50,561 bases of DNA from positions 1 through 50,561 of the forward strand of contig CAIYDY010000377.1 of the NCBI GenBank assembly GCA_903925015.1, read 5' to 3'. Position 1 is the stretch's first letter, and each line of letters opens with the position of its first letter. Both the position numbers and the translations under genes were made by a program. Under the pieces are notes generated by a model. The model did not search any database. It saw only the letters and a program-made list of their open reading frames with translations, and was not told where the DNA came from. This document shows positions 1 through 50,561 of the stretch, piece by piece. The stretch comes from an uncultured Acidobacteriia bacterium (GTDB taxonomy: Bacteria; Acidobacteriota; Terriglobia; Bryobacterales; Bryobacteraceae).

Positions 1-26
1 CGTTCTAACGGAGGCACCGGCGCAGT

Positions 27-69
27 ACGCGGAACGGCCCACCTGCAAAGGTGGGCCGTTCCGCGTTTT
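27..69 (+). terminator. Rho-independent terminator of a gene upstream of the window
   Basis: A perfect 18-bp inverted repeat (27-44 pairing with 49-66) encloses a GCAA loop and runs into TTTT at 66-69. The stem is GC-rich and the loop is of the stable GNRA type. It lies before the first gene of the window on the same strand, so it most likely ends a plus-strand transcript that enters from the left. Confidence 0.85.
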
Positions 70-92
70 GAGTCCTGTAGAATCAACCTAAA

Positions 93-710
93 ATGAAAAG
101 TCTACTTGCGGTTCTGCTCCTTCAGGCGGCACTTGCCGCCCAGCAACCCCGACTGCCCCAGTTGAAACTGGATGACACCTCGGGGCAGCAGCGATTGCTG
201 GCGGAGCAGATGCTGAAACAGACGCGTTCGGGTCTCACCGGGCCGTTCAACGCGATGCTGCGTAGTCCCGAGATGTCGAAGGGCCTGATGGACTTGTACC
301 TCTATTTCCGCTACAAGACGGCGCTGCCGAGGAATCTGGTGGAGATCGCGATCCTGGTGACAGGACGGGAATGGTCCGCACCGTTCGAGTGGTACATGCA
401 CTACCCGATGGCCATCGCGGAAGGAGTGTCGCCGGAACTCCTGGCCGAGTTGCGGGAGGGCCGGCGTCCGAAAACAATGACCCCGGAAGAGGCCTCGGTC
501 TACGACTTTTCGACAGAATTGCTCCGCACGCGCCGGGTTACCGACGGAACCTACGACAAGGCGCTGAAGCTGTTCGGGGAGACGAATGTGGTGGATTTGA
601 CGTCCTTGGTATCCACCTATTCGGCCTACGCAGCACTATTGAATGTGAGTCGGCAACCGACGCCTGTTGCCGAGGGGGCACGGGCTCTGCCCGTGTTGCC
701 CTCCCCGTAA
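93..710 (+). CDS. Secreted carboxymuconolactone decarboxylase-like protein
   Basis: This 205-residue protein belongs to the carboxymuconolactone decarboxylase/AhpD-like superfamily. Residues 1-16 form a short signal peptide ending in Ala residues, so the mature protein is probably periplasmic. The core carries the pattern RNLVEIAILVTGREWSA followed by FEWYMH, typical of the non-redox branch: the two cysteines of AhpD are absent, while the Glu and His are kept. Known members act on lactones or as cofactor-free decarboxylases, but the substrate here cannot be read from sequence. The SDR gene begins 26 nt downstream, so the two may share a pathway. The last codons contain a GC hairpin (7-bp stem CACGGGC/GCCCGTG) without a U-tract. 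Confidence 0.8.
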   Translation: MKSLLAVLLLQAALAAQQPRLPQLKLDDTSGQQRLLAEQMLKQTRSGLTGPFNAMLRSPEMSKGLMDLYLYFRYKTALPRNLVEIAILVTGREWSAPFEWYMHYPMAIAEGVSPELLAELREGRRPKTMTPEEASVYDFSTELLRTRRVTDGTYDKALKLFGETNVVDLTSLVSTYSAYAALLNVSRQPTPVAEGARALPVLPSP

Positions 711-724
711 AGCTATCCTCCCGG

Positions 725-730
725 TAAAAT
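725..730 (+). promoter_or_regulatory. -10 hexamer of a probable leaderless promoter
   Basis: TAAAAT lies exactly 6 nt before the ATG at 737. No purine-rich ribosome binding site fits between them, so transcription would begin at or next to the start codon. The same spacing occurs before metF and before the lipoprotein gene at 45097. No convincing -35 box is seen. Confidence 0.45.
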
Positions 731-736
731 GGTTCC

Positions 737-1537
737 ATGCGAAAGCCGAGACTCGAAGGGAAAGTTGTGGTAGTGACGGGTGCCGCGCAGGGCATCGGAT
801 TCGGGATTTCGGAGATGATTGCCGACGAAGGCGCATCCGTCGTTGTCTCCGACATCAACGTGGAGAAGGGCGAGGCTGCTGCGGCAAAGTTCCGCGAGGC
901 GGGTGGTAAGGCCATTTTCGTGCGTGCCGACGTCGCCAGCGAATCCGATTGCGCAGCGCTGATGCAGACTGCGGCGGATATGTTCGGACGTCTGGACGGC
1001 CTTGTAAACAACGCTGGATGGTATCCACGCTCCGGCTTGGAACAGACCACCACGGAATTCTGGGACAAGATCCAAGACATCAACCTGCGGGGCCCTTTCT
1101 ACTGCTGCAAGTACGCCGTTCCGCTAATGCGGGCGGCTGGTGGTGGCAGCGTGGTCAACATGGGGTCGATCAACGGCATCCAGGGTCTTCCCAATTTGGT
1201 GGCCTATGCGTCGGCCAAGGGCGGACTGCTTACCATGACCAAGACGCTTGCCGGCGCGTACGCCCGCCAGCGGATCCGGTTCAACTATCTGATTCCAGGC
1301 TGGGTACTGAGCGAAGGCGAGATCGCATTGCACGCAGCCAACGGCCACTCGCTCGAATCGCTGCAGCGCACCGGCGAATCCTTGACGCTGGGGCGGCACC
1401 AGACGCCGCTTGATTCCGCATATGCGGCGGTGTACCTTTTGTCGGACGAATCGGTGCAAGTGACCGGAACTGTGCTGAATGTGGATGCTGGAGCCAGTTC
1501 GTTGCCGATCCAGTCGGCAGACCTCTACGTGGGATAG
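737..1537 (+). CDS. Short-chain dehydrogenase/reductase (SDR)
   Basis: This is a 266-residue classical SDR. The cofactor loop reads TGAAQGIG at about residues 15-22, followed by the NNAG motif and the catalytic Tyr-Lys pair in YASAK. An Asp after the second beta strand (VVSDIN) favours NAD(H) over NADP(H). The protein should be cytosolic and interconvert an alcohol and a ketone or aldehyde; the substrate is unknown. The stop is only 8 nt before the PhnZ-like gene, whose ribosome binding site lies in that gap, so the two are almost certainly co-transcribed. The SDR may supply or consume the product of that oxygenase, which is inference. The start is supported by a -10 hexamer 6 nt upstream. 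Confidence 0.9.
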   Translation: MRKPRLEGKVVVVTGAAQGIGFGISEMIADEGASVVVSDINVEKGEAAAAKFREAGGKAIFVRADVASESDCAALMQTAADMFGRLDGLVNNAGWYPRSGLEQTTTEFWDKIQDINLRGPFYCCKYAVPLMRAAGGGSVVNMGSINGIQGLPNLVAYASAKGGLLTMTKTLAGAYARQRIRFNYLIPGWVLSEGEIALHAANGHSLESLQRTGESLTLGRHQTPLDSAYAAVYLLSDESVQVTGTVLNVDAGASSLPIQSADLYVG

Positions 1538-1545
1538 GAGCAGAC

Positions 1546-2112
1546 ATGACGAACGTGGACGCGGTAATTGACGACGTTTTTGCACTGATGCGCGACACGG
1601 GCGGGGAGCAGTATTTCGGGGAGGCCGTCACCAAGTTGGGGCACGCCGAGCAGTGCGCCTGGTGTGCCCGGCAGGCCGGGGCCGACGAAGAGTTGGTCTT
1701 GGCAGCGTTGCTGCACGACATCGGCCACTTGCTGGATGAACCGGACACGATCCGGGACGCGCGTGTTGGAGTGGTCAACCATGACGACATCGGTCGGGAC
1801 TGGCTGCTCGCGCGCGGGTTTTCACAACGCCTGGCAGAACTTGTGGGCGGACATGTGGATGCCAAGCGATACTTGACCGCGACCAACGACGCATACATGG
1901 ACCGGCTATCCCCAGCGAGCAAAGAGACGCTGAAGCTACAGGGGGGGCCGATGGACAAAGATGCCGCCGCCGAATTCGGGCTACACCCAGAGCTGCGGGA
2001 TATGTTGCGGTTGCGGTCTTGGGATGAAATGGCGAAGGAGCCGGAATGGACGGGCCCCGAACTGGAATCCTATCGGGGAATGTTGCTCCGGCACTTGGAC
2101 GGACGAATTTGA
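1546..2112 (+). CDS. PhnZ/TmpB-like HD-domain mixed-valence diiron oxygenase
   Basis: This 188-residue HD-domain protein matches PhnZ, the oxygenase that cleaves the C-P bond of 2-amino-1-hydroxyethylphosphonate to glycine and phosphate. As I recall PhnZ, its iron ligands are H34, H58, D59, H80, H104 and D161, with Y24 and E27 acting in the pocket. All have counterparts exactly one residue earlier here: H33, H57, D58, H79, H103, D160, Y23 (QYFGE) and E26. The long shared stretches HAEQCAW, LAALLHDIGH, GHVDAKRYL and LQGGPMD also fit that family rather than nucleotide-cleaving HD hydrolases. A GGAG ribosome site precedes ATG. The usual partner dioxygenase PhnY is not adjacent; an SDR is. The true substrate may be a hydroxyphosphonate or another 1-hydroxy compound. 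Confidence 0.8.
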   Translation: MTNVDAVIDDVFALMRDTGGEQYFGEAVTKLGHAEQCAWCARQAGADEELVLAALLHDIGHLLDEPDTIRDARVGVVNHDDIGRDWLLARGFSQRLAELVGGHVDAKRYLTATNDAYMDRLSPASKETLKLQGGPMDKDAAAEFGLHPELRDMLRLRSWDEMAKEPEWTGPELESYRGMLLRHLDGRI

Positions 2113-2115
2113 TTT

Positions 2116-2445
2116 CTAGATGGAAAACCGCTTGGCAGCTTGGTGGGCGGCGGTTCTAACAACGGATAGCGGGTTCGGCGCAATTTTCCACTTCTGCTGG
2201 CTAATGGCCTCTGAAACGGCTGGGGCCATCTCCACGGGCATATTGACCACATCCTTGACAAAAGCCAAGAATTCTGGGGCGTCCTGCTGAAATTGGCTGG
2301 CCTGTTCGATTTGCAAGTAGCCAGCTGGCTTGGTCGCCGTGCGGGTTGGTGCGTAGGAGGTTTGTGGAGCAATTGTGGGTGCGCGCGGGTCCAAGAACCT
2401 AGAGACCTTGCCGCGCTTGTTGTTCTTGCCGTTGTACATGCTCAC
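2116..2445 (-). CDS. Small hypothetical protein downstream of tRNA-Asp
   Basis: This is an unrecognised open frame of 109 codons, converging on the PhnZ-like gene with a 3-nt gap. It starts GTG-AGC-ATG, so initiation could be at 2445 or at the ATG ending at 2439. No good ribosome site is seen at normal spacing. The N-terminus is basic ([12 protein letters not shown]), the middle is polar and the C-terminal half is predicted helical ([15 protein letters not shown]). No signal peptide or membrane segment is visible. Base composition is a little more AT-rich than its neighbours. It sits directly past the 3' end of tRNA-Asp, a common place for acquired genes. It could be a spurious frame. Confidence 0.45.
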
Positions 2446-2502
2446 AGATGAACTGCGACGAACGTCCTTGGAGAGAGAGAAAATAATGAAACCAGGAAAG
2501 AG

Positions 2503-2579
<77 letters not shown>

Positions 2580-2778
2580 GCACTGCATCGGAACTCTTTA
2601 ATAGTAACACGGGTGCAACCCAAAACAAAAGGACCCTGGCGCGGTTTCTCGCTCGATCAGGGTCTGAAGGCGAAAATAACCGGTTCCGAAGGGGCGGGCA
2701 GCGCTTGGTGGCTGATTGGGGTTCCAATTTTCATGAGACACTGAAGTCTGCGGCCCCAATTCCGCGGAGGTTCGCCCC

Positions 2779-3078
2779 ATGGCACAGCACCGCGCCGATA
2801 CACCGTTCGACCACATCGAAAGCTCCCTCGAATTCGTAGCCCTGTTGGGCGAGGCAATCCGCGACACGGTGGTTGAAATCGAGGCCGACGTAGCGGCAGC
2901 CGAAACGCAAGGCGCTTCAAGGCGGGTGGAGGCACTCCAACTGGTCCACTTCAAGCTCACCAAATTGGACGGCCACGTGGGGTCGAGCCATCGGATTTTG
3001 AACGACCTACGGACACTCCGGCGCCTTCTTCTTGAGGAACGCACACTTGCCAAATGCTCCCAGGGGACAACCCCGTAG
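2779..3078 (+). CDS. Small helical hypothetical protein
   Basis: This 99-residue protein is not recognised. GGAGG lies about 9 nt before the ATG, which supports it as a real gene. The sequence is almost entirely predicted helix: acidic in the first half (DTVVEIEADVAAAE), with a repeating hydrophobic pattern and leucine-rich basic stretches near the end (LNDLRTLRRLLLEE). It resembles a short four-helix or coiled-coil cytosolic protein. There is no signal peptide or Cys cluster; one Cys lies near the C-terminus. It is isolated between the tRNA and the CarD-like gene, with an 8-bp hairpin just past its stop. Confidence 0.65.
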   Translation: MAQHRADTPFDHIESSLEFVALLGEAIRDTVVEIEADVAAAETQGASRRVEALQLVHFKLTKLDGHVGSSHRILNDLRTLRRLLLEERTLAKCSQGTTP

Positions 3079-3088
3079 ACGCATCCGA

Positions 3089-3107
3089 TACACCTTGCCA
3101 AGGTGTA
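3089..3107 (+). other. Hairpin downstream of the small helical gene
   Basis: TACACCTT (3089-3096) and AAGGTGTA (3100-3107) form an 8-bp perfect stem with a GCC loop. A second 6-bp hairpin (CGCACC/GGTGCG) follows at 3143-3157. Neither is followed by a U-tract, so they are weak terminators at best or structured leader elements of the CarD-like transcript. Confidence 0.4.
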
Positions 3108-3205
3108 CGGCAATTCGGCTCGCCCTATCGAAAGTACAGGGGCGCACCAAGGGTGCGTGGCCTTAGCACAAAAGTGTTTCAGATTCATAAGTTTGCGATA
3201 GGCAC

Positions 3206-3235
3206 TTGACAAAGAAATTGGACCCTGCCTATCAT
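3206..3235 (+). promoter_or_regulatory. Sigma-70-type promoter of the carD-like gene
   Basis: A perfect -35 box TTGACA (3206-3211) is separated by 18 nt from a -10-like TATCAT (3230-3235). The expected transcript would have a leader of about 60 nt before the ATG at 3303. This is the best consensus promoter I found in the window. Confidence 0.7.
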
Positions 3236-3302
3236 AGGTTGCTCGTAGCAGTTAAAGTTTTTTCATGTCCACCGGTGGTAACGTTTTGGGGGCTCTCTAC
3301 GT

Positions 3303-3815
3303 ATGATGACCTTCGCAGTCGGTGAAAAGGTGGTCTACCCGAATCAAGGGGTTGGCACCATCGAAAACATCAGCACCCGCTACTTCGAACAGCGGCCGGA
3401 GCAGTTTTATCTCCTCCGTCTTTTTTGTTCGAGTATGACGGTCATGGTTCCGTTCTCGAACGCCGAGTCAATCGGCCTTCGAAAACTCTCAAAGAACACG
3501 GACGTCGCAAATGTCCTGGCCTATTTGGCCGGGCCGTCGTTCGAAAACCTACAGGACTGGAAAGTCCGCTTCAAAATTAACAGCGAGAAGATGCTGACCG
3601 GCAGCCTCCTCCAAATCGCGGAAGTCTTCAAGCAACTGGTTCGACTGCAAGCGGACAAGCCGCTGTCGTTCCGGGAAAAGAAGATGCTCGACCGAGCCCG
3701 CACCATGCTCATATCGGAAGTCTCCCAAGCCCGGAATTCATCCGAGCCAGAGGCGATCCAGCTGATGGAAACCGCGCTATCCTCCGCCGGATTCCATTTC
3801 CCCGAGCCGGCCTAA
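3303..3815 (+). CDS. CarD/CdnL-like transcription factor
   Basis: This 170-residue protein has the CarD/CdnL architecture: an N-terminal Tudor-like RNA polymerase interaction domain (FAVGEKVVYPNQGVGTIENI through about residue 65, including the typical VMVPFSNAESIGLR strand) and a helical C-terminal domain ending near residue 160. CarD proteins bind the RNAP beta subunit and stabilise open complexes at promoters, including those of rRNA genes. The second domain keeps LSFREKKMLDRARTMLISE, close to the family pattern. Length matches the family. The gene starts ATG-ATG, so initiation at 3306 is also possible. It is monocistronic behind a strong consensus promoter, in keeping with high constitutive expression. 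Confidence 0.9.
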   Translation: MMTFAVGEKVVYPNQGVGTIENISTRYFEQRPEQFYLLRLFCSSMTVMVPFSNAESIGLRKLSKNTDVANVLAYLAGPSFENLQDWKVRFKINSEKMLTGSLLQIAEVFKQLVRLQADKPLSFREKKMLDRARTMLISEVSQARNSSEPEAIQLMETALSSAGFHFPEPA

Positions 3816-3881
3816 CAGCCCCACCGACTCCCCCGCAAACCATTTCCGCACCAAGCCGGGCGTATCTCTTTAGTGGAACCA

Positions 3882-3887
3882 TATACT
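3882..3887 (+). promoter_or_regulatory. Possible -10 hexamer before coxB
   Basis: TATACT lies 5 nt before the TTG at 3893. Because a stop codon (TAA at 3887-3889) closes the frame just upstream, this TTG is the first possible start. The spacing would give a nearly leaderless transcript. No -35 box is clear. Confidence 0.35.
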
Positions 3888-3892
3888 AAAGG

Positions 3893-4672
3893 TTGCTGCT
3901 CGGCCTTTTGCTTGTCATTTTAACCCTCGCTTGTTGCGCACCTTTCGCGCTGCATCCTGCTTTCCTGCACGCCGGATGGTTCCCCCTCGCCATTACGAAC
4001 GAGGCCTTGCAGTATGACCGCCAATTCGGGTGGACGCTATGGATTTGCGGTGTCCTGTTCGTCGCATTGCAATTGCTGCTGGCGTCGACTATAGTGCGGC
4101 GGTCCAAGCGGGCTGCGGCGATTCCCGTGGAGGTTGAATCGCGGCTGGAGTTGGGGTGGACGGTTGCCGCCGTCGTGCTCTTCGTCGCGATTGCGTTGGC
4201 GGGGTCAAGGACTTGGGCGAAGGTGCCTGTGCGGGACGAAGGCAGGGAGACGATCGAAGTCTACGCCCACCAGTTTGCTTGGAATTTCCGGTACTCGGGA
4301 CCGGACGGGCGCTTCGGGCGAACCACAATCGACCAAATCAGCGATTCCGGCGGGAATCCATTCGGCATCGACCCTGCGGACAAGCGCGGCGCGGACGACG
4401 TGGTGACGGCCACGTTGCGGGTGCCTGTGGGGCGCGACGTCCTATTGATTTTGAAGTCGCGGGATGTGATCCACGATTTTTTTGTGCGGGAATTGCGGAC
4501 AAAGCAGGACGTGGTGCCGGGCATGGAGATTCCGTTGGAGATCCACTTGGACCGGGCAGGCGAATATGAGATCGCTTGCGCGGAATTGTGCGGACTGGGG
4601 CACAGCCAGATGAGGAGTTTGCTCATCGCCATGCCCCAGGAGGATTACGACCGGTGGAAGCGGGGGGAGTAA
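3893..4672 (+). CDS. coxB: Orphan cytochrome c oxidase subunit II (CuA protein)
   Basis: This 259-residue protein is a heme-copper oxidase subunit II. A first hydrophobic stretch (residues 2-20) may be a signal sequence; two further membrane segments follow at about 46-66 and 85-106. The rest is a periplasmic cupredoxin domain. The CuA site is complete: the upstream His in VIHDFF and the loop CAELCGLGHSQM with two Cys, Glu, His and Met. It accepts electrons from cytochrome c. The start is a TTG, because the frame is closed just upstream; TTG at 3908 is an alternative. No subunit I, III or assembly gene is next to it: the neighbours are a CarD-like gene and, convergently, an unknown protein. 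Either the oxidase genes lie elsewhere or it serves another copper enzyme. Confidence 0.88.
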   Translation: MLLGLLLVILTLACCAPFALHPAFLHAGWFPLAITNEALQYDRQFGWTLWICGVLFVALQLLLASTIVRRSKRAAAIPVEVESRLELGWTVAAVVLFVAIALAGSRTWAKVPVRDEGRETIEVYAHQFAWNFRYSGPDGRFGRTTIDQISDSGGNPFGIDPADKRGADDVVTATLRVPVGRDVLLILKSRDVIHDFFVRELRTKQDVVPGMEIPLEIHLDRAGEYEIACAELCGLGHSQMRSLLIAMPQEDYDRWKRGE

Positions 4673-4687
4673 GAGGCTACCAACTGA

Positions 4688-5443
4688 CTACTGGACGTGC
4701 ATGTTGAATTCGGGCGACGGGGCAATACCGGTGGCTTGGAAGAAAAACCAAAAGTCCTTCCCGCTATCCTGATCATCTCGGACAACCATCGGCGTCAGGG
4801 CTGAGGCTGCGCTGTTGAGAAAACTGGAGGGGGACGCCCAGACAGTGGTTTGGCGGTTTAGGTCGAAAACCACATACGGCTTAGCCGCAGCTCCGGTGAC
4901 AAAAACGATGGAATCTCCAAAGGAGATATTCATCGGGAACGGGTACGCGGTGCCGGTCTTGCCGTACTGCCATGTTGCGGACTTTCCCGAAATATTCCAA
5001 GTCACCGTGTATGTCGGATCGGTCGTTCCAGCCGTAAGCGATTTCTCTAAGTCCAACGCCGCCTGCTCGTCATTTCCAGATTGGATGTCTGGATCCACCA
5101 CCACGCCCAAACCATCTACACTTAGGCTCCACTTCACGCTGTCCTGAATGGATCGGACCTGTAGGAAATCGCTGGTACCTCCCGGTACCGCCAAATTGTC
5201 AACGCCGAAAAAGCTGGTATTTGGCGGTCCACCGGCGTTCGTGTTAAACGAAAGTTTGTATGGCGGGGTAGTCCGGGAGAACTGGGAGTTGACCACGACG
5301 ACCCAGCCAATGTGGTCCCCAACCTGAACCCGCAGTTTGTCAGGGGCTGGCTGCCCGCCCTGCAAGTAGAGGAATGAACTGGTATTGGTGGTACCGTCCG
5401 GGTTGAAGCCCACCACCACTTGGATGAGATATGTTTCAGACAT
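4688..5443 (-). CDS. Unknown beta-rich protein, paralogue of the gene upstream
   Basis: This 251-residue protein is of unknown family. It aligns along its whole length with the preceding gene product. Shared marks are the N-terminal PDGT turn, a VQVGDHIGW strand, FFGVDNLAVPGGTSDFL, the WASPSSF loop and the C-terminal RDDQDSGKDFWFFFQA. The pattern of alternating hydrophobics suggests two beta-sandwich domains of about 110 residues with a spacer. There is no signal peptide or membrane segment, so it should be cytosolic. It is the last gene of the kinase operon, 24 nt after its paralogue. It may be a phosphorylation target or reader of that kinase, which is inference. The relative lacks the acidic spacer DEQAALDLEKSL found here. 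Confidence 0.75.
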   Translation of the reverse strand: MSETYLIQVVVGFNPDGTTNTSSFLYLQGGQPAPDKLRVQVGDHIGWVVVVNSQFSRTTPPYKLSFNTNAGGPPNTSFFGVDNLAVPGGTSDFLQVRSIQDSVKWSLSVDGLGVVVDPDIQSGNDEQAALDLEKSLTAGTTDPTYTVTWNISGKSATWQYGKTGTAYPFPMNISFGDSIVFVTGAAAKPYVVFDLNRQTTVWASPSSFLNSAASALTPMVVRDDQDSGKDFWFFFQATGIAPSPEFNMHVQ

Positions 5444-5467
5444 GTTTTCCTCGTTGTTTCCAGGCTG

Positions 5468-6259
5468 CTAGACCATCACCATGGTGCAAATGTCAGAACT
5501 GCCGCTGGCATTGTCCGCTTTGAGCACGAAGCAGAACTGGCCTCCGCTGTCCTTGTCATCCTTGATTTCCATCAGGCCAGATCCGGGGACAAGGATTTCC
5601 ACATCCGCCTTGTTGAACGGCGAGGGCCATGTCACCTCTTTTTCGCCATTCTGCCCGAACCGGATCGCCAGATTGGTGGCTCCGCTCGCTTGGACCGAGA
5701 CTTGGTCGTCGGAATTGACGGTCATAATCCGATTGGCAACGGAACAGCCCGCTGCGTCGAGGACCGTTACCGCAGGGGTAGCAATATTCCCCCAAAGAAT
5801 GGAATACTTCGGCTGAGTGAGGGAAATAGACCCCACGCCATTGCCGTGGATGCGAATGTCGCTATCAAATCCCGAACCGATCTTCCGGGGTAGGACAGGC
5901 GAAACAAAATCCCGTCCGGTGATATCCGTTATTTTCCAGTCGGATTGGTGATCCAAGATGTCCAATACGGAAAGGAAGGCACTCGTACCTCCGCGTGGAA
6001 CTGGGAGCCTATCAACGCCGAACATTTGTCGGTTCGCGAATTTGATGAGGAAAGGTGGGGTCAGGGCGGTTCTGCTACCCGGTTCGACCAACTCGACCCG
6101 CCACGCGACCGTGTCTCCCGCACCCACCTGGAGTATGTCGCCGGTCGGATATCTTGTATCCGACAGGTAGGACACGACCGTATTGCTTGCCGTGCCATCC
6201 GGATACACCGTAATCTTCACCTTGATCAGATTTGTTTGGTCGGCTCTAATTGCGCTCAT
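5468..6259 (-). CDS. Unknown beta-rich protein in the kinase operon
   Basis: This 263-residue protein is not recognised. It is a full-length paralogue of the next gene. Two beta-rich halves are visible: residues 8-115 (LIKVKITVYPDGT, VGAGDTVAWRV, MFGVDRLPVPRGGTSAFL) and about 145-263 (TWPSPF, then IKDDKDSGGQFCFVLKA). It lacks a signal peptide and is probably cytosolic. Its start lies 14 nt inside the 3' end of the kinase gene, so translation is probably coupled. The DD.DSG motif before the last strands is the most conserved feature of the pair and could bind metal or a phosphoryl group, but nothing in the sequence proves this. Confidence 0.78.
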   Translation of the reverse strand: MSAIRADQTNLIKVKITVYPDGTASNTVVSYLSDTRYPTGDILQVGAGDTVAWRVELVEPGSRTALTPPFLIKFANRQMFGVDRLPVPRGGTSAFLSVLDILDHQSDWKITDITGRDFVSPVLPRKIGSGFDSDIRIHGNGVGSISLTQPKYSILWGNIATPAVTVLDAAGCSVANRIMTVNSDDQVSVQASGATNLAIRFGQNGEKEVTWPSPFNKADVEILVPGSGLMEIKDDKDSGGQFCFVLKADNASGSSDICTMVMV

Positions 6260-8819
6260 CGGTCTGTCTCCCCCGCATCATCTGCCTGTACCGGTCGTTT
6301 TCCTGGAGCATGCTGAAATCGGGCTCGCGCTCAATCTCTTTAGGATCATAGCCCAAATCGAGCGCCAATGCCAATGTTTCCAATGCTTCTGGGGTTTTTC
6401 CCGACGCAGTGAAGGTCCGGGCGGCATAGTAGCGGACGGAAGCATCCTTGGGTGCCTGCTGGATGGCGCGGCGCGCCTGGGCCAAGGCTTCGGGAACGCG
6501 ACCCAGCTTGGCCAGATAGAGCGAATAGTTCTTACGAATCTGAACGTCTTCCGGGTTCAACGCCAATCGCTTCTCTGCTAGCTCGGCGGCCCGTTCGAAT
6601 GCGGCGCGGGCCTTGCCCCGTTCGTTCGGGATCTGCCACCAGTCATCGCCCAAATTGCCCCAATTGATCGAGTTGGAAGGCTGCAGGACCGTGGCCGCCT
6701 CCGTTTGCTTGGCGGCTTCCAGATATTTTCCCTGGTAGAAGAGAACAACACCCAAGTTTGCCTGGGCGACAGCAGTGGGACGCAGGGCAACCGAATCACG
6801 AAAAGCTGCTTCGGCAGCAACCCAATTGCCGATCTTGAAATACATCGCCCCGAGGTTGTAGCGAAGGCTCGGAATCTTCGGTGCCAGCACGATGGCCGTT
6901 TCAAAGGCCTCTTTGCTCTTACCGTATTGGCGCTGGGCCGCATACAGGTTTCCCAAGGCCTCGTACAACGGCCAGTAACCCGGTCTGAGTCGGATGGTCT
7001 GCAGGTAGATGGACTCGGCTTCCGCTGGGCGCCCCATTAACAACAACTCGTCGGCAAGAAAGCGAGACGCCTCCGGGTCGCCCGGGTCGGCTTTCAGATA
7101 TTGCTGGAAGAGTGCGACCGCTTCGGCAGACTTTCCGGTTGCCTTGCGGACCAAGGCCTGCGCGAGAAGGACGGGAGGAATCGGTCCCGCTTTTGCGGCC
7201 TTCGCGACTTCGGCGTCAGCCATGGCCAGCCATGACGGATCCTTGGTCGAAAGGCTCTTGCGGACGTAGGTTTCGGCCAACTTCGCCCTTGCAGCGGCAA
7301 ATCCCGGATCGGCGTCCACAGCTTTGGCCAACAGTGCCATTGCATCGTCGTACGCGCGGAGCTCCAGTGCCCCCTTGCCCCTGAGGAACAGGTCGTAGGC
7401 GGCAGAATTGCCGGTGGTTTCCCCGGCGGAAGTCTGGATGGTCGTCAGTGGGCCGGATCCAAGAAGCAGTCCGAGGTCCGTGCCAAGGCTACCCTGAAGG
7501 CGCGACAGTTCGGCACCGGAAACGGAAATTACACGGGAATTTCTCTGCCGGACCGGGGACGAATCCGACAGGTTGAGGGCTACTTGGAGTCCGCCTTCGC
7601 TGCGCACGAGACTACCGGTTATTGCCATTGTCGCGCCAAATTGCCGGAGCGCGTCGGAAATCGTGCGGACCTGGCCACGCCGAAGCTCGGATGCCGGAAC
7701 CACCAGAACTTTGTCGCGCAACTCGGGTGCCCGGGCAAGGAGCCCCGAGACGGTTTCCTGCAGTCCATCGCAGAGGGCCTGGTTGGCGGGATCGCTGGAG
7801 AGATTTTCAAACGGCAGCACCACGACAGTCTGCAGCCTGACTTGCTTGGAACCGGTGGTCCACCACCACCAAGCGGCGCTGGCAAGCAACACGAGCGCGA
7901 TGCCCACGACAGGAATCCACCCCAACGGGCGTTTCGGTATCGGCTGCGGCACTGGACTGGTGATCGTTCTGGTGCGGTCGTCCAAGGCCGCCACCGCGCC
8001 ATCGAGCGCGGAGAGGAAATCCGTTACGGATGCGAAGCGGTCGGTCGGGTTGCTCGACAAGGCCTTGGCAACGGCGTCCGAAAATTCCACGGGAATTTCC
8101 GGGCGTACCGAACGCAGGGGGGTGATGCCCGCCGCGAAGGAACCGCCATTGCCCCGGTTGCCCCCGGCGTGGATCGTGCGTCCCGCAGCCATCTCGTACA
8201 CCACGGCAGCGAATGAGAATAGGTCGCTCTGGATGGTCGCGTCCCGCCCGGCAATGATTTCCGGGGGCATGTAGGAAACGGTGCCGACGGTCATGCCGGT
8301 CTGGGTGAGGTCCGAGTCGTGGATCCCCTTGGCGAGGCCGAAATCAAGCAGCTTCAAGGTGCCACGGGAGTTGAACATGGCATTGCTGGGTTTGATGTCC
8401 CGGTGCAGGATTCCTTCGGTATGCGCGCATGCCAAGGCTGCACCAAGCTGCCGGGTGTAATCCATGACTTCGGACATCGGCAGTCCCGTGCCCGGCGCAA
8501 GCCGCTTCTTCAGGGGATCGCCGGCAAGAAGCTCCATTGCGAGGAACGGCGTTCCGTCCCAATCGCCGAGTTCAAAGAGCGTAGCTATGTTCGGGTGGTT
8601 CAGACTGCCGATGGATTCGGCCTCGCGCCGGAAGCGGGCGAGTGTCTCAGCGGATTCCGTGCCGTCGTCGCCCTTCGAGATAAACTTGAGCGCAACGACG
8701 CGGTTCAAGCGCTCGTCGCGCGCGCGGTAGACGACGCCCATGCCGCCTTTGCCGCACGTATCGAGAATCTCGTAGTGAGGGTGGCCGACGGGAAACTGGC
8801 CGGATTCGCCGGGGCTCAT
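6246..8819 (-). CDS. Transmembrane Ser/Thr kinase with FlgO/TolB-like and TPR domains
   Basis: This 857-residue receptor kinase has a cytosolic Hanks-type kinase domain at residues 16-275: glycine loop GKGGMG, Lys45 in ALKFI, catalytic HRDIKPSN (Asp141), DFGLAK (Asp159) and a MPPEI activation-segment end. A single membrane span follows at about 300-320. Outside is a TolB/FlgO-like domain (VVVLPFENLSSD, about 330-420) and then TPR repeats to the C-terminus. This layout is common in Acidobacteria. All catalytic residues are present, so it should be active; its ligand is unknown. It is the first gene of a three-gene operon with two paralogous unknown proteins and overlaps the second gene by 14 nt. 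Confidence 0.92.
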   Translation of the reverse strand: MSPGESGQFPVGHPHYEILDTCGKGGMGVVYRARDERLNRVVALKFISKGDDGTESAETLARFRREAESIGSLNHPNIATLFELGDWDGTPFLAMELLAGDPLKKRLAPGTGLPMSEVMDYTRQLGAALACAHTEGILHRDIKPSNAMFNSRGTLKLLDFGLAKGIHDSDLTQTGMTVGTVSYMPPEIIAGRDATIQSDLFSFAAVVYEMAAGRTIHAGGNRGNGGSFAAGITPLRSVRPEIPVEFSDAVAKALSSNPTDRFASVTDFLSALDGAVAALDDRTRTITSPVPQPIPKRPLGWIPVVGIALVLLASAAWWWWTTGSKQVRLQTVVVLPFENLSSDPANQALCDGLQETVSGLLARAPELRDKVLVVPASELRRGQVRTISDALRQFGATMAITGSLVRSEGGLQVALNLSDSSPVRQRNSRVISVSGAELSRLQGSLGTDLGLLLGSGPLTTIQTSAGETTGNSAAYDLFLRGKGALELRAYDDAMALLAKAVDADPGFAAARAKLAETYVRKSLSTKDPSWLAMADAEVAKAAKAGPIPPVLLAQALVRKATGKSAEAVALFQQYLKADPGDPEASRFLADELLLMGRPAEAESIYLQTIRLRPGYWPLYEALGNLYAAQRQYGKSKEAFETAIVLAPKIPSLRYNLGAMYFKIGNWVAAEAAFRDSVALRPTAVAQANLGVVLFYQGKYLEAAKQTEAATVLQPSNSINWGNLGDDWWQIPNERGKARAAFERAAELAEKRLALNPEDVQIRKNYSLYLAKLGRVPEALAQARRAIQQAPKDASVRYYAARTFTASGKTPEALETLALALDLGYDPKEIEREPDFSMLQENDRYRQMMRGRQTDERN

Positions 8820-8888
8820 TGGAACAGACTACCAGACTGGCAACGGTAATAGGGTCCGACGTATCCTGGATGCAAGCAGCAGAAACGC

Positions 8889-8921
8889 AAAAAGGGCGGG
8901 AAAGCTTCCGCCTTCCCGCCC
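8889..8921 (-). terminator. Rho-independent terminator of the propeller operon
   Basis: Read on the minus strand, GGGCGGGAA (8921-8913) pairs with TTCCCGCCC (8902-8894) around a 10-nt loop and is followed at once by TTTTT (8893-8889). It lies 22 nt past the stop of the second propeller gene. Confidence 0.85.
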
Positions 8922-8943
8922 ACTTATCCAACCAATCCTCCAG

Positions 8944-10503
8944 CTATTTCGTGCCCGGAAGCCCGAAGCAGTACAGGATACTGTCGTAAGTCCCCAGATA
9001 CACCCGGCCGTTTGCCATCGACAAACCACCGAAGTGCACCCAGGACTTGATCTGGTCGCCGCTGTTGTAGAGTTCCTTGCCCGTAGCGCCATCGAATGCA
9101 TGGAACGTCGCGTGCTTCGAAGCCGCGATGCGAAGCTTGCTGGAATCGCGGAGGCCGACGTCCGGATACGCCTGCGTTGTGTTCTCGCCCGATGCGAACG
9201 AGTAGACAACGCCGTTGGCGATGAGTGGCGGCTCGGCTTGGTCCATGTCGCGGGAGACCCACGCCGGAACCAGCGAGTACTTGCCGTTCTTTTCCTCAAC
9301 CTTGAACGCGGCCACGGCACCGTGGGTGACGGGACCGTTCATGATCGGGGCCTTGAACTTCGGGTGCACAGGACCCCAGAACGGAGTCAGCACATACCGG
9401 TTGCCCTTCGAATCTTCCCAGCTCGCCATGGAGCCCCAGATACCGGCAGAGGCGAAGTTCACTTCTTCATTGCAGATAAGCGGGGTGCGGTCGAGCGGGG
9501 TCTGGTGGTCGTCGCCGCCAGGGTTCTTCGGGTCCATCAGGTACACGCGGCATTCCTTGCTGGCCGTGACCATCAGTTCCTTGCCCTTGTAAGTGAAGAT
9601 GGCGGGCGTGACTTGGAAATCGAGGTCGCGCTTCTGCAGCCAGGACCAGTTCGAGGGAATGAAGTAGTCTGCGATCTTGAGTTCGTCGCCGAAAACCTTG
9701 CCGCCGATCAGGCCGTTGCCGTAGGTCTGGGCTTCCTTGTCGTAGCGACCGTCGCCGGTGGGTGCCCATGCAACGCCGTTGGAATCGATCGCGGCACCGG
9801 TGCGTCCCCACAGGCCACCGCTCTTCGGGCTGGCCGTCATGACTTTGTGCGTGGGGTCGTCAATCTTCACTGCCCACATCTGGTTGGGGTTGCCGTGGCA
9901 GCCCTGCGCGGTTGTGGTGAAAAGGACGCCATCCCACATATTGAGGGCGAAGGCCTTTGAATTCGGACCGATGAACTTGTACGGCTGTGCCAGTTCCTCG
10001 CCGTCCGCCGCGTTCAACGTGTGGAGTTGGCCGTCGCCGGCGATCACGTAGACCGGACGCTGGCCGTTGGCATTCGGTGCCCCGATGTAGGGGGTGGCCA
10101 GCGCGCCTTCGGGGCAGAGCGGGTCGTCGTTGTTCGGACGGACATTGGAAGGCGTCGGATAGTCGAAGTGCTTCTTCCATACGACCTTGCCTTCCACGAC
10201 GTCGATTCCGTACATGTTGTCCGAAATGCCGAGCACGATGGCGATCTGCTTCTCGCCGGCCGACGTGCGCAGCTTGTCGATGATCAGCGGCGGAAACAGC
10301 GAATGCATCTGCTGCGGCTGGTTATCCAGCTGCAGCTTCCAAAGAACCTTCAGATCCTTGGCATTGGCGGTGGAGATGGTGTGTTCGTCCTTCTGCCACG
10401 CGGTGCGCTTGGTGTCACCGCCATCCATCAGCCAGTCGGCAGCCCTTGTCACCAAGGGTGCCGCGAGCGCTGCAGCCACGAGGGCAAATGTTAGTTTTCG
10501 CAT
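8944..10503 (-). CDS. Secreted PQQ-like beta-propeller protein
   Basis: This 519-residue protein has a signal peptide (residues 1-21, ending TRA-ADW) and repeated PQQ-type propeller blades, such as NMYGIDVVEGKVVWKKHF, QLHTLNAADGEEL, TFHAFDGATGKELYN and ILYCFGLPG. A W-rich start (ADWLMDGGDTKRTAW) is also typical of quinoprotein-like propellers. It should be periplasmic or extracellular. I do not see the complete residue set of a known alcohol or glucose dehydrogenase, so the enzymatic role is open; it could be a binding or scaffold protein. AGGAG lies 9 nt before the ATG at 10503, which decides the start. It follows a related gene by 25 nt and ends in a strong terminator. Confidence 0.85.
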   Translation of the reverse strand: MRKLTFALVAAALAAPLVTRAADWLMDGGDTKRTAWQKDEHTISTANAKDLKVLWKLQLDNQPQQMHSLFPPLIIDKLRTSAGEKQIAIVLGISDNMYGIDVVEGKVVWKKHFDYPTPSNVRPNNDDPLCPEGALATPYIGAPNANGQRPVYVIAGDGQLHTLNAADGEELAQPYKFIGPNSKAFALNMWDGVLFTTTAQGCHGNPNQMWAVKIDDPTHKVMTASPKSGGLWGRTGAAIDSNGVAWAPTGDGRYDKEAQTYGNGLIGGKVFGDELKIADYFIPSNWSWLQKRDLDFQVTPAIFTYKGKELMVTASKECRVYLMDPKNPGGDDHQTPLDRTPLICNEEVNFASAGIWGSMASWEDSKGNRYVLTPFWGPVHPKFKAPIMNGPVTHGAVAAFKVEEKNGKYSLVPAWVSRDMDQAEPPLIANGVVYSFASGENTTQAYPDVGLRDSSKLRIAASKHATFHAFDGATGKELYNSGDQIKSWVHFGGLSMANGRVYLGTYDSILYCFGLPGTK

Positions 10504-10528
10504 GTTGTGTCTCCTATTTACCCTTTCG

Positions 10529-12217
10529 CTATTTGCCGGTGATTTGGGGCTGTTCCGCCAGGAAGCCCAGGCAGTACACCGTGTTGTCGTGGGTGGTGAA
10601 GTAGATCCGGCGGTTGGCCACGCTGACGCCCGAATTGTGGGAGAACGACGCAGCCATCGCACCGGTGTTGTAGAGTTCCTTGCCCGTATCGGCTTCCAGC
10701 ACATACAGGACAGCCTTGCCCGCCAGCTTCTGCTTTTCGGCAACCGTGAGCAGTTTGCCATCTTCCTTGGCGTAGCGCGAAGACTCGCCGGAGGAGAGCG
10801 CGAAAACCAAGCCGTTCGCGGTGGCGACGGGTGCGGGCGACTGCATGTCACGCGATGTCCACGCCTTCACCAGGGCGGGCTTGCCTCCGCGATCCTCTAC
10901 CTTGAACGCAATCACGCCGCCCTTGGGTCCCCAAGTGGAGCCGTAGACCCAGCGCGTGTTGCCGTTGTCGGCATCTTCCCAACTGGAGAACGTGCCGTGG
11001 AAGCCGCTGCCGTCGAACTTGGATTCCGGAGCAACAACCGATTCGGTGGCGAAGAGGGGGGTGTGGTGGTCAGCGCCGCCGAGCGACTTGGAATCCAGAA
11101 GGTAGACGCGTCCGTCGCGACCGGCGGTCACGATGACGTCGCTGCCCTTCCAGGAGAAGACCACCGGGGTGGCGCCGGGCGTGGGCACGCCTTTGGTAAC
11201 CGGAATCTTGGCGCTGGACGGCGTGAAGTAGTCCTTCACCTTCAGATCCTTGGACATTGCGATGACGGTATCGTTGTAGTCGCCCGCGACGTCACCTTTA
11301 CCGTCGGGAAGCTGGGCATACACGGTGCCATCGGTGCCGACGGAAACTCCGCCGTTACCCGCCGTGCCGCCGCCGCTGAGTTCCATGGAGGAGACCTTGG
11401 GTTCAGTGACCGGGCCGGTGGTGGTGGAAAGATCGATCGAGTAGATGCCGTTCGGGTTGCCACCGCAGTTGTCCTGGGTAGCCGCGACAACGACTCCTTC
11501 ACTGATGTTGATCGCCGCGACCTTGGCGTTGGCTGGGAGGAACTTGATACCCGGGACGCGGTCCACGCCGTTGGAGGAATTCAGCGCATGGAGCGAGCCG
11601 TCGGAGGCGATGGCCCCGAAGTTCGCGCCGCGTCCGAAGTTGCCCGCGCCGAAAAGCGGCGGGGCTGGGGGGGGGCCAGGGGGAGGAGGAACTGGAGCAG
11701 GTCCACGACCTGCTCCCGGAGCGCCCGGACCACGGCCAGGGGCACCCGCACGGCCAGCGCCGCCACCGAATCCGCGTCCGCCGCCAGCGGTGCTGCTGCC
11801 AGGCATGGCCACCAAGCCGGTCAAACCGCCGGGGCACACCGTTGTTGGAGCAGCCTGCTGCGGTTTATCGGACTTGTACTCAAAATGGTTCTTCCACATG
11901 ATCCGGCCGAGGTCGGCATCCACGGACCAAACGTTGTCACCGCTACCGCCGAATACCAGAAGCTCCTTGAAACCTAGATAGCCGATAATCCGCTCAAGGA
12001 TAACGGGGGTACCGAGTGAGCTTAGGCCGCGAGTCTGGTTGTCGGCCTTGTATTTGTAGATGAATTCAATCTTGGATGCGTTGGCTTTGGTGAAGGCCTT
12101 TTCGGTCTTCGCCCAACCATCGCGTTGGGGGTTTCCGCTCTGGCTTGGCCAGTCGGCACCCCAGATGACCGCGCAAGCAATGGCGGCGGACAGGGAAATC
12201 AGCAGTAGCTTTCTCAT
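10529..12217 (-). CDS. Secreted PQQ-like beta-propeller with Gly/Pro-rich insertion
   Basis: This 562-residue protein is a relative of the gene downstream and has the same plan: a signal peptide (about 1-20), a W-containing first blade (ADWPSQSGNPQRDGW) and propeller repeats such as NVWSVDADLGRIMWKNHF, VLYVLEADTGKELYN and TVYCLGF. Between blades, at residues 144-187, it carries a low-complexity tract of Gly-Arg-Gly and Pro-Pro-Pro runs absent from the paralogue. The tract interrupts the fold and must form a flexible loop. The ATG at 12217 is chosen because the signal peptide starts there; the ribosome site is weak. The two genes form an operon and may make a two-component secreted complex. 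Confidence 0.83.
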   Translation of the reverse strand: MRKLLLISLSAAIACAVIWGADWPSQSGNPQRDGWAKTEKAFTKANASKIEFIYKYKADNQTRGLSSLGTPVILERIIGYLGFKELLVFGGSGDNVWSVDADLGRIMWKNHFEYKSDKPQQAAPTTVCPGGLTGLVAMPGSSTAGGGRGFGGGAGRAGAPGRGPGAPGAGRGPAPVPPPPGPPPAPPLFGAGNFGRGANFGAIASDGSLHALNSSNGVDRVPGIKFLPANAKVAAINISEGVVVAATQDNCGGNPNGIYSIDLSTTTGPVTEPKVSSMELSGGGTAGNGGVSVGTDGTVYAQLPDGKGDVAGDYNDTVIAMSKDLKVKDYFTPSSAKIPVTKGVPTPGATPVVFSWKGSDVIVTAGRDGRVYLLDSKSLGGADHHTPLFATESVVAPESKFDGSGFHGTFSSWEDADNGNTRWVYGSTWGPKGGVIAFKVEDRGGKPALVKAWTSRDMQSPAPVATANGLVFALSSGESSRYAKEDGKLLTVAEKQKLAGKAVLYVLEADTGKELYNTGAMAASFSHNSGVSVANRRIYFTTHDNTVYCLGFLAEQPQITGK

Positions 12218-12255
12218 GTTGAAACGGTTCAATCCTGCGTTGGAGTATATCACCT

Positions 12256-12756
12256 TCAGGCGAGGTCGGATTGTAAAACAACCTCTGCGCCAGAAACCAG
12301 GAGACCTCCACGGATCACACGCGCGTAAAAACCACCCCTCGCCCAGCGCGGCGAATCGGGATTCCCCGCCTTGCATTTGGCGTCGTAGAGTTCGGCATGG
12401 ATCCCCGTGCCGTAGGGCTTGAGGTTGTCACAGGGTGTGCGGAGTGTGGTCAATTCGATCACGGCATCCTCGCCGATCCGGTAACATTGTCCGAAACGCC
12501 AGTTGGCAGGGTCGAGGCCGGCGACGGTGAGGTTCTCGCCAAGCGCACCGGGGTAGACGGAAAAACCCTTTGCCGCGAGGTCATCCAGAACTTCGGCGGA
12601 GATCATAAGGACAGCCTTGTCCGGTCCGCCATGGTATTTCCGGTTTCGCTGCCAGTCCCCCGCCACGCCTGCTGAAGTCAGCATGATGGGTTCTGGCACG
12701 CCCCGTTTCGGCAATCCGCCGGGCGATGTGTTGATCTGTTTGAGCACTCCGGTCAT
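12256..12756 (-). CDS. MOSC-domain protein
   Basis: This 166-residue protein has the MOSC fold of molybdenum cofactor sulfurase C-termini and YiiM/YuaD-like proteins. The marks are a short N-terminal strand (GVLKQINTSPGG), the HGGPDKAVLMISAE segment, GALGENLTVAGLD and the conserved Cys in TLRTPCDNL, which in relatives binds or transfers molybdenum cofactor sulfur. YiiM-like members reduce N-hydroxylated compounds. It is stand-alone, without an N-terminal beta-barrel domain. The ATG at 12756 was preferred over upstream frame extensions because the conserved strand begins there. It is transcribed divergently from the YdjM-like gene with a 20-nt gap, so any promoters overlap. Confidence 0.88.
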   Translation of the reverse strand: MTGVLKQINTSPGGLPKRGVPEPIMLTSAGVAGDWQRNRKYHGGPDKAVLMISAEVLDDLAAKGFSVYPGALGENLTVAGLDPANWRFGQCYRIGEDAVIELTTLRTPCDNLKPYGTGIHAELYDAKCKAGNPDSPRWARGGFYARVIRGGLLVSGAEVVLQSDLA

Positions 12757-12776
12757 AATCGCGGTAACCTCACAGT

Positions 12777-13766
12777 TTGGACAATCTGACTCATTCGCTG
12801 GTTGGACTTTTTCTTGCGCGTGCAGGATTCCGGCGGGCGTCGCCCTACGGTACCGCGTTGATGGTCCTGGCCGCAAACGCTCCGGACTTGGACGTTGTCT
12901 CGGGACTGGGTGGGAGCGTTGCCTACATCGAATGGCACCGGAACATTACCCATTCTCTAATAGGTCTGCCCGTGATGGCCTTGGTGACGGTGGGAATTGT
13001 GGCCGCCGTTGTGCGCAGGAAGCTTCCTTGGCTCAGGGCATGGTTGATCGCACTGGTTGGAGTGGTTTCCCACGTTGTGCTGGACTTGACGAATGTCTAC
13101 GGCGTGCGGCTGCTGCTGCCGTTTTCGGGACGCTGGTTCCACTGGGATATCACGCCCGTGGTGGATCTGACGATTTGGACAATTCTGCTGTTGGGTGTGG
13201 CGGCACCGGCTCTGGGGCGGTTGGTGGGATCGGAAATTGGCGAGAAGAATCCCGACAGCGGCAAAGCTGGGTGGGCCGTGACCGCGCTGCTCCTCCTTGC
13301 CGGGTACGATTACGGGCGTACGCTGCTGCATGACCGCGCAGTGGAGGCAGTGGGTGGCCGGACCTACGAGGGTCTGACTCCGAGACGGGCCGGGGCGTTT
13401 CCGCAAGGGAACCCTTTGGAATGGACGGGTGTGGCCGAGATGTACAACGCCTACATCGTTCTCCCTGTGGATCTGCGGGGCAACCTGCATCCATCCGAAG
13501 CGGAAACCTTTTACAAAGGTGAGCGGACGCCAGCCCTCTACGCGGCCAAAAAATCTCTACCTTTCCGCAAGTTCGACGAATTCGTGGAGTATCCGTTGTG
13601 GATCCAGGAACCGTCGGGCGAGGTGTCCGACGCGACCCGGGTGATTTTGTTGGACCTGCGCTTTGGCACCCCGCGCGCGATCGGATTCGCGGCATCGGCC
13701 ACCGTGGACGCTCGCGGACGTGTGCTCAATTCCAGGTTCGGCATGGGAGGCGTCAAGCCCCGGTAA
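12777..13766 (+). CDS. YdjM/DUF457-like inner-membrane metal-dependent hydrolase
   Basis: This 329-residue membrane protein starts MDNLTHSLVGLFLARAG, the hallmark opening of the YdjM-like family, which justifies the TTG start at 12777. Conserved His and Asp residues (DNLTH, NAPDLD, WHRNITHS, SHVVLDLTN) form the putative metal site of this family. Membrane spans are visible near residues 60-80, 88-107, 125-150 and 170-190. The C-terminal third is soluble. Members are annotated as membrane hydrolases acting on lipids or polyprenyl compounds, but the substrate is not established. Its TAA overlaps the ATG of the HNH nuclease by one base, so the two are co-translated. Confidence 0.85.
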   Translation: MDNLTHSLVGLFLARAGFRRASPYGTALMVLAANAPDLDVVSGLGGSVAYIEWHRNITHSLIGLPVMALVTVGIVAAVVRRKLPWLRAWLIALVGVVSHVVLDLTNVYGVRLLLPFSGRWFHWDITPVVDLTIWTILLLGVAAPALGRLVGSEIGEKNPDSGKAGWAVTALLLLAGYDYGRTLLHDRAVEAVGGRTYEGLTPRRAGAFPQGNPLEWTGVAEMYNAYIVLPVDLRGNLHPSEAETFYKGERTPALYAAKKSLPFRKFDEFVEYPLWIQEPSGEVSDATRVILLDLRFGTPRAIGFAASATVDARGRVLNSRFGMGGVKPR

Positions 13767-14248
13767 TGCTCAAGAGGACCCTCACAGGCGGCTGGGTCCA
13801 ACCCTCGGAGCTTCCCCGGGGCGAGACCGGCCGGACACTTTGCCGCTGGTGCGGGACCGAGGTTGCCAAGGGGCGGCGGACGTTCTGCTCCGACGCTTGT
13901 GTACACCATTGGAAGCTGCGTAGCAATCCCGGGTATCTGCGCGAACACGTTTTCGCCCGCGACAAGGGGGTTTGCGGGCAGTGCGGAGTTGATACGGTTG
14001 CCCTGCGGCGTGACATGCGGAAGCTCGACTTGGCCGCCCGCCGCAAGTTTCTGAAGGAATGGCGTCTGCAGGATGGCAGCCGGAAGTCGCTTTGGGATGC
14101 CGACCATGTCGTTCCGGTAGCCGAAGGAGGTGGTCAGTGCGATCTTTCAAACATGCGCACACTCTGCCTGAAGTGCCATCGGGAAGCGACGGCGGCATTG
14201 CGGGTCAGGTTGGCTGGGGGAAACGGCGAACTATTGCAATCCGAGTGA
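13766..14248 (+). CDS. HNH endonuclease with two zinc-binding clusters
   Basis: This 160-residue protein is an HNH nuclease. A first zinc cluster has C26-x2-C29 and C41-x3-C45 (CRWCG...CSDAC). The HNH core has C70-x2-C73 and C134-x2-C137-H138 as structural zinc ligands, D112-H114 in DADHVVP as the catalytic His motif, and N129 in LSNM. The family includes McrA-like restriction enzymes and mobile nucleases, but many chromosomal copies have no known target. It overlaps the YdjM-like gene by one base (TAATG) and is followed after 36 nt by the broken vapB gene. The intact active site suggests activity. Confidence 0.9.
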   Translation: MLKRTLTGGWVQPSELPRGETGRTLCRWCGTEVAKGRRTFCSDACVHHWKLRSNPGYLREHVFARDKGVCGQCGVDTVALRRDMRKLDLAARRKFLKEWRLQDGSRKSLWDADHVVPVAEGGGQCDLSNMRTLCLKCHREATAALRVRLAGGNGELLQSE

Positions 14249-14284
14249 TATATCGTGGTATCGACCACCTGCAGCGGATGCCCC

Positions 14285-14529
14285 ATGCAACAGGGCGCCA
14301 AGCTTTTCACGAACGGTCGGAGCCAAGCCGTCCGACTGCCCGCCGAATTCCGGTTTGATTCCGACGAAGTCTTCATCCGCCGTGATACTGAAACTGGCGA
14401 TGTCATCACGTCCAGCAAGCCGGACTCTCGTGGGAGTAGTTTGTGGGAAGGCGGGATGCAGCTCCGGTTCCCGACGACTTCATGGAGGACAGGTTCGAGT
14501 TCCCACCCCAGGAACGCGAGTTGTTCAAA
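14285..14529 (+). pseudogene. vapB: Broken vapB antitoxin gene
   Basis: The first 40 codons encode a SpoVT/AbrB-type VapB antitoxin: [19 protein letters not shown], then [13 protein letters not shown] and [12 protein letters not shown]. The frame then shifts. Reading on in the +2 frame gives SWE[18 protein letters not shown] and [14 protein letters not shown], which is the expected VapB tail that covers the toxin. The sequence CTCTCG at 14425-14430 looks like a 2-nt duplication of CTCG, and an additional TAG lies at 14437-14439 in the restored frame. The gene therefore has two lesions. No full-length antitoxin can be made; the N-terminal DNA-binding part could still be, fused in frame to the toxin remnant. 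Confidence 0.82.
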
Positions 14530-14554
14530 TGCGCGGCCCCGTTCTCATGCTGGG

Positions 14555-14875
14555 CAGGTCGGGCCGCAGCACGTTTGCATTTCAGCAATCACAGAGGCGG
14601 AACTGCGGTTCGGCGTGGCGCCCACACCGGATGCCACTCGGATCGCCGAACGCGTCGCGGGCTTTCAGGCCATCGTGGATGTCCTGCCTTGGGAACGCGC
14701 CGCGGCCAATGATTACGCCCGGCTTAGGGCCACATTGGAGAGGACTGGCAATGCCATGGCAAATTTGGACCTTATGATTGCCGCGCACGCGTTGGCTCGG
14801 GGGATCACGTTGGTTACCAACGACCACGCGTTCCGAAGGGTAGATGGCCTCGACTCGGTCCAGTGGTCCGAGTAG
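14555..14875 (+). pseudogene. vapC: Truncated vapC (PIN-domain) toxin remnant
   Basis: The region encodes the C-terminal three quarters of a PIN-domain ribonuclease: [19 protein letters not shown] with its acidic Glu, then [18 protein letters not shown] and [14 protein letters not shown] with the third and fourth acidic residues. The usual N-terminus with the first catalytic Asp (LDTN) is missing: between the end of vapB (ATG-like 14529) and codon 14555 only about 25 nt remain where roughly 85-95 nt are expected. The toxin is therefore inactive. By chance the remnant is in frame with the vapB N-terminus, so 14285-14875 reads as one 196-codon chimeric frame. Confidence 0.8.
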
Positions 14876-14887
14876 CCTGTCAAGCCC

Positions 14888-15349
14888 CTATCGCAGTAAC
14901 GCCAAAATCGAAGCGACTTCCCGCCTGATCTCCGTCAGCGGGTCGGGTGCCCCGAACAGACTCCGCTGCTGCTGAACCACCTTGGCCTTCTTCTTCGGCT
15001 CGGCCTTCTTCGCCACGGACCGCTCGGCCAGCACCTTGCGGGCCCCCTCGATGGTGAATTTCCGGTTGTAAAGCAGATCCTTGATCTGCAGCAGCATTTC
15101 CACGTCCTTGCGGCGGAACATGCGCTGGCCCGTGTCCGATTTCTTGGGCGACAGGCCCTTGAACTCGGTCTCCCAGTAGCGGAGAACATAGGCCTCGACA
15201 CCCACCAACTGGGATACCTCGCCGATGCGGAAGAACAACTTGTCCGGGATTGCGGTTTCGGCAACGGGGCCAACTCCGGACGCCGAGGCGCCCGTCATCG
15301 CAAATTCATCCCCGGTCTTTTTCGACTCGCCGCCTGTGGACGCCCGCAT
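14888..15349 (-). CDS. MerR-family transcriptional regulator
   Basis: This 153-residue protein has an N-terminal MerR winged helix-turn-helix: [27 protein letters not shown] and [21 protein letters not shown] Lys-rich linker and a short C-terminal helix follow. It lacks the Cys metal site of classic MerR proteins and resembles the short regulators found next to ihfA or pheT in many genomes. The first 37 residues before IPDKLFF are poorly conserved in style, so ATG at 15298 is a realistic alternative start and would free a 73-nt divergent promoter region. It converges with the vapC remnant and diverges from the CpaF gene. Confidence 0.85.
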
Positions 15350-15352
15350 CGC

Positions 15353-15358
15353 TATAAT
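15353..15358 (+). promoter_or_regulatory. Perfect -10 box upstream of the CpaF gene
   Basis: A consensus TATAAT lies 13 nt before the GTG at 15372, between the divergent MerR and CpaF genes. No clear -35 box and no ribosome site before the GTG are seen, so the leader would be very short. Confidence 0.4.
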
Positions 15359-15371
15359 TGTCCATACTACC

Positions 15372-16712
15372 GTGGCGTCAAACTACAGGCCCATCCCGAC
15401 CCAAAAGCCCGCCGCTCCAGCTGTTGGACGGCCCACAGACCGCAACTTCGAATTGAAGTCGGCAATCCACAAAAAGCTGCTTGGCGTGCTCAATTTGGAG
15501 CGCGTTTCTTCACTGCCCAAGGAACGCCTGCGGGCGGAAATTGGGCGCGTGGTGGAGCGTCTGCTGGAAGACGAGCGCGTGCCGATGACGACGGCGGAGC
15601 AAAACCGGATTGTCGAGGAAGTTCTGGACGAGACGCTGGGACTCGGGCCGCTGGAACCTCTTCTGAAAGAGCCGTCGATCTCGGACATCCTGGTCAACCG
15701 CTTCGACAAGGTGTATATCGAACGGGGCGGCAAGCTGTCGGAAGTTCCTGTGCGGTTCCGTGACAATGCGCATCTGCTCCACATCATCGAAAAGATCGTT
15801 TCACAGGTCGGCCGCCGGATCGACGAGGCGCAGCCGATTGTCGACGCGCGCCTCCTAGACGGCTCCCGTGTCAACGCGATTATCCCGCCCCTGGCGCTGG
15901 ACGGGCCAAGTCTCAGCATCCGGCGTTTCGGCCGGCACGTGATCACGCAGGAGGAGATGATCCAGTACAAGACGGTAATGCCGTCGATGCTGAAATTCCT
16001 TGCGGCCGCCGTGCAGGCCAAGACCACGATTCTGATTTCCGGCGGCACCGGTTCGGGCAAAACGACCACGCTGAACGCTCTCTCCCGGTTCATCCCGGAG
16101 GAGGAGCGGATCGTCACCATCGAGGACACCGCCGAACTGCAGCTGCAGCAGCGCCACGTGGTGAAGTTCGAAACCCGGCCGCCGAATCTCAACAAGGAGG
16201 GCGGCATCAACCAGCGCCAACTTCTCCGGACCGCGCTCCGTATGCGCCCCGACCGCATCATCGTCGGCGAGTGCCGCGGTGCCGAAGCATTGGACATGCT
16301 CCAAGCCATGAACACCGGCGTGGAGGGTTCCATGAGCACGGTGCACGCCAACACGCCGAAAGATGCCTTTTCTCGTCTGGAAACCATGGTGATGATGGCC
16401 GATATCGAAATTCCCGCTCGCGTGATCCTGCAACAGTTGGCTTCAGCGATCAAGCTGGTGGTTCAGGTGGCGAGACTCCAAGATGGTGCGCGCCGGATCA
16501 TGAACATTTCGGAGGTGGTTGGAGCGCACGACGATCAAGTGGAGATTCAGGATATCTTCGTGTTTGAGCGGACGGGCATCAACGACCAAGGCAAGGTCCA
16601 AGGACGGTTCAAGTGCACGGGTGTCCGCCCGAAATTGCTGGACCGGTTGCGCGTGAACGGCATCACCCTGCCGGACTCGGTTTTCACCGAAGTGGTCAAT
16701 ATCAATATGTAA
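15372..16712 (+). CDS. cpaF: CpaF/TadA-type secretion ATPase
   Basis: This 446-residue protein is a PilT/VirB11-superfamily ATPase of the CpaF/TadA branch, which powers Flp/tight-adherence pilus assembly at the inner membrane. Residues 1-110 are the helical N-terminal domain ([20 protein letters not shown]), then the hydrolase core with Walker [10 protein letters not shown] at 224-232, an Asp box around EDTAEL, Walker [20 protein letters not shown] and a His box [12 protein letters not shown]. All ATPase motifs are intact. GTG at 15372 is chosen because no in-frame ATG fits before the conserved domain; an upstream ATG at 15225 would overlap the divergent gene. No other tad/cpa gene is adjacent, so it is a lone copy here. 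Confidence 0.9.
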
Positions 16713-16736
16713 GGCTAGCCATATGTAAGGCTAGCC
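16705..16736. repeat. 16-bp tandem duplication spanning the cpaF stop codon
   Basis: ATATGTAAGGCTAGCC occurs twice without a gap (16705-16720 and 16721-16736), and a diverged third copy GCAAGGCTAGG follows at about 16744-16753. Each unit contains the perfect palindrome GGCTAGCC, so the two copies (16713-16720, 16729-16736) can pair as an 8-bp stem with an 8-nt loop. The stop codon of cpaF lies in the first copy and is repeated in the second. It sits between convergent genes and may serve as a weak two-way terminator. Confidence 0.75.
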
Positions 16737-16749
16737 ATGTGATGCAAGG

Positions 16750-17460
16750 CTAGGCCCGCGCCGCGCCTTCGGGCAGGGTGAAGCGGTAGCCGATGCGCGG
16801 TTCCGTCTGGATGAAGGTCGGCTTGCTGGCCGAAGGCTCGATCTTCTTCCTTAGTTGGTTGATGAAGACCCGCAGATACTCGATTTGCTCGCCGTATTCC
16901 GGCCCCCAGATGGCTTGGAGAAGCTTGCGGTGGGGCACCGGCTTGTTAGCGTTCGAGATTAGATAGCGCAGGATGTCGAACTCTGTGGGCGTAAGCCGGA
17001 CTAGTTTTCCTCCCGCCATGACACGCCGGGAATCAAAATCAATCTCGAGGCCGGGGACGGAGATCCGTTTCGCAACCGTATCCGTGGCAAAGCCGGACCG
17101 ACGCAGTGCCGCCCTGATGCGCGCCATCAATTCGTCGAAGCTGAAGGGCTTGCTGACGTAATCGTCCGCGCCGGCGTCGAGTGCTTGCACTTTATCCTTG
17201 TCCGAGTCACGGACCGAGACGACGATGATCGGCATATCCCAGGCGTTGCGGATCGCACGGCAGGTCTCGAATCCGCCCATGCCGGGCATGTTCAGGTCCA
17301 GAATCACCAGATCGACCGTGCGTTGGCGCAGGATTTCTAGCGCATCCTCGCCGTTCGGCGTGTCCAAAACCGTTGCCCCTTGGGAGTTCAGGCTGGCCCG
17401 CAACACGCGCCGGATCTGCGGCTCGTCATCGATCACCATGATTGTTCTGTTGTTGATCAA
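16750..17460 (-). CDS. KdpE-like OmpR-family response regulator
   Basis: This 236-residue protein has a receiver domain (IMVIDDEPQIRRVLR, phosphoacceptor Asp55 in LVILDLNMPGMGG, Lys104 in SKPFSF) and an OmpR/PhoB-type winged helix (LTPTEFDILRYLI to IGYRF). The wording of the receiver is very close to KdpE. The start is a TTG at 17460 that overlaps the kinase stop as TTGA; GGAG lies 7 nt before it, which decides the start over ATG at 17439. Translation is coupled to the kinase gene. No kdpFABC or other target operon lies in the window, so the regulated system is unknown. Confidence 0.88.
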   Translation of the reverse strand: MINNRTIMVIDDEPQIRRVLRASLNSQGATVLDTPNGEDALEILRQRTVDLVILDLNMPGMGGFETCRAIRNAWDMPIIVVSVRDSDKDKVQALDAGADDYVSKPFSFDELMARIRAALRRSGFATDTVAKRISVPGLEIDFDSRRVMAGGKLVRLTPTEFDILRYLISNANKPVPHRKLLQAIWGPEYGEQIEYLRVFINQLRKKIEPSASKPTFIQTEPRIGYRFTLPEGAARA

Positions 17461-18854
17461 TTTTTTACTCCTTGGATTTGGGGTGTTTCGGTGGCGACCG
17501 GCAACGCGAAGCGGAATGCGGGACCTCGGGGAAGCATGTCCAACCATACCTTGCCGCCGTGCGCTTCCGCGATCGCCTGTGCGATAGCCAAGCCCAAGCC
17601 CGTACCCTCGACCTGGGAGCCTTCACCGGCAGCACGATAGAACTTCGTAAATAGCTTGTCCCTGGCTTCCAGCGGGATGTCACCGCCTTCATTTTGGACG
17701 GTCAACCGCACCTCGGCATCGACCTGCTCAGCCGAAATACATATGTCGGAGCCCGGCTTCGAGTATTTCCAGGCATTGTCCACCACTTGCATCAGCATCT
17801 GACCCAACAGAAACCGGTCACCGCGCACCGGTGGCAATGATTCGGGCATGTCGATTTGAATCGTTCGACCCGCAATGTACCGGGCAACGCGGGCAATAAC
17901 AGACTCCGCGACTTCCGCCAGCGCGCAATTCTCGAACATCGGTCGGGCTTGATGGGCCTCAATACGGGCCAAGTCCAAGGATTCCCGGATCAATAAATCC
18001 AGCCGGTCGGCCTCCTCGTCAATCACAGCAACCAACTCGGCCGTATCTTCGGCCGATACATTCGGCGAGGCCCGAAGAATGGACGAGGCGGCCTTGATTG
18101 AGGTCAGGGGGGTCTTGAAATTATGCGCCAAGGCATTCAGGACGACATTTCTCAATTCCTCGCCGCGTCTGGCGGCTTCAGCGCGCGCCCGCTCTTCTCC
18201 GCTGCGGGCGCGCTCCAAGACAAGGTGCACCAGATTGCCGATGGCACTGGAGACTTCAACCGAGGGCGGCGTGCCGTAGAACCGCAAACTGCCCGAGCCC
18301 AGGCCCGTCGTCGCACTCGCCACCCCAACGCAGTCGCCGGCAGAAACAACTGGGGACCCGTCGCCCAATTCCAATTCCGCGCCGCTGACCCCGAACAGCC
18401 GCTCAATCTGGGCAACCGTCTTCGTGGCGGCCTCGGATACCGTATCTGAGGCAAATAGGGAATTTCCCAACTCTTGAAGACGTTCCATCTCTTCCCGACG
18501 ACCAATGGCCTCGGCAGCGCGGCGCTGTGCCCGAATCGAAAGCTGCGTTGCCGTAAGTGCCGTTAGCACCATCATGCAGAACGTGACGGCGCCTTCGGCC
18601 GATGTGATGCGGAGACTTCCAACTTGGTCAATAAAGAACCAGCTGAACGCGAGACTGGCGGATATCGCGGTGAAAATAGCCACTGCCCATTCACCGCTGG
18701 CCGATACCGCCAATATCTCCAACAGCAGCGCCATGGAGCAAGTGGACCGGTTCGCACCGATTTTGAAACACAAGCTTGCGGCAGTCCAAGTCAGAACTGC
18801 ACAAACTGCACACATGGCCGTAATGCGCAACTGCTTCCGTGGTTCGACTCTCAC
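17457..18854 (-). CDS. KdpD-like sensor histidine kinase without the Usp half
   Basis: This 465-residue membrane kinase corresponds to the C-terminal half of KdpD. A DUF4118-type block of four short membrane spans occupies residues 10-105, a GAF-like domain about 125-215, then the dimerisation helix with His244 in ALAHNFKTPLTSI, the N box VVDNAWKYS and G box EGTGLGLAIAQAI. The N-terminal K+-sensing KdpD and Usp domains are missing. The H-box reads HNFKTPL where most kinases have HE/D-L/F-RTPL, keeping Lys for Arg. It is first in a two-gene operon with the KdpE-like regulator. Confidence 0.88.
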   Translation of the reverse strand: MRVEPRKQLRITAMCAVCAVLTWTAASLCFKIGANRSTCSMALLLEILAVSASGEWAVAIFTAISASLAFSWFFIDQVGSLRITSAEGAVTFCMMVLTALTATQLSIRAQRRAAEAIGRREEMERLQELGNSLFASDTVSEAATKTVAQIERLFGVSGAELELGDGSPVVSAGDCVGVASATTGLGSGSLRFYGTPPSVEVSSAIGNLVHLVLERARSGEERARAEAARRGEELRNVVLNALAHNFKTPLTSIKAASSILRASPNVSAEDTAELVAVIDEEADRLDLLIRESLDLARIEAHQARPMFENCALAEVAESVIARVARYIAGRTIQIDMPESLPPVRGDRFLLGQMLMQVVDNAWKYSKPGSDICISAEQVDAEVRLTVQNEGGDIPLEARDKLFTKFYRAAGEGSQVEGTGLGLAIAQAIAEAHGGKVWLDMLPRGPAFRFALPVATETPQIQGVKN

Positions 18855-18983
18855 AGCCGCAACACCTCCATACCCCGGCCCCCCCGGTCACACCTTTATC
18901 ATTTCACAGGGCTTGCAAGCTGGCTGGAACCTTTATGGATGCCAAATCTATTCGGACGGCGGGTTCGCGCATGTCCACGAAGG

Positions 18984-18989
18984 TACAAT
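18984..18989 (+). promoter_or_regulatory. -10 hexamer of a probable leaderless metF promoter
   Basis: TACAAT ends exactly 6 nt before the ATG of metF. The weak GAAGG just upstream overlaps the hexamer, so it could instead be a ribosome site; the spacing equals that before the genes at 737 and 45097. Confidence 0.45.
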
Positions 18990-18995
18990 CGTGTC

Positions 18996-19871
18996 ATGCT
19001 CATCCGCGACCTTCTGGCCAGCGGCGCACCCTCAATTTCGTTCGAATTCTTCCCGCCGAAGTCCGAAGAGGCTGTCGCGCAACTCGAACGAACAATTGAG
19101 GATTTGGCGACCCTCCATCCCACTTTCGTATCGGTCACATACGGTGCCGGTGGCTCCACGCGGGAAAAAACGATTGACATCGTCAGCCGCATCAAGCGCG
19201 ACACCGGAATCGATGCAATGGCCCATCTGACCTGCGTGGGCTCAACCCGCGACGAGTTGGCCGGCATCCTGCAGCGCCTTGCCTCGGCGGGAGTCGAGAA
19301 CATCCTTGCGCTCCGCGGAGATCCACCCAAGGGCCAGACAACTTTCACGGCGGTGGAGGGCGGCTTCCGCTACGCGAATGAATTGGTTGCATTCATCCGC
19401 GACGTCCTGCCCGCCGGTGTTTCAGTCGGAGGTGCCGCGTATCCTGAGAAGCACGTGGATTGCGGTAATCCCGCAGTGGATTTGGACAACCTCAAGCGCA
19501 AGGTCGACGCTGGAGTGGACTTCCTGATCACGCAGCTCTTCTTCGACAACCGCCATTACTGGGAATTCACGGAACGCGCACGCGCAGCCGGGATCACCGT
19601 TCCGATCATTCCAGGCATTATGCCAATCGCCAATGCCACTAGCGCCGAGCGCTTCGGAGCCACGTTCCCATTTAAATTGGCAGCGGAATTGAACCGGCGG
19701 AGGGAGAACCCGGAGTCTGTGGCCCAGTTGGGAATCGCGCATGCCACCTCGCAGTGCATTGACCTCTTGCTGGGCGGTGCTCCCGGCATCCATTTCTATA
19801 CCCTGAACCGGAGTTCCGCCACCCGCAAAATTTTTGAGGCGCTGCAGTTGATCGGCCTGGCTCCGAAATAA
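18996..19871 (+). CDS. metF: 5,10-methylenetetrahydrofolate reductase
   Basis: This 291-residue protein matches MetF in length and motifs. It reduces methylene-THF to methyl-THF with FAD, feeding methionine synthesis in the cytosol. The motifs are SFEFFPPKSEEAVAQL with the catalytic Glu, SVTYGAGGSTRE, HLTCVGSTRDEL, LALRGDPPKG, YPEKH and FITQLFFDN-like LITQLFFDNRHYWEF, then IPGIMPI. ATG at 18996 begins right before the conserved strand. The next gene starts 14 nt after the stop. The promoter region lies just upstream of the divergent histidine kinase gene. Confidence 0.95.
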   Translation: MLIRDLLASGAPSISFEFFPPKSEEAVAQLERTIEDLATLHPTFVSVTYGAGGSTREKTIDIVSRIKRDTGIDAMAHLTCVGSTRDELAGILQRLASAGVENILALRGDPPKGQTTFTAVEGGFRYANELVAFIRDVLPAGVSVGGAAYPEKHVDCGNPAVDLDNLKRKVDAGVDFLITQLFFDNRHYWEFTERARAAGITVPIIPGIMPIANATSAERFGATFPFKLAAELNRRRENPESVAQLGIAHATSQCIDLLLGGAPGIHFYTLNRSSATRKIFEALQLIGLAPK

Positions 19872-19885
19872 AGGACTCACCCGCG

Positions 19886-20782
19886 ATGCAGCAGCAGCCC
19901 ACAGGCCTTCCGCCAGCAAGTGCTCCACCTCCTGTGGAAGCCCGTTTTGGTGCGTCGGCAGCACGAAGAACCGCACCCATGGTGTGCCTGCATTCCGCCA
20001 ACATCGCTCGCGCCCCCTATTTTGATTTGGGCAACATTGCGGCCCAGCTGGGGTACGAAGGTGTGGACATCACCGTGATGATTGGCGGCCATGTCGATCC
20101 GCGGGTCACGAATGTGGATCTGGTGCGGGCGTTCGAGAGCGTTCGCGGTGCCGGGCTGGAAGTGCCGATGATTACGACGGCGATCAATACTCCTGCGGAT
20201 CCCACCGTTTATCCGGTGTTGTACTTGACCGGGCATTCCCAAATCCTGCTGTTCCGGTTGGGCCTGTGGCAATATGGTCCGCAGCAGATCGATTTGCGCT
20301 TGGCCATGGTCCGGCAGGACCTCTCGCGGATTCTACCGATTGCCCAGCAATGCGGCATCACGGCCATGTTCCCGAACCGCGCCGGGGGGTATGTGGGAGC
20401 GGCCACTTGGGATGCTGAACAAATCATCGCGCCCTTCGACCAGAGGATGGTGGGGCACTGCTTCGATCCAGCCGAAGCGATGATCGAAGGTGGGCTCGGC
20501 GGATGGCACACGGCTTTCCGATTGGCGCTTCCCAGGCTGAAGTCGATCTCATTGCAGGATTTTTACTGGGAGAAGAGTGGTCCGGCTTGGAGCGTCCGGA
20601 AATGCCCGCTTGGAGAGGGGATGGTGGATTTCGGGAAACTGTTTGACATGGCGGCTGCGGCAAAGTTCACCGGGCCAATCTCCATTCGGATGGACTACCA
20701 GGCCCCGGATGCATTTGGCGCGATGACGAGAGACGCCGAGTTCGTCAAGGCCCAGATCCAACGTGCATGGGCGGGTCGGTAG
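19886..20782 (+). CDS. Sugar phosphate isomerase/epimerase-like TIM barrel
   Basis: This 298-residue protein is a xylose-isomerase-like TIM barrel. It has the alternating strands VCLHSANI, GYEGVDITV, VPMITTAIN, GITAMFPNRAGGYVGA, MVGHCFDPAEAMIEGG, LKSISLQDFYWEK and GPISIRMDY. Acidic and His residues at strand ends (FDPAEA, LQDFYW) could bind a divalent metal. A Pro- and Ala-rich N-terminal extension of about 30 residues precedes the barrel, and ATG at 19979 is an alternative start; AAAGGA before 19886 supports the longer form. It is 14 nt after metF, so the two are probably co-transcribed, although no shared pathway is obvious. The substrate is unknown. Confidence 0.82.
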   Translation: MQQQPTGLPPASAPPPVEARFGASAARRTAPMVCLHSANIARAPYFDLGNIAAQLGYEGVDITVMIGGHVDPRVTNVDLVRAFESVRGAGLEVPMITTAINTPADPTVYPVLYLTGHSQILLFRLGLWQYGPQQIDLRLAMVRQDLSRILPIAQQCGITAMFPNRAGGYVGAATWDAEQIIAPFDQRMVGHCFDPAEAMIEGGLGGWHTAFRLALPRLKSISLQDFYWEKSGPAWSVRKCPLGEGMVDFGKLFDMAAAAKFTGPISIRMDYQAPDAFGAMTRDAEFVKAQIQRAWAGR

Positions 20783-20785
20783 GGG

Positions 20786-20935
20786 TTATTCGGGTTCGTC
20801 CAGTGCCAGTCCGCAGGTGCAACAGTCGCTGCAGCGCGCGCACTTGTCGCAAAGGTGGTTGGCGCACGTGTCCTTGGTGCAGACGACGCAGATCCGGGTT
20901 GATTCTTCTTCGCAAATGGTGCAGATGAATGCCAT
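20786..20935 (-). CDS. 49-residue Cys-rich zinc-finger microprotein
   Basis: This short open frame encodes 49 residues with 11 cysteines. The order is CTICEEE, RICVVC, DTCANHLC, DKCARCSDCC and TCGL, i.e. C-x2-C, C-x2-C, then a C/H cluster with KC-x2-C, as in B-box or small zinc-binding proteins. Ligand count suits two or three zinc ions. It begins 8 nt after the stop of the helical secreted protein on the same strand and is the last gene of the FecR operon. There is no good ribosome site, so translational coupling is likely. It has no signal peptide, unlike its operon partners. Function is unknown. Confidence 0.7.
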   Translation of the reverse strand: MAFICTICEEESTRICVVCTKDTCANHLCDKCARCSDCCTCGLALDEPE

Positions 20936-20943
20936 ATGGGTGG

Positions 20944-21531
20944 TCAGGGGGTGCGTCGGACGGGTTTCGGTGGAGCGGGCGGCTGGACCGAGATCATTCC
21001 ACGGCAGCGCTGCGCCTCTTTTTCCACAATCTGGTATTCCTGTTCCTTTTGGCCCGCCAGTTCGAGAACGTATTCCTGGAGCTTGGCGAGATCGTCATTG
21101 TCCTCGGCTGCTACAGCCTGAATAAGGTCAGCGAGCGATGGGTTTTGGTATCGGCGCAGACCGGACATCAGGGAGTCCAAGTTGCGGTGGCAGTTCTGGG
21201 CCCGGAACAGTGCACGGATCGCGGTGTCCAGTCGGCTGGAGGTTCGAGAGAGGAGTTCCATTTCCTGCCGTACCGCCACTACTTGCAGACGAAGGGAATC
21301 CACATGGGTGATGTATGTTTCGGAGGCACCCTTGGCGACCCAATCGGCGGCCCGAACCTGATCGAACATGGGACTGAGCCGGGCGAAGTTGTTGGCGATC
21401 CGAGCATACATTTCTCCAACTTGTTGGTCGGATTGTGCCGGAATGACCGTGTTCTGTTGCGCAGCCAGCGGAAGCCAGCCAGCCGTGAGCAATGACAGGC
21501 CCAGCAAGCCGCAGATACGCCGCGTGATCAC
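20944..21531 (-). CDS. Secreted helical protein of the FecR operon
   Basis: This 195-residue protein is not recognised. Residues 1-24 are a signal peptide (LLGLSLLTAGWLPLAAQ). The mature part is predicted almost all helix with heptad-like spacing (VGEMYARIANNFARLSPMF, LRLQVVAVRQEMELLSRTS, LAKLQEYVLELAGQKEQEY), ending in a Pro-rich tail. Two cysteines (QNCHRN and QRCRGM) could form a disulfide in the periplasm. Its ATG overlaps the FecR gene stop as ATGA, so the two are translated together and may form a complex. Confidence 0.75.
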   Translation of the reverse strand: MITRRICGLLGLSLLTAGWLPLAAQQNTVIPAQSDQQVGEMYARIANNFARLSPMFDQVRAADWVAKGASETYITHVDSLRLQVVAVRQEMELLSRTSSRLDTAIRALFRAQNCHRNLDSLMSGLRRYQNPSLADLIQAVAAEDNDDLAKLQEYVLELAGQKEQEYQIVEKEAQRCRGMISVQPPAPPKPVRRTP

Positions 21532-22331
21532 TTCGGAGGTGGTGGCGGACCGGAAGGAGGTGGTGGCGGCGGGGCCGTGGGGGGCGGCGGCGCGCTTCCC
21601 GTATTCTTGTCCCCGGCACTGGTTCCGCCCGCTGGAGAAGTTGCGGACGTTCCGCTGCTCCCCCGCGCACCAAGTCCAACCCGGTACAGGACGTCCGAAG
21701 CAATACGAGCTGCCTGCTGCAGGACTGCGCCCTTATCGATCGATGCTTTCGCCAACTGGTCGTTCTTGTAGACGCGAATCCATTCGCCCGCAGTAAGAAT
21801 GCGGGACGGACCCTGCCGGAGCAGGTGGCGGACCTCCACCGAACCCTCTTCGTCCAAGACCCAAGTCACTTCCGTACCGTCCTCGACCTCTACATCAAAC
21901 ACTGTGCCGCGCACGGAGATCACAGCACTGGGGGTACGAACCCGGTTGTTGTTGGGAAGGTTGCCGATATGCTCGATCTGGACACGAACCTTACCCAGCC
22001 AGACTTCCAAAAGATCCTTCCAATCGCCACGGTTGGCGCGAAAGACCACATGTGCGTTCTGAAAGACTTCGAACTTGCTGCCGTCGGAAACTTCGAACAG
22101 GCCCCAGCCTTCCGGTCCGGTGACGATCACTTGCTGCGGCCGCACCGTGTCGCCGACGTTCAGCGCCCAAGGTGTGGAATCCTTCATCACCGAGATCTGG
22201 CCCGTGAAGTTTAACAGCTTCGCCGCACCATCCGGGATCTGGGCACCCGATTGCGCACGGAGGACCGTTCCTGCCAAGAGCAGGAAGGCCACGGCCAACC
22301 CGTTCCGCGAGTTTGGAATCCTAAGTGCCAC
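21528..22331 (-). CDS. Secreted FecR-domain protein with Pro-rich tail
   Basis: This 267-residue protein has a signal peptide (about 1-26) and a FecR domain at 40-170. The diagnostic stretch is VRTPSAVISVRGTVFDVEVE followed by EGSVEVRHL. In classical FecR the domain relays signals from TonB receptors to a sigma factor, but here there is no anti-sigma region, membrane span or sigma gene, as in many secreted acidobacterial FecR proteins. The last 40 residues are low-complexity, ending in long Pro runs, perhaps for contact with the cell wall. It is the first gene of a three-gene operon, divergent from the Asp-box propeller gene. Confidence 0.87.
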   Translation of the reverse strand: MALRIPNSRNGLAVAFLLLAGTVLRAQSGAQIPDGAAKLLNFTGQISVMKDSTPWALNVGDTVRPQQVIVTGPEGWGLFEVSDGSKFEVFQNAHVVFRANRGDWKDLLEVWLGKVRVQIEHIGNLPNNNRVRTPSAVISVRGTVFDVEVEDGTEVTWVLDEEGSVEVRHLLRQGPSRILTAGEWIRVYKNDQLAKASIDKGAVLQQAARIASDVLYRVGLGARGSSGTSATSPAGGTSAGDKNTGSAPPPPTAPPPPPPSGPPPPPK

Positions 22332-22476
22332 AGGCTACAACAAGAATAGCACCGAACATGCCGAAAAGTTCCGATCCGAGTTCCGGAAAAACACTCCCGA
22401 AGCGCCATAAGGGCCATATGGACCGTTCCACCGATCCAATCTCCGGTCTGACGCGCTACCATTAGGATAGTCAAAC

Positions 22477-24384
22477 GTGCATACTTGCGCCACATTTGTG
22501 CCGGAAATTCCCGCTGGACGCGCCAGGATCTTGGCTGGCGTCGCCGCATGGCTGCTGTCCGTTGCCTTTTTGACCCAGACCTTGGCTGCCCAAACTTTGC
22601 AAGAACCTGCGTCCTCCGATTTGGTATGGAGCCGGATTGGCGGAACGGTCGTCGCGTCCGGCTTGGCATCCCCCTCCACTGGCCCGGTTGCGACAGTATG
22701 GTTCGCGGCAAATGGTCGGCGAATCCTGGCCCAAACGGCTGCCGGTCGTGTTTTCGAGACGTCCGACCTATCGCACTGGCGCCTGAATACTTCCGACGCT
22801 CCGGTCGAGGCCCGGACGGCGGCAGGGGCATTGCCGCTGCCCGAGCCAGGCGCAAAGGTTCTAGCCGCCGCCCGCTCCCGCCTGTATGCCGCCACTGACT
22901 CCAACCTCTATTCCTCCGAGGACAACGGCCGCACGTGGCTCAACTTGACGGGCTTCAACGGACGTTCGATCATTGGCGGGGGCTTCACGGCCTTGACGGT
23001 TTCGCCCACAAACCCTTCCGAGCTTGTGGCTGCAAACGGATTTGGCATCTGGAGATCCTTGGATTCCGGGCTTTCGTGGCGCGGCATCCATGAGGACCTT
23101 CCGAATCTTGGCGTCCGGAAGCTTCTAACATCCCGATCCGTCCTGCTGGAGGATGGCCTGATAGCGTCAATCGCCGTTGGCACTTGGTCGCAAGTGGAAG
23201 CGGCCGACCCGGAACAGGCGCTGCTGTCACGGCTCGCGCTTCAGAGCCGACGATCCTTTGCCAGCGCAGTCCAATCCGGGCAACATCTCTACGCTGGTAC
23301 CTCCGACGGCCGGCTCTTCTCGTCCCGCGACAACGGGGCAACCTGGATGGAATCTCCACGCCCTTCAACAGCCCCGATTGACCGGCTGTGGGTGGATGAC
23401 ACGCGGACCGACTCCGCGCTGGCCGTGTCGGGCTCCAGGCTCCTGCGCACCACCAACGGCGGCCTCTTCTGGGACGACGTCACGGGATCGCTCCCCAGTG
23501 CCGCCATCCACGGCGTGGTTGCGGACCGATCGGGCGGAGTTGTCTATGTGGCCACCGACCGTGGCCTGTTTCTGGGCACTCTGTCGTTGGACGCCGCCGG
23601 ACCGGCTGCGTCGGAATGGCGGAGCGTATCCCGCAATTTGCCGGTCGCGGCAGTTTGGGATGTTCGCCTTGGGTTGGACAATACATTAACCGTCGCATTG
23701 GATGGCTATGGCGTGTTCGAAACCACGGCACCACACCGTACCCGGAGCATCCGGATTCTGAACGGTGCGGACATGACGGAGCGGGCGGCCGCCCCCGGAT
23801 CACTGGTGGGCGTGCAAGGTGCCGACGTTCGCCGCGCCATGGTCGGTGGGGTGAATTGGCCCGTGCTGGGGTCCACGGACCGAAACTCCCAGTTGCAGGT
23901 GCCGTTCGAGAGCGTCGCCGGCATTTACCAGATTTCCATGGAAGGTCCAACCGGCCGCTGGTCCGCCCCGCTGGCGGTAAAGGAGGCCTCGCCGGCCATT
24001 TTTGTGGATTCCGATGGAGCCCCCCTCCTGCTGGACGCAGCCAGCGGACTGGTTATGGACCCGTCGGCGGCAATCCACGCAAGTTCCACGATCCAGTTGC
24101 TGACCACAGGTCTTGGCAAGGTGACGCCCGACTGGCCAACCGGACTTGCCGCCCCGTTCGATGCCCCACCGGCCGTGCGTGGTACCGTGACGGCCTATCT
24201 GGACGGCACTCCCGTTGAAGTAACGCGCGCAACCCTGGCCCCAGGCTATGTGGGCTATTACATTGTGGAACTTCGGATTCCCGCAATCCTCAACCGTGGT
24301 GCCTCGGAACTCAGGCTCTCCATGAATGGCGAGGAGAGCAATCGGGTCCGCCTCTATCTTGAGCCGGAACTTGCGGCCAAGTAA
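22477..24384 (+). CDS. Secreted Asp-box propeller with C-terminal TIGR03437-like domain
   Basis: This 635-residue protein has an N-terminal signal segment (about 12-36). It then has a BNR/sialidase-like propeller with at least four Asp-box motifs of S-x-D-x-G-x-T-W type: SSEDNGRTWLNL, RSLDSGLSWRGI, SSRDNGATWMES and TTNGGLFWDDV. From about residue 415 a separate beta domain starts at ILNGADMTERAAAPGSLVGV and runs to VRLYLEP; its layout (an opening N-G-A plus P-G-S-L-V-G, and a TGLG segment) is the 'Solibacter' C-terminal domain found in huge numbers in this lineage. The start is GTG with AGGAT 8 nt upstream. A catalytic sialidase site is not evident, so binding or an extracellular matrix role is more likely. 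Confidence 0.85.
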   Translation: MHTCATFVPEIPAGRARILAGVAAWLLSVAFLTQTLAAQTLQEPASSDLVWSRIGGTVVASGLASPSTGPVATVWFAANGRRILAQTAAGRVFETSDLSHWRLNTSDAPVEARTAAGALPLPEPGAKVLAAARSRLYAATDSNLYSSEDNGRTWLNLTGFNGRSIIGGGFTALTVSPTNPSELVAANGFGIWRSLDSGLSWRGIHEDLPNLGVRKLLTSRSVLLEDGLIASIAVGTWSQVEAADPEQALLSRLALQSRRSFASAVQSGQHLYAGTSDGRLFSSRDNGATWMESPRPSTAPIDRLWVDDTRTDSALAVSGSRLLRTTNGGLFWDDVTGSLPSAAIHGVVADRSGGVVYVATDRGLFLGTLSLDAAGPAASEWRSVSRNLPVAAVWDVRLGLDNTLTVALDGYGVFETTAPHRTRSIRILNGADMTERAAAPGSLVGVQGADVRRAMVGGVNWPVLGSTDRNSQLQVPFESVAGIYQISMEGPTGRWSAPLAVKEASPAIFVDSDGAPLLLDAASGLVMDPSAAIHASSTIQLLTTGLGKVTPDWPTGLAAPFDAPPAVRGTVTAYLDGTPVEVTRATLAPGYVGYYIVELRIPAILNRGASELRLSMNGEESNRVRLYLEPELAAK

Positions 24385-25309
24385 GGGCACAACCGGTTTC
24401 CCGGACGAACGCTCGATCACCGAGCATCTTCGCCGGATCGCTGTGATTCCGCCCTCATCGCAAGTGGTGGTGGGAATTGGCGACGACTGCGCGGTCTACC
24501 GTCCGGAGGGTTCCGCCGAGGATCTCCTTTTTACCACCGACCTGTTTATTGAGGGCGTCCACTTTCTTCCTGAAACCCACTCCGCCGCCGACATTGCGAG
24601 AAAGGCGTTGGCGCGCGGGCTCAGCGACATCGCAGCCATGGGTGGCGCCGCCAGAATTTGCCTCGTCTCGTTGTGTGTGCCGAGATGGTCAGACGACGAG
24701 TGGCTTCGTCTGTTCTTCGCCGAACTTGTGTCCGATGCCTCCCGCGCGGGAGCAGTCCTTGCCGGCGGCGACCTCTCCCATGCCGATACCTTGGCATGCG
24801 ACATCGTAGTTTGCGGAGGCGTGCCGCAAGGCCGCTCGTTCCTACGCAGTGGTGCTAGGCCAGGCGACCAGATTTGGGTTTCGGGAACTCTGGGTGGATC
24901 CGCCATGGGGCTCGAAACCGGGCAAGGCGCCGCGTGGGAGCGACATTTGAATCCCCAACCCCGCTTGGCACTTGCCAGTCACCTCCAGTTCGGCGAGTCG
25001 AGGCCCACCGCGGCGATCGACATCAGCGACGGACTATCGTTGGATCTGCATCGGCTCTGTTCGGCATCGGGAGTCGCGGCGGAGATCACGGACCCTCCGC
25101 AGTTTCCCGGTGCAACGTTGGCCCAGGCTCTCCACGGTGGCGAGGAATACGAGCTGATGTTTACCATGCCTCCCGGACACAGCCTGCCATTCCAGTTCCA
25201 AGGTCTTCCGCTTACGCCCATTGGGATAATTCAGGAAGGCCCACCCGGTCGCATCCTCCACAATGGTCGGTTGGTGGAGCCACTGGGATACGACCATTTC
25301 CGCAACTGA
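24371..25309 (+). CDS. thiL: Thiamine-monophosphate kinase
   Basis: ThiL phosphorylates thiamine monophosphate to the active cofactor thiamine diphosphate in the cytosol. The motifs are VVVGIGDDCAVYRP, LLFTTDLFIEGVHF, the conserved ALARGLSDIAAMGG, VLAGGDLSHAD, RSGARPGDQIWVSG and AAIDISDGLSLDL. About 312 residues is normal for ThiL. The start is uncertain: TTG at 24371 puts the conserved ERSITEHLRRI near the N-terminus, while ATG at 24326 would add 15 residues and overlap the propeller gene by 59 nt. No thiamine riboswitch is visible, as expected for a gene translated in the wake of another. Confidence 0.9.
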   Translation: MRPSKGTTGFPDERSITEHLRRIAVIPPSSQVVVGIGDDCAVYRPEGSAEDLLFTTDLFIEGVHFLPETHSAADIARKALARGLSDIAAMGGAARICLVSLCVPRWSDDEWLRLFFAELVSDASRAGAVLAGGDLSHADTLACDIVVCGGVPQGRSFLRSGARPGDQIWVSGTLGGSAMGLETGQGAAWERHLNPQPRLALASHLQFGESRPTAAIDISDGLSLDLHRLCSASGVAAEITDPPQFPGATLAQALHGGEEYELMFTMPPGHSLPFQFQGLPLTPIGIIQEGPPGRILHNGRLVEPLGYDHFRN

Positions 25310-25341
25310 AGCCATTCTCACGACGCCATTTCACAACACCA

Positions 25342-26265
25342 ATGCCCGTAACCATTGAAAAACAAGCCTGGGGCGGCTGGCCCAATTGCTACCGGATCGC
25401 CAACGATGCGATCGAACTGATATTGACCTCCGACATCGGGCCGCGCATCATGCATTGCGGCTTCCTCGGAAGCCGGAATTTCTTCAAGGTCTTCGAGGAC
25501 CAAATGGGGAAATCCGGCGAACCGGACTGGCAGTTTCGTGGTGGACACCGGGTCTGGCTGGCACCTGAGGACCGGCATCGTACCTACCAACCGGACAACT
25601 TGCCCGCCGAAATCCAGATCGACGGCAATGTGGTGACTGCAACCCAGCAGGTGGAGCCTGTCACAGGATTGCGGAAGCAACTGGTGATTCGGGTCGCCGA
25701 CGCCGGAGCGAAGGTCGAAGTGGAACACCGGATGCAGAACACTTTGCCCACACCAGTGACCGTATCTGCATGGGTTCTCACAATGCTGGCACCTGGCGGG
25801 ACCGCAGTCACCGGGTTCCCGCCCCGCGGCTCGCACGCCGAGCACCTCGCTCCCACCAACCCCCTCGTCATGTGGGCCTTTACAGATCTGCGGGATCCGC
25901 GTTGGACGTTTCTGGAGAAATACCTCGTCCTTCGCCATGACCCGGCCAATCAGGACCACACCAAACTCGGCCACTTCAACACCGATACATGGGGCGCTTA
26001 TCTGCTGGGCTCGGAACTCTTCCTGAAGAGCTACCGGGCCGATTCGGCCCTGCCCTATCCCGACATGGGCTGTTCATACGAGACCTTTGCGAGCGCGGAC
26101 ATGTTGGAGATCGAGACTTTGGGGCCTTTGACGGTACTTCAACCCGGCGAGTGGGTCTCGCACACGGAGAATTGGTGGCTCCATCGCGGCGTCTCCATTT
26201 CCGAATGGACGGACCAAGGGTTGGACTCCGCACTGCTGCCGCTGCTTGCCGCACGGTCCGAATAG
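25342..26265 (+). CDS. Galactose mutarotase-like fold protein
   Basis: This 307-residue protein looks like the large beta-supersandwich of aldose 1-epimerase/DUF4380-like proteins. Its pattern is NCYRIANDAIELILTSDIGP, RIMHCGF, GGHRVWLAPEDRH, VEVEHRMQN and LQPGEWVSHTENWWL. The conserved HRVW and RIMH segments face the sugar in relatives. There is no signal peptide. Start at ATG 25342, 32 nt after thiL. It precedes the UDP-glucose dehydrogenase gene by 36 nt, which suits a role in sugar metabolism, but substrate and activity are not known. Confidence 0.75.
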   Translation: MPVTIEKQAWGGWPNCYRIANDAIELILTSDIGPRIMHCGFLGSRNFFKVFEDQMGKSGEPDWQFRGGHRVWLAPEDRHRTYQPDNLPAEIQIDGNVVTATQQVEPVTGLRKQLVIRVADAGAKVEVEHRMQNTLPTPVTVSAWVLTMLAPGGTAVTGFPPRGSHAEHLAPTNPLVMWAFTDLRDPRWTFLEKYLVLRHDPANQDHTKLGHFNTDTWGAYLLGSELFLKSYRADSALPYPDMGCSYETFASADMLEIETLGPLTVLQPGEWVSHTENWWLHRGVSISEWTDQGLDSALLPLLAARSE

Positions 26266-26301
26266 ACCGCACAACCGGGCCGAATAAACTGGTAGTAGCA
26301 A

Positions 26302-27702
26302 ATGCGAGTCACAGTTATCGGAACGGGCTATGTTGGCACAGTCACGGGAGCGTGCCTTGCCTGCCTTGGACATCGTGTCACCTGCGTCGACACCGACCAA
26401 GCAAAGATCGAGAAATTGCGCGCCGGTGAATCGCCGATCTACGAACCTGGGCTGGAGGAATTGATCGCCTTGGCCCACACCAGCGGCGGAATTGATTTCC
26501 AGACGGACCTTTCCGACCCGGTGCGTGAAAGCGACGTGATCTTCATTGCCGTCGGTACCCCGCCCCTGCCCTCGGGCGAATCGAATCTCAGCTATCTGGA
26601 GGCGGCCGCCCGCGGAATCGGACGGTCCATGGACTCGACGAAGTTTCGTGTGGTGGTGAACAAGTCAACCGTGCCGGTCGGCACCGGGAATTTGGTCCAA
26701 GCCTTGGTGCGCGAAGGCATAGCGGAGTCCGGAGCTGCGGGTGAAGTCGCATTCGGCGTTGCCAGCAACCCGGAGTTCCTCCGGGAGGGCTCCGCGATTC
26801 ACGATTCTCTCTACCCCGACCGAATCGTGCTCGGTGCCGAAGAAGCGCCGACTCTGGAACTGATGCGGGCACTGTACCAACCCTTGGCAACCCAGAGTTT
26901 TGAGGCCCCCGTTTTCGCCCCCCGTCCTGCGAGTATGCCACCTGTGGCCGTGGTATCAACCACGCTCACAAGTGCGGAGATGATCAAGTACTCCGCAAAT
27001 GCGTTTCTTACGGTCAAGATTGGCTTCGCGAACGAAATCGCCAATATCTGTGAACGTGTGGGTGCGGATGTGACGGAGGTGATGCTCGGCATCGGCCTCG
27101 ATACACGAATCGGCTCGAAATTCCTCAACGCCGGCCTTGGCTGGGGCGGGAGTTGCTTCGGCAAGGACGTCAGCTCCTTACTGCACACTGCGGGCGAGTA
27201 CGGCTACAAGGCGCACCTGCTGGAAGCGTCCCTGACGGTGAACAACAACCAACGGCAAGTGATTGTGCAGCGGTTGCAGGAGAGGCTGGGGATTTTGAAG
27301 GGACGCACCATCGCTCTCCTCGGCTTGGCCTTCAAACCCAATACAGATGACTTGCGCGATGCGCCCAGCCTGCTAATCGCCGACAAGCTGATCCGCATGG
27401 GAGCCCGGATCAAGGCCTTTGATCCGGTCGCGATGGACGCGTGCCGTATCCACCATGCCTCCCTCAACATCCAATATTGTCCCGACGCACTCAGTGCGGT
27501 GGATAAGGCCGACGCTGTGGTCCTGGTCACTGAATGGCCGGAGTTCGGGGATCTGGATTTGGCGCAAGTCGCCGCCAAGATGGCCCAGCCTGTGCTCATC
27601 GATGGACGCAATCTGTTCAATCCCGAAAGGGCACGTGCGGCTGGATTTGCGTATGAGGGCATTGGCCGCCCAAGACGACGGCAAAGCGGCGCGGGACGGT
27701 AA
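26302..27702 (+). CDS. UDP-glucose 6-dehydrogenase
   Basis: This 466-residue protein is a UDP-glucose/GDP-mannose dehydrogenase. It oxidises UDP-glucose to UDP-glucuronate with two NAD+, feeding polysaccharide synthesis. The N-terminal Rossmann fold starts MRVTVIGTGYVGTVTGACLA with Asp in CVDTD for NAD+. The catalytic Cys285 lies in LGWGGSCFGKD, and the hinge helix and UDP-binding C-terminal domain (LLGLAFKPNTDDLRDAPS) follow. Length and motifs match bacterial Ugd. The stop codon overlaps the cmk ATG by one base (TAATG). Confidence 0.93.
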   Translation: MRVTVIGTGYVGTVTGACLACLGHRVTCVDTDQAKIEKLRAGESPIYEPGLEELIALAHTSGGIDFQTDLSDPVRESDVIFIAVGTPPLPSGESNLSYLEAAARGIGRSMDSTKFRVVVNKSTVPVGTGNLVQALVREGIAESGAAGEVAFGVASNPEFLREGSAIHDSLYPDRIVLGAEEAPTLELMRALYQPLATQSFEAPVFAPRPASMPPVAVVSTTLTSAEMIKYSANAFLTVKIGFANEIANICERVGADVTEVMLGIGLDTRIGSKFLNAGLGWGGSCFGKDVSSLLHTAGEYGYKAHLLEASLTVNNNQRQVIVQRLQERLGILKGRTIALLGLAFKPNTDDLRDAPSLLIADKLIRMGARIKAFDPVAMDACRIHHASLNIQYCPDALSAVDKADAVVLVTEWPEFGDLDLAQVAAKMAQPVLIDGRNLFNPERARAAGFAYEGIGRPRRRQSGAGR

Positions 27703-28361
27703 TGTCTACCACGGTGATTGCCATTGATGGTCCGGCTGGCGCCGGTAAAAGCACCATCGCGCGGGAAGTTGCCGGAAGGCTGGATTTCACCTACATCGAT
27801 ACCGGTGCCATGTACCGGGCCGTTGCACTGTTGGGAAGCCGCCGTGGCCTGTCATTCGATGACGTCGCAGAGCTGGAACGGTTGGCGCTCACCGCGGAGA
27901 TAGAATTCCTGCCGGAACGGCGAATTGTGCTGAACGGCGAGGATGTTACCGAGGTTATTCGCACCACGGAGATTTCGTCGGCAGCATCCAAGGTTGCGGC
28001 GTTGGGTCCGGTTCGTGCTGCGCTGGTTGCCCAACAGCGCCGGATGGCCGAATCGCTCAACGTCGTCATGGAAGGGCGGGATATTGGCACAGTGGTCTTT
28101 CCCGATGCCAAGGTCAAAGTCTTTCTGGATGCGGCACCGGAAGAGCGTGCTAGGAGACGCGCAGGTGAATTCCCCGGAATCGCCTTGGAGGAGCTAGCCC
28201 GCCAGATTGCGGAACGCGACAACCGAGACCGGAACAGGGCGGAATCGCCCTTGGTCCAGGCATCTGGAGCGATTGCTCTGGACACCACTGGCTTGGCTAT
28301 TGACCAAGTCGTAAACAAGATTGTTGAAATTGTCCTGGATCGGAAGGAAGATCGTACTTGA
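27702..28361 (+). CDS. cmk: Cytidylate kinase
   Basis: This 219-residue protein phosphorylates CMP and dCMP with ATP. The P-loop is IDGPAGAGKSTIAREVA at residues 7-23, followed by YIDTGAMYRAVALL, the CMP-binding segment with TEVIRTTEISSAASKVAALG, VMEGRDIGTVVFPDAKVKVF and the lid RARRRAGE. These are textbook Cmk motifs at the usual spacing, and the length is standard. It is co-translated with ugd upstream (TAATG) and overlaps the aspartate kinase gene by 4 nt (TTGA). Confidence 0.96.
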   Translation: MSTTVIAIDGPAGAGKSTIAREVAGRLDFTYIDTGAMYRAVALLGSRRGLSFDDVAELERLALTAEIEFLPERRIVLNGEDVTEVIRTTEISSAASKVAALGPVRAALVAQQRRMAESLNVVMEGRDIGTVVFPDAKVKVFLDAAPEERARRRAGEFPGIALEELARQIAERDNRDRNRAESPLVQASGAIALDTTGLAIDQVVNKIVEIVLDRKEDRT

Positions 28362-29761
28362 ACAATTTGCTCGTGATGAAGTTTGGAGGCACCTCGGTTG
28401 GCAATTCTACCCGGATCGCAGCCTCCTGCGCTCTAATCGCCAAGGAAGCGGCCGTCCGCCCTGTGGTTGCAGTCGTTTCGGCGATGTCCAAGGTTACGGA
28501 CCTGCTCCTCGACACCACCAAGCATGCCGAGGCCGGCGACCGTCCAGTGGTGGATCGAAATATTGAGACCCTGCGGAACAGGCATCTCGAAACCGCGCGG
28601 GAACTCTTGTCCGGATCCGAATTGCAGGACGTCGAGGCAGCCATCGGGATTCTGGTGGGTGAATTCCAACGCATTGTGGGTGGCATGGAAATGTTGGCCT
28701 ACCGTCCGCCGCGGGCCGTGGACGAGGCAATTGCGATCGGGGAGCGGTTGTCGTCGGTCCTGGTGGCCGCATACCTCAGGTCGAAGGGAGTTCCGGCCGA
28801 AGCTGTGAACGCCGCCGAGGTGGTGGTCACCGATGCAGTGTTCAATAACGCTTCACCGATCATGGACGCCACTCGGCAAAAAGCCAATTCGCGGTTGGCC
28901 CCGGTGCTGGCCAACGGCATAGTACCGGTCGTCACTGGTTTCAACGGCGCAACGACCGATGGCCGGCCAACAACGCTGGGTCGAGGCGGGTCCGATTTCT
29001 CCGCGTCGATTCTGGCTGCGTCGCTCGATGCCTCAGAACTCTGGATCTGGTCCGACGTGGACGGCATCATGACAGCCGACCCCCGGCTGGTGCCCAACGC
29101 CAAGATCCTGGATGAGATCACCTATGCCGAGGCAGCGGAGTTGGCTTGGGCCGGTGCGAAGGTCCTGCATCCGAGAACCCTGGCTCCCATTGTCGAGCGC
29201 GGAATACCGGTTTGGAGCAAGAATAGTTTTGCGCCGGAGAAACCGGGCACCCGCATCGTTTCCAAGCTTGGCGAAGGCAACGCGGGGGCTCGAGCAGTCA
29301 CGTCGATGGCGAACGTGACACTCGTTTCGCTGGAACCCGCCAATCCCGCTGTCAGTGGAGTCCACGTGATGGCTCGGGCGCTGGATGCTCTTGACCGCGT
29401 GAATGTGGAGATTCTGGCACTTTCAAGCTCCAGTTACCGGCAGAGTTTCTGCTTCTTGGTGCGGAATGACGAGTTGACAAAGTCATTGGAAGCCATAGAA
29501 TCGGCTCTGGCAATCGAAATGGCACACGGTTATGTCCACGAGCCGGAAGTCGACCACAATGTTGGCCTGCTCGCCGTGGTCGGAGAAGGTATGCGTGGCT
29601 TTTCCGGTTTTGCCGGTCGTATCTTCACGGCGATCTCACGCGCAAGCATCAACATCATCGCGATCGCCCAGGGCTCGAACGAATTGACGATCTCCGTCGT
29701 CGTCCGCCGTGACGGATTGGAAAAGGCCGTCCAGGCTGTTCACGCCGAGTGCTCCTTGTAA
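28358..29761 (+). CDS. lysC: Aspartate kinase with C-terminal ACT domains
   Basis: This 467-residue enzyme phosphorylates aspartate, the first step towards lysine, threonine and methionine. The kinase domain begins with KFGGTSVG at residues 8-15 and contains PVVTGFNGAT, LGRGGSDFSASILAASL, WSDVDGIMTADPR and the KVLHPRTL motif. Two ACT regulatory domains follow (VTLVSLEPANPAVSGVHV and VGLLAVVGEGMRGFSG), so feedback inhibition by end products is expected. The start is TTG at 28358 with AAGGA 9 nt upstream; ATG at 28376 would cut the first six residues. It is the monofunctional type, without a homoserine dehydrogenase domain. Confidence 0.93.
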   Translation: MNNLLVMKFGGTSVGNSTRIAASCALIAKEAAVRPVVAVVSAMSKVTDLLLDTTKHAEAGDRPVVDRNIETLRNRHLETARELLSGSELQDVEAAIGILVGEFQRIVGGMEMLAYRPPRAVDEAIAIGERLSSVLVAAYLRSKGVPAEAVNAAEVVVTDAVFNNASPIMDATRQKANSRLAPVLANGIVPVVTGFNGATTDGRPTTLGRGGSDFSASILAASLDASELWIWSDVDGIMTADPRLVPNAKILDEITYAEAAELAWAGAKVLHPRTLAPIVERGIPVWSKNSFAPEKPGTRIVSKLGEGNAGARAVTSMANVTLVSLEPANPAVSGVHVMARALDALDRVNVEILALSSSSYRQSFCFLVRNDELTKSLEAIESALAIEMAHGYVHEPEVDHNVGLLAVVGEGMRGFSGFAGRIFTAISRASINIIAIAQGSNELTISVVVRRDGLEKAVQAVHAECSL

Positions 29762-29767
29762 ACCCCT

Positions 29768-30847
29768 ATGGAACGGATCCTGAATGAACTGAAACGGCTG
29801 CTGGCGGAGCAGGTCGATTCAAACATCGACATCCAGGATATCGATCCCGACGCCCCGCTGCTGGAAAACGGCTTGAACTTGGACTCCGTCGCCATCATTG
29901 ATTTGATTGGTCTGAGCGAAAAGGCTTTCCGGATTGAATTCCGGGAGGATGATCTTTGCATGGACTCGTTCGCGAGTCTGCGGGCGTTGGCGACGGTTAT
30001 CGAGGCCCGACGCGGGGAGACCTTTGACTACATCAAGGAAATCAACACGCTGTGCAGTGAACTCCTTGACTCGCATCGTCCCTTGTTGGCCTTGAAGAAT
30101 ATCCACAGCAAGCGGGATCTCATCCAGGCGATCAAGTTGGATCTGGATAAACTGACCCACGCCCTAATTGAAGTGAGGCAGGGCAGTGCATCGGCTATTC
30201 TCCGGCATTTCTTCGGCGACACCGAAATCGACTATGCCAATATCGAGTCCCGATTGGTGAATGACCGAATCTGCCATGTGGGATTTGAAATTCATGAGCC
30301 GCTGGACTTGGTATTGCACGGCATCCGTCAATGGATCGACCGTAGCAACCGCACAGTCGGTGGCAATATGCGGATCCAGAGCTACTTGCGTTTTCCAGCA
30401 TCCGAAGCATTCCAGAGGCGTGTTGGCGCAATGACGGAGATCATGCGGATAACGCTGGAAGTGGATGGCAGGGGCCTATTGCTGGAATTGTTCGACATCC
30501 ACAGGCCGGTTGACAGTGCATTGGCGACCGGTCCAGCGGCACCCCGGCACCGGAACTTCGCACCCTTGGCGAAGGATGAAACAGCGGGCCCGGAGCATCG
30601 GCAGCGTCTTTCCCAGTTGTTCGCTGCAGATGGAATCTGGCACTACGCGGTGCACGTGCGCCAAGCATCCGATGTAGTAGCGCTACACGGCCAAATGGAG
30701 TCTGTGGTGGCGGCCAATCCCTGCTACCGCATGGCGTATCCGTCACCAGTGAGGAACAGCAACGATGCCTCATTTCATACAAAAGTATTGCGTCTGGCCC
30801 ACGGTGCAACCGAGCGGCTCGAGTTGGAACTCGTCACGCGGGAGTAG
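29768..30847 (+). CDS. Acyl carrier protein fused to an unknown C-terminal domain
   Basis: This 359-residue protein begins with an acyl-carrier-protein domain (residues 1-82). The 4'-phosphopantetheine site is Ser40 in GLNLDSVAIIDLIG, and the second half has the usual FRIEFREDDL and SFASLRALATVI. After a short linker comes a region of about 270 residues that I do not recognise: a helical part (residues 90-160) and a mixed alpha/beta part with HVGFEIHEPL, SYLRFPASEAFQRRVGAM and RGLLLELFDIHRP. No KS, AT, KR or thioesterase motif is visible. It is the last gene of an operon with lysC, 6 nt downstream, and ends before a strong hairpin. It may carry an amino acid or acyl group bound for an unidentified product. 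Confidence 0.8.
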   Translation: MERILNELKRLLAEQVDSNIDIQDIDPDAPLLENGLNLDSVAIIDLIGLSEKAFRIEFREDDLCMDSFASLRALATVIEARRGETFDYIKEINTLCSELLDSHRPLLALKNIHSKRDLIQAIKLDLDKLTHALIEVRQGSASAILRHFFGDTEIDYANIESRLVNDRICHVGFEIHEPLDLVLHGIRQWIDRSNRTVGGNMRIQSYLRFPASEAFQRRVGAMTEIMRITLEVDGRGLLLELFDIHRPVDSALATGPAAPRHRNFAPLAKDETAGPEHRQRLSQLFAADGIWHYAVHVRQASDVVALHGQMESVVAANPCYRMAYPSPVRNSNDASFHTKVLRLAHGATERLELELVTRE

Positions 30848-30864
30848 GGGAAGCCCGAAATGCA

Positions 30865-30894
30865 AACGGGCACTCGCCGAAGCGAGTGCCCGTT
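30865..30894. terminator. Bidirectional terminator between convergent genes
   Basis: AACGGGCACTCGC (30865-30877) and its perfect complement (30882-30894) enclose a CGAA loop. It follows the ACP-fusion gene by 17 nt and precedes, on the minus strand, the end of the PEP-CTERM gene by 22 nt. The tails are only partly U-rich (TTGTT on plus; TTTGCATTT on minus). Confidence 0.8.
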
Positions 30895-30916
30895 GTTCGT
30901 GTGACTGGGATTTGGA

Positions 30917-31975
30917 TTAAGCCGTGCGGCGACGCCGGACCCAACCGAGTACTCCGAGGCCACCAGCGATCATTGCCCAAGTGGATGGTTCCGGTGCGGT
31001 GTCGGTGGAAACCGTAATTGCTGACAAGGCGGTCCGACTAGTATTCACCAAGCTGCTTCCTCCGTAGAAAGCACCGCCGGTTAGACTTGTGATGGATATG
31101 CTCACCAGCCAGTCGTTCGTATGTTGGCCGAGAAAATCAAACCTTTGGGCGTCCAGCTGTACAGTGCCGGCCGTGTTCAGGTAAGAACCCGCGCGAGCGT
31201 CGCCAGCGTAGGAGCTCTGCGTTAATTGGGTGGAATAAACGGCCACCCCTGTACCCAAATTTACGGCGTTAGCCGAGGACCCCGCCGTCGTGTTCTGGGC
31301 ATAGGAGGAGCAGTTACTCGTGGTCGCTGACGGGAACGATGCAGATACGCCAGTACAAGCCACAGCATCGCGAATTTCCCGACCGGTTTTCAAATCGTAA
31401 GTGATCGTGGTAAGACCGGAGGTTGAATTTGACTGTGAACCGAAATTGAAGCTCACCTCCGTGTAGGAGTTGCCATTCACGCCGTATGCGTCTTGGAGCA
31501 TCGTCCAAACAACATTTGCACCTTTGATTGCCACAGGCACAATCAGGGTGGTTACCTGCCCAGAATTCGTGCCAGCCGCGCCCATCCAGACCGTGCTGGT
31601 GGAGGGGAGGCTGAGATTGACTCCGCCGCTGGTATAGGGGTCGGCAACATTGTACGAGGATGCCGGCGCAAAGCTGCTGGCATTGCTACCCGGGGCAGCT
31701 GCAGAGTTAGCTCCCGAGAAAAGGTTCGAACTGTAAGTGGGTATGCTGTTCCAATTGTTGCCGCCCTGAAGATTGGTACTGGAAGTTCCGACTGCCGAGC
31801 CCGCTACGCAGCCGTTGTAGCCCGAAGCGTTTTGCGTTGCGCCAGCGCACGCGGTCGTCGCGTTGACGCTGGTGGAGAAGGCTAGGTTGGTGGAAAGGGC
31901 AACTTGAAATTGGGCAGCGTTGATAGCGAATGCCGCAGCAAGCCCAAAGGATGAAATTTTTAAAATGCGAGACAT
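30917..31975 (-). CDS. PEP-CTERM sorting domain protein
   Basis: This 352-residue protein has an N-terminal signal peptide (about 1-20) and a C-terminal PEP-CTERM tail: PEPSTWAMIAGGLGVLGW followed by Arg-rich VRRRR. Such tails are cut by exosortase at the membrane during export, so the genome should encode EpsH-type exosortase elsewhere. The body is rich in Ser, Thr, Asn and Gly with a beta-rich pattern and no recognised enzyme motif. GGAGGA lies 8 nt before the ATG. It is monocistronic and convergent with the ACP-fusion gene across a shared terminator. Confidence 0.92.
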   Translation of the reverse strand: MSRILKISSFGLAAAFAINAAQFQVALSTNLAFSTSVNATTACAGATQNASGYNGCVAGSAVGTSSTNLQGGNNWNSIPTYSSNLFSGANSAAAPGSNASSFAPASSYNVADPYTSGGVNLSLPSTSTVWMGAAGTNSGQVTTLIVPVAIKGANVVWTMLQDAYGVNGNSYTEVSFNFGSQSNSTSGLTTITYDLKTGREIRDAVACTGVSASFPSATTSNCSSYAQNTTAGSSANAVNLGTGVAVYSTQLTQSSYAGDARAGSYLNTAGTVQLDAQRFDFLGQHTNDWLVSISITSLTGGAFYGGSSLVNTSRTALSAITVSTDTAPEPSTWAMIAGGLGVLGWVRRRRTA

Positions 31976-32148
31976 CTATGAGTTCCTCCGAGTCGGAAGC
32001 TCTGTTCCGATCTACTTCACTATACTACAGGTCGTCGACTATGAACAAACAATACAGCAGGGGGAGGTGGCTCGGGGTAGTTCTAGTACCAACCTGTGGA
32101 GGGTTGGAAGGACGAGTGAAACGCCTTCTGCGTTCTGACTTTCCGGTT

Positions 32149-33018
32149 TCAAGATAACATATTTGCTCGGAAATGTTTTGCGATACCGCCCGTTCCGATA
32201 ACGCTGTCGCTACCCAAGTTGAGCCATTTCATATCCCGGCTCCCGCATCCATCCAACGCGGACTGCGGCAACATGCCGATCAATTCCGTCCCGGCGATTT
32301 CCACCCCGGCCTCGTGCGCGAGACTCTGGACCATGTCGAAAACCACCCCCATCGGCGTCCGCTCAAAGTCCACCAAGTTCATGGATACTTGGACCAATCC
32401 CTGCTCCTCAAGATTCAAGCCCAAGGCCTTGACAGCGGGCAGGCCGCCGGACGATTCGCGGATGGCATGGGCTATACGGCGCGCAATTCCAACGTCGCGG
32501 GTTGAAAGGTTGATATTCCAGGCGATCAGGAATTTCCGGGCCCCCACCACGCAGGCACCCGCAGTAGGATGCCGCCCGGTCCCAAGATCAGGATCCAGCT
32601 CCGTCCGCCTGACATTTTCAAGACGGGCACACTCCGACCGGAGCGCGGCCGACTCGTAGAAAAAGACGGGCACCGCCAGCTCCCTCCAGATGCGATGGCC
32701 GGTATCGTGGGCCAGTCCCACGCACTGCTCCATCGTGGCACCGGATAGGGGGACAAAAGGCACGACATCAGCCACTCCCAGCCTGGGGTGAACGCCGGTG
32801 TGGCTTCGCAGATCAATGCACTCCACCGCAATCCGCACGGCCTCAAAGGCCGCCGTCGCGACGGCATCCGGTGGCCCGACGATCGTCAGCACAGACCGGT
32901 TGTGGTCCAGGTCCGACGTACGGTTGAGCAGCAGTCCCGCCGGCACCGCCGCCGCGATGCGGTCCACGACGGCCACGTTGCGCCCCTCGGAGAAATTCGG
33001 TACGCACTCCACAATCAT
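32149..33018 (-). CDS. ftcD: Glutamate formimidoyltransferase
   Basis: This 289-residue protein corresponds to the formimidoyltransferase half of FtcD. It moves the formimino group from formiminoglutamate to tetrahydrofolate, releasing glutamate at the end of histidine breakdown. The family opening VECVPNFSEGRN is present, followed by HTGVHPRLGVADVVPFVPL with the catalytic His, GRHPTAGACVVGARKFLIAWN and the substrate loop VSMNLVDFERTP. No cyclodeaminase domain follows. The ATG at 33018 overlaps the SDR stop as ATGA, so the two are co-translated. No other hut genes lie next to it. Confidence 0.93.
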   Translation of the reverse strand: MIVECVPNFSEGRNVAVVDRIAAAVPAGLLLNRTSDLDHNRSVLTIVGPPDAVATAAFEAVRIAVECIDLRSHTGVHPRLGVADVVPFVPLSGATMEQCVGLAHDTGHRIWRELAVPVFFYESAALRSECARLENVRRTELDPDLGTGRHPTAGACVVGARKFLIAWNINLSTRDVGIARRIAHAIRESSGGLPAVKALGLNLEEQGLVQVSMNLVDFERTPMGVVFDMVQSLAHEAGVEIAGTELIGMLPQSALDGCGSRDMKWLNLGSDSVIGTGGIAKHFRANMLS

Positions 33019-33803
33019 GTCCGCTTGTCCTTGAACGGACGGCGCAAATGCCGGCGGATGCCAAACGGGAGGGGCCGGACCAATGCCGCCACCACCTTGT
33101 AGACCAACCCCGGCACCACGATGACCCGGCCTCCGTCCAACTCCCGCAGCGATGCCTCCACCACATCGGCAGCCTTGAGCCAGAGCCAGTCCGGGATGCC
33201 CCGGCGGTCCACGCCCAAGGTGTCGTGGAATTCGGTGTAGGTGAAGCCGGGACAGAGCGCCTGCACGCGCACCTCGGATCTTGCGTCGCGGAGTTCGATG
33301 TCCAGGCCTTCGGTAAAACTGTTCATCCAAGCTTTGGTGGAGCAATAGCTCACATTGCCGGGATTAGTGGAGAAGGCCGCCACCGAAGAAACGTTGATGA
33401 CAGCTCCGCTATTGCGTTTCACCAGGAGCCCGAGGGCCGCTTGGGTGAGCCGAACGGTCGCCATTACATGCAGTAGATACATGTTGCGCTGCCCTTCTGG
33501 ATCCGCTGCCCAGAAATAGCCCAAGGTGCCAAACCCCGCATTGTTCACTAGAAGTTCGAGCCGGGGACAGTCGCGGATCGCCTTTTCGACGGCCTCCAAA
33601 CCAGATTCCGTGACCAAATCCGCAACCAGCGGCTGGACGGTGGTCGGCAGTTGGCGTGCCAGTTCAGACAGCCGTTCTCCGCGCCGCGCAACCAAAATGA
33701 GGTCATAGCCGCGCTCGGCCAACTTCCGGGCGAAGGTTTCGCCGATACCGCTGGATGCGCCGGTAATCAGTGCGACCGGACGGCTGCCGGGCTCATAGGC
33801 CAT
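33015..33803 (-). CDS. SDR-family oxidoreductase, DltE-like
   Basis: This is a 262-residue classical SDR. The cofactor loop is TGASSGIG, an Arg pair in LVARRGERL favours NADP(H), NNAG is present and the catalytic residues are Ser in VSSVAAF and YCSTK. The tail ends in a basic stretch. Two ATGs are possible, 33812 and 33803. A TAGAAT hexamer overlaps the first and lies 7 nt before the second, so a near-leaderless start at 33803 is preferred. It is first in the operon with ftcD and is divergent from pxpB. The substrate is unknown. Confidence 0.88.
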   Translation of the reverse strand: MAYEPGSRPVALITGASSGIGETFARKLAERGYDLILVARRGERLSELARQLPTTVQPLVADLVTESGLEAVEKAIRDCPRLELLVNNAGFGTLGYFWAADPEGQRNMYLLHVMATVRLTQAALGLLVKRNSGAVINVSSVAAFSTNPGNVSYCSTKAWMNSFTEGLDIELRDARSEVRVQALCPGFTYTEFHDTLGVDRRGIPDWLWLKAADVVEASLRELDGGRVIVVPGLVYKVVAALVRPLPFGIRRHLRRPFKDKRT

Positions 33804-33861
33804 AATCGACATTCTATCGGTTGCCCGCAGGCGGTTTGCCGCGCTAGGCTTGTGAGATCGG

Positions 33862-34515
33862 ATGACTTTGGCTGAAACATGCGGTTGTCGGCTGCTGTAC
33901 TCGAGCGACCAATCTTTGCTGCTTGAGTTTCGGGAGGCCTCGGACCGGCTCCTCCTGACGCTCGACGTCATCCGCGCCGCCGACCTTCCCGGCTTGGTGA
34001 ATCTTCACCCCGCCTACGCGACCATTCTGCTTGTCTTCGACCCGGTGGAAACAACCCACGCTGAACTCGCCGGGCACCTGCTGCCGCTGCTGGAACATGC
34101 ACCCAAACGTGCCTCACACGGCGCAATTCGTACCGTGGAGATCCCCGTGCGTTATGGCGGTACCGGGGGACCAGACTTGGACTGGGTCGCCGAACACCAC
34201 GGGATCACGCCCGCCGACGTGGTCGAATTGCATTCCGCAGCTGACTACGAAGTGCGGTTTCTAGGATTTGCGCCGGGCTTTGCCTACCTGTCGGGCCTAC
34301 CTGGGGTACTGGCCACGCCCCGGCTGGATTCACCCAGGACGGTTGTGCCCGCGGGAAGCGTCGGCATCGCCGGAACCCAAACGGGCGTGTACCCGGCTGC
34401 AAGTCCCGGTGGCTGGAGGCTGATCGGCAAGACGGATCTCCGCATGTTCGACCCTTCACGCAACCCCATGAGCCTGTTGGAACCCGGAGACAGGGTGCGG
34501 TTTATCCCCGTATGA
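33862..34515 (+). CDS. pxpB: 5-oxoprolinase subunit PxpB
   Basis: PxpB (older name KipI/YbgJ) works with PxpA and PxpC as an ATP-dependent 5-oxoprolinase, opening pyroglutamate to glutamate in the cytosol. The 217-residue protein has the family pattern: a first strand YSSDQSLLLEF, EIPVRYGGTGGPDLDWVA, EVRFLGFAPGFAYLSGLP and VPAGSVGIAGTQTGVYP, then LIGKTDLRMFDP. Length is normal. It is first in the four-gene pxp operon and overlaps pxpC by 4 nt (ATGA). About 50 nt separate it from the divergent SDR gene, which must hold both promoters. Confidence 0.94.
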   Translation: MTLAETCGCRLLYSSDQSLLLEFREASDRLLLTLDVIRAADLPGLVNLHPAYATILLVFDPVETTHAELAGHLLPLLEHAPKRASHGAIRTVEIPVRYGGTGGPDLDWVAEHHGITPADVVELHSAADYEVRFLGFAPGFAYLSGLPGVLATPRLDSPRTVVPAGSVGIAGTQTGVYPAASPGGWRLIGKTDLRMFDPSRNPMSLLEPGDRVRFIPV

Positions 34516-35426
34516 TCTCGGTACAATCGCCCGGGGCCTTTACCACCGTTCAGGACTTGGGCCGACCCGGCTATGGACTGGTGGGGCTTTCCCGGGCCGG
34601 TGCCGCGGATCCGGTCGCGATAAGGCTTGGGAACCGGCTCTTGGGCAATTGGGAGAATACCGCAGCGCTGGAAATGACGCTCCTGGGCGGAACGTTCCAG
34701 TTCCACCATGGTGCGGATGTGGCGGTAACTGGCGGAGCCTGCGGACCCGCCATGTGGAAGCCGTTCCGGGTCGCACCGGGCGGAATCCTAAAGTTCGGTC
34801 CGATCACGGGCGGTGTTCGCAGCTACCTTTGCATTCGGGGCGGCATCCAGGTTCCGCTGGTCGGAGGTAGCGCATCGACGCATATGCATGGCGCACTGGG
34901 GGGCCTCGAAGGGCGCGCGCTGCGGAAGGGCGATGTACTTGAATTGGGGAGCGAAGAGGCGTCCGGTGTGATTCGTAGCGGCCTGCGACCGGAAGTTCTG
35001 GCTGCGCTGGCCTACCGGTCAACCCTGCGGGTCACACGCGGTCCACAGGCGGACCGGTTCGACGCTGCCAATCTAGCCCGCTTCCACTCCCAAGCGTACA
35101 AAGTGTCAAACAATTCCAACCGCCTCGGCATCCGCTTGGAGGGTCCTGCCCTATCCTTATCAGATGGTGCAGAAATGACAACCGAAGGCGTTCCTTTGGG
35201 TGCTGTGCAGGTTGCGGCCGGTGGCCACCCCATTATCCTGTTCGTGGACCAACAGACGACCGGCGGCTACCCGAAGATCGCCAACGTAATCACCGTGGAC
35301 CTCCCCTCCGTGGGCCAGTTGCGACCCGGCGACGAGGTAAGGTTCCAACAAGTCGATCCATCCGAGGCACAACGGTTGATCCTGGACCGGGAGACATTGC
35401 TGCGCTCGGAGGAGATTTTCCTGTGA
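34512..35426 (+). CDS. pxpC: 5-oxoprolinase subunit PxpC
   Basis: PxpC (KipA/YbgK, biotin-dependent carboxylase-like) is the second half of the PxpBC kinase-like subcomplex that activates 5-oxoproline. The 304-residue protein has the typical opening SPGAFTTVQDLGRPGYGLVG, SRAGAADPVAIRLGNRLLGN, TGGACGPAMWK, YLCIRGGIQVP and the later EGVPLGAVQVAAGGHPIIL with DQQTTGGYPKIANV. These match the family throughout. Both ends overlap neighbouring genes by 4 nt, so the operon is translationally coupled. Confidence 0.94.
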   Translation: MISVQSPGAFTTVQDLGRPGYGLVGLSRAGAADPVAIRLGNRLLGNWENTAALEMTLLGGTFQFHHGADVAVTGGACGPAMWKPFRVAPGGILKFGPITGGVRSYLCIRGGIQVPLVGGSASTHMHGALGGLEGRALRKGDVLELGSEEASGVIRSGLRPEVLAALAYRSTLRVTRGPQADRFDAANLARFHSQAYKVSNNSNRLGIRLEGPALSLSDGAEMTTEGVPLGAVQVAAGGHPIILFVDQQTTGGYPKIANVITVDLPSVGQLRPGDEVRFQQVDPSEAQRLILDRETLLRSEEIFL

Positions 35427-36634
35427 TAGCCCTCCTGCGCTCCGCCTCAAAGGATCAACGGCGTGTGCTCTTGGCCGCCCAGCTTGGCTGGATGCTGGAC
35501 GGCATGGACGCACTTTTGTATTCGTTCGCGTTGGCAGGCATCCAGCGTGAATTCGGCATGACTTCGGCCCAGGCGGGATTGCTGTCCTCGATCCCGTTGG
35601 TGACGGGTGCAATGGGCGGCGCACTTGCGGGGTATCTGGCGGATCGGTATGGCCGGGCACGGGTACTGGTCTGGTCCATTCTTGTCTATTCCCTCTTCAC
35701 CGGACTGACGGCGACAGCCCGCAATCCCTTCGAGATGGGCTTGTGGCGCGCACTGATGGGATTTGGCCTAGGGGCGGAATGGTCGGCGGGATCGGTGCTG
35801 GTGGCGGAATCGTGGCCGACGGCCAGCCGGGGCAAGGCGGTGGGATTTGTGCAGTCCGGGTGGGCCTTGGGGTATATTTTGGCGGCCTTGCTGGCCGGTA
35901 GCGTGATCCCGCGCTACGGTTGGCGGGCATTGTTCGTTTGCGGGGTTCTTCCGGCTCTGGTGACGGTCTGGATTCGGCGCGCCGTCCCGGAGCCTGCGGT
36001 GTGGAGAGTCTCGGCGCAGCGTCCGGACCTGTCAATCCTGCTCACACCAAGGATTGCGCGGCCTCTGATTGTCGCCACGGCGGTCTGCACCAGCCTGTTA
36101 TTTGCCTATTGGGGATTGTTCACGTGGATTCCCGCATACCTGGCCACGCCGTTGGCGCGCGGAGGTGCGGGAATGAGCGTGGTGAAATCGGCAGCCTGGG
36201 TTGTACCGATGCAATTGGGATCTTTCGCGGGCTACAACTTGTTTGGCATCTTCGCCGACCGGTTTGGGCGTCGTCCGACCTTCCTCACTTTCGTACTCGG
36301 AGCCGCAGTGCTGGTTCCGATCTACGGCTTGGCTGGAGCGAATCCAACATTGTTGATGGCATTGGGACCATTCATTGGCTTCTTCGGCCACGGCTATTTC
36401 AGCCTGTTCGGCGCCATGCTGGCCGAATTGTTTCCGTCCTCGATCCGGGCGACGGCACAGGGCATTGCCTACAACGCCGGAAAGGCGGTCAGCGCGTTTG
36501 CGCCTTGGACTATCGGGGCGATTGCGGACACACGGGGGATCGGAACGGCCCTCGGTTTTACCTCCGCGTTCTTCGTCCTTGGAGCCGCTCTGATCTTTCT
36601 ACTGCCGGAAACAAAAGGGGAGGAACTGCAATGA
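35423..36634 (+). CDS. MFS transporter, probable 5-oxoproline or carboxylate uptake
   Basis: This 403-residue protein has 12 predicted membrane spans and the major facilitator signature GYLADRYGRARVLV between spans 2 and 3, with a second copy FADRFGRRP in the middle. The closest style is the SHS/aromatic-acid:proton symporters (GWMLDGMDALLYSFAL in span 1; GLGAEWSAGSVLVAESWP in span 4). It lies between pxpC and pxpA with 4-nt overlaps on both sides, which strongly suggests that it imports the operon's substrate, 5-oxoproline, by proton symport. The more usual partners in such operons are NRAMP-like or DUF969/979 proteins. Confidence 0.9.
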   Translation: MIALLRSASKDQRRVLLAAQLGWMLDGMDALLYSFALAGIQREFGMTSAQAGLLSSIPLVTGAMGGALAGYLADRYGRARVLVWSILVYSLFTGLTATARNPFEMGLWRALMGFGLGAEWSAGSVLVAESWPTASRGKAVGFVQSGWALGYILAALLAGSVIPRYGWRALFVCGVLPALVTVWIRRAVPEPAVWRVSAQRPDLSILLTPRIARPLIVATAVCTSLLFAYWGLFTWIPAYLATPLARGGAGMSVVKSAAWVVPMQLGSFAGYNLFGIFADRFGRRPTFLTFVLGAAVLVPIYGLAGANPTLLMALGPFIGFFGHGYFSLFGAMLAELFPSSIRATAQGIAYNAGKAVSAFAPWTIGAIADTRGIGTALGFTSAFFVLGAALIFLLPETKGEELQ

Positions 36635-37320
36635 CGATGGACATAAATTGCGATATCGGCGAAGTTCCCGAGATGATCGAAGGAGGTGGGCAGGAGTCGA
36701 TTCTGCCCCACTTGACCTCGGTCAACATCGCTTGTGGTGGACATGCAGGCGATGAGCGGATGATGCGGGTGTCGGTCGACCAGGCCCGCCGGTATGGACT
36801 CAAGATAGGTGCCCACCCATCCTACCCCGATCGTGCGAATTTTGGGCGGCTGGAACTGGACATGCCGCTAGGGGCAGTGGAGCAGACCGTTCATGAGCAG
36901 ATTTTGGCTTTGGTGAAGATCTGCGGCGGCATCGCACATGTAAAACCGCATGGGGCGCTGTACAACCAAGCTGCACGGGATGAGAAGCTGGCGATGGCGG
37001 TGGCGAGGGGCGTGGGTCGATTCAGCCGGACCGTCACACTGGTGGGGTTGGCCGGATCCAAGATGCTGGATGTATTCCGGTCGGAGGGCTTTCCCGTCTT
37101 GGCCGAGGGGTTTGCCGATCGCCGGTACGAATCGGACGGATCATTGCGCAACCGCCGTTTGCCGGGGGCGCTGATCCAAGATCCGTCGGATGCGGCAGCA
37201 CAGGCTGTGCGGCTCGCGAAATCGGGAGTTGCTGAAACGATTTGCATCCACGGGGATACGCCCGGGGCAGCAATGATTGCTGCGGCCGTGTCGAAAGCTC
37301 TCCGGGGAGCCAGCTCTTAG
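36631..37320 (+). CDS. pxpA: 5-oxoprolinase subunit PxpA (LamB/YcsF family)
   Basis: PxpA is the ring-opening subunit of 5-oxoprolinase. The 229-residue protein has the LamB/YcsF pattern MDINCDIGEVPEMIEGG, NIACGGHAGDERMM, GAHPSYPDRANFGR, HVKPHGALYN and ICIHGDTPGA, a TIM-barrel-like hydrolase with Asp and His residues at the active site. It is a little shorter than the usual 245-250 residues, in the central region. Start at ATG 36631 overlaps the MFS stop (ATGA); a second ATG lies 6 nt in. The stop interlocks with that of the convergent acyltransferase gene. Confidence 0.93.
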   Translation: MTMDINCDIGEVPEMIEGGGQESILPHLTSVNIACGGHAGDERMMRVSVDQARRYGLKIGAHPSYPDRANFGRLELDMPLGAVEQTVHEQILALVKICGGIAHVKPHGALYNQAARDEKLAMAVARGVGRFSRTVTLVGLAGSKMLDVFRSEGFPVLAEGFADRRYESDGSLRNRRLPGALIQDPSDAAAQAVRLAKSGVAETICIHGDTPGAAMIAAAVSKALRGASS

Positions 37321-38450
37321 TATTCGAAATATTTTTTCAGCCGGAGAAACGGCTGTTCCAAGACAACCCAGCTGGTCATCGCCATCAACAAGACCGCCAA
37401 AACTGTGAGGGCCCATCCGAGCGGCGGCCAAAACAAGTGGTTGATGTTTTGGTAGACACTGATCGCGATCCAATGGAGGACATACATGCCGTAGCTGTAT
37501 TTGCCGATTGTGCCCAGCGACGGACTCGCGAGCAGCCTGTAGAGCGGTGATTCCTTGGACAGCGCGAGAACAAGGACCATCACCAAGGTATAAATTGTGG
37601 CCGTCCCGCTATCCTTCAGGATCTGGACAACCGGCAAGCGGCTGCCACTCAGGAGTACGAAACTCGCTGCTCCCAAGGGCAAGATGCCGAGAGTGGCATA
37701 CATTGCGTAGCGTTTCAGTGACGGACCGACGCCGGACTCCTCGGTCAATACCGCCAACAGGGAGCCCAATGCCAAGGCGTCGATCCGGCAGAGTGTGAAG
37801 TAGGAGGTCTGGTGTCCGCCCCACTGCAGAGCGCAGCGGGTTGCCAGCGCGATTGGAATCGTCGAAAGCAGGACCCAGCGAAGCTGCCTTCGAGGCAGAA
37901 AACTGGCAACAAACGGCCACACCATGTAAAAGTGTTCCTCCACCGCGAGGCTCCAGAAGTGGGCCTTGGCCTGCCAGGCATGAGTCTCCACCGGGATTTC
38001 GAGGAAGGTCATTGCCGCGTTTTGCAAGTAGGTCCAATACCAAAACTGAGTTGCAAACGGCAGTTTTTCCCCTATGCCTAGTGTTGGCAGAATGACGAAG
38101 ACCACCAACAAGAATCCATAGTAGAGCGGGAAGATACGCAATACCCGGCGCATGTAGAAATTTGCGAGGTGGTGCGGGCGGTTTCGGGTGCGGAGCAAAA
38201 TCCGTGTAATGAGGAATCCGGAAAGGACGAAGAACAGATCCACTCCGGTGCCGCCGAAACTCGCGAGAACGAGGACAAATTTCGGTGGGCGTGTCGGCAG
38301 CGCATAGGCAAGAAAATGCCCTGTTATCACCATCAGGACCGCTAGAGCCCGCAAGCCGTCCAGCGCGGGAAGATGCTGGTCCAGTGCGATCCGGTCCACC
38401 TTGGACTGGCCCCGCGCTGGCGCGATAGGGCTGGGGGAAGGTGAACTCAT
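37317..38450 (-). CDS. Acyltransferase-3 family membrane O-acyltransferase
   Basis: This 377-residue protein is an OafA/NodX-like acyltransferase with about ten membrane spans. It transfers acetyl or succinyl groups from a CoA donor to cell-surface sugars. The motifs are LPALDGLRALAVLMVITGHF, in which the catalytic His is the one before F, FFVLSGFLITRILLRTR, YMRRVLRIFPLYY and HFWSLAVEEHFYMVWPF. No C-terminal SGNH domain is present. Start at ATG 38450. It lies 25 nt downstream of the ATP-grasp gene and may be co-transcribed with it. Its stop overlaps that of pxpA. Confidence 0.92.
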   Translation of the reverse strand: MSSPSPSPIAPARGQSKVDRIALDQHLPALDGLRALAVLMVITGHFLAYALPTRPPKFVLVLASFGGTGVDLFFVLSGFLITRILLRTRNRPHHLANFYMRRVLRIFPLYYGFLLVVFVILPTLGIGEKLPFATQFWYWTYLQNAAMTFLEIPVETHAWQAKAHFWSLAVEEHFYMVWPFVASFLPRRQLRWVLLSTIPIALATRCALQWGGHQTSYFTLCRIDALALGSLLAVLTEESGVGPSLKRYAMYATLGILPLGAASFVLLSGSRLPVVQILKDSGTATIYTLVMVLVLALSKESPLYRLLASPSLGTIGKYSYGMYVLHWIAISVYQNINHLFWPPLGWALTVLAVLLMAMTSWVVLEQPFLRLKKYFEY

Positions 38451-38475
38451 TCGATACCGTTTGAGGATAACATCT

Positions 38476-39411
38476 TCAATCCGCTTGGATCAGGCGCTCC
38501 AAGTAATCCACGACGCGCTCAAACGGATCGAAACCGAACGTCCGGGCAATCGGCGCGCGCAGATTTGAATTGGCATTGACGTCATAGAAAATCAGCCGAC
38601 CGTCCTTGGATTCCAGATACTCGATGCCGCCCACATCCAAGCCACCGGCGGCCATGATCCGTTTTCCCGCCTCGACCGCTGCTGCCGGAACCTCGGGGTA
38701 TGGATGGAACTCGACCGGCGCGACCGGCTTCACTTCCGGGATTTCACAGCTCCCTTCGCCATCGACCGGATTGCAGACCTCCGATGGGCAGAGGTTGAAC
38801 GCGCCGTGGGAAACCACCCGCATCGCGTAGAGCAGTTCGCCGCCGAGGAACTCCATGCGGACAATTCCGCGCGCGGGGTCGGTCTCGAAATACTCCTGCA
38901 ACAGGAGGAGGTTGTCCGGGAGCCAGATATCGGGACGGTCCCGCAACAACACGTGCAACTCCGCAGGCGCGTTCAGCAGGAACATCCGGGCACCGCTGCC
39001 ACCTTGTTCCGGCTTCACCAGCGCGGGCCAATGGTTCCAATTCGCCAAGGCGGTTTCGGCATCGTTGAAAGCGAGGGACTGCGGGTGGTCGATGCCAAGC
39101 TGCTTCATCAGCGCGCCTTGCGCCGATTTCGAAAGCTCCAATGCGAAAGCCTGTGAACCGTTCAAGACCCTCGCGCCACCCATTTCCAACGTCCGCATCA
39201 GGGAAAGGCAAAGCGGCACAGCGCGCGCATTGCCCCGCACGTAGGCGCTGGGGCTGGCTTGGTTGAAATAAAGCGGGGCCTTCGGGAGCGCGTCGGGGTC
39301 AAAACAGGCCCGCTTCAAATCAAACACGCCGTAGTTGATGCCGCGGGTGTCCAAGGCGGCGAAGAGGGGCTTCTGCCACTCGGGGTGTTCGTGGAGAACG
39401 ATCAGATCCAT
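38476..39411 (-). CDS. RimK-like ATP-grasp ligase
   Basis: This 311-residue protein is an ATP-grasp ligase related to alpha-L-glutamate ligases. The N-terminal 95 residues form a pre-ATP-grasp fold (MDLIVLHEHPEWQKPLFAAL). Then come the ATP-binding Lys in PALVKPEQGGSGARMF, the hinge LLLQEYFE, and the Mg2+-binding end IEYLESKDGRLIFYDVNANS with Asp and Asn ligands. Such enzymes join a carboxylate to an amine with ATP. Four cysteines are spread through the protein, two of them close together in LCPSEVCN. The substrate cannot be inferred; neighbours are DUF4159 genes and an acyltransferase. Confidence 0.87.
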   Translation of the reverse strand: MDLIVLHEHPEWQKPLFAALDTRGINYGVFDLKRACFDPDALPKAPLYFNQASPSAYVRGNARAVPLCLSLMRTLEMGGARVLNGSQAFALELSKSAQGALMKQLGIDHPQSLAFNDAETALANWNHWPALVKPEQGGSGARMFLLNAPAELHVLLRDRPDIWLPDNLLLLQEYFETDPARGIVRMEFLGGELLYAMRVVSHGAFNLCPSEVCNPVDGEGSCEIPEVKPVAPVEFHPYPEVPAAAVEAGKRIMAAGGLDVGGIEYLESKDGRLIFYDVNANSNLRAPIARTFGFDPFERVVDYLERLIQAD

Positions 39412-39437
39412 GTTGTTGGTCGGGTTGGGTGGAGCGT

Positions 39438-40346
39438 CTAGTGGGTCATGGAATAAACCACGTAATCAGCCGCGATGCGGAATGAAGTGGCCGAGAACTT
39501 GGCGTCATAGCGCGGCTCGTCCGCCCACTCCCACGAATCGCCCAAGTCCATATTGTGGCAGATGGCGACCACAACCCGTCCCTTTTGGTCGTAGATCCCA
39601 CGCCACTTGGCCTCGTAGCCGTCCTGTTCGTAGGTGCGTCCGCTGCGGAGGTACTGCGCACCGGGGACTTGGTACTTGTCGTCCAGATCGTAAACAGTGT
39701 GGAAGATTGCCTCGCCCTTCGGCAGGTCAACGATTTCCCGGTCGGGGAAAACCTTGCGCATGCTTTCGATGAACACCGACCATTCGTAGGTGCCGTGGAA
39801 ATCATCGCACATGAAGAAGCCGCCACGGTCGAAGAATTCGCGCATTTTGACAGCTTGGTCATCGGTGAGTGCCCAATGGCCCACTTCGACGGCATACAGC
39901 CATGGGTAGTTGTAGGCATCGTCGCCGTCATCAAGATCGACTGGCTGCTCGACGGACCGGACGTGTATGCGGGTGAGTCGGCGCAAAGCTGAGGACATAT
40001 GGCGGTCGGCCCGTGGATAATCCGTCGTCCAACTGGACCCGCCCTCCTTCCAATTGCCGCCAAACCCACGGAAGCCACCGCCTCCCCGTCGTCCAAATCC
40101 GCCACCGCCGAAACCACGTCCCCCGGCAGCCTGGGGGTACATCAGGCGCGCGAACTGCCACTCGGTTTTCTCGGTGTAGTCGGGCGGGAGGGGGAAGTTC
40201 TCGTACTCGCGACCGGGATATTCGCGGAACGGACGGGGGTTGTTCGTGCCCCAACGCGACTGGGCCGACCCTCTCTGGAGCGCAAACCCCGACCCGAGGA
40301 TCGCCACCAAGCAACCCGCCGCGATGAACCCTGTTGAGATGCGCAT
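39438..40346 (-). CDS. DUF4159 protein with Gly/Arg-rich insertion
   Basis: This 302-residue protein has a signal peptide (about 1-28) and a DUF4159 domain. The fold is class I glutamine-amidotransferase-like with landmarks FPLPPDYTEKTEWQFARLMYP, YPWLYAVEVGHW, FFDRGGFFMCDDFHGTYEW and HNMDLGDSWEWADEP. It is a tandem paralogue of the gene upstream. Between the first helix and WTTDYPRADRH it carries a Gly/Arg/Phe-rich tract (residues about 74-98, GGRGFGGGGFGRRGGGGF) which the paralogue lacks. It should be periplasmic. DUF4159 proteins are typical of Acidobacteria and often sit with MoxR/vWA genes, which are absent here. Function unknown. Confidence 0.88.
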   Translation of the reverse strand: MRISTGFIAAGCLVAILGSGFALQRGSAQSRWGTNNPRPFREYPGREYENFPLPPDYTEKTEWQFARLMYPQAAGGRGFGGGGFGRRGGGGFRGFGGNWKEGGSSWTTDYPRADRHMSSALRRLTRIHVRSVEQPVDLDDGDDAYNYPWLYAVEVGHWALTDDQAVKMREFFDRGGFFMCDDFHGTYEWSVFIESMRKVFPDREIVDLPKGEAIFHTVYDLDDKYQVPGAQYLRSGRTYEQDGYEAKWRGIYDQKGRVVVAICHNMDLGDSWEWADEPRYDAKFSATSFRIAADYVVYSMTH

Positions 40347-40386
40347 AGGCCCGATTGGCTATCAGGGTATCACGGGGAGTGGCCCG

Positions 40387-41244
40387 CTAGTGGGTCATCG
40401 CATATACGATGTAGTTCGTCGCAATCTTGATCCCGAGCGACGAATACTTCTCGGGGTAGCGTGGCTCGTCGGCCCATTCCCAGGAGTCGCCCAGATCCAT
40501 GTTGTGGCAGATCGCAACCATCAGCCGGCCGTGGTCGTCGTAAACGCCGCGCCACCGGGGCTCGGTGCCGTCGTATTCGTAGATGCGGCCCGAGTACAGA
40601 TACTGCGCACCGGGGACCTGGTAGCGGTCGGTCAGGTCATAGAGAACGTGAAAGATGGGGTCGGCGTTGGGGATGTCCACAATCGGCCGGTCCGGGAACA
40701 CTTGGCTCATGATGCGGGTGAAACCAGCCCACTCGCGGGTGCCATGGAAGTCGTCGCACATGAAAAAACCGCCCCGCAGGAGGTAGTCCCGGAACTTCTG
40801 GATCTGGGCCGCGTTGAGGTTCCAATAGCCCACCTCAACGGCGTAGAGCCAGGGGTAGTTGAAGACGTCCTCGGCATCGTCCAGATCCACAGGTTGTTCC
40901 ACAGATCGGACATGGAGCCGGGTCAGGCGCCGGACAGCCTCGGAAAGGTGCCGGTCGGAGCGCGGGTAGTCAATGGTCCAGTTGGCAGCCCCGTTCTTCC
41001 AATCCGGATTGCCGCGAAAGCCATAGGTGGGGACTGCCGGGTACATGAGGCGGGCGAACGCCCACTCGGTCTTTTCCTGATAGTCGGGCGGGAGCGGGAA
41101 GTTCTCGTATTCGACGCCTGGGTACTGGCGATAGGCTCGTGGGGCCAGGTGGCCCGGGGCGAATGGTGCAGCCATCTGCAAGGCCCACGCGGCTCCGATG
41201 GCCAACAGGCAACCCAAGGCGAGAGTAACGGTCCGTGTCGGCAT
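40387..41244 (-). CDS. DUF4159 protein
   Basis: This 285-residue secreted protein has a signal peptide (about 1-22) and a DUF4159 domain. It has the same landmarks as the next gene: FPLPPDYQEKTEWAFARLMYP, YPWLYAVEVGYW, GGFFMCDDFHGTREW and HNMDLGDSWEWADEPRYPEK. Outside the Gly-rich insertion the two align end to end with high identity, so they come from a fairly recent tandem duplication. It is 9 nt after the TlpA-like gene and 40 nt before its paralogue, hence one operon. The enzymatic role of the domain is not established. Confidence 0.88.
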   Translation of the reverse strand: MPTRTVTLALGCLLAIGAAWALQMAAPFAPGHLAPRAYRQYPGVEYENFPLPPDYQEKTEWAFARLMYPAVPTYGFRGNPDWKNGAANWTIDYPRSDRHLSEAVRRLTRLHVRSVEQPVDLDDAEDVFNYPWLYAVEVGYWNLNAAQIQKFRDYLLRGGFFMCDDFHGTREWAGFTRIMSQVFPDRPIVDIPNADPIFHVLYDLTDRYQVPGAQYLYSGRIYEYDGTEPRWRGVYDDHGRLMVAICHNMDLGDSWEWADEPRYPEKYSSLGIKIATNYIVYAMTH

Positions 41245-41253
41245 TCGCGTCGA

Positions 41254-42531
41254 TCAGTTGGTGCGGGCGGATTCGATTCGGTCCGCCAGCATGTCCTCGA
41301 ATTTTTCGGGGATGAAGCCGGTCATCCGGCTGGAAATCCGCCCTTGGGGATCGAGAACAAGGATCGTGGGAATCGAGGTGATGTTCAACAAGTGGCCCAG
41401 ACCCGCATCGTAGTAGCTGGGACCTTCCCATTTCATCTCTTCGAGGAACGGCGGCACCAAGGTATGGTCGTCGTCGGCGTCGATCGAGAGAAAGACAACG
41501 TTGGGATCCTTCGCATACTTCTTCTTGACGTTCTCGATCATGGGATGTTGGACGCGGCAGGGCATGCACCAGGTAGCCCAAAAATCCATCACAACGGCTT
41601 TGCCCTTGAGGGATGAAAGCGCAAGCACTCCGTTGGCACCGGCGCGGGGCAGCACGTATTCGGAGACTGTAGTGGCGTAGACATTGACATCCTTCTGCTT
41701 CATGTTCGCCATCCGGTTCCGCTTGAGTTCCACATTGCGGTCAAACGCTTTCAGGATGGCCTCGCCCAGACCGGCGTCGGAACCGTGGAGCTTGGTGTAG
41801 ATCGCCCCGAGCTTGGCACGGTCCGCAAGCCTGTCGGCCTCGGTCCCGCGCGCATCCTCGCAGGTGAAGGCGTCGGCGTAGGCATCGAAAGCTTCCCCCG
41901 TCTTGCCCGCTTTTTCCAGCCAACGGGCCAGTTCGCGCGCCGATTCACCACCGGGAGCCAGATCCCAGGCCTTTTTGGCGAACTTGACCGCGTCGTCGAC
42001 CGCCCCCATGTTCCCTACGGCGCGGGCGTGCAGAACGGCGGCGCGGGAAAGCCCCTTGTTGACCTCGAGCGCCCACTGGCCTGGACTCATGTGGCCCTCG
42101 GCGGCACGGGAGCGCATGGCCTCGACCTCGGTTTCGTACCGGATGGCGAAGGCGATAGCCTTTGGTGGCGAAGCGGGATTGGCATCGTCCAGCAACTCGC
42201 GCGTGACGCGGTCGATCAGCGGGAGATCCGTGTTAGCGGGGTTGGAGTTGAGAATGCGCTCTCCGTAGAGGATGATCCGGGCATGGTCGTTGGTTTCGAT
42301 GGCGGATTTGGTGAGCGCCTGCTCGATCGCAGCCTTCTGCGAAGTATTGGGATACTTCTTCAAATGGCGCTCGAGTGCCCGGATGAAGTCGACCTGGCTG
42401 TTGCCCGCCTCCTGAACAGCTTGGTTGAGCTCGTTCTGCTCCTGCCCGACCGAATTGGCCAGTGTGGGCTGGGCCTGGGCTGCAGGTCCAAGCGCAACCG
42501 CGAGACAAAACAAAGCCAGTACGGATCTCAT
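41254..42531 (-). CDS. Secreted TlpA-like thioredoxin with helical N-terminal region
   Basis: This 425-residue protein has a signal peptide (1-20, GPAAQAQ). Residues 25-270 are helical repeats of TPR-like or tetratrico spacing, and the C-terminal 140 residues form a TlpA/ResA-type thioredoxin fold. The active site is WATWCMPCRVQHP with C-M-P-C, then VVFLSIDADDDHTLVPPFL, and a cis-Pro in SIPTILVLDPQG. It should reduce or exchange disulfides in the periplasm, using a CcdA/DsbD electron donor not seen here. AGGA lies 6 nt before the ATG at 42531. It heads the two DUF4159 genes and may serve them. Confidence 0.88.
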   Translation of the reverse strand: MRSVLALFCLAVALGPAAQAQPTLANSVGQEQNELNQAVQEAGNSQVDFIRALERHLKKYPNTSQKAAIEQALTKSAIETNDHARIILYGERILNSNPANTDLPLIDRVTRELLDDANPASPPKAIAFAIRYETEVEAMRSRAAEGHMSPGQWALEVNKGLSRAAVLHARAVGNMGAVDDAVKFAKKAWDLAPGGESARELARWLEKAGKTGEAFDAYADAFTCEDARGTEADRLADRAKLGAIYTKLHGSDAGLGEAILKAFDRNVELKRNRMANMKQKDVNVYATTVSEYVLPRAGANGVLALSSLKGKAVVMDFWATWCMPCRVQHPMIENVKKKYAKDPNVVFLSIDADDDHTLVPPFLEEMKWEGPSYYDAGLGHLLNITSIPTILVLDPQGRISSRMTGFIPEKFEDMLADRIESARTN

Positions 42532-42538
42532 GCTGTTC

Positions 42539-43150
42539 CTATTTTCCCGCCCGAATGCTTTCGGCCAGCGCGGCCGCACGCGTTCTCGCCATATGGATGT
42601 AGTTTTCGTTTTTGAAGATGCGGTCCAGAAGGGGCAGGAACTGGGTGTCGCCAACGATGCGCTTCTGGTCGCGGGCACCCTCGAAGCGCAGTATTGCATC
42701 ATTCACGCCCAGCTTGTCGAATCGGACTGCCCGTTCCAAGTCGAACAGGTAGCGCTCGGTTTCGGAGATCTTCTCGAACCAGTCCAGCAGGGTCTTCGCG
42801 TCCAAGTCTTCGGAATAGTTGAAGGTGGCCTCGTGAGGACCGCCCTCACCCTCGTACCGGAAGGTTTTCTTCCCCATGAACGCGACCTTCAGCCCGGATT
42901 CGAGTGGACCGGCGAAAAACTTCAGCTTTCCGGCCAGCTCGAACATGGCAGTGGCGTCGGCGTCGCTGATCTTGAAATTGACGGGATTCTCGCGCTTGGG
43001 CTCGTCGTTGTAGATAGAGTCGCCGGTCTTTTCGACCGAGATTTCCACGAAGGCGGGCACGCTGCCCGGAAAAACCTTGGTGAAAACGATGCGGGGTCCG
43101 TCGGCGAGGAGGGGAAGTGCCGCGAAAAACAAAACAAACCCAGTTTTCAT
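42539..43150 (-). CDS. Secreted hypothetical protein
   Basis: This 203-residue protein is not recognised. It has a short signal peptide ([18 protein letters not shown]). The mature part begins with a beta-rich region (IVFTKVFPGSVPAFVEISVE, KTGDSIYNDEP) and ends in helices (LLDRIFKNENYIHMARTRAAALAESI). It has no Cys. ATG at 43150 overlaps the ruvC stop (TGATG); a GTG one codon earlier is possible. It precedes the TlpA-like gene by 7 nt. Position and length suggest a lineage-specific periplasmic protein. Confidence 0.75.
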   Translation of the reverse strand: MKTGFVLFFAALPLLADGPRIVFTKVFPGSVPAFVEISVEKTGDSIYNDEPKRENPVNFKISDADATAMFELAGKLKFFAGPLESGLKVAFMGKKTFRYEGEGGPHEATFNYSEDLDAKTLLDWFEKISETERYLFDLERAVRFDKLGVNDAILRFEGARDQKRIVGDTQFLPLLDRIFKNENYIHMARTRAAALAESIRAGK

Positions 43151-43659
43151 CACCGGCGCAATCCTCCCTGCAAGGCCAGCATGGGGAGGTGCGTTGCGTG
43201 GCAGATCGCAATGGCCAGTGCGTCGCTTGCGTCTTCCGACTTGACCGGTTCGGCAAGTTTGAGGATCGACGCCACCATTTGCTGCACCTGCGATTTTTCC
43301 GCCCGACCGTAGCCGACCACGCTCATCTTTACCTCCAACGGCGAGTATTCCGCAAATCCAACCGCGGCCTCGGCGACCGTCAACAACGCTACGCCCCGGA
43401 CATGGGACAACTTGAGGGCGCTGCGTGCGTTGACGGAGAAGAAGACTTCCTCCACCGCCGCGTGGTCCGGCCGAAATTCCTCAAATAAGGACCGGAGAGC
43501 GCCCGCGATGTTCAGCAGGCGCTTTTCCAGCGGGTCCTTGGTGGACGAAATGATGCACCCGTGCGTTACAAGGCGATGGGTCCGCCCATCGGAATCAATC
43601 ACCCCATAACCGGTGCGTTCCGTGCCGCAATCGATTCCGAGCACCCTCTGGAGGGACAA
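43150..43659 (-). CDS. ruvC: Holliday junction resolvase RuvC
   Basis: RuvC cuts Holliday junctions with RuvAB during recombination repair. The 169-residue protein matches in length. It has the acidic catalytic residues Asp10 in [14 protein letters not shown], Glu at 70-71 in AAVEEVFF, and the C-terminal Asp cluster in [15 protein letters not shown]. It follows yebC by 3 nt and overlaps the next gene by one base. yebC-ruvC is a classic bacterial neighbourhood, here without ruvA and ruvB. Confidence 0.95.
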
Positions 43660-43662
43660 ACC

Positions 43663-44397
43663 CTACTCTTCGTCGTCGGCGATATCGAAGTTCGAATAAA
43701 CGTTTTGGACGTCGTCGTGGTCTTCCAAGGCCTCAGTCAGTCGCAACATGGCTGCGGCGTTCTTGCCTTCCACCATAATGAGATTTTTGGGAACCATGGC
43801 GACTGCCTCCGACGAGACGGTCTCCAGGCCAGCTTTCTGGATCGCGGCCAATACCGCATCGTGGGCGGTAGTGTCGGACAGGACTTCCCAACTATCGCCG
43901 GAGTCCTTCAAGTCGTTCGCGCCAGCGTCGAGAACAATTCCCATGAGGGTATCCTCGTCGGCTTGGTCCTTTTCCAGAACAATCTGGCTCTGGCGCTCGA
44001 ACATCCACGCGACGCTGCCCTGTTCACCCAAGTTTCCGCCCTGCTTGCCGAACATGTGCCGAATCTCGGCCACAGTGCGGTTGCGGTTATCGGTTGCGAC
44101 CATAACGAGGACAGCCGCGCCGCCGGGGCCGTAGCCTTCGAACATGATTTCGTCGATCTGGCCGCCCTCCAACTCGCCGGTACCGCGCATGATCGCCTTC
44201 TTGATGTTGTCGGAAGGCATCGAGACGCCTTTGGCGGCTGTGATGGCGGTGCGGAGGCGGGGGTTGCCGTCGGGGTCTCCGCCGGAACGGGCCGCGATCT
44301 GGATTTCTTTGATGAGGCGGGTGAAAATCTTGCCGCGCTTGGCGTCTGTGGCGGCTTTCTTATGCTTGATTGTCGCCCATTTTGAATGCCCTGACAT
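43663..44397 (-). CDS. yebC: YebC/PmpR-family regulatory protein
   Basis: This 244-residue protein is a YebC/PmpR family member. It opens with the family signature MSGHSKWATIKHKKAATDAK and continues with RGKIFTRLIKEIQIAAR, NPRLRTAITAAKGVSMP, the FEGYGPGGAAVLV motif and the acidic C-terminal LEDHDDVQNVYSNFD. YebC proteins have been described as transcription regulators and, recently, as ribosome-associated factors that help at proline-rich stretches. It heads the yebC-ruvC unit. Confidence 0.96.
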   Translation of the reverse strand: MSGHSKWATIKHKKAATDAKRGKIFTRLIKEIQIAARSGGDPDGNPRLRTAITAAKGVSMPSDNIKKAIMRGTGELEGGQIDEIMFEGYGPGGAAVLVMVATDNRNRTVAEIRHMFGKQGGNLGEQGSVAWMFERQSQIVLEKDQADEDTLMGIVLDAGANDLKDSGDSWEVLSDTTAHDAVLAAIQKAGLETVSSEAVAMVPKNLIMVEGKNAAAMLRLTEALEDHDDVQNVYSNFDIADDEE

Positions 44398-44530
44398 GGT
44401 TCTGGTTAAGACTCTTTCCTACAAGTGGCCTTGATCCCACAGGATAGCAAACGCGGAAGTCCGCATTGTGGCGGGGACTCGGTCCGTGCGCTCGCTTTAC
44501 AATGAAGTTCTTCACGCATAGAGACCCAGC

Positions 44531-45049
44531 ATGGCGCTCAGAACCCTCATCTCCGAAGACCAGATCCAGCAGCGCATCCGTGAAATCGGCGCGCAGATCG
44601 ATGCCGACTACCCCGATGGCACGCTCTATCTAATCTGCATCCTGAAAGGTGCGTGCTTTTTCCTCGCGGACTTGGCCAGGGCTGTCCGCCGCGACACCTA
44701 TATCGATTTCATGAGCATCTCCAGCTACGGCAAGGAGAAAACGAGTTCGGGCGAAGTCAAGATCATCAAGGACCTCGACATCTCGCTCGAAGGGGCGGAC
44801 GTGCTGATCGTCGAGGACATCATCGATACCGGGATTACGCTGAACTATCTCATCTCGGTGCTGAAGAGCCGCCAGCCCAAGTCGGTCCGGGTGGCCACGC
44901 TGCTCGACAAGCCTTCGAGGCGCCTGAAGCCCGTGGATGCCGCGTACATCGGGTTCCCGATTCCCGACGAGTTCGTGGTGGGCTACGGATTGGATTTCGC
45001 CGAGAAATATCGGAATCTGCGCGAAGTCTGTGTCTTGGAACCTGACTAG
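44531..45049 (+). CDS. hpt: Hypoxanthine phosphoribosyltransferase
   Basis: The 172-residue enzyme salvages hypoxanthine and guanine with PRPP, forming IMP and GMP. The PRPP-binding motif VEDIIDTGITL lies at residues 94-104 and the flexible loop with SSYGKEKTSSGEVK at 64-77. The C-terminal VGYGLDFAEKYRNL is the base-binding hallmark of the family. A TTTACAAT segment at 44496-44503 could be a -10 region, giving a leader of about 20 nt. The lipoprotein gene starts 47 nt after the stop, with its own putative promoter. Confidence 0.95.
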   Translation: MALRTLISEDQIQQRIREIGAQIDADYPDGTLYLICILKGACFFLADLARAVRRDTYIDFMSISSYGKEKTSSGEVKIIKDLDISLEGADVLIVEDIIDTGITLNYLISVLKSRQPKSVRVATLLDKPSRRLKPVDAAYIGFPIPDEFVVGYGLDFAEKYRNLREVCVLEPD

Positions 45050-45084
45050 ACTTTACGGAACCGTGAGGCGGTATTCGCGCATCT

Positions 45085-45090
45085 TACAAT
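45085..45090 (+). promoter_or_regulatory. -10 hexamer of a probable leaderless promoter
   Basis: TACAAT lies exactly 6 nt before the ATG at 45097, as before the genes at 737 and 18996. There is no ribosome binding site between them. The flanking TTACAATGAAG also occurs 27 nt upstream of hpt. Confidence 0.45.
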
Positions 45091-45096
45091 GAAGCG

Positions 45097-46032
45097 ATGC
45101 GCAAATTGCGCCGGCTTGCACCGGCTGCTCTTGCACTCATTCTGGCCCTTCTGTCGAGTTCCTGTGGCGCGTTCCTCAGGTCGCGGACGATTCTCCGGCA
45201 CGGAAAACCCGTATCGGCGTCCCAAATCCTGTTGACCGCGACAAAGGAGGAGCTCAACGAGAGGATCGCGAAGGTATACGGTGCGATCGATTCCTTTCAG
45301 GCAACGGTCGACATGACTCCTTCGTCTGGAAGTGTGTACAAGGGTCAAATTACGGAGATCAAGGATGTCAAGGGCTTCGTGCTGTTCAGCAAGCCCTCGA
45401 AGATCCGCATCATCGGCTTGGCCCCGGTTGTGCGGACCAAGGCGTTCGACATGGTCTCCGACGGTGTGGATTTCCGGTTCCACCTAACCCAGAAGAATTT
45501 GTACGTCCATGGGTCGAACAGCGCCCCGGCGGTGTCGCAGAACAAGATTGAGAATTTGCGGCCCGACGCGTTTCTTGCGTCGATGCTGGTGCGTCCGGCG
45601 GACCCGGCTACGGAAGTTCCGATGCTGGTGGATGCAACAGACGAGGACAACGCCTCGTATATCCTTTATTTTCTCCGCAAGGGGCCGAACGGGGAGATCC
45701 TGCCGACGCCTTCCCGCAGTTTCATCTTCGACAGGGCGGATCTGAGCATCGACCGCCAGATGGTCTACGACGATACCGGAGCGATCGTCAGCGACACCCG
45801 CTATTCCAAGTGGCAGTCCTACAGTGGAGTGATGTTTCCGGGCCGGATCGACATCAACCGTTGGAAGGATGGGTACGGCGTGGTGATGGACATCACCAAG
45901 ATTCAACTCAACGAAGCGCTGAAGGAAGAGCAGTTTCAGCTCCCCCAGCCGGAAGGCACGCAGTTGCAGATTATAGGAACCCCAATCTTGGGCACGCCGA
46001 AACGGGATCAGCAGAAGCAGGATCAAAAGTGA
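45097..46032 (+). CDS. LolA/LolB-like outer-membrane lipoprotein
   Basis: This 311-residue protein has a lipoprotein signal with the lipobox LLSSSC (Cys23 as the lipidated residue). The mature part is a LolA/DUF4292-like beta sheet: helical start KEELNERIAKVYGAIDSFQA, then strands such as VKGFVLFSKPSKIRIIGL and MVSDGVDFRFHL. The C-terminus is Gln/Lys-rich and unstructured. LolA/LolB fold proteins carry lipids or lipoproteins. It overlaps the FtsX-type permease gene by 4 nt (GTGA), which suggests that it is the periplasmic or outer-membrane partner of that ABC transporter. Confidence 0.84.
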   Translation: MRKLRRLAPAALALILALLSSSCGAFLRSRTILRHGKPVSASQILLTATKEELNERIAKVYGAIDSFQATVDMTPSSGSVYKGQITEIKDVKGFVLFSKPSKIRIIGLAPVVRTKAFDMVSDGVDFRFHLTQKNLYVHGSNSAPAVSQNKIENLRPDAFLASMLVRPADPATEVPMLVDATDEDNASYILYFLRKGPNGEILPTPSRSFIFDRADLSIDRQMVYDDTGAIVSDTRYSKWQSYSGVMFPGRIDINRWKDGYGVVMDITKIQLNEALKEEQFQLPQPEGTQLQIIGTPILGTPKRDQQKQDQK

Positions 46033-47123
46033 CATTCAAGCTTGTTTGGGAAAACGTGCGGCACAAGCCGTTGCGCACGTTGCTGAGCGTTTTGTTGATT
46101 GCCGGGCCCGTGACTTTGATTCTCACCTTGGTCGGCATCAGCCATGGCTTTGTGGAGGATTCCAAGAGGCGTTCGGCCGGTGTGGGTGCCGACGTGCTTT
46201 TCAAGGCCCCGGGGAGCAGTTTGATGCAGTTCAGCGCGGCCACCCTGCCCGACAAATTGGTGGGTGCGCTTGCTGCGGAGCCGCACGTGGTTCAGGCGAC
46301 GGGTACGGTGGTGGCCCCGATTGGCGGTTTCGACTCCATGATCGGAATCGAGCCCACGGAATTCAACAAGATGAGCGGCGGTTTCGTGTTCGTCGACGGG
46401 CATCCTTTGGACGGCCCGGACGATATCCTGGTGGACACTTGGTACGCCGCACAGCGGAAGCTGAAGATCGGCGGCAAGTTCACGGCACTGGGGCGGGATT
46501 GGAAAGTTGCGGGAATCGTGCAACCGGGCAAGCTGGCCCACGTGTTTGCGCGGATGTCGGTACTGCAGGATCTTCTGGGGAATCTGGGGCACGTCAGCCA
46601 AATCTTCATCAAGTTGGATGACCCGGCCAAGGCCCCCGAGGTGGTGGCCGCGTTCAAGGTCAAGTACGACGGATACCCGGCGTGGCCGATGGCGGATCTG
46701 CAATCGCTGCTCTCGGTGGACAACGTGCCGCTGCTGAAGACGTTCATCGACGTGATTGTTGGAATCGGCGTTTTCTTCGGGTTCACGGTCGTTTCATTGT
46801 CGATGTACATGGCGGTGCTGCAGCGGACCCGGGAGATCGGCATTTTGAAGTCGATGGGTGCCACGAAGGGATTTGTGATGGGGCTGATTCTGGCCGAGGC
46901 GTTTTTCCTCGGGCTGGGGGGTACGGCGTTGGGAATCGGGCTGAGCTACGTGACCAAGTCGGTGATGATGGCGGTTGCACCGGCGTCGCTGCCCCAGGCG
47001 ATTGTGTACGGATGGTGGCCGATTGCGGGTGCGGTTGCGATGGGCGCGGCGGTGTTGGGGGCGGTTTATCCGGGTATGTTGGCGGTACGGCAGGATCCGA
47101 TCGAGGCTTTGGCTTATGAATAG
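46029..47123 (+). CDS. FtsX-like ABC transporter permease
   Basis: The 364-residue permease belongs to the MacB/LolCE type VII family. Span 1 lies at about residues 14-38, a large periplasmic domain (about 40-245) follows, and three spans come at about 249-275, 287-313 and 330-355. The typical cytosolic motif REIGILKSMGATKGFVM is present between spans 2 and 3, and the C-terminal VRQDPIEALAYE completes the FtsX pattern. Such proteins work as mechanotransmitters rather than channels. GTG start overlaps the lipoprotein stop, with AGGA 6 nt upstream. The ATPase gene overlaps its 3' end by 8 nt. Confidence 0.9.
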   Translation: MTFKLVWENVRHKPLRTLLSVLLIAGPVTLILTLVGISHGFVEDSKRRSAGVGADVLFKAPGSSLMQFSAATLPDKLVGALAAEPHVVQATGTVVAPIGGFDSMIGIEPTEFNKMSGGFVFVDGHPLDGPDDILVDTWYAAQRKLKIGGKFTALGRDWKVAGIVQPGKLAHVFARMSVLQDLLGNLGHVSQIFIKLDDPAKAPEVVAAFKVKYDGYPAWPMADLQSLLSVDNVPLLKTFIDVIVGIGVFFGFTVVSLSMYMAVLQRTREIGILKSMGATKGFVMGLILAEAFFLGLGGTALGIGLSYVTKSVMMAVAPASLPQAIVYGWWPIAGAVAMGAAVLGAVYPGMLAVRQDPIEALAYE

Positions 47124-47817
47124 CCCGAACTCCATCATCCATGTCCGCGACCTGCGGAAGGTGTACAAGACGGGCAAGGTTTCCGTGGAGGCACTGCGCG
47201 GGGTCAACCTGGAAGTGCCTGCGGGTGAATTCCTCTCGATCGTGGGACCGTCGGGATCGGGGAAATCGACCCTGTTCCATATTGTTGGTGGCTTGACACC
47301 GGCCACGAGCGGGGAAGTCGTCGTCGGCGGTTGCGATGTCTCGAAGGCCGGTGACGACGGGCGGACGCAATTGCGGCGAACACAGGTCAGCTTTGTGTTC
47401 CAGAAATTCAACCTGCTGCCCAATTTGACCGCGCGGGACAACATCCGGACGGCATTGCATATCGCGGGCCGGTCGTCGAAGGGTTTCGAGACGGACCTTC
47501 ACGACATCCTGGAACTGTTGGGCATCGCAGGTCGGTTGGACCACAAGCCGAGTGAGCTTTCCGGTGGCGAACAGCAAAGGGTGGCGATTGCGAGGGCCTT
47601 GGCGACCCGTCCGGCGATCCTGCTGGCCGACGAACCGACGGGAAATTTGGATACGGCAAATTCCCTGGCTGTTCTGGAATTGCTGCGGGATTTGAATTCG
47701 CGGCTGGGCCAGACGATCCTGATGATCACGCACAACACCGAGGCGGCGGAATATGGCCACCGGGTGGTGCATATGCGCGACGGCGAGATTGTGGAGACGC
47801 GCTCCACACGGGGCTAG
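47116..47817 (+). CDS. ABC transporter ATP-binding protein, LolD/MacB type
   Basis: The 233-residue ATPase has all transporter motifs: Walker A GPSGSGKST, the Q-loop FQKFNLLPNL, the signature LSGGEQQR, Walker B ILLADEPTGNLD and the His switch MITHN. It resembles LolD/MacB-type ATPases, and it pairs with the permease just upstream (8-nt overlap). With the lipoprotein gene it makes a three-gene unit: lipoprotein, permease, ATPase. That order is expected for a system that moves lipoproteins, lipids or peptides away from the inner membrane. The stop TAG lies in CTAG shared with the stop of the convergent gene. Confidence 0.93.
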   Translation: MNSPNSIIHVRDLRKVYKTGKVSVEALRGVNLEVPAGEFLSIVGPSGSGKSTLFHIVGGLTPATSGEVVVGGCDVSKAGDDGRTQLRRTQVSFVFQKFNLLPNLTARDNIRTALHIAGRSSKGFETDLHDILELLGIAGRLDHKPSELSGGEQQRVAIARALATRPAILLADEPTGNLDTANSLAVLELLRDLNSRLGQTILMITHNTEAAEYGHRVVHMRDGEIVETRSTRG

Positions 47818-48863
47818 AGAAACTTCATTCCGTCGATCTCGGCGCGGAAGAACTCGCCGTCTTTGGCGAACCGGTCCGTGCCGAAGTACCAGCCTGCGCG
47901 AATGTTTGACGGGACGGTGTAGCCGTGGAAAGTCCGTTCCCGTTCGACGACCAGCCCAAAATCGACAAACCGGTGGTTTCCGCCATCGGGATTCCCCCAT
48001 CGCGGGAACGAGACAGCTGCAACCTGGCCGCTGGAGTTCCGGTTCACCGCAAAGACTGTCGACAAACCGGAAGAGTCGATAAGGAGTCGGACCTGGCCAT
48101 CGTCCTCTCCGATCCACTCGACATCGCCGACGGAAGGCTCCGGTCCGGCCAGCGCCGACGGAAGCCAGACAACCGTCTCCCCCACCATTCGGCCCAAGGC
48201 GGATTTCGAGGTGTCAGACCCCGAACTGCGCGCGATGGGGAAGAGCCCAAAGAGCCGCCAGTCCATCTCCCCGACGCCATCCACACTGCGGTCGCTGCCG
48301 CATACAGGGAGTCCGAAGATGCTTGCGGTCCCGGCCCAGACCATGCCGCGTCCCGCGATGATTACCTCTTCAGCAACGAACGGGAACCAAGGACCGAGTT
48401 TGATAGTTCCGTGCATCCGGATGCGGGTGGCGGAGGCGAGCTGAGTGCCGGGTGCGATGGCGTGGCCCAGGTGCGGGTCCAACCGGCCATCGAATGGAGG
48501 ACCGGGGGTGGCGGGGGCGGATTCCCAGAAACGCTCCAGTTGGATATTGCGGACTGCCGGGATGTCGCCTGGAAACCGGATGGCGGTGCAGGCCAGGACC
48601 ACCGCCACCAGATTCAACGCAAATCCCGCCATCGCGCCGGGCAACGAGAGAGCGCAGGAGACCACGGACGCCAGGACAACGATCGGCAGCAATTGCAACC
48701 ATCGGGACGAACGGATCAGCACACCTGCCGCGACCAGCCACAGCGCTGTGGCGAGTGCAAGGAATACCAGCCGCTTGGCACCGGTGCCCGATGCCCCTAG
48801 ATGCCAAACGCCTTCGATGCCCAAAAATACCACCAATACGTACCGCATGATGCCTGAATTCAT
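47814..48863 (-). CDS. Membrane protein with DUF6544-like soluble part
   Basis: This protein of 349 residues has four predicted membrane spans within residues 5-110 (VLVVFLGIEGVWHL, FLALATALWLVAAGVL, LLPIVVLASVVSCALSLP and AGFALNLVAVVLACTAI). The large soluble part resembles the DUF6544 family, with GTIKLGPWFPFVAEEVI, GRGMVWAGTASIFG, MVGETVVWLPSAL and the strands NSSGQVAAVSFPRWG and GYTVPSNIRAGWYFGTD. The family function is not known. ATG at 48863 leaves an 8-nt gap to the previous gene; ATG at 48848 (MRYVLVVF) is possible and has AGG upstream. It is encoded with a short membrane-anchored protein. Confidence 0.75.
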   Translation of the reverse strand: MNSGIMRYVLVVFLGIEGVWHLGASGTGAKRLVFLALATALWLVAAGVLIRSSRWLQLLPIVVLASVVSCALSLPGAMAGFALNLVAVVLACTAIRFPGDIPAVRNIQLERFWESAPATPGPPFDGRLDPHLGHAIAPGTQLASATRIRMHGTIKLGPWFPFVAEEVIIAGRGMVWAGTASIFGLPVCGSDRSVDGVGEMDWRLFGLFPIARSSGSDTSKSALGRMVGETVVWLPSALAGPEPSVGDVEWIGEDDGQVRLLIDSSGLSTVFAVNRNSSGQVAAVSFPRWGNPDGGNHRFVDFGLVVERERTFHGYTVPSNIRAGWYFGTDRFAKDGEFFRAEIDGMKFL

Positions 48864-48870
48864 GGGGAGG

Positions 48871-49251
48871 CTACTGCAACTGCCACGCGCCGGGCATTTG
48901 CGGCACGTAGTACCAGCTGGGGGCGGTTGCCTGTGCGTCACTCAGTTTCAGGTATGCCCATCCGCCCTCGGTTTTCAGAACGGACACGGTGAAAGCCAGG
49001 TTGCTGGGAACAGTCCATGTGGTGAATCGCCAGGAGGTGCCGGGGACGAAACCTTCCGGCAAGGAGGGGCGCAGGTCGTTCACAACGTAGACGGGCAGGG
49101 GCGAGGCGGCCCCGACCTGCGCGACGGCGGTCGGGGAATTTCGCTGGGCGCTACCGTGCTCGGGCCGGAAAATCAACGCGACCAGCAGTGCAACGAATAG
49201 AATCAGCGTGATGTGGGGTTTGGGAAGTGGTGGGCGCACGGGATTGAGCAT
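48871..49251 (-). CDS. Short membrane-anchored hypothetical protein
   Basis: The 126-residue protein has a single membrane segment near its N-terminus (HITLILFVALLVALIF) and a periplasmic domain of about 90 residues with Trp-rich strands (TSWRFTTWTVPSNLAFTV, GGWAYLKLSDAQ and PSWYYVPQMPGAW). ATG at 49251 was chosen because the longer frame would overlap the PEP-CTERM gene. It lies 8 nt upstream of the DUF6544-like gene, so they are probably partners. I do not recognise a family. Confidence 0.68.
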   Translation of the reverse strand: MLNPVRPPLPKPHITLILFVALLVALIFRPEHGSAQRNSPTAVAQVGAASPLPVYVVNDLRPSLPEGFVPGTSWRFTTWTVPSNLAFTVSVLKTEGGWAYLKLSDAQATAPSWYYVPQMPGAWQLQ

Positions 49252-49312
49252 GCAATCCGGTGGCCGATTGGGCGGAGGCAGCGATTTGCCGCCCCCGCCC
49301 CTTTCGAGTGAG

Positions 49313-50021
49313 TTATCTGGTAAAGCGGCGGCGGATCGCGGCACCCGCGGCCAAGACGCCGCTGAAGAGCCACATTGTGCCAGGCTCGGGGGCTCCGGCA
49401 CTGCCACCTGAGACGACGGGAGCCGAGACGCTGCCACCGGAAGTGATCGTGGCGGAAAGCGCCGTGCTGTCACCCGCGTAGCCGTTGCCGCCGGGGCCCA
49501 CGGCGAAATCGACCGTGTCGCCCGTGCTCAACGCAACGCCCAAGGTGAAGTTCGTGGGGATGTTGAAGCTGTGGATGTTGATGTTTACCGAGGCCGTGCC
49601 GTTCACGAGAATGTGATCGTCTGTGGATGTTGGATATCCCGGGTTCTGGCCTGAGAAGAAGCCGCTGATTTGGAAGATTCCGTCTTCGGGCGCGGTCCAA
49701 CGGGTCACGCTGTAGCTGTTGTCGCCGCCGGGATGCATCAGGAGAACATCGTTTGGGAGTGGGATGTATCCGAGGCAGAGCGGACCCGGGGCTGCGCCGT
49801 TTACGATGACTTGCGCCTCTGACCCGGCAGCCCAGCCCGAGAGGCTGGAAATGCCGCAGACGTTGCTGACGGCGGAAAAGCTCGAAAAAGAGCTCCCCAA
49901 GGTCGTCGTCGATCCATAGCTCCACGCCCCATTCGGGTTGGATGTGGTCGAGAAGTCGCTGCGGGCGTCCCAGGTTCCGGCGAAAAGGTTGCCACCCAGG
50001 GCGAGGGCGAGGGCGGCGCAA
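49313..50021 (-). CDS. PEP-CTERM protein with damaged or frameshifted 5' end
   Basis: The reading frame encodes a small secreted beta-rich protein ending in PEPGTMWLFSGVLAAGAAI followed by RRRF, a PEP-CTERM tail. The body contains DFSTTSNPNGAWSYG and GGDNSYSVTRWTAPEDGIF, patterns seen in many PEP-CTERM proteins, and a hydrophobic segment CAALALALGGNLFA that must be the signal peptide. In this frame, however, no ATG, GTG or TTG precedes the signal peptide: the frame is closed at 50033-50035, and the first canonical start is TTG at 49900, inside the mature domain. AGGA at 50027-50030 correctly precedes TTG at 50021, but that TTG is in another frame. A 1-nt loss or 2-nt gain after it would explain this. 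Confidence 0.62.
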
Positions 50022-50132
50022 AAGTGTCCTCGTTATGTATCAGCGGAAACGGCCGGAAAAACCGGACACAGACACCAACATTTTTTATCCTTGCAAATCT
50101 GGACCCTCGTGCCGGAATTGCAAGGATGCGGA

Positions 50133-50561
50133 CTACTTGGCTGTCGGGAGCGACTTCAACTTGTAGCTATAGGTCTTGAAGTCGAAATCGTACGCTGTGA
50201 CTTCGGGCCGCATCGGCGCGCTGGATTTCGGCGCGTACTTCGCCATTTCGGCCTTCACCTTGGCGAACTTGGGATTGTTGGCCAAGTTGGTGAACTCGTT
50301 GGGGTCCGCCTTGCGGTCGTAAAGCTCCTCGCCGCCATCGTGATAGACGATGTAGCGCCACTTTTCGCTCACCACGGCATGGTTGCCGGGGAGGTAGGTG
50401 GATACGGTCGGCGGGCGCTTGGCCTGCGGGTTGCGCAGCAGCGGAACCAGGCTGGTGCCGTCCAGACGCGGGTTCCTGGGCAGGCCGGCGATCTCCACCA
50501 TGGTGGGGTAGAGGTCGAGCAGGCTCACGGGCTGGGTGCGGGTGGTTCCTGCGGCCTGCAC
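50133..50561 (-). CDS. Sulfatase C-terminal part (cut by the window edge)
   Basis: This is the last 142 codons of a type I sulfatase (alkaline-phosphatase superfamily). It shows SLLDLYPTMVEIAGLP, RLDGTSLVPLLRNP, the strand RYIVYHDGGEELYDRKADPNE and FTNLANNPKF, all typical of iduronate-2-sulfatase/choline-sulfatase-like enzymes near their C-termini. The N-terminal region with the formylglycine Cys or Ser lies beyond the right edge. The protein probably cleaves sulfate esters of polysaccharides. An imperfect 10-bp inverted repeat follows its stop, but without a U-tract. Confidence 0.9.
   Translation of the reverse strand: MQAAGTTRTQPVSLLDLYPTMVEIAGLPRNPRLDGTSLVPLLRNPQAKRPPTVSTYLPGNHAVVSEKWRYIVYHDGGEELYDRKADPNEFTNLANNPKFAKVKAEMAKYAPKSSAPMRPEVTAYDFDFKTYSYKLKSLPTAK

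Follow-up and report, generated by a model that had tools for sequence, protein, structure and literature searches.

PhnZ from the uncultured bacterium HF130_AEPn_1 (PDB 4mlm, 4mln, 4n6w, 4n71) acts after PhnY*, and the role of the YxxE lid in the mechanism of PhnZ-type enzymes has been described (PMC8177086). Its substrate is (R)-1-hydroxy-2-aminoethylphosphonate (R-HAEP). Four versions of PhnY/PhnZ have been reviewed (PMC10574752). In the cited part of PMC8154272, PhnZ is reported in 15 of 1,186 phnWX clusters and in 24 of 75 phnWAY clusters, in that survey never with the R-HAEP lyase PbfA, and is read there as processing R-HAEP separately. The cited part of PMC11203657 describes pseudomonads with PhnW and PhnX and no PhnY*, as well as PhnHD (TIGR03276) in Achromobacter phosphonatase clusters, for which R-HAEP was proposed as substrate by simulation. 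In marine genomes, phnZ is reported together with phnA or phnX in 30-50% (PMC9381506). As far as these sources report, PhnZ without PhnY is thus already known from published clusters.

The locus analyzed here encodes a PhnZ-like HD protein. Unlike PhnZ, it has no hydroxylase detected nearby and occurs in a genome with PhnX and HpnW. A PhnZ-like protein accompanied by PhnX and HpnW is shared with Achromobacter, but PhnHD there lies near the phosphonatase operon, whereas the present HD gene is on another contig and its product falls short of the TIGR03276 cut-off by 8.5 bits. As in the phnWX and phnWAY clusters, a PhnZ-type gene accompanies genes for hydrolytic phosphonate use, although here HpnW is found instead of a PhnW over cut-off. 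The HD protein probably serves the phosphonatase pathway as an accessory oxygenase that cleaves C-P bonds, most likely acting on R-HAEP from the environment.

Gene run at the contig start

The window, that is, the whole stretch of DNA that was analyzed, is the entire contig C377 (50,561 bases) of a draft genome (G000; 6.33 Mb in 459 contigs), so that the contig begins at window base 1. The following features were used:

29..64, no strand assigned: terminator-like hairpin (15 bp) and T-rich tail, seen by eye at the contig start before the CMD-SDR-HD run
93..710, plus strand: CMD-like small protein ahead of the SDR (Pfam PF02627, 19.2 bits, below the cut-off of 23)
737..1537, plus strand: classical SDR oxidoreductase, 266 aa (NCBIfam PRK07231, 225.2 bits, cut-off 215; Pfam over cut-off)
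1546..2112, plus strand: predicted PhnZ-type HD-domain mixed-valent diiron oxygenase (PhnHD-like), 188 aa (PDB and profile matches, model, dN/dS)
1612..1623, plus strand: YxxE lid motif, Y23-E26, aligned to PhnZ Y24/E27
2116..2445, minus strand: conserved flanking gene, right edge of the HD site (94% identity in L094, 86% in L119)
2503..2579, minus strand: tRNA-Asp(GTC), flanking marker (ARAGORN)

The SDR and HD genes lie side by side on the plus strand, separated by 8 nt (1538-1545), exactly as the first-pass annotation had it, and are likely co-transcribed. Classical SDRs carry the motifs TGxxxGIG, NNAG and YxxxK, which appear here as TGAAQGIG, NNAG and YASAK. The CMD-like protein is 82% identical to its counterpart in genome G161 (locus L119), where it also precedes the SDR. 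In the sister species G159 (locus L094), nothing matching it was found directly ahead of the SDR, the contig ending approximately 0.5 kb further; a similar hairpin lies ahead of the SDR there, although the CMD gene is missing. The hairpin of the window was partly flagged by a terminator scan, in which the number of terminator-like sites was not above that in shuffled sequences.

Family, residues and fold of the HD protein

All eight residues listed in the first-pass annotation (Y23, E26, H33, H57, D58, H79, H103 and D160) and the motifs HDIGH, NHDDIG and GHVDAKRY are present in the 188-residue HD protein. The residues correspond to Y24, E27, H34, H58, D59, H80, H104 and D161 of PhnZ, with which the protein shares 42% identity over 175 residues with zero gaps; equivalents of PhnZ H61, K107, S125 and R157 are present as well. 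In a 30-row alignment (A2), the rows of which were picked by hand from the available loci, Y23/E26 and the six metal ligands were invariant in 30/30 rows.

A phmmer search against the PDB returned PhnZ at E = 3.6e-42 and TmpB at E = 2.3e-29. When searched against PhnZ/TmpB profiles, as had been proposed, the protein had its strongest named matches to TIGR03276 (Phn-HD; 206.1 bits, cut-off 214.6), the TmpB model (148.7 bits) and the PhnZ1 model (121 bits, both cut-offs 300), all under their cut-offs. TIGR03276 itself was over cut-off in only 6 genomes in a 150-genome search of the family. An AlphaFold model, built with the 30-row alignment, had a pLDDT of 96.1. Foldseek with this model gave ten chains at E <= 0.001, all of them PhnZ or TmpB with PhnZ first (2.6e-14 to 2.1e-12), followed by the next match at E = 0.026; MIOX was at E 0.31. 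TmpB (PDB 6npa) shares fold and ligands with the HD protein but is more distant by sequence and tree, and its partner TmpA gave no match here.

An HD phosphohydrolase merely resembling PhnZ would likewise carry the Pfam HD domain, which is over cut-off in the HD protein. Such an identity is very improbable given the conserved Y/E lid and six ligands and the restriction of the significant Foldseek matches to PhnZ and TmpB. With PhnZ, the HD protein shares metal ligands, YxxE lid and modeled fold, and on these sequence and model comparisons the resemblance is far beyond chance. The protein is predicted by sequence, residues and fold to be a PhnZ-type oxygenase, in line with the PhnZ/TmpB-type enzyme first suggested.

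To 109 distinct HD rows, PhnZ and TmpB were added for a quick, midpoint-rooted tree. The HD protein fell in a 43-row side with PhnZ (SH-aLRT 95) and, within it, in an inner clade of 27 rows (support 88), in a tree in which 46 of 108 inner branches had support below 80 and the TmpB branch was long. The tree envisaged by the first-pass annotation included MIOX; the grouping with PhnZ was recovered, while the rows comprised PhnZ-like proteins, PhnZ and TmpB only, and separation from MIOX and HD hydrolases was judged by profiles and fold. The closest named relatives are Acidobacteria records, some of them Bryobacteraceae or Bryobacter (L128-L135). Compared with the copy of the sister species, the HD gene has a dN/dS of 0.115, which indicates purifying selection.

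Hydroxylase and SDR as candidate partners

As noted before, no hydroxylase was detected beside the HD gene. In the 50.6-kb window, tblastn at E <= 1e-3 found no match to PhnX, HpnW, TmpA or HpnZ-type ADH (one query each) or to PhnY-like and MFS-like proteins (two queries each). TmpA or PhnY was found within five genes of HD in 0/27 rows of the inner clade; the first-pass annotation would have taken a PhnY homologue always encoded next to orthologues as refutation, and neither PhnY nor TmpA was detected in the loci of the 26 other clade rows. Three loci from gammaproteobacterial MAGs (L137, L139 and L140, the latter at L140:288-1550) have a single ORF of 421-427 aa in which an HD oxygenase is fused to a hydroxylase resembling PhnY, as judged by a scan for L140 and by profile for the other two; a fungal fusion, PhoF, is comparable (PMC10574752).

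A full oxidative pathway, in which an unlinked PhnY-type hydroxylase makes the hydroxyphosphonate from AEP, was considered using the TmpA and methylphosphonate hydroxylase models. The methylphosphonate hydroxylase model (PhyH-type) matched G000:C355:8521-9006 weakly (55.7 bits), but its cut-off is 500, G161 without HD scored equally high (58.6 bits) and six of the 11 genomes searched had no match at E <= 1e-5. The TmpA model, which gave 342 bits on L172, matched none of these 11 genomes and none of the control genomes either. An unlinked PhnY/TmpA was set aside, nothing being over cut-off in the 11 genomes with those two models, and we regard this pathway as unlikely.

At E <= 1e-60, the family's 237 genomes yielded SDR orthologues in 11, each of them belonging to the genus of the window (19 genomes), and the loci of all ten other SDR-bearing genomes were compared. 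HD adjoins the SDR in only two of the 11, the sister species G000 and G159. In G159, the SDR is 98% and the HD protein 90% identical to those of the window, the gap is 5 nt instead of 8 nt, and the homologue of the flanking gene at 2116..2445 follows HD. In G161, CMD, SDR and the right-hand flanks are in window order, with approximately 81 nt and no HD in the slot between the SDR and the homologue of that flanking gene; an additional long ORF lies further right, and no PhnX match was found in this genome at E <= 1e-15. The SDRs of the other eight genomes have 68-72% identity, and their neighbors differ from those in the window but are partly common among themselves. Outside the sister pair, HD (E <= 1e-30) was present in just one SDR genome, G151, with SDR and HD on separate contigs and HD 80 nt from PhnX. 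Within the genus, the SDR is present in 3/6 HD genomes vs 8/13 HD-less genomes, so there is no association (Fisher p = 1).

Besides the window, 118 loci in which an HD gene was called were available, some representing one genome counted twice. A protein of the SDR cluster was within five genes of HD in seven of them and adjacent only in L094 and L131, which are one genome; in the five remaining loci it was two to four genes off. The SDR-cluster protein of L053/L132 had its best matches to FabI models, under their cut-offs. In L054, an SDR-like match in pieces lies approximately 3 kb from HD.

The SDR and HD protein could nevertheless form one pathway, in which the SDR would invert or make the C1 hydroxyl, for example by converting S-HAEP to R-HAEP via a keto intermediate or by reducing an acylphosphonate, and HD would then cleave the C-P bond. 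Consistent with this are the 8-nt gap on the same strand, conservation in two sister species and similar dS values between G000 and G159 (0.37 for SDR, 0.39 for HD). An NAD-dependent HAEP racemase, PbfF, is also known from other phosphonate clusters, although it belongs to pfam02826 and is not an SDR (PMC12366243). Against it stand the nine SDR genomes lacking HD alongside, the proximity of HD to PhnX in G151 and the adjacency in a single genome among the 118 loci. We consider a common pathway quite improbable. In the literature searched, no work combining PhnZ, short-chain dehydrogenase and phosphonate was found.

The SDR as functional partner, proposed by the first-pass annotation, was rejected: adjacency is limited to two of 11 genomes, the slot is empty in G161, the presence of both genes is unrelated, and HD follows PhnX and HpnW instead. 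The ready-made 1-hydroxyphosphonate suggested along with it is still plausible as substrate, and only the share of the SDR in that pathway was given up. Likewise, inspection of neighborhoods agreed with the expected lack of PhnY/TmpA beside clade relatives, but adjacency to the SDR was not conserved. Most likely the SDR is a bystander and chance neighbor, a genus-wide gene behind which the HD gene now sits, likely co-transcribed. The HD genes of the genus are scattered over the HD tree, which would favor gain by transfer in G000/G159 over loss in G161. Since the pair survived the split of G000 and G159, a recent shared role is conceivable and was counted against our preferred explanation. It is very doubtful, though, that the SDR was newly recruited in these two species as a stereo-inverting or carbonyl-reducing step giving the (R)-1-hydroxyphosphonate, in a role like that of the racemase PbfF but filled by an SDR instead of a pfam02826 protein.

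PhnX and HpnW as probable companions of the HD gene

The assignment of the HD protein as an accessory oxygenase of the phosphonatase pathway draws on its distribution. In G000, hpnW and phnX lie side by side at C347:14944-16820, and their products score 419.9 bits (HpnW, cut-off 285.1) and 326.5 bits (PhnX, cut-off 220). Within the genus, PhnX and HpnW were over cut-off in 6/6 HD genomes vs 0/13 HD-less genomes (Fisher p 3.7e-5). HD (E <= 1e-30) was found in 45 of the 237 genomes of the family; PhnX was over cut-off in 38/45 of these vs 27/192 others (Fisher p 1.7e-19) and HpnW in 36/45 vs 14/192 (Fisher p 8.6e-23), tests that ignore shared ancestry. Matches to the PhnX model under cut-off were scored as absent, which concerned 12 of 77 genomes family-wide and two in the genus (G152 and G156, both HD-less); a sub-cut-off HpnW match (67.7 bits) was present in G161. 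The HD genomes without PhnX (7/45) or HpnW (9/45) over cut-off were counted against our explanation.

Of the 38 genomes with HD and PhnX, 26 have the two genes no more than 3.6 kb apart, 24 of these with both in the same orientation, the nearer gene being used where a genome has two PhnX genes. Among the close relatives, spacing was 74 nt on the same strand in G192, and 42 nt (G178) and 1.4 kb (G055) on opposite strands. In the other 12, including G000, both genes are on different contigs, so that the link in the window genome is by co-occurrence. Within five genes of HD, the 119 loci contained PhnX in 33, HpnW in 32, MFS in 39, a second MFS-like protein in 12, TmpA in 8 and PhnY-like proteins in 6, fusions included; per 109 distinct HD rows these counts were 31, 31, 36, 12, 8 and 6. 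In the 27-row inner clade, PhnX was near HD in 14, HpnW in 12, MFS in 11 and any of the three in 19 rows, leaving eight rows, the window included, with none. Cluster names (PhnX, HpnW, MFS, TmpA, PhnY, ADH) were given from one representative each and, for the second MFS-like cluster, without an NCBIfam match. Representatives of the commonest clusters were PhnX (316.5 bits, cut-off 220) and the HpnW/TIGR03364 FAD oxidoreductase (362.8 bits, cut-off 285.1); that of MFS was nearest to organophosphate transporters, under their cut-offs. Custom gene calling missed HD in nine loci, then in one (L053) and then in another (L186), which makes the positional counts approximate.

PhnW was dropped as source of phosphonoacetaldehyde: in the 11 genomes searched all matches (11/11) were under cut-off, and 12 of 14 control genomes were matched likewise, none over cut-off. 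HpnW was over cut-off in 8 of the 11. An identification of HpnW with PbfC was also abandoned in favor of a PbfD-like protein, because TIGR03364 is the family annotation of the M1AEP/AEP oxidase PbfD1 (PMC10590968). The TIGR03364 description quoted in the cited part of that paper guesses HAEP as HpnW substrate, which counts against our explanation.

Several other neighbors were observed. In the window genome and its sister, a sugar-type ABC ATPase follows phnX (L214:10889-12088, L215:2238-4675), in the sister locus with a permease too, all under curated cut-offs. In the close relatives L045, L046 and L049, HD adjoins either a CehA/McbA-like protein, for which the match in L049, the only one scanned, has 64 bits (cut-off 80), or a protein that looks permease-like by eye, and PhnX and HpnW are on contigs other than that of HD. 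In six genomes from a single other genus within the family (L056, L057, L058, L099, L105 and L107; TIGR00004 over cut-off in L056), the gene directly ahead of HD, in the same orientation, belongs to the Rid family, which could fit an imine-forming step nearby.

By homology to PhnZ, the following mechanism is proposed for the HD protein. A ready-made (R)-1-hydroxyphosphonate, most likely R-HAEP, would be taken up from the environment and bind to one of the two irons in an Fe(II)/Fe(III) center held by H33, H57, D58, H79, H103 and D160. The Y23-x-x-E26 lid would then swing, moving the Tyr off the second iron and the Glu to the substrate amine. O2 would bind at the second iron and the C1 hydrogen would be abstracted, after which the C-P bond would break to yield phosphate and glycine. 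The oxygenase would thereby supplement the unlinked hpnW-phnX pair, in which HpnW may feed phosphonoacetaldehyde to PhnX.

GmPhnZ and TmpB prefer other substrates in spite of a similar residue set (PMC11203657), so the residues do not fix the substrate of the HD protein. An enzyme of the same type acting on, for example, 1-hydroxy-N-methyl-AEP or hydroxymethylphosphonate differs from the preferred explanation in substrate only and is possible, if clearly less likely. In its favor, N-methyl-AEP is the preferred substrate of FAD oxidoreductases in both the PbfC and the PbfD groups, and PbfD1 carries the TIGR03364 annotation (PMC10590968). R-HAEP is favored by PhnZ being the nearest characterized relative by sequence, tree and fold, and by the lower scores of the TmpB and PhnZ1 models.

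In the literature surveyed, as far as the sources cited go, no description of the present genomic setting of HD was met. The locus illustrates how close spacing of two genes may be misleading: species distribution and a relative with an empty slot point to PhnX and HpnW, with the SDR as an accidental neighbor. It also extends the PhnZ-like enzymes for which no PhnY was detected to the Bryobacteraceae (Acidobacteriota), where, if active as read here, they would allow the use of hydroxylated aminophosphonates.
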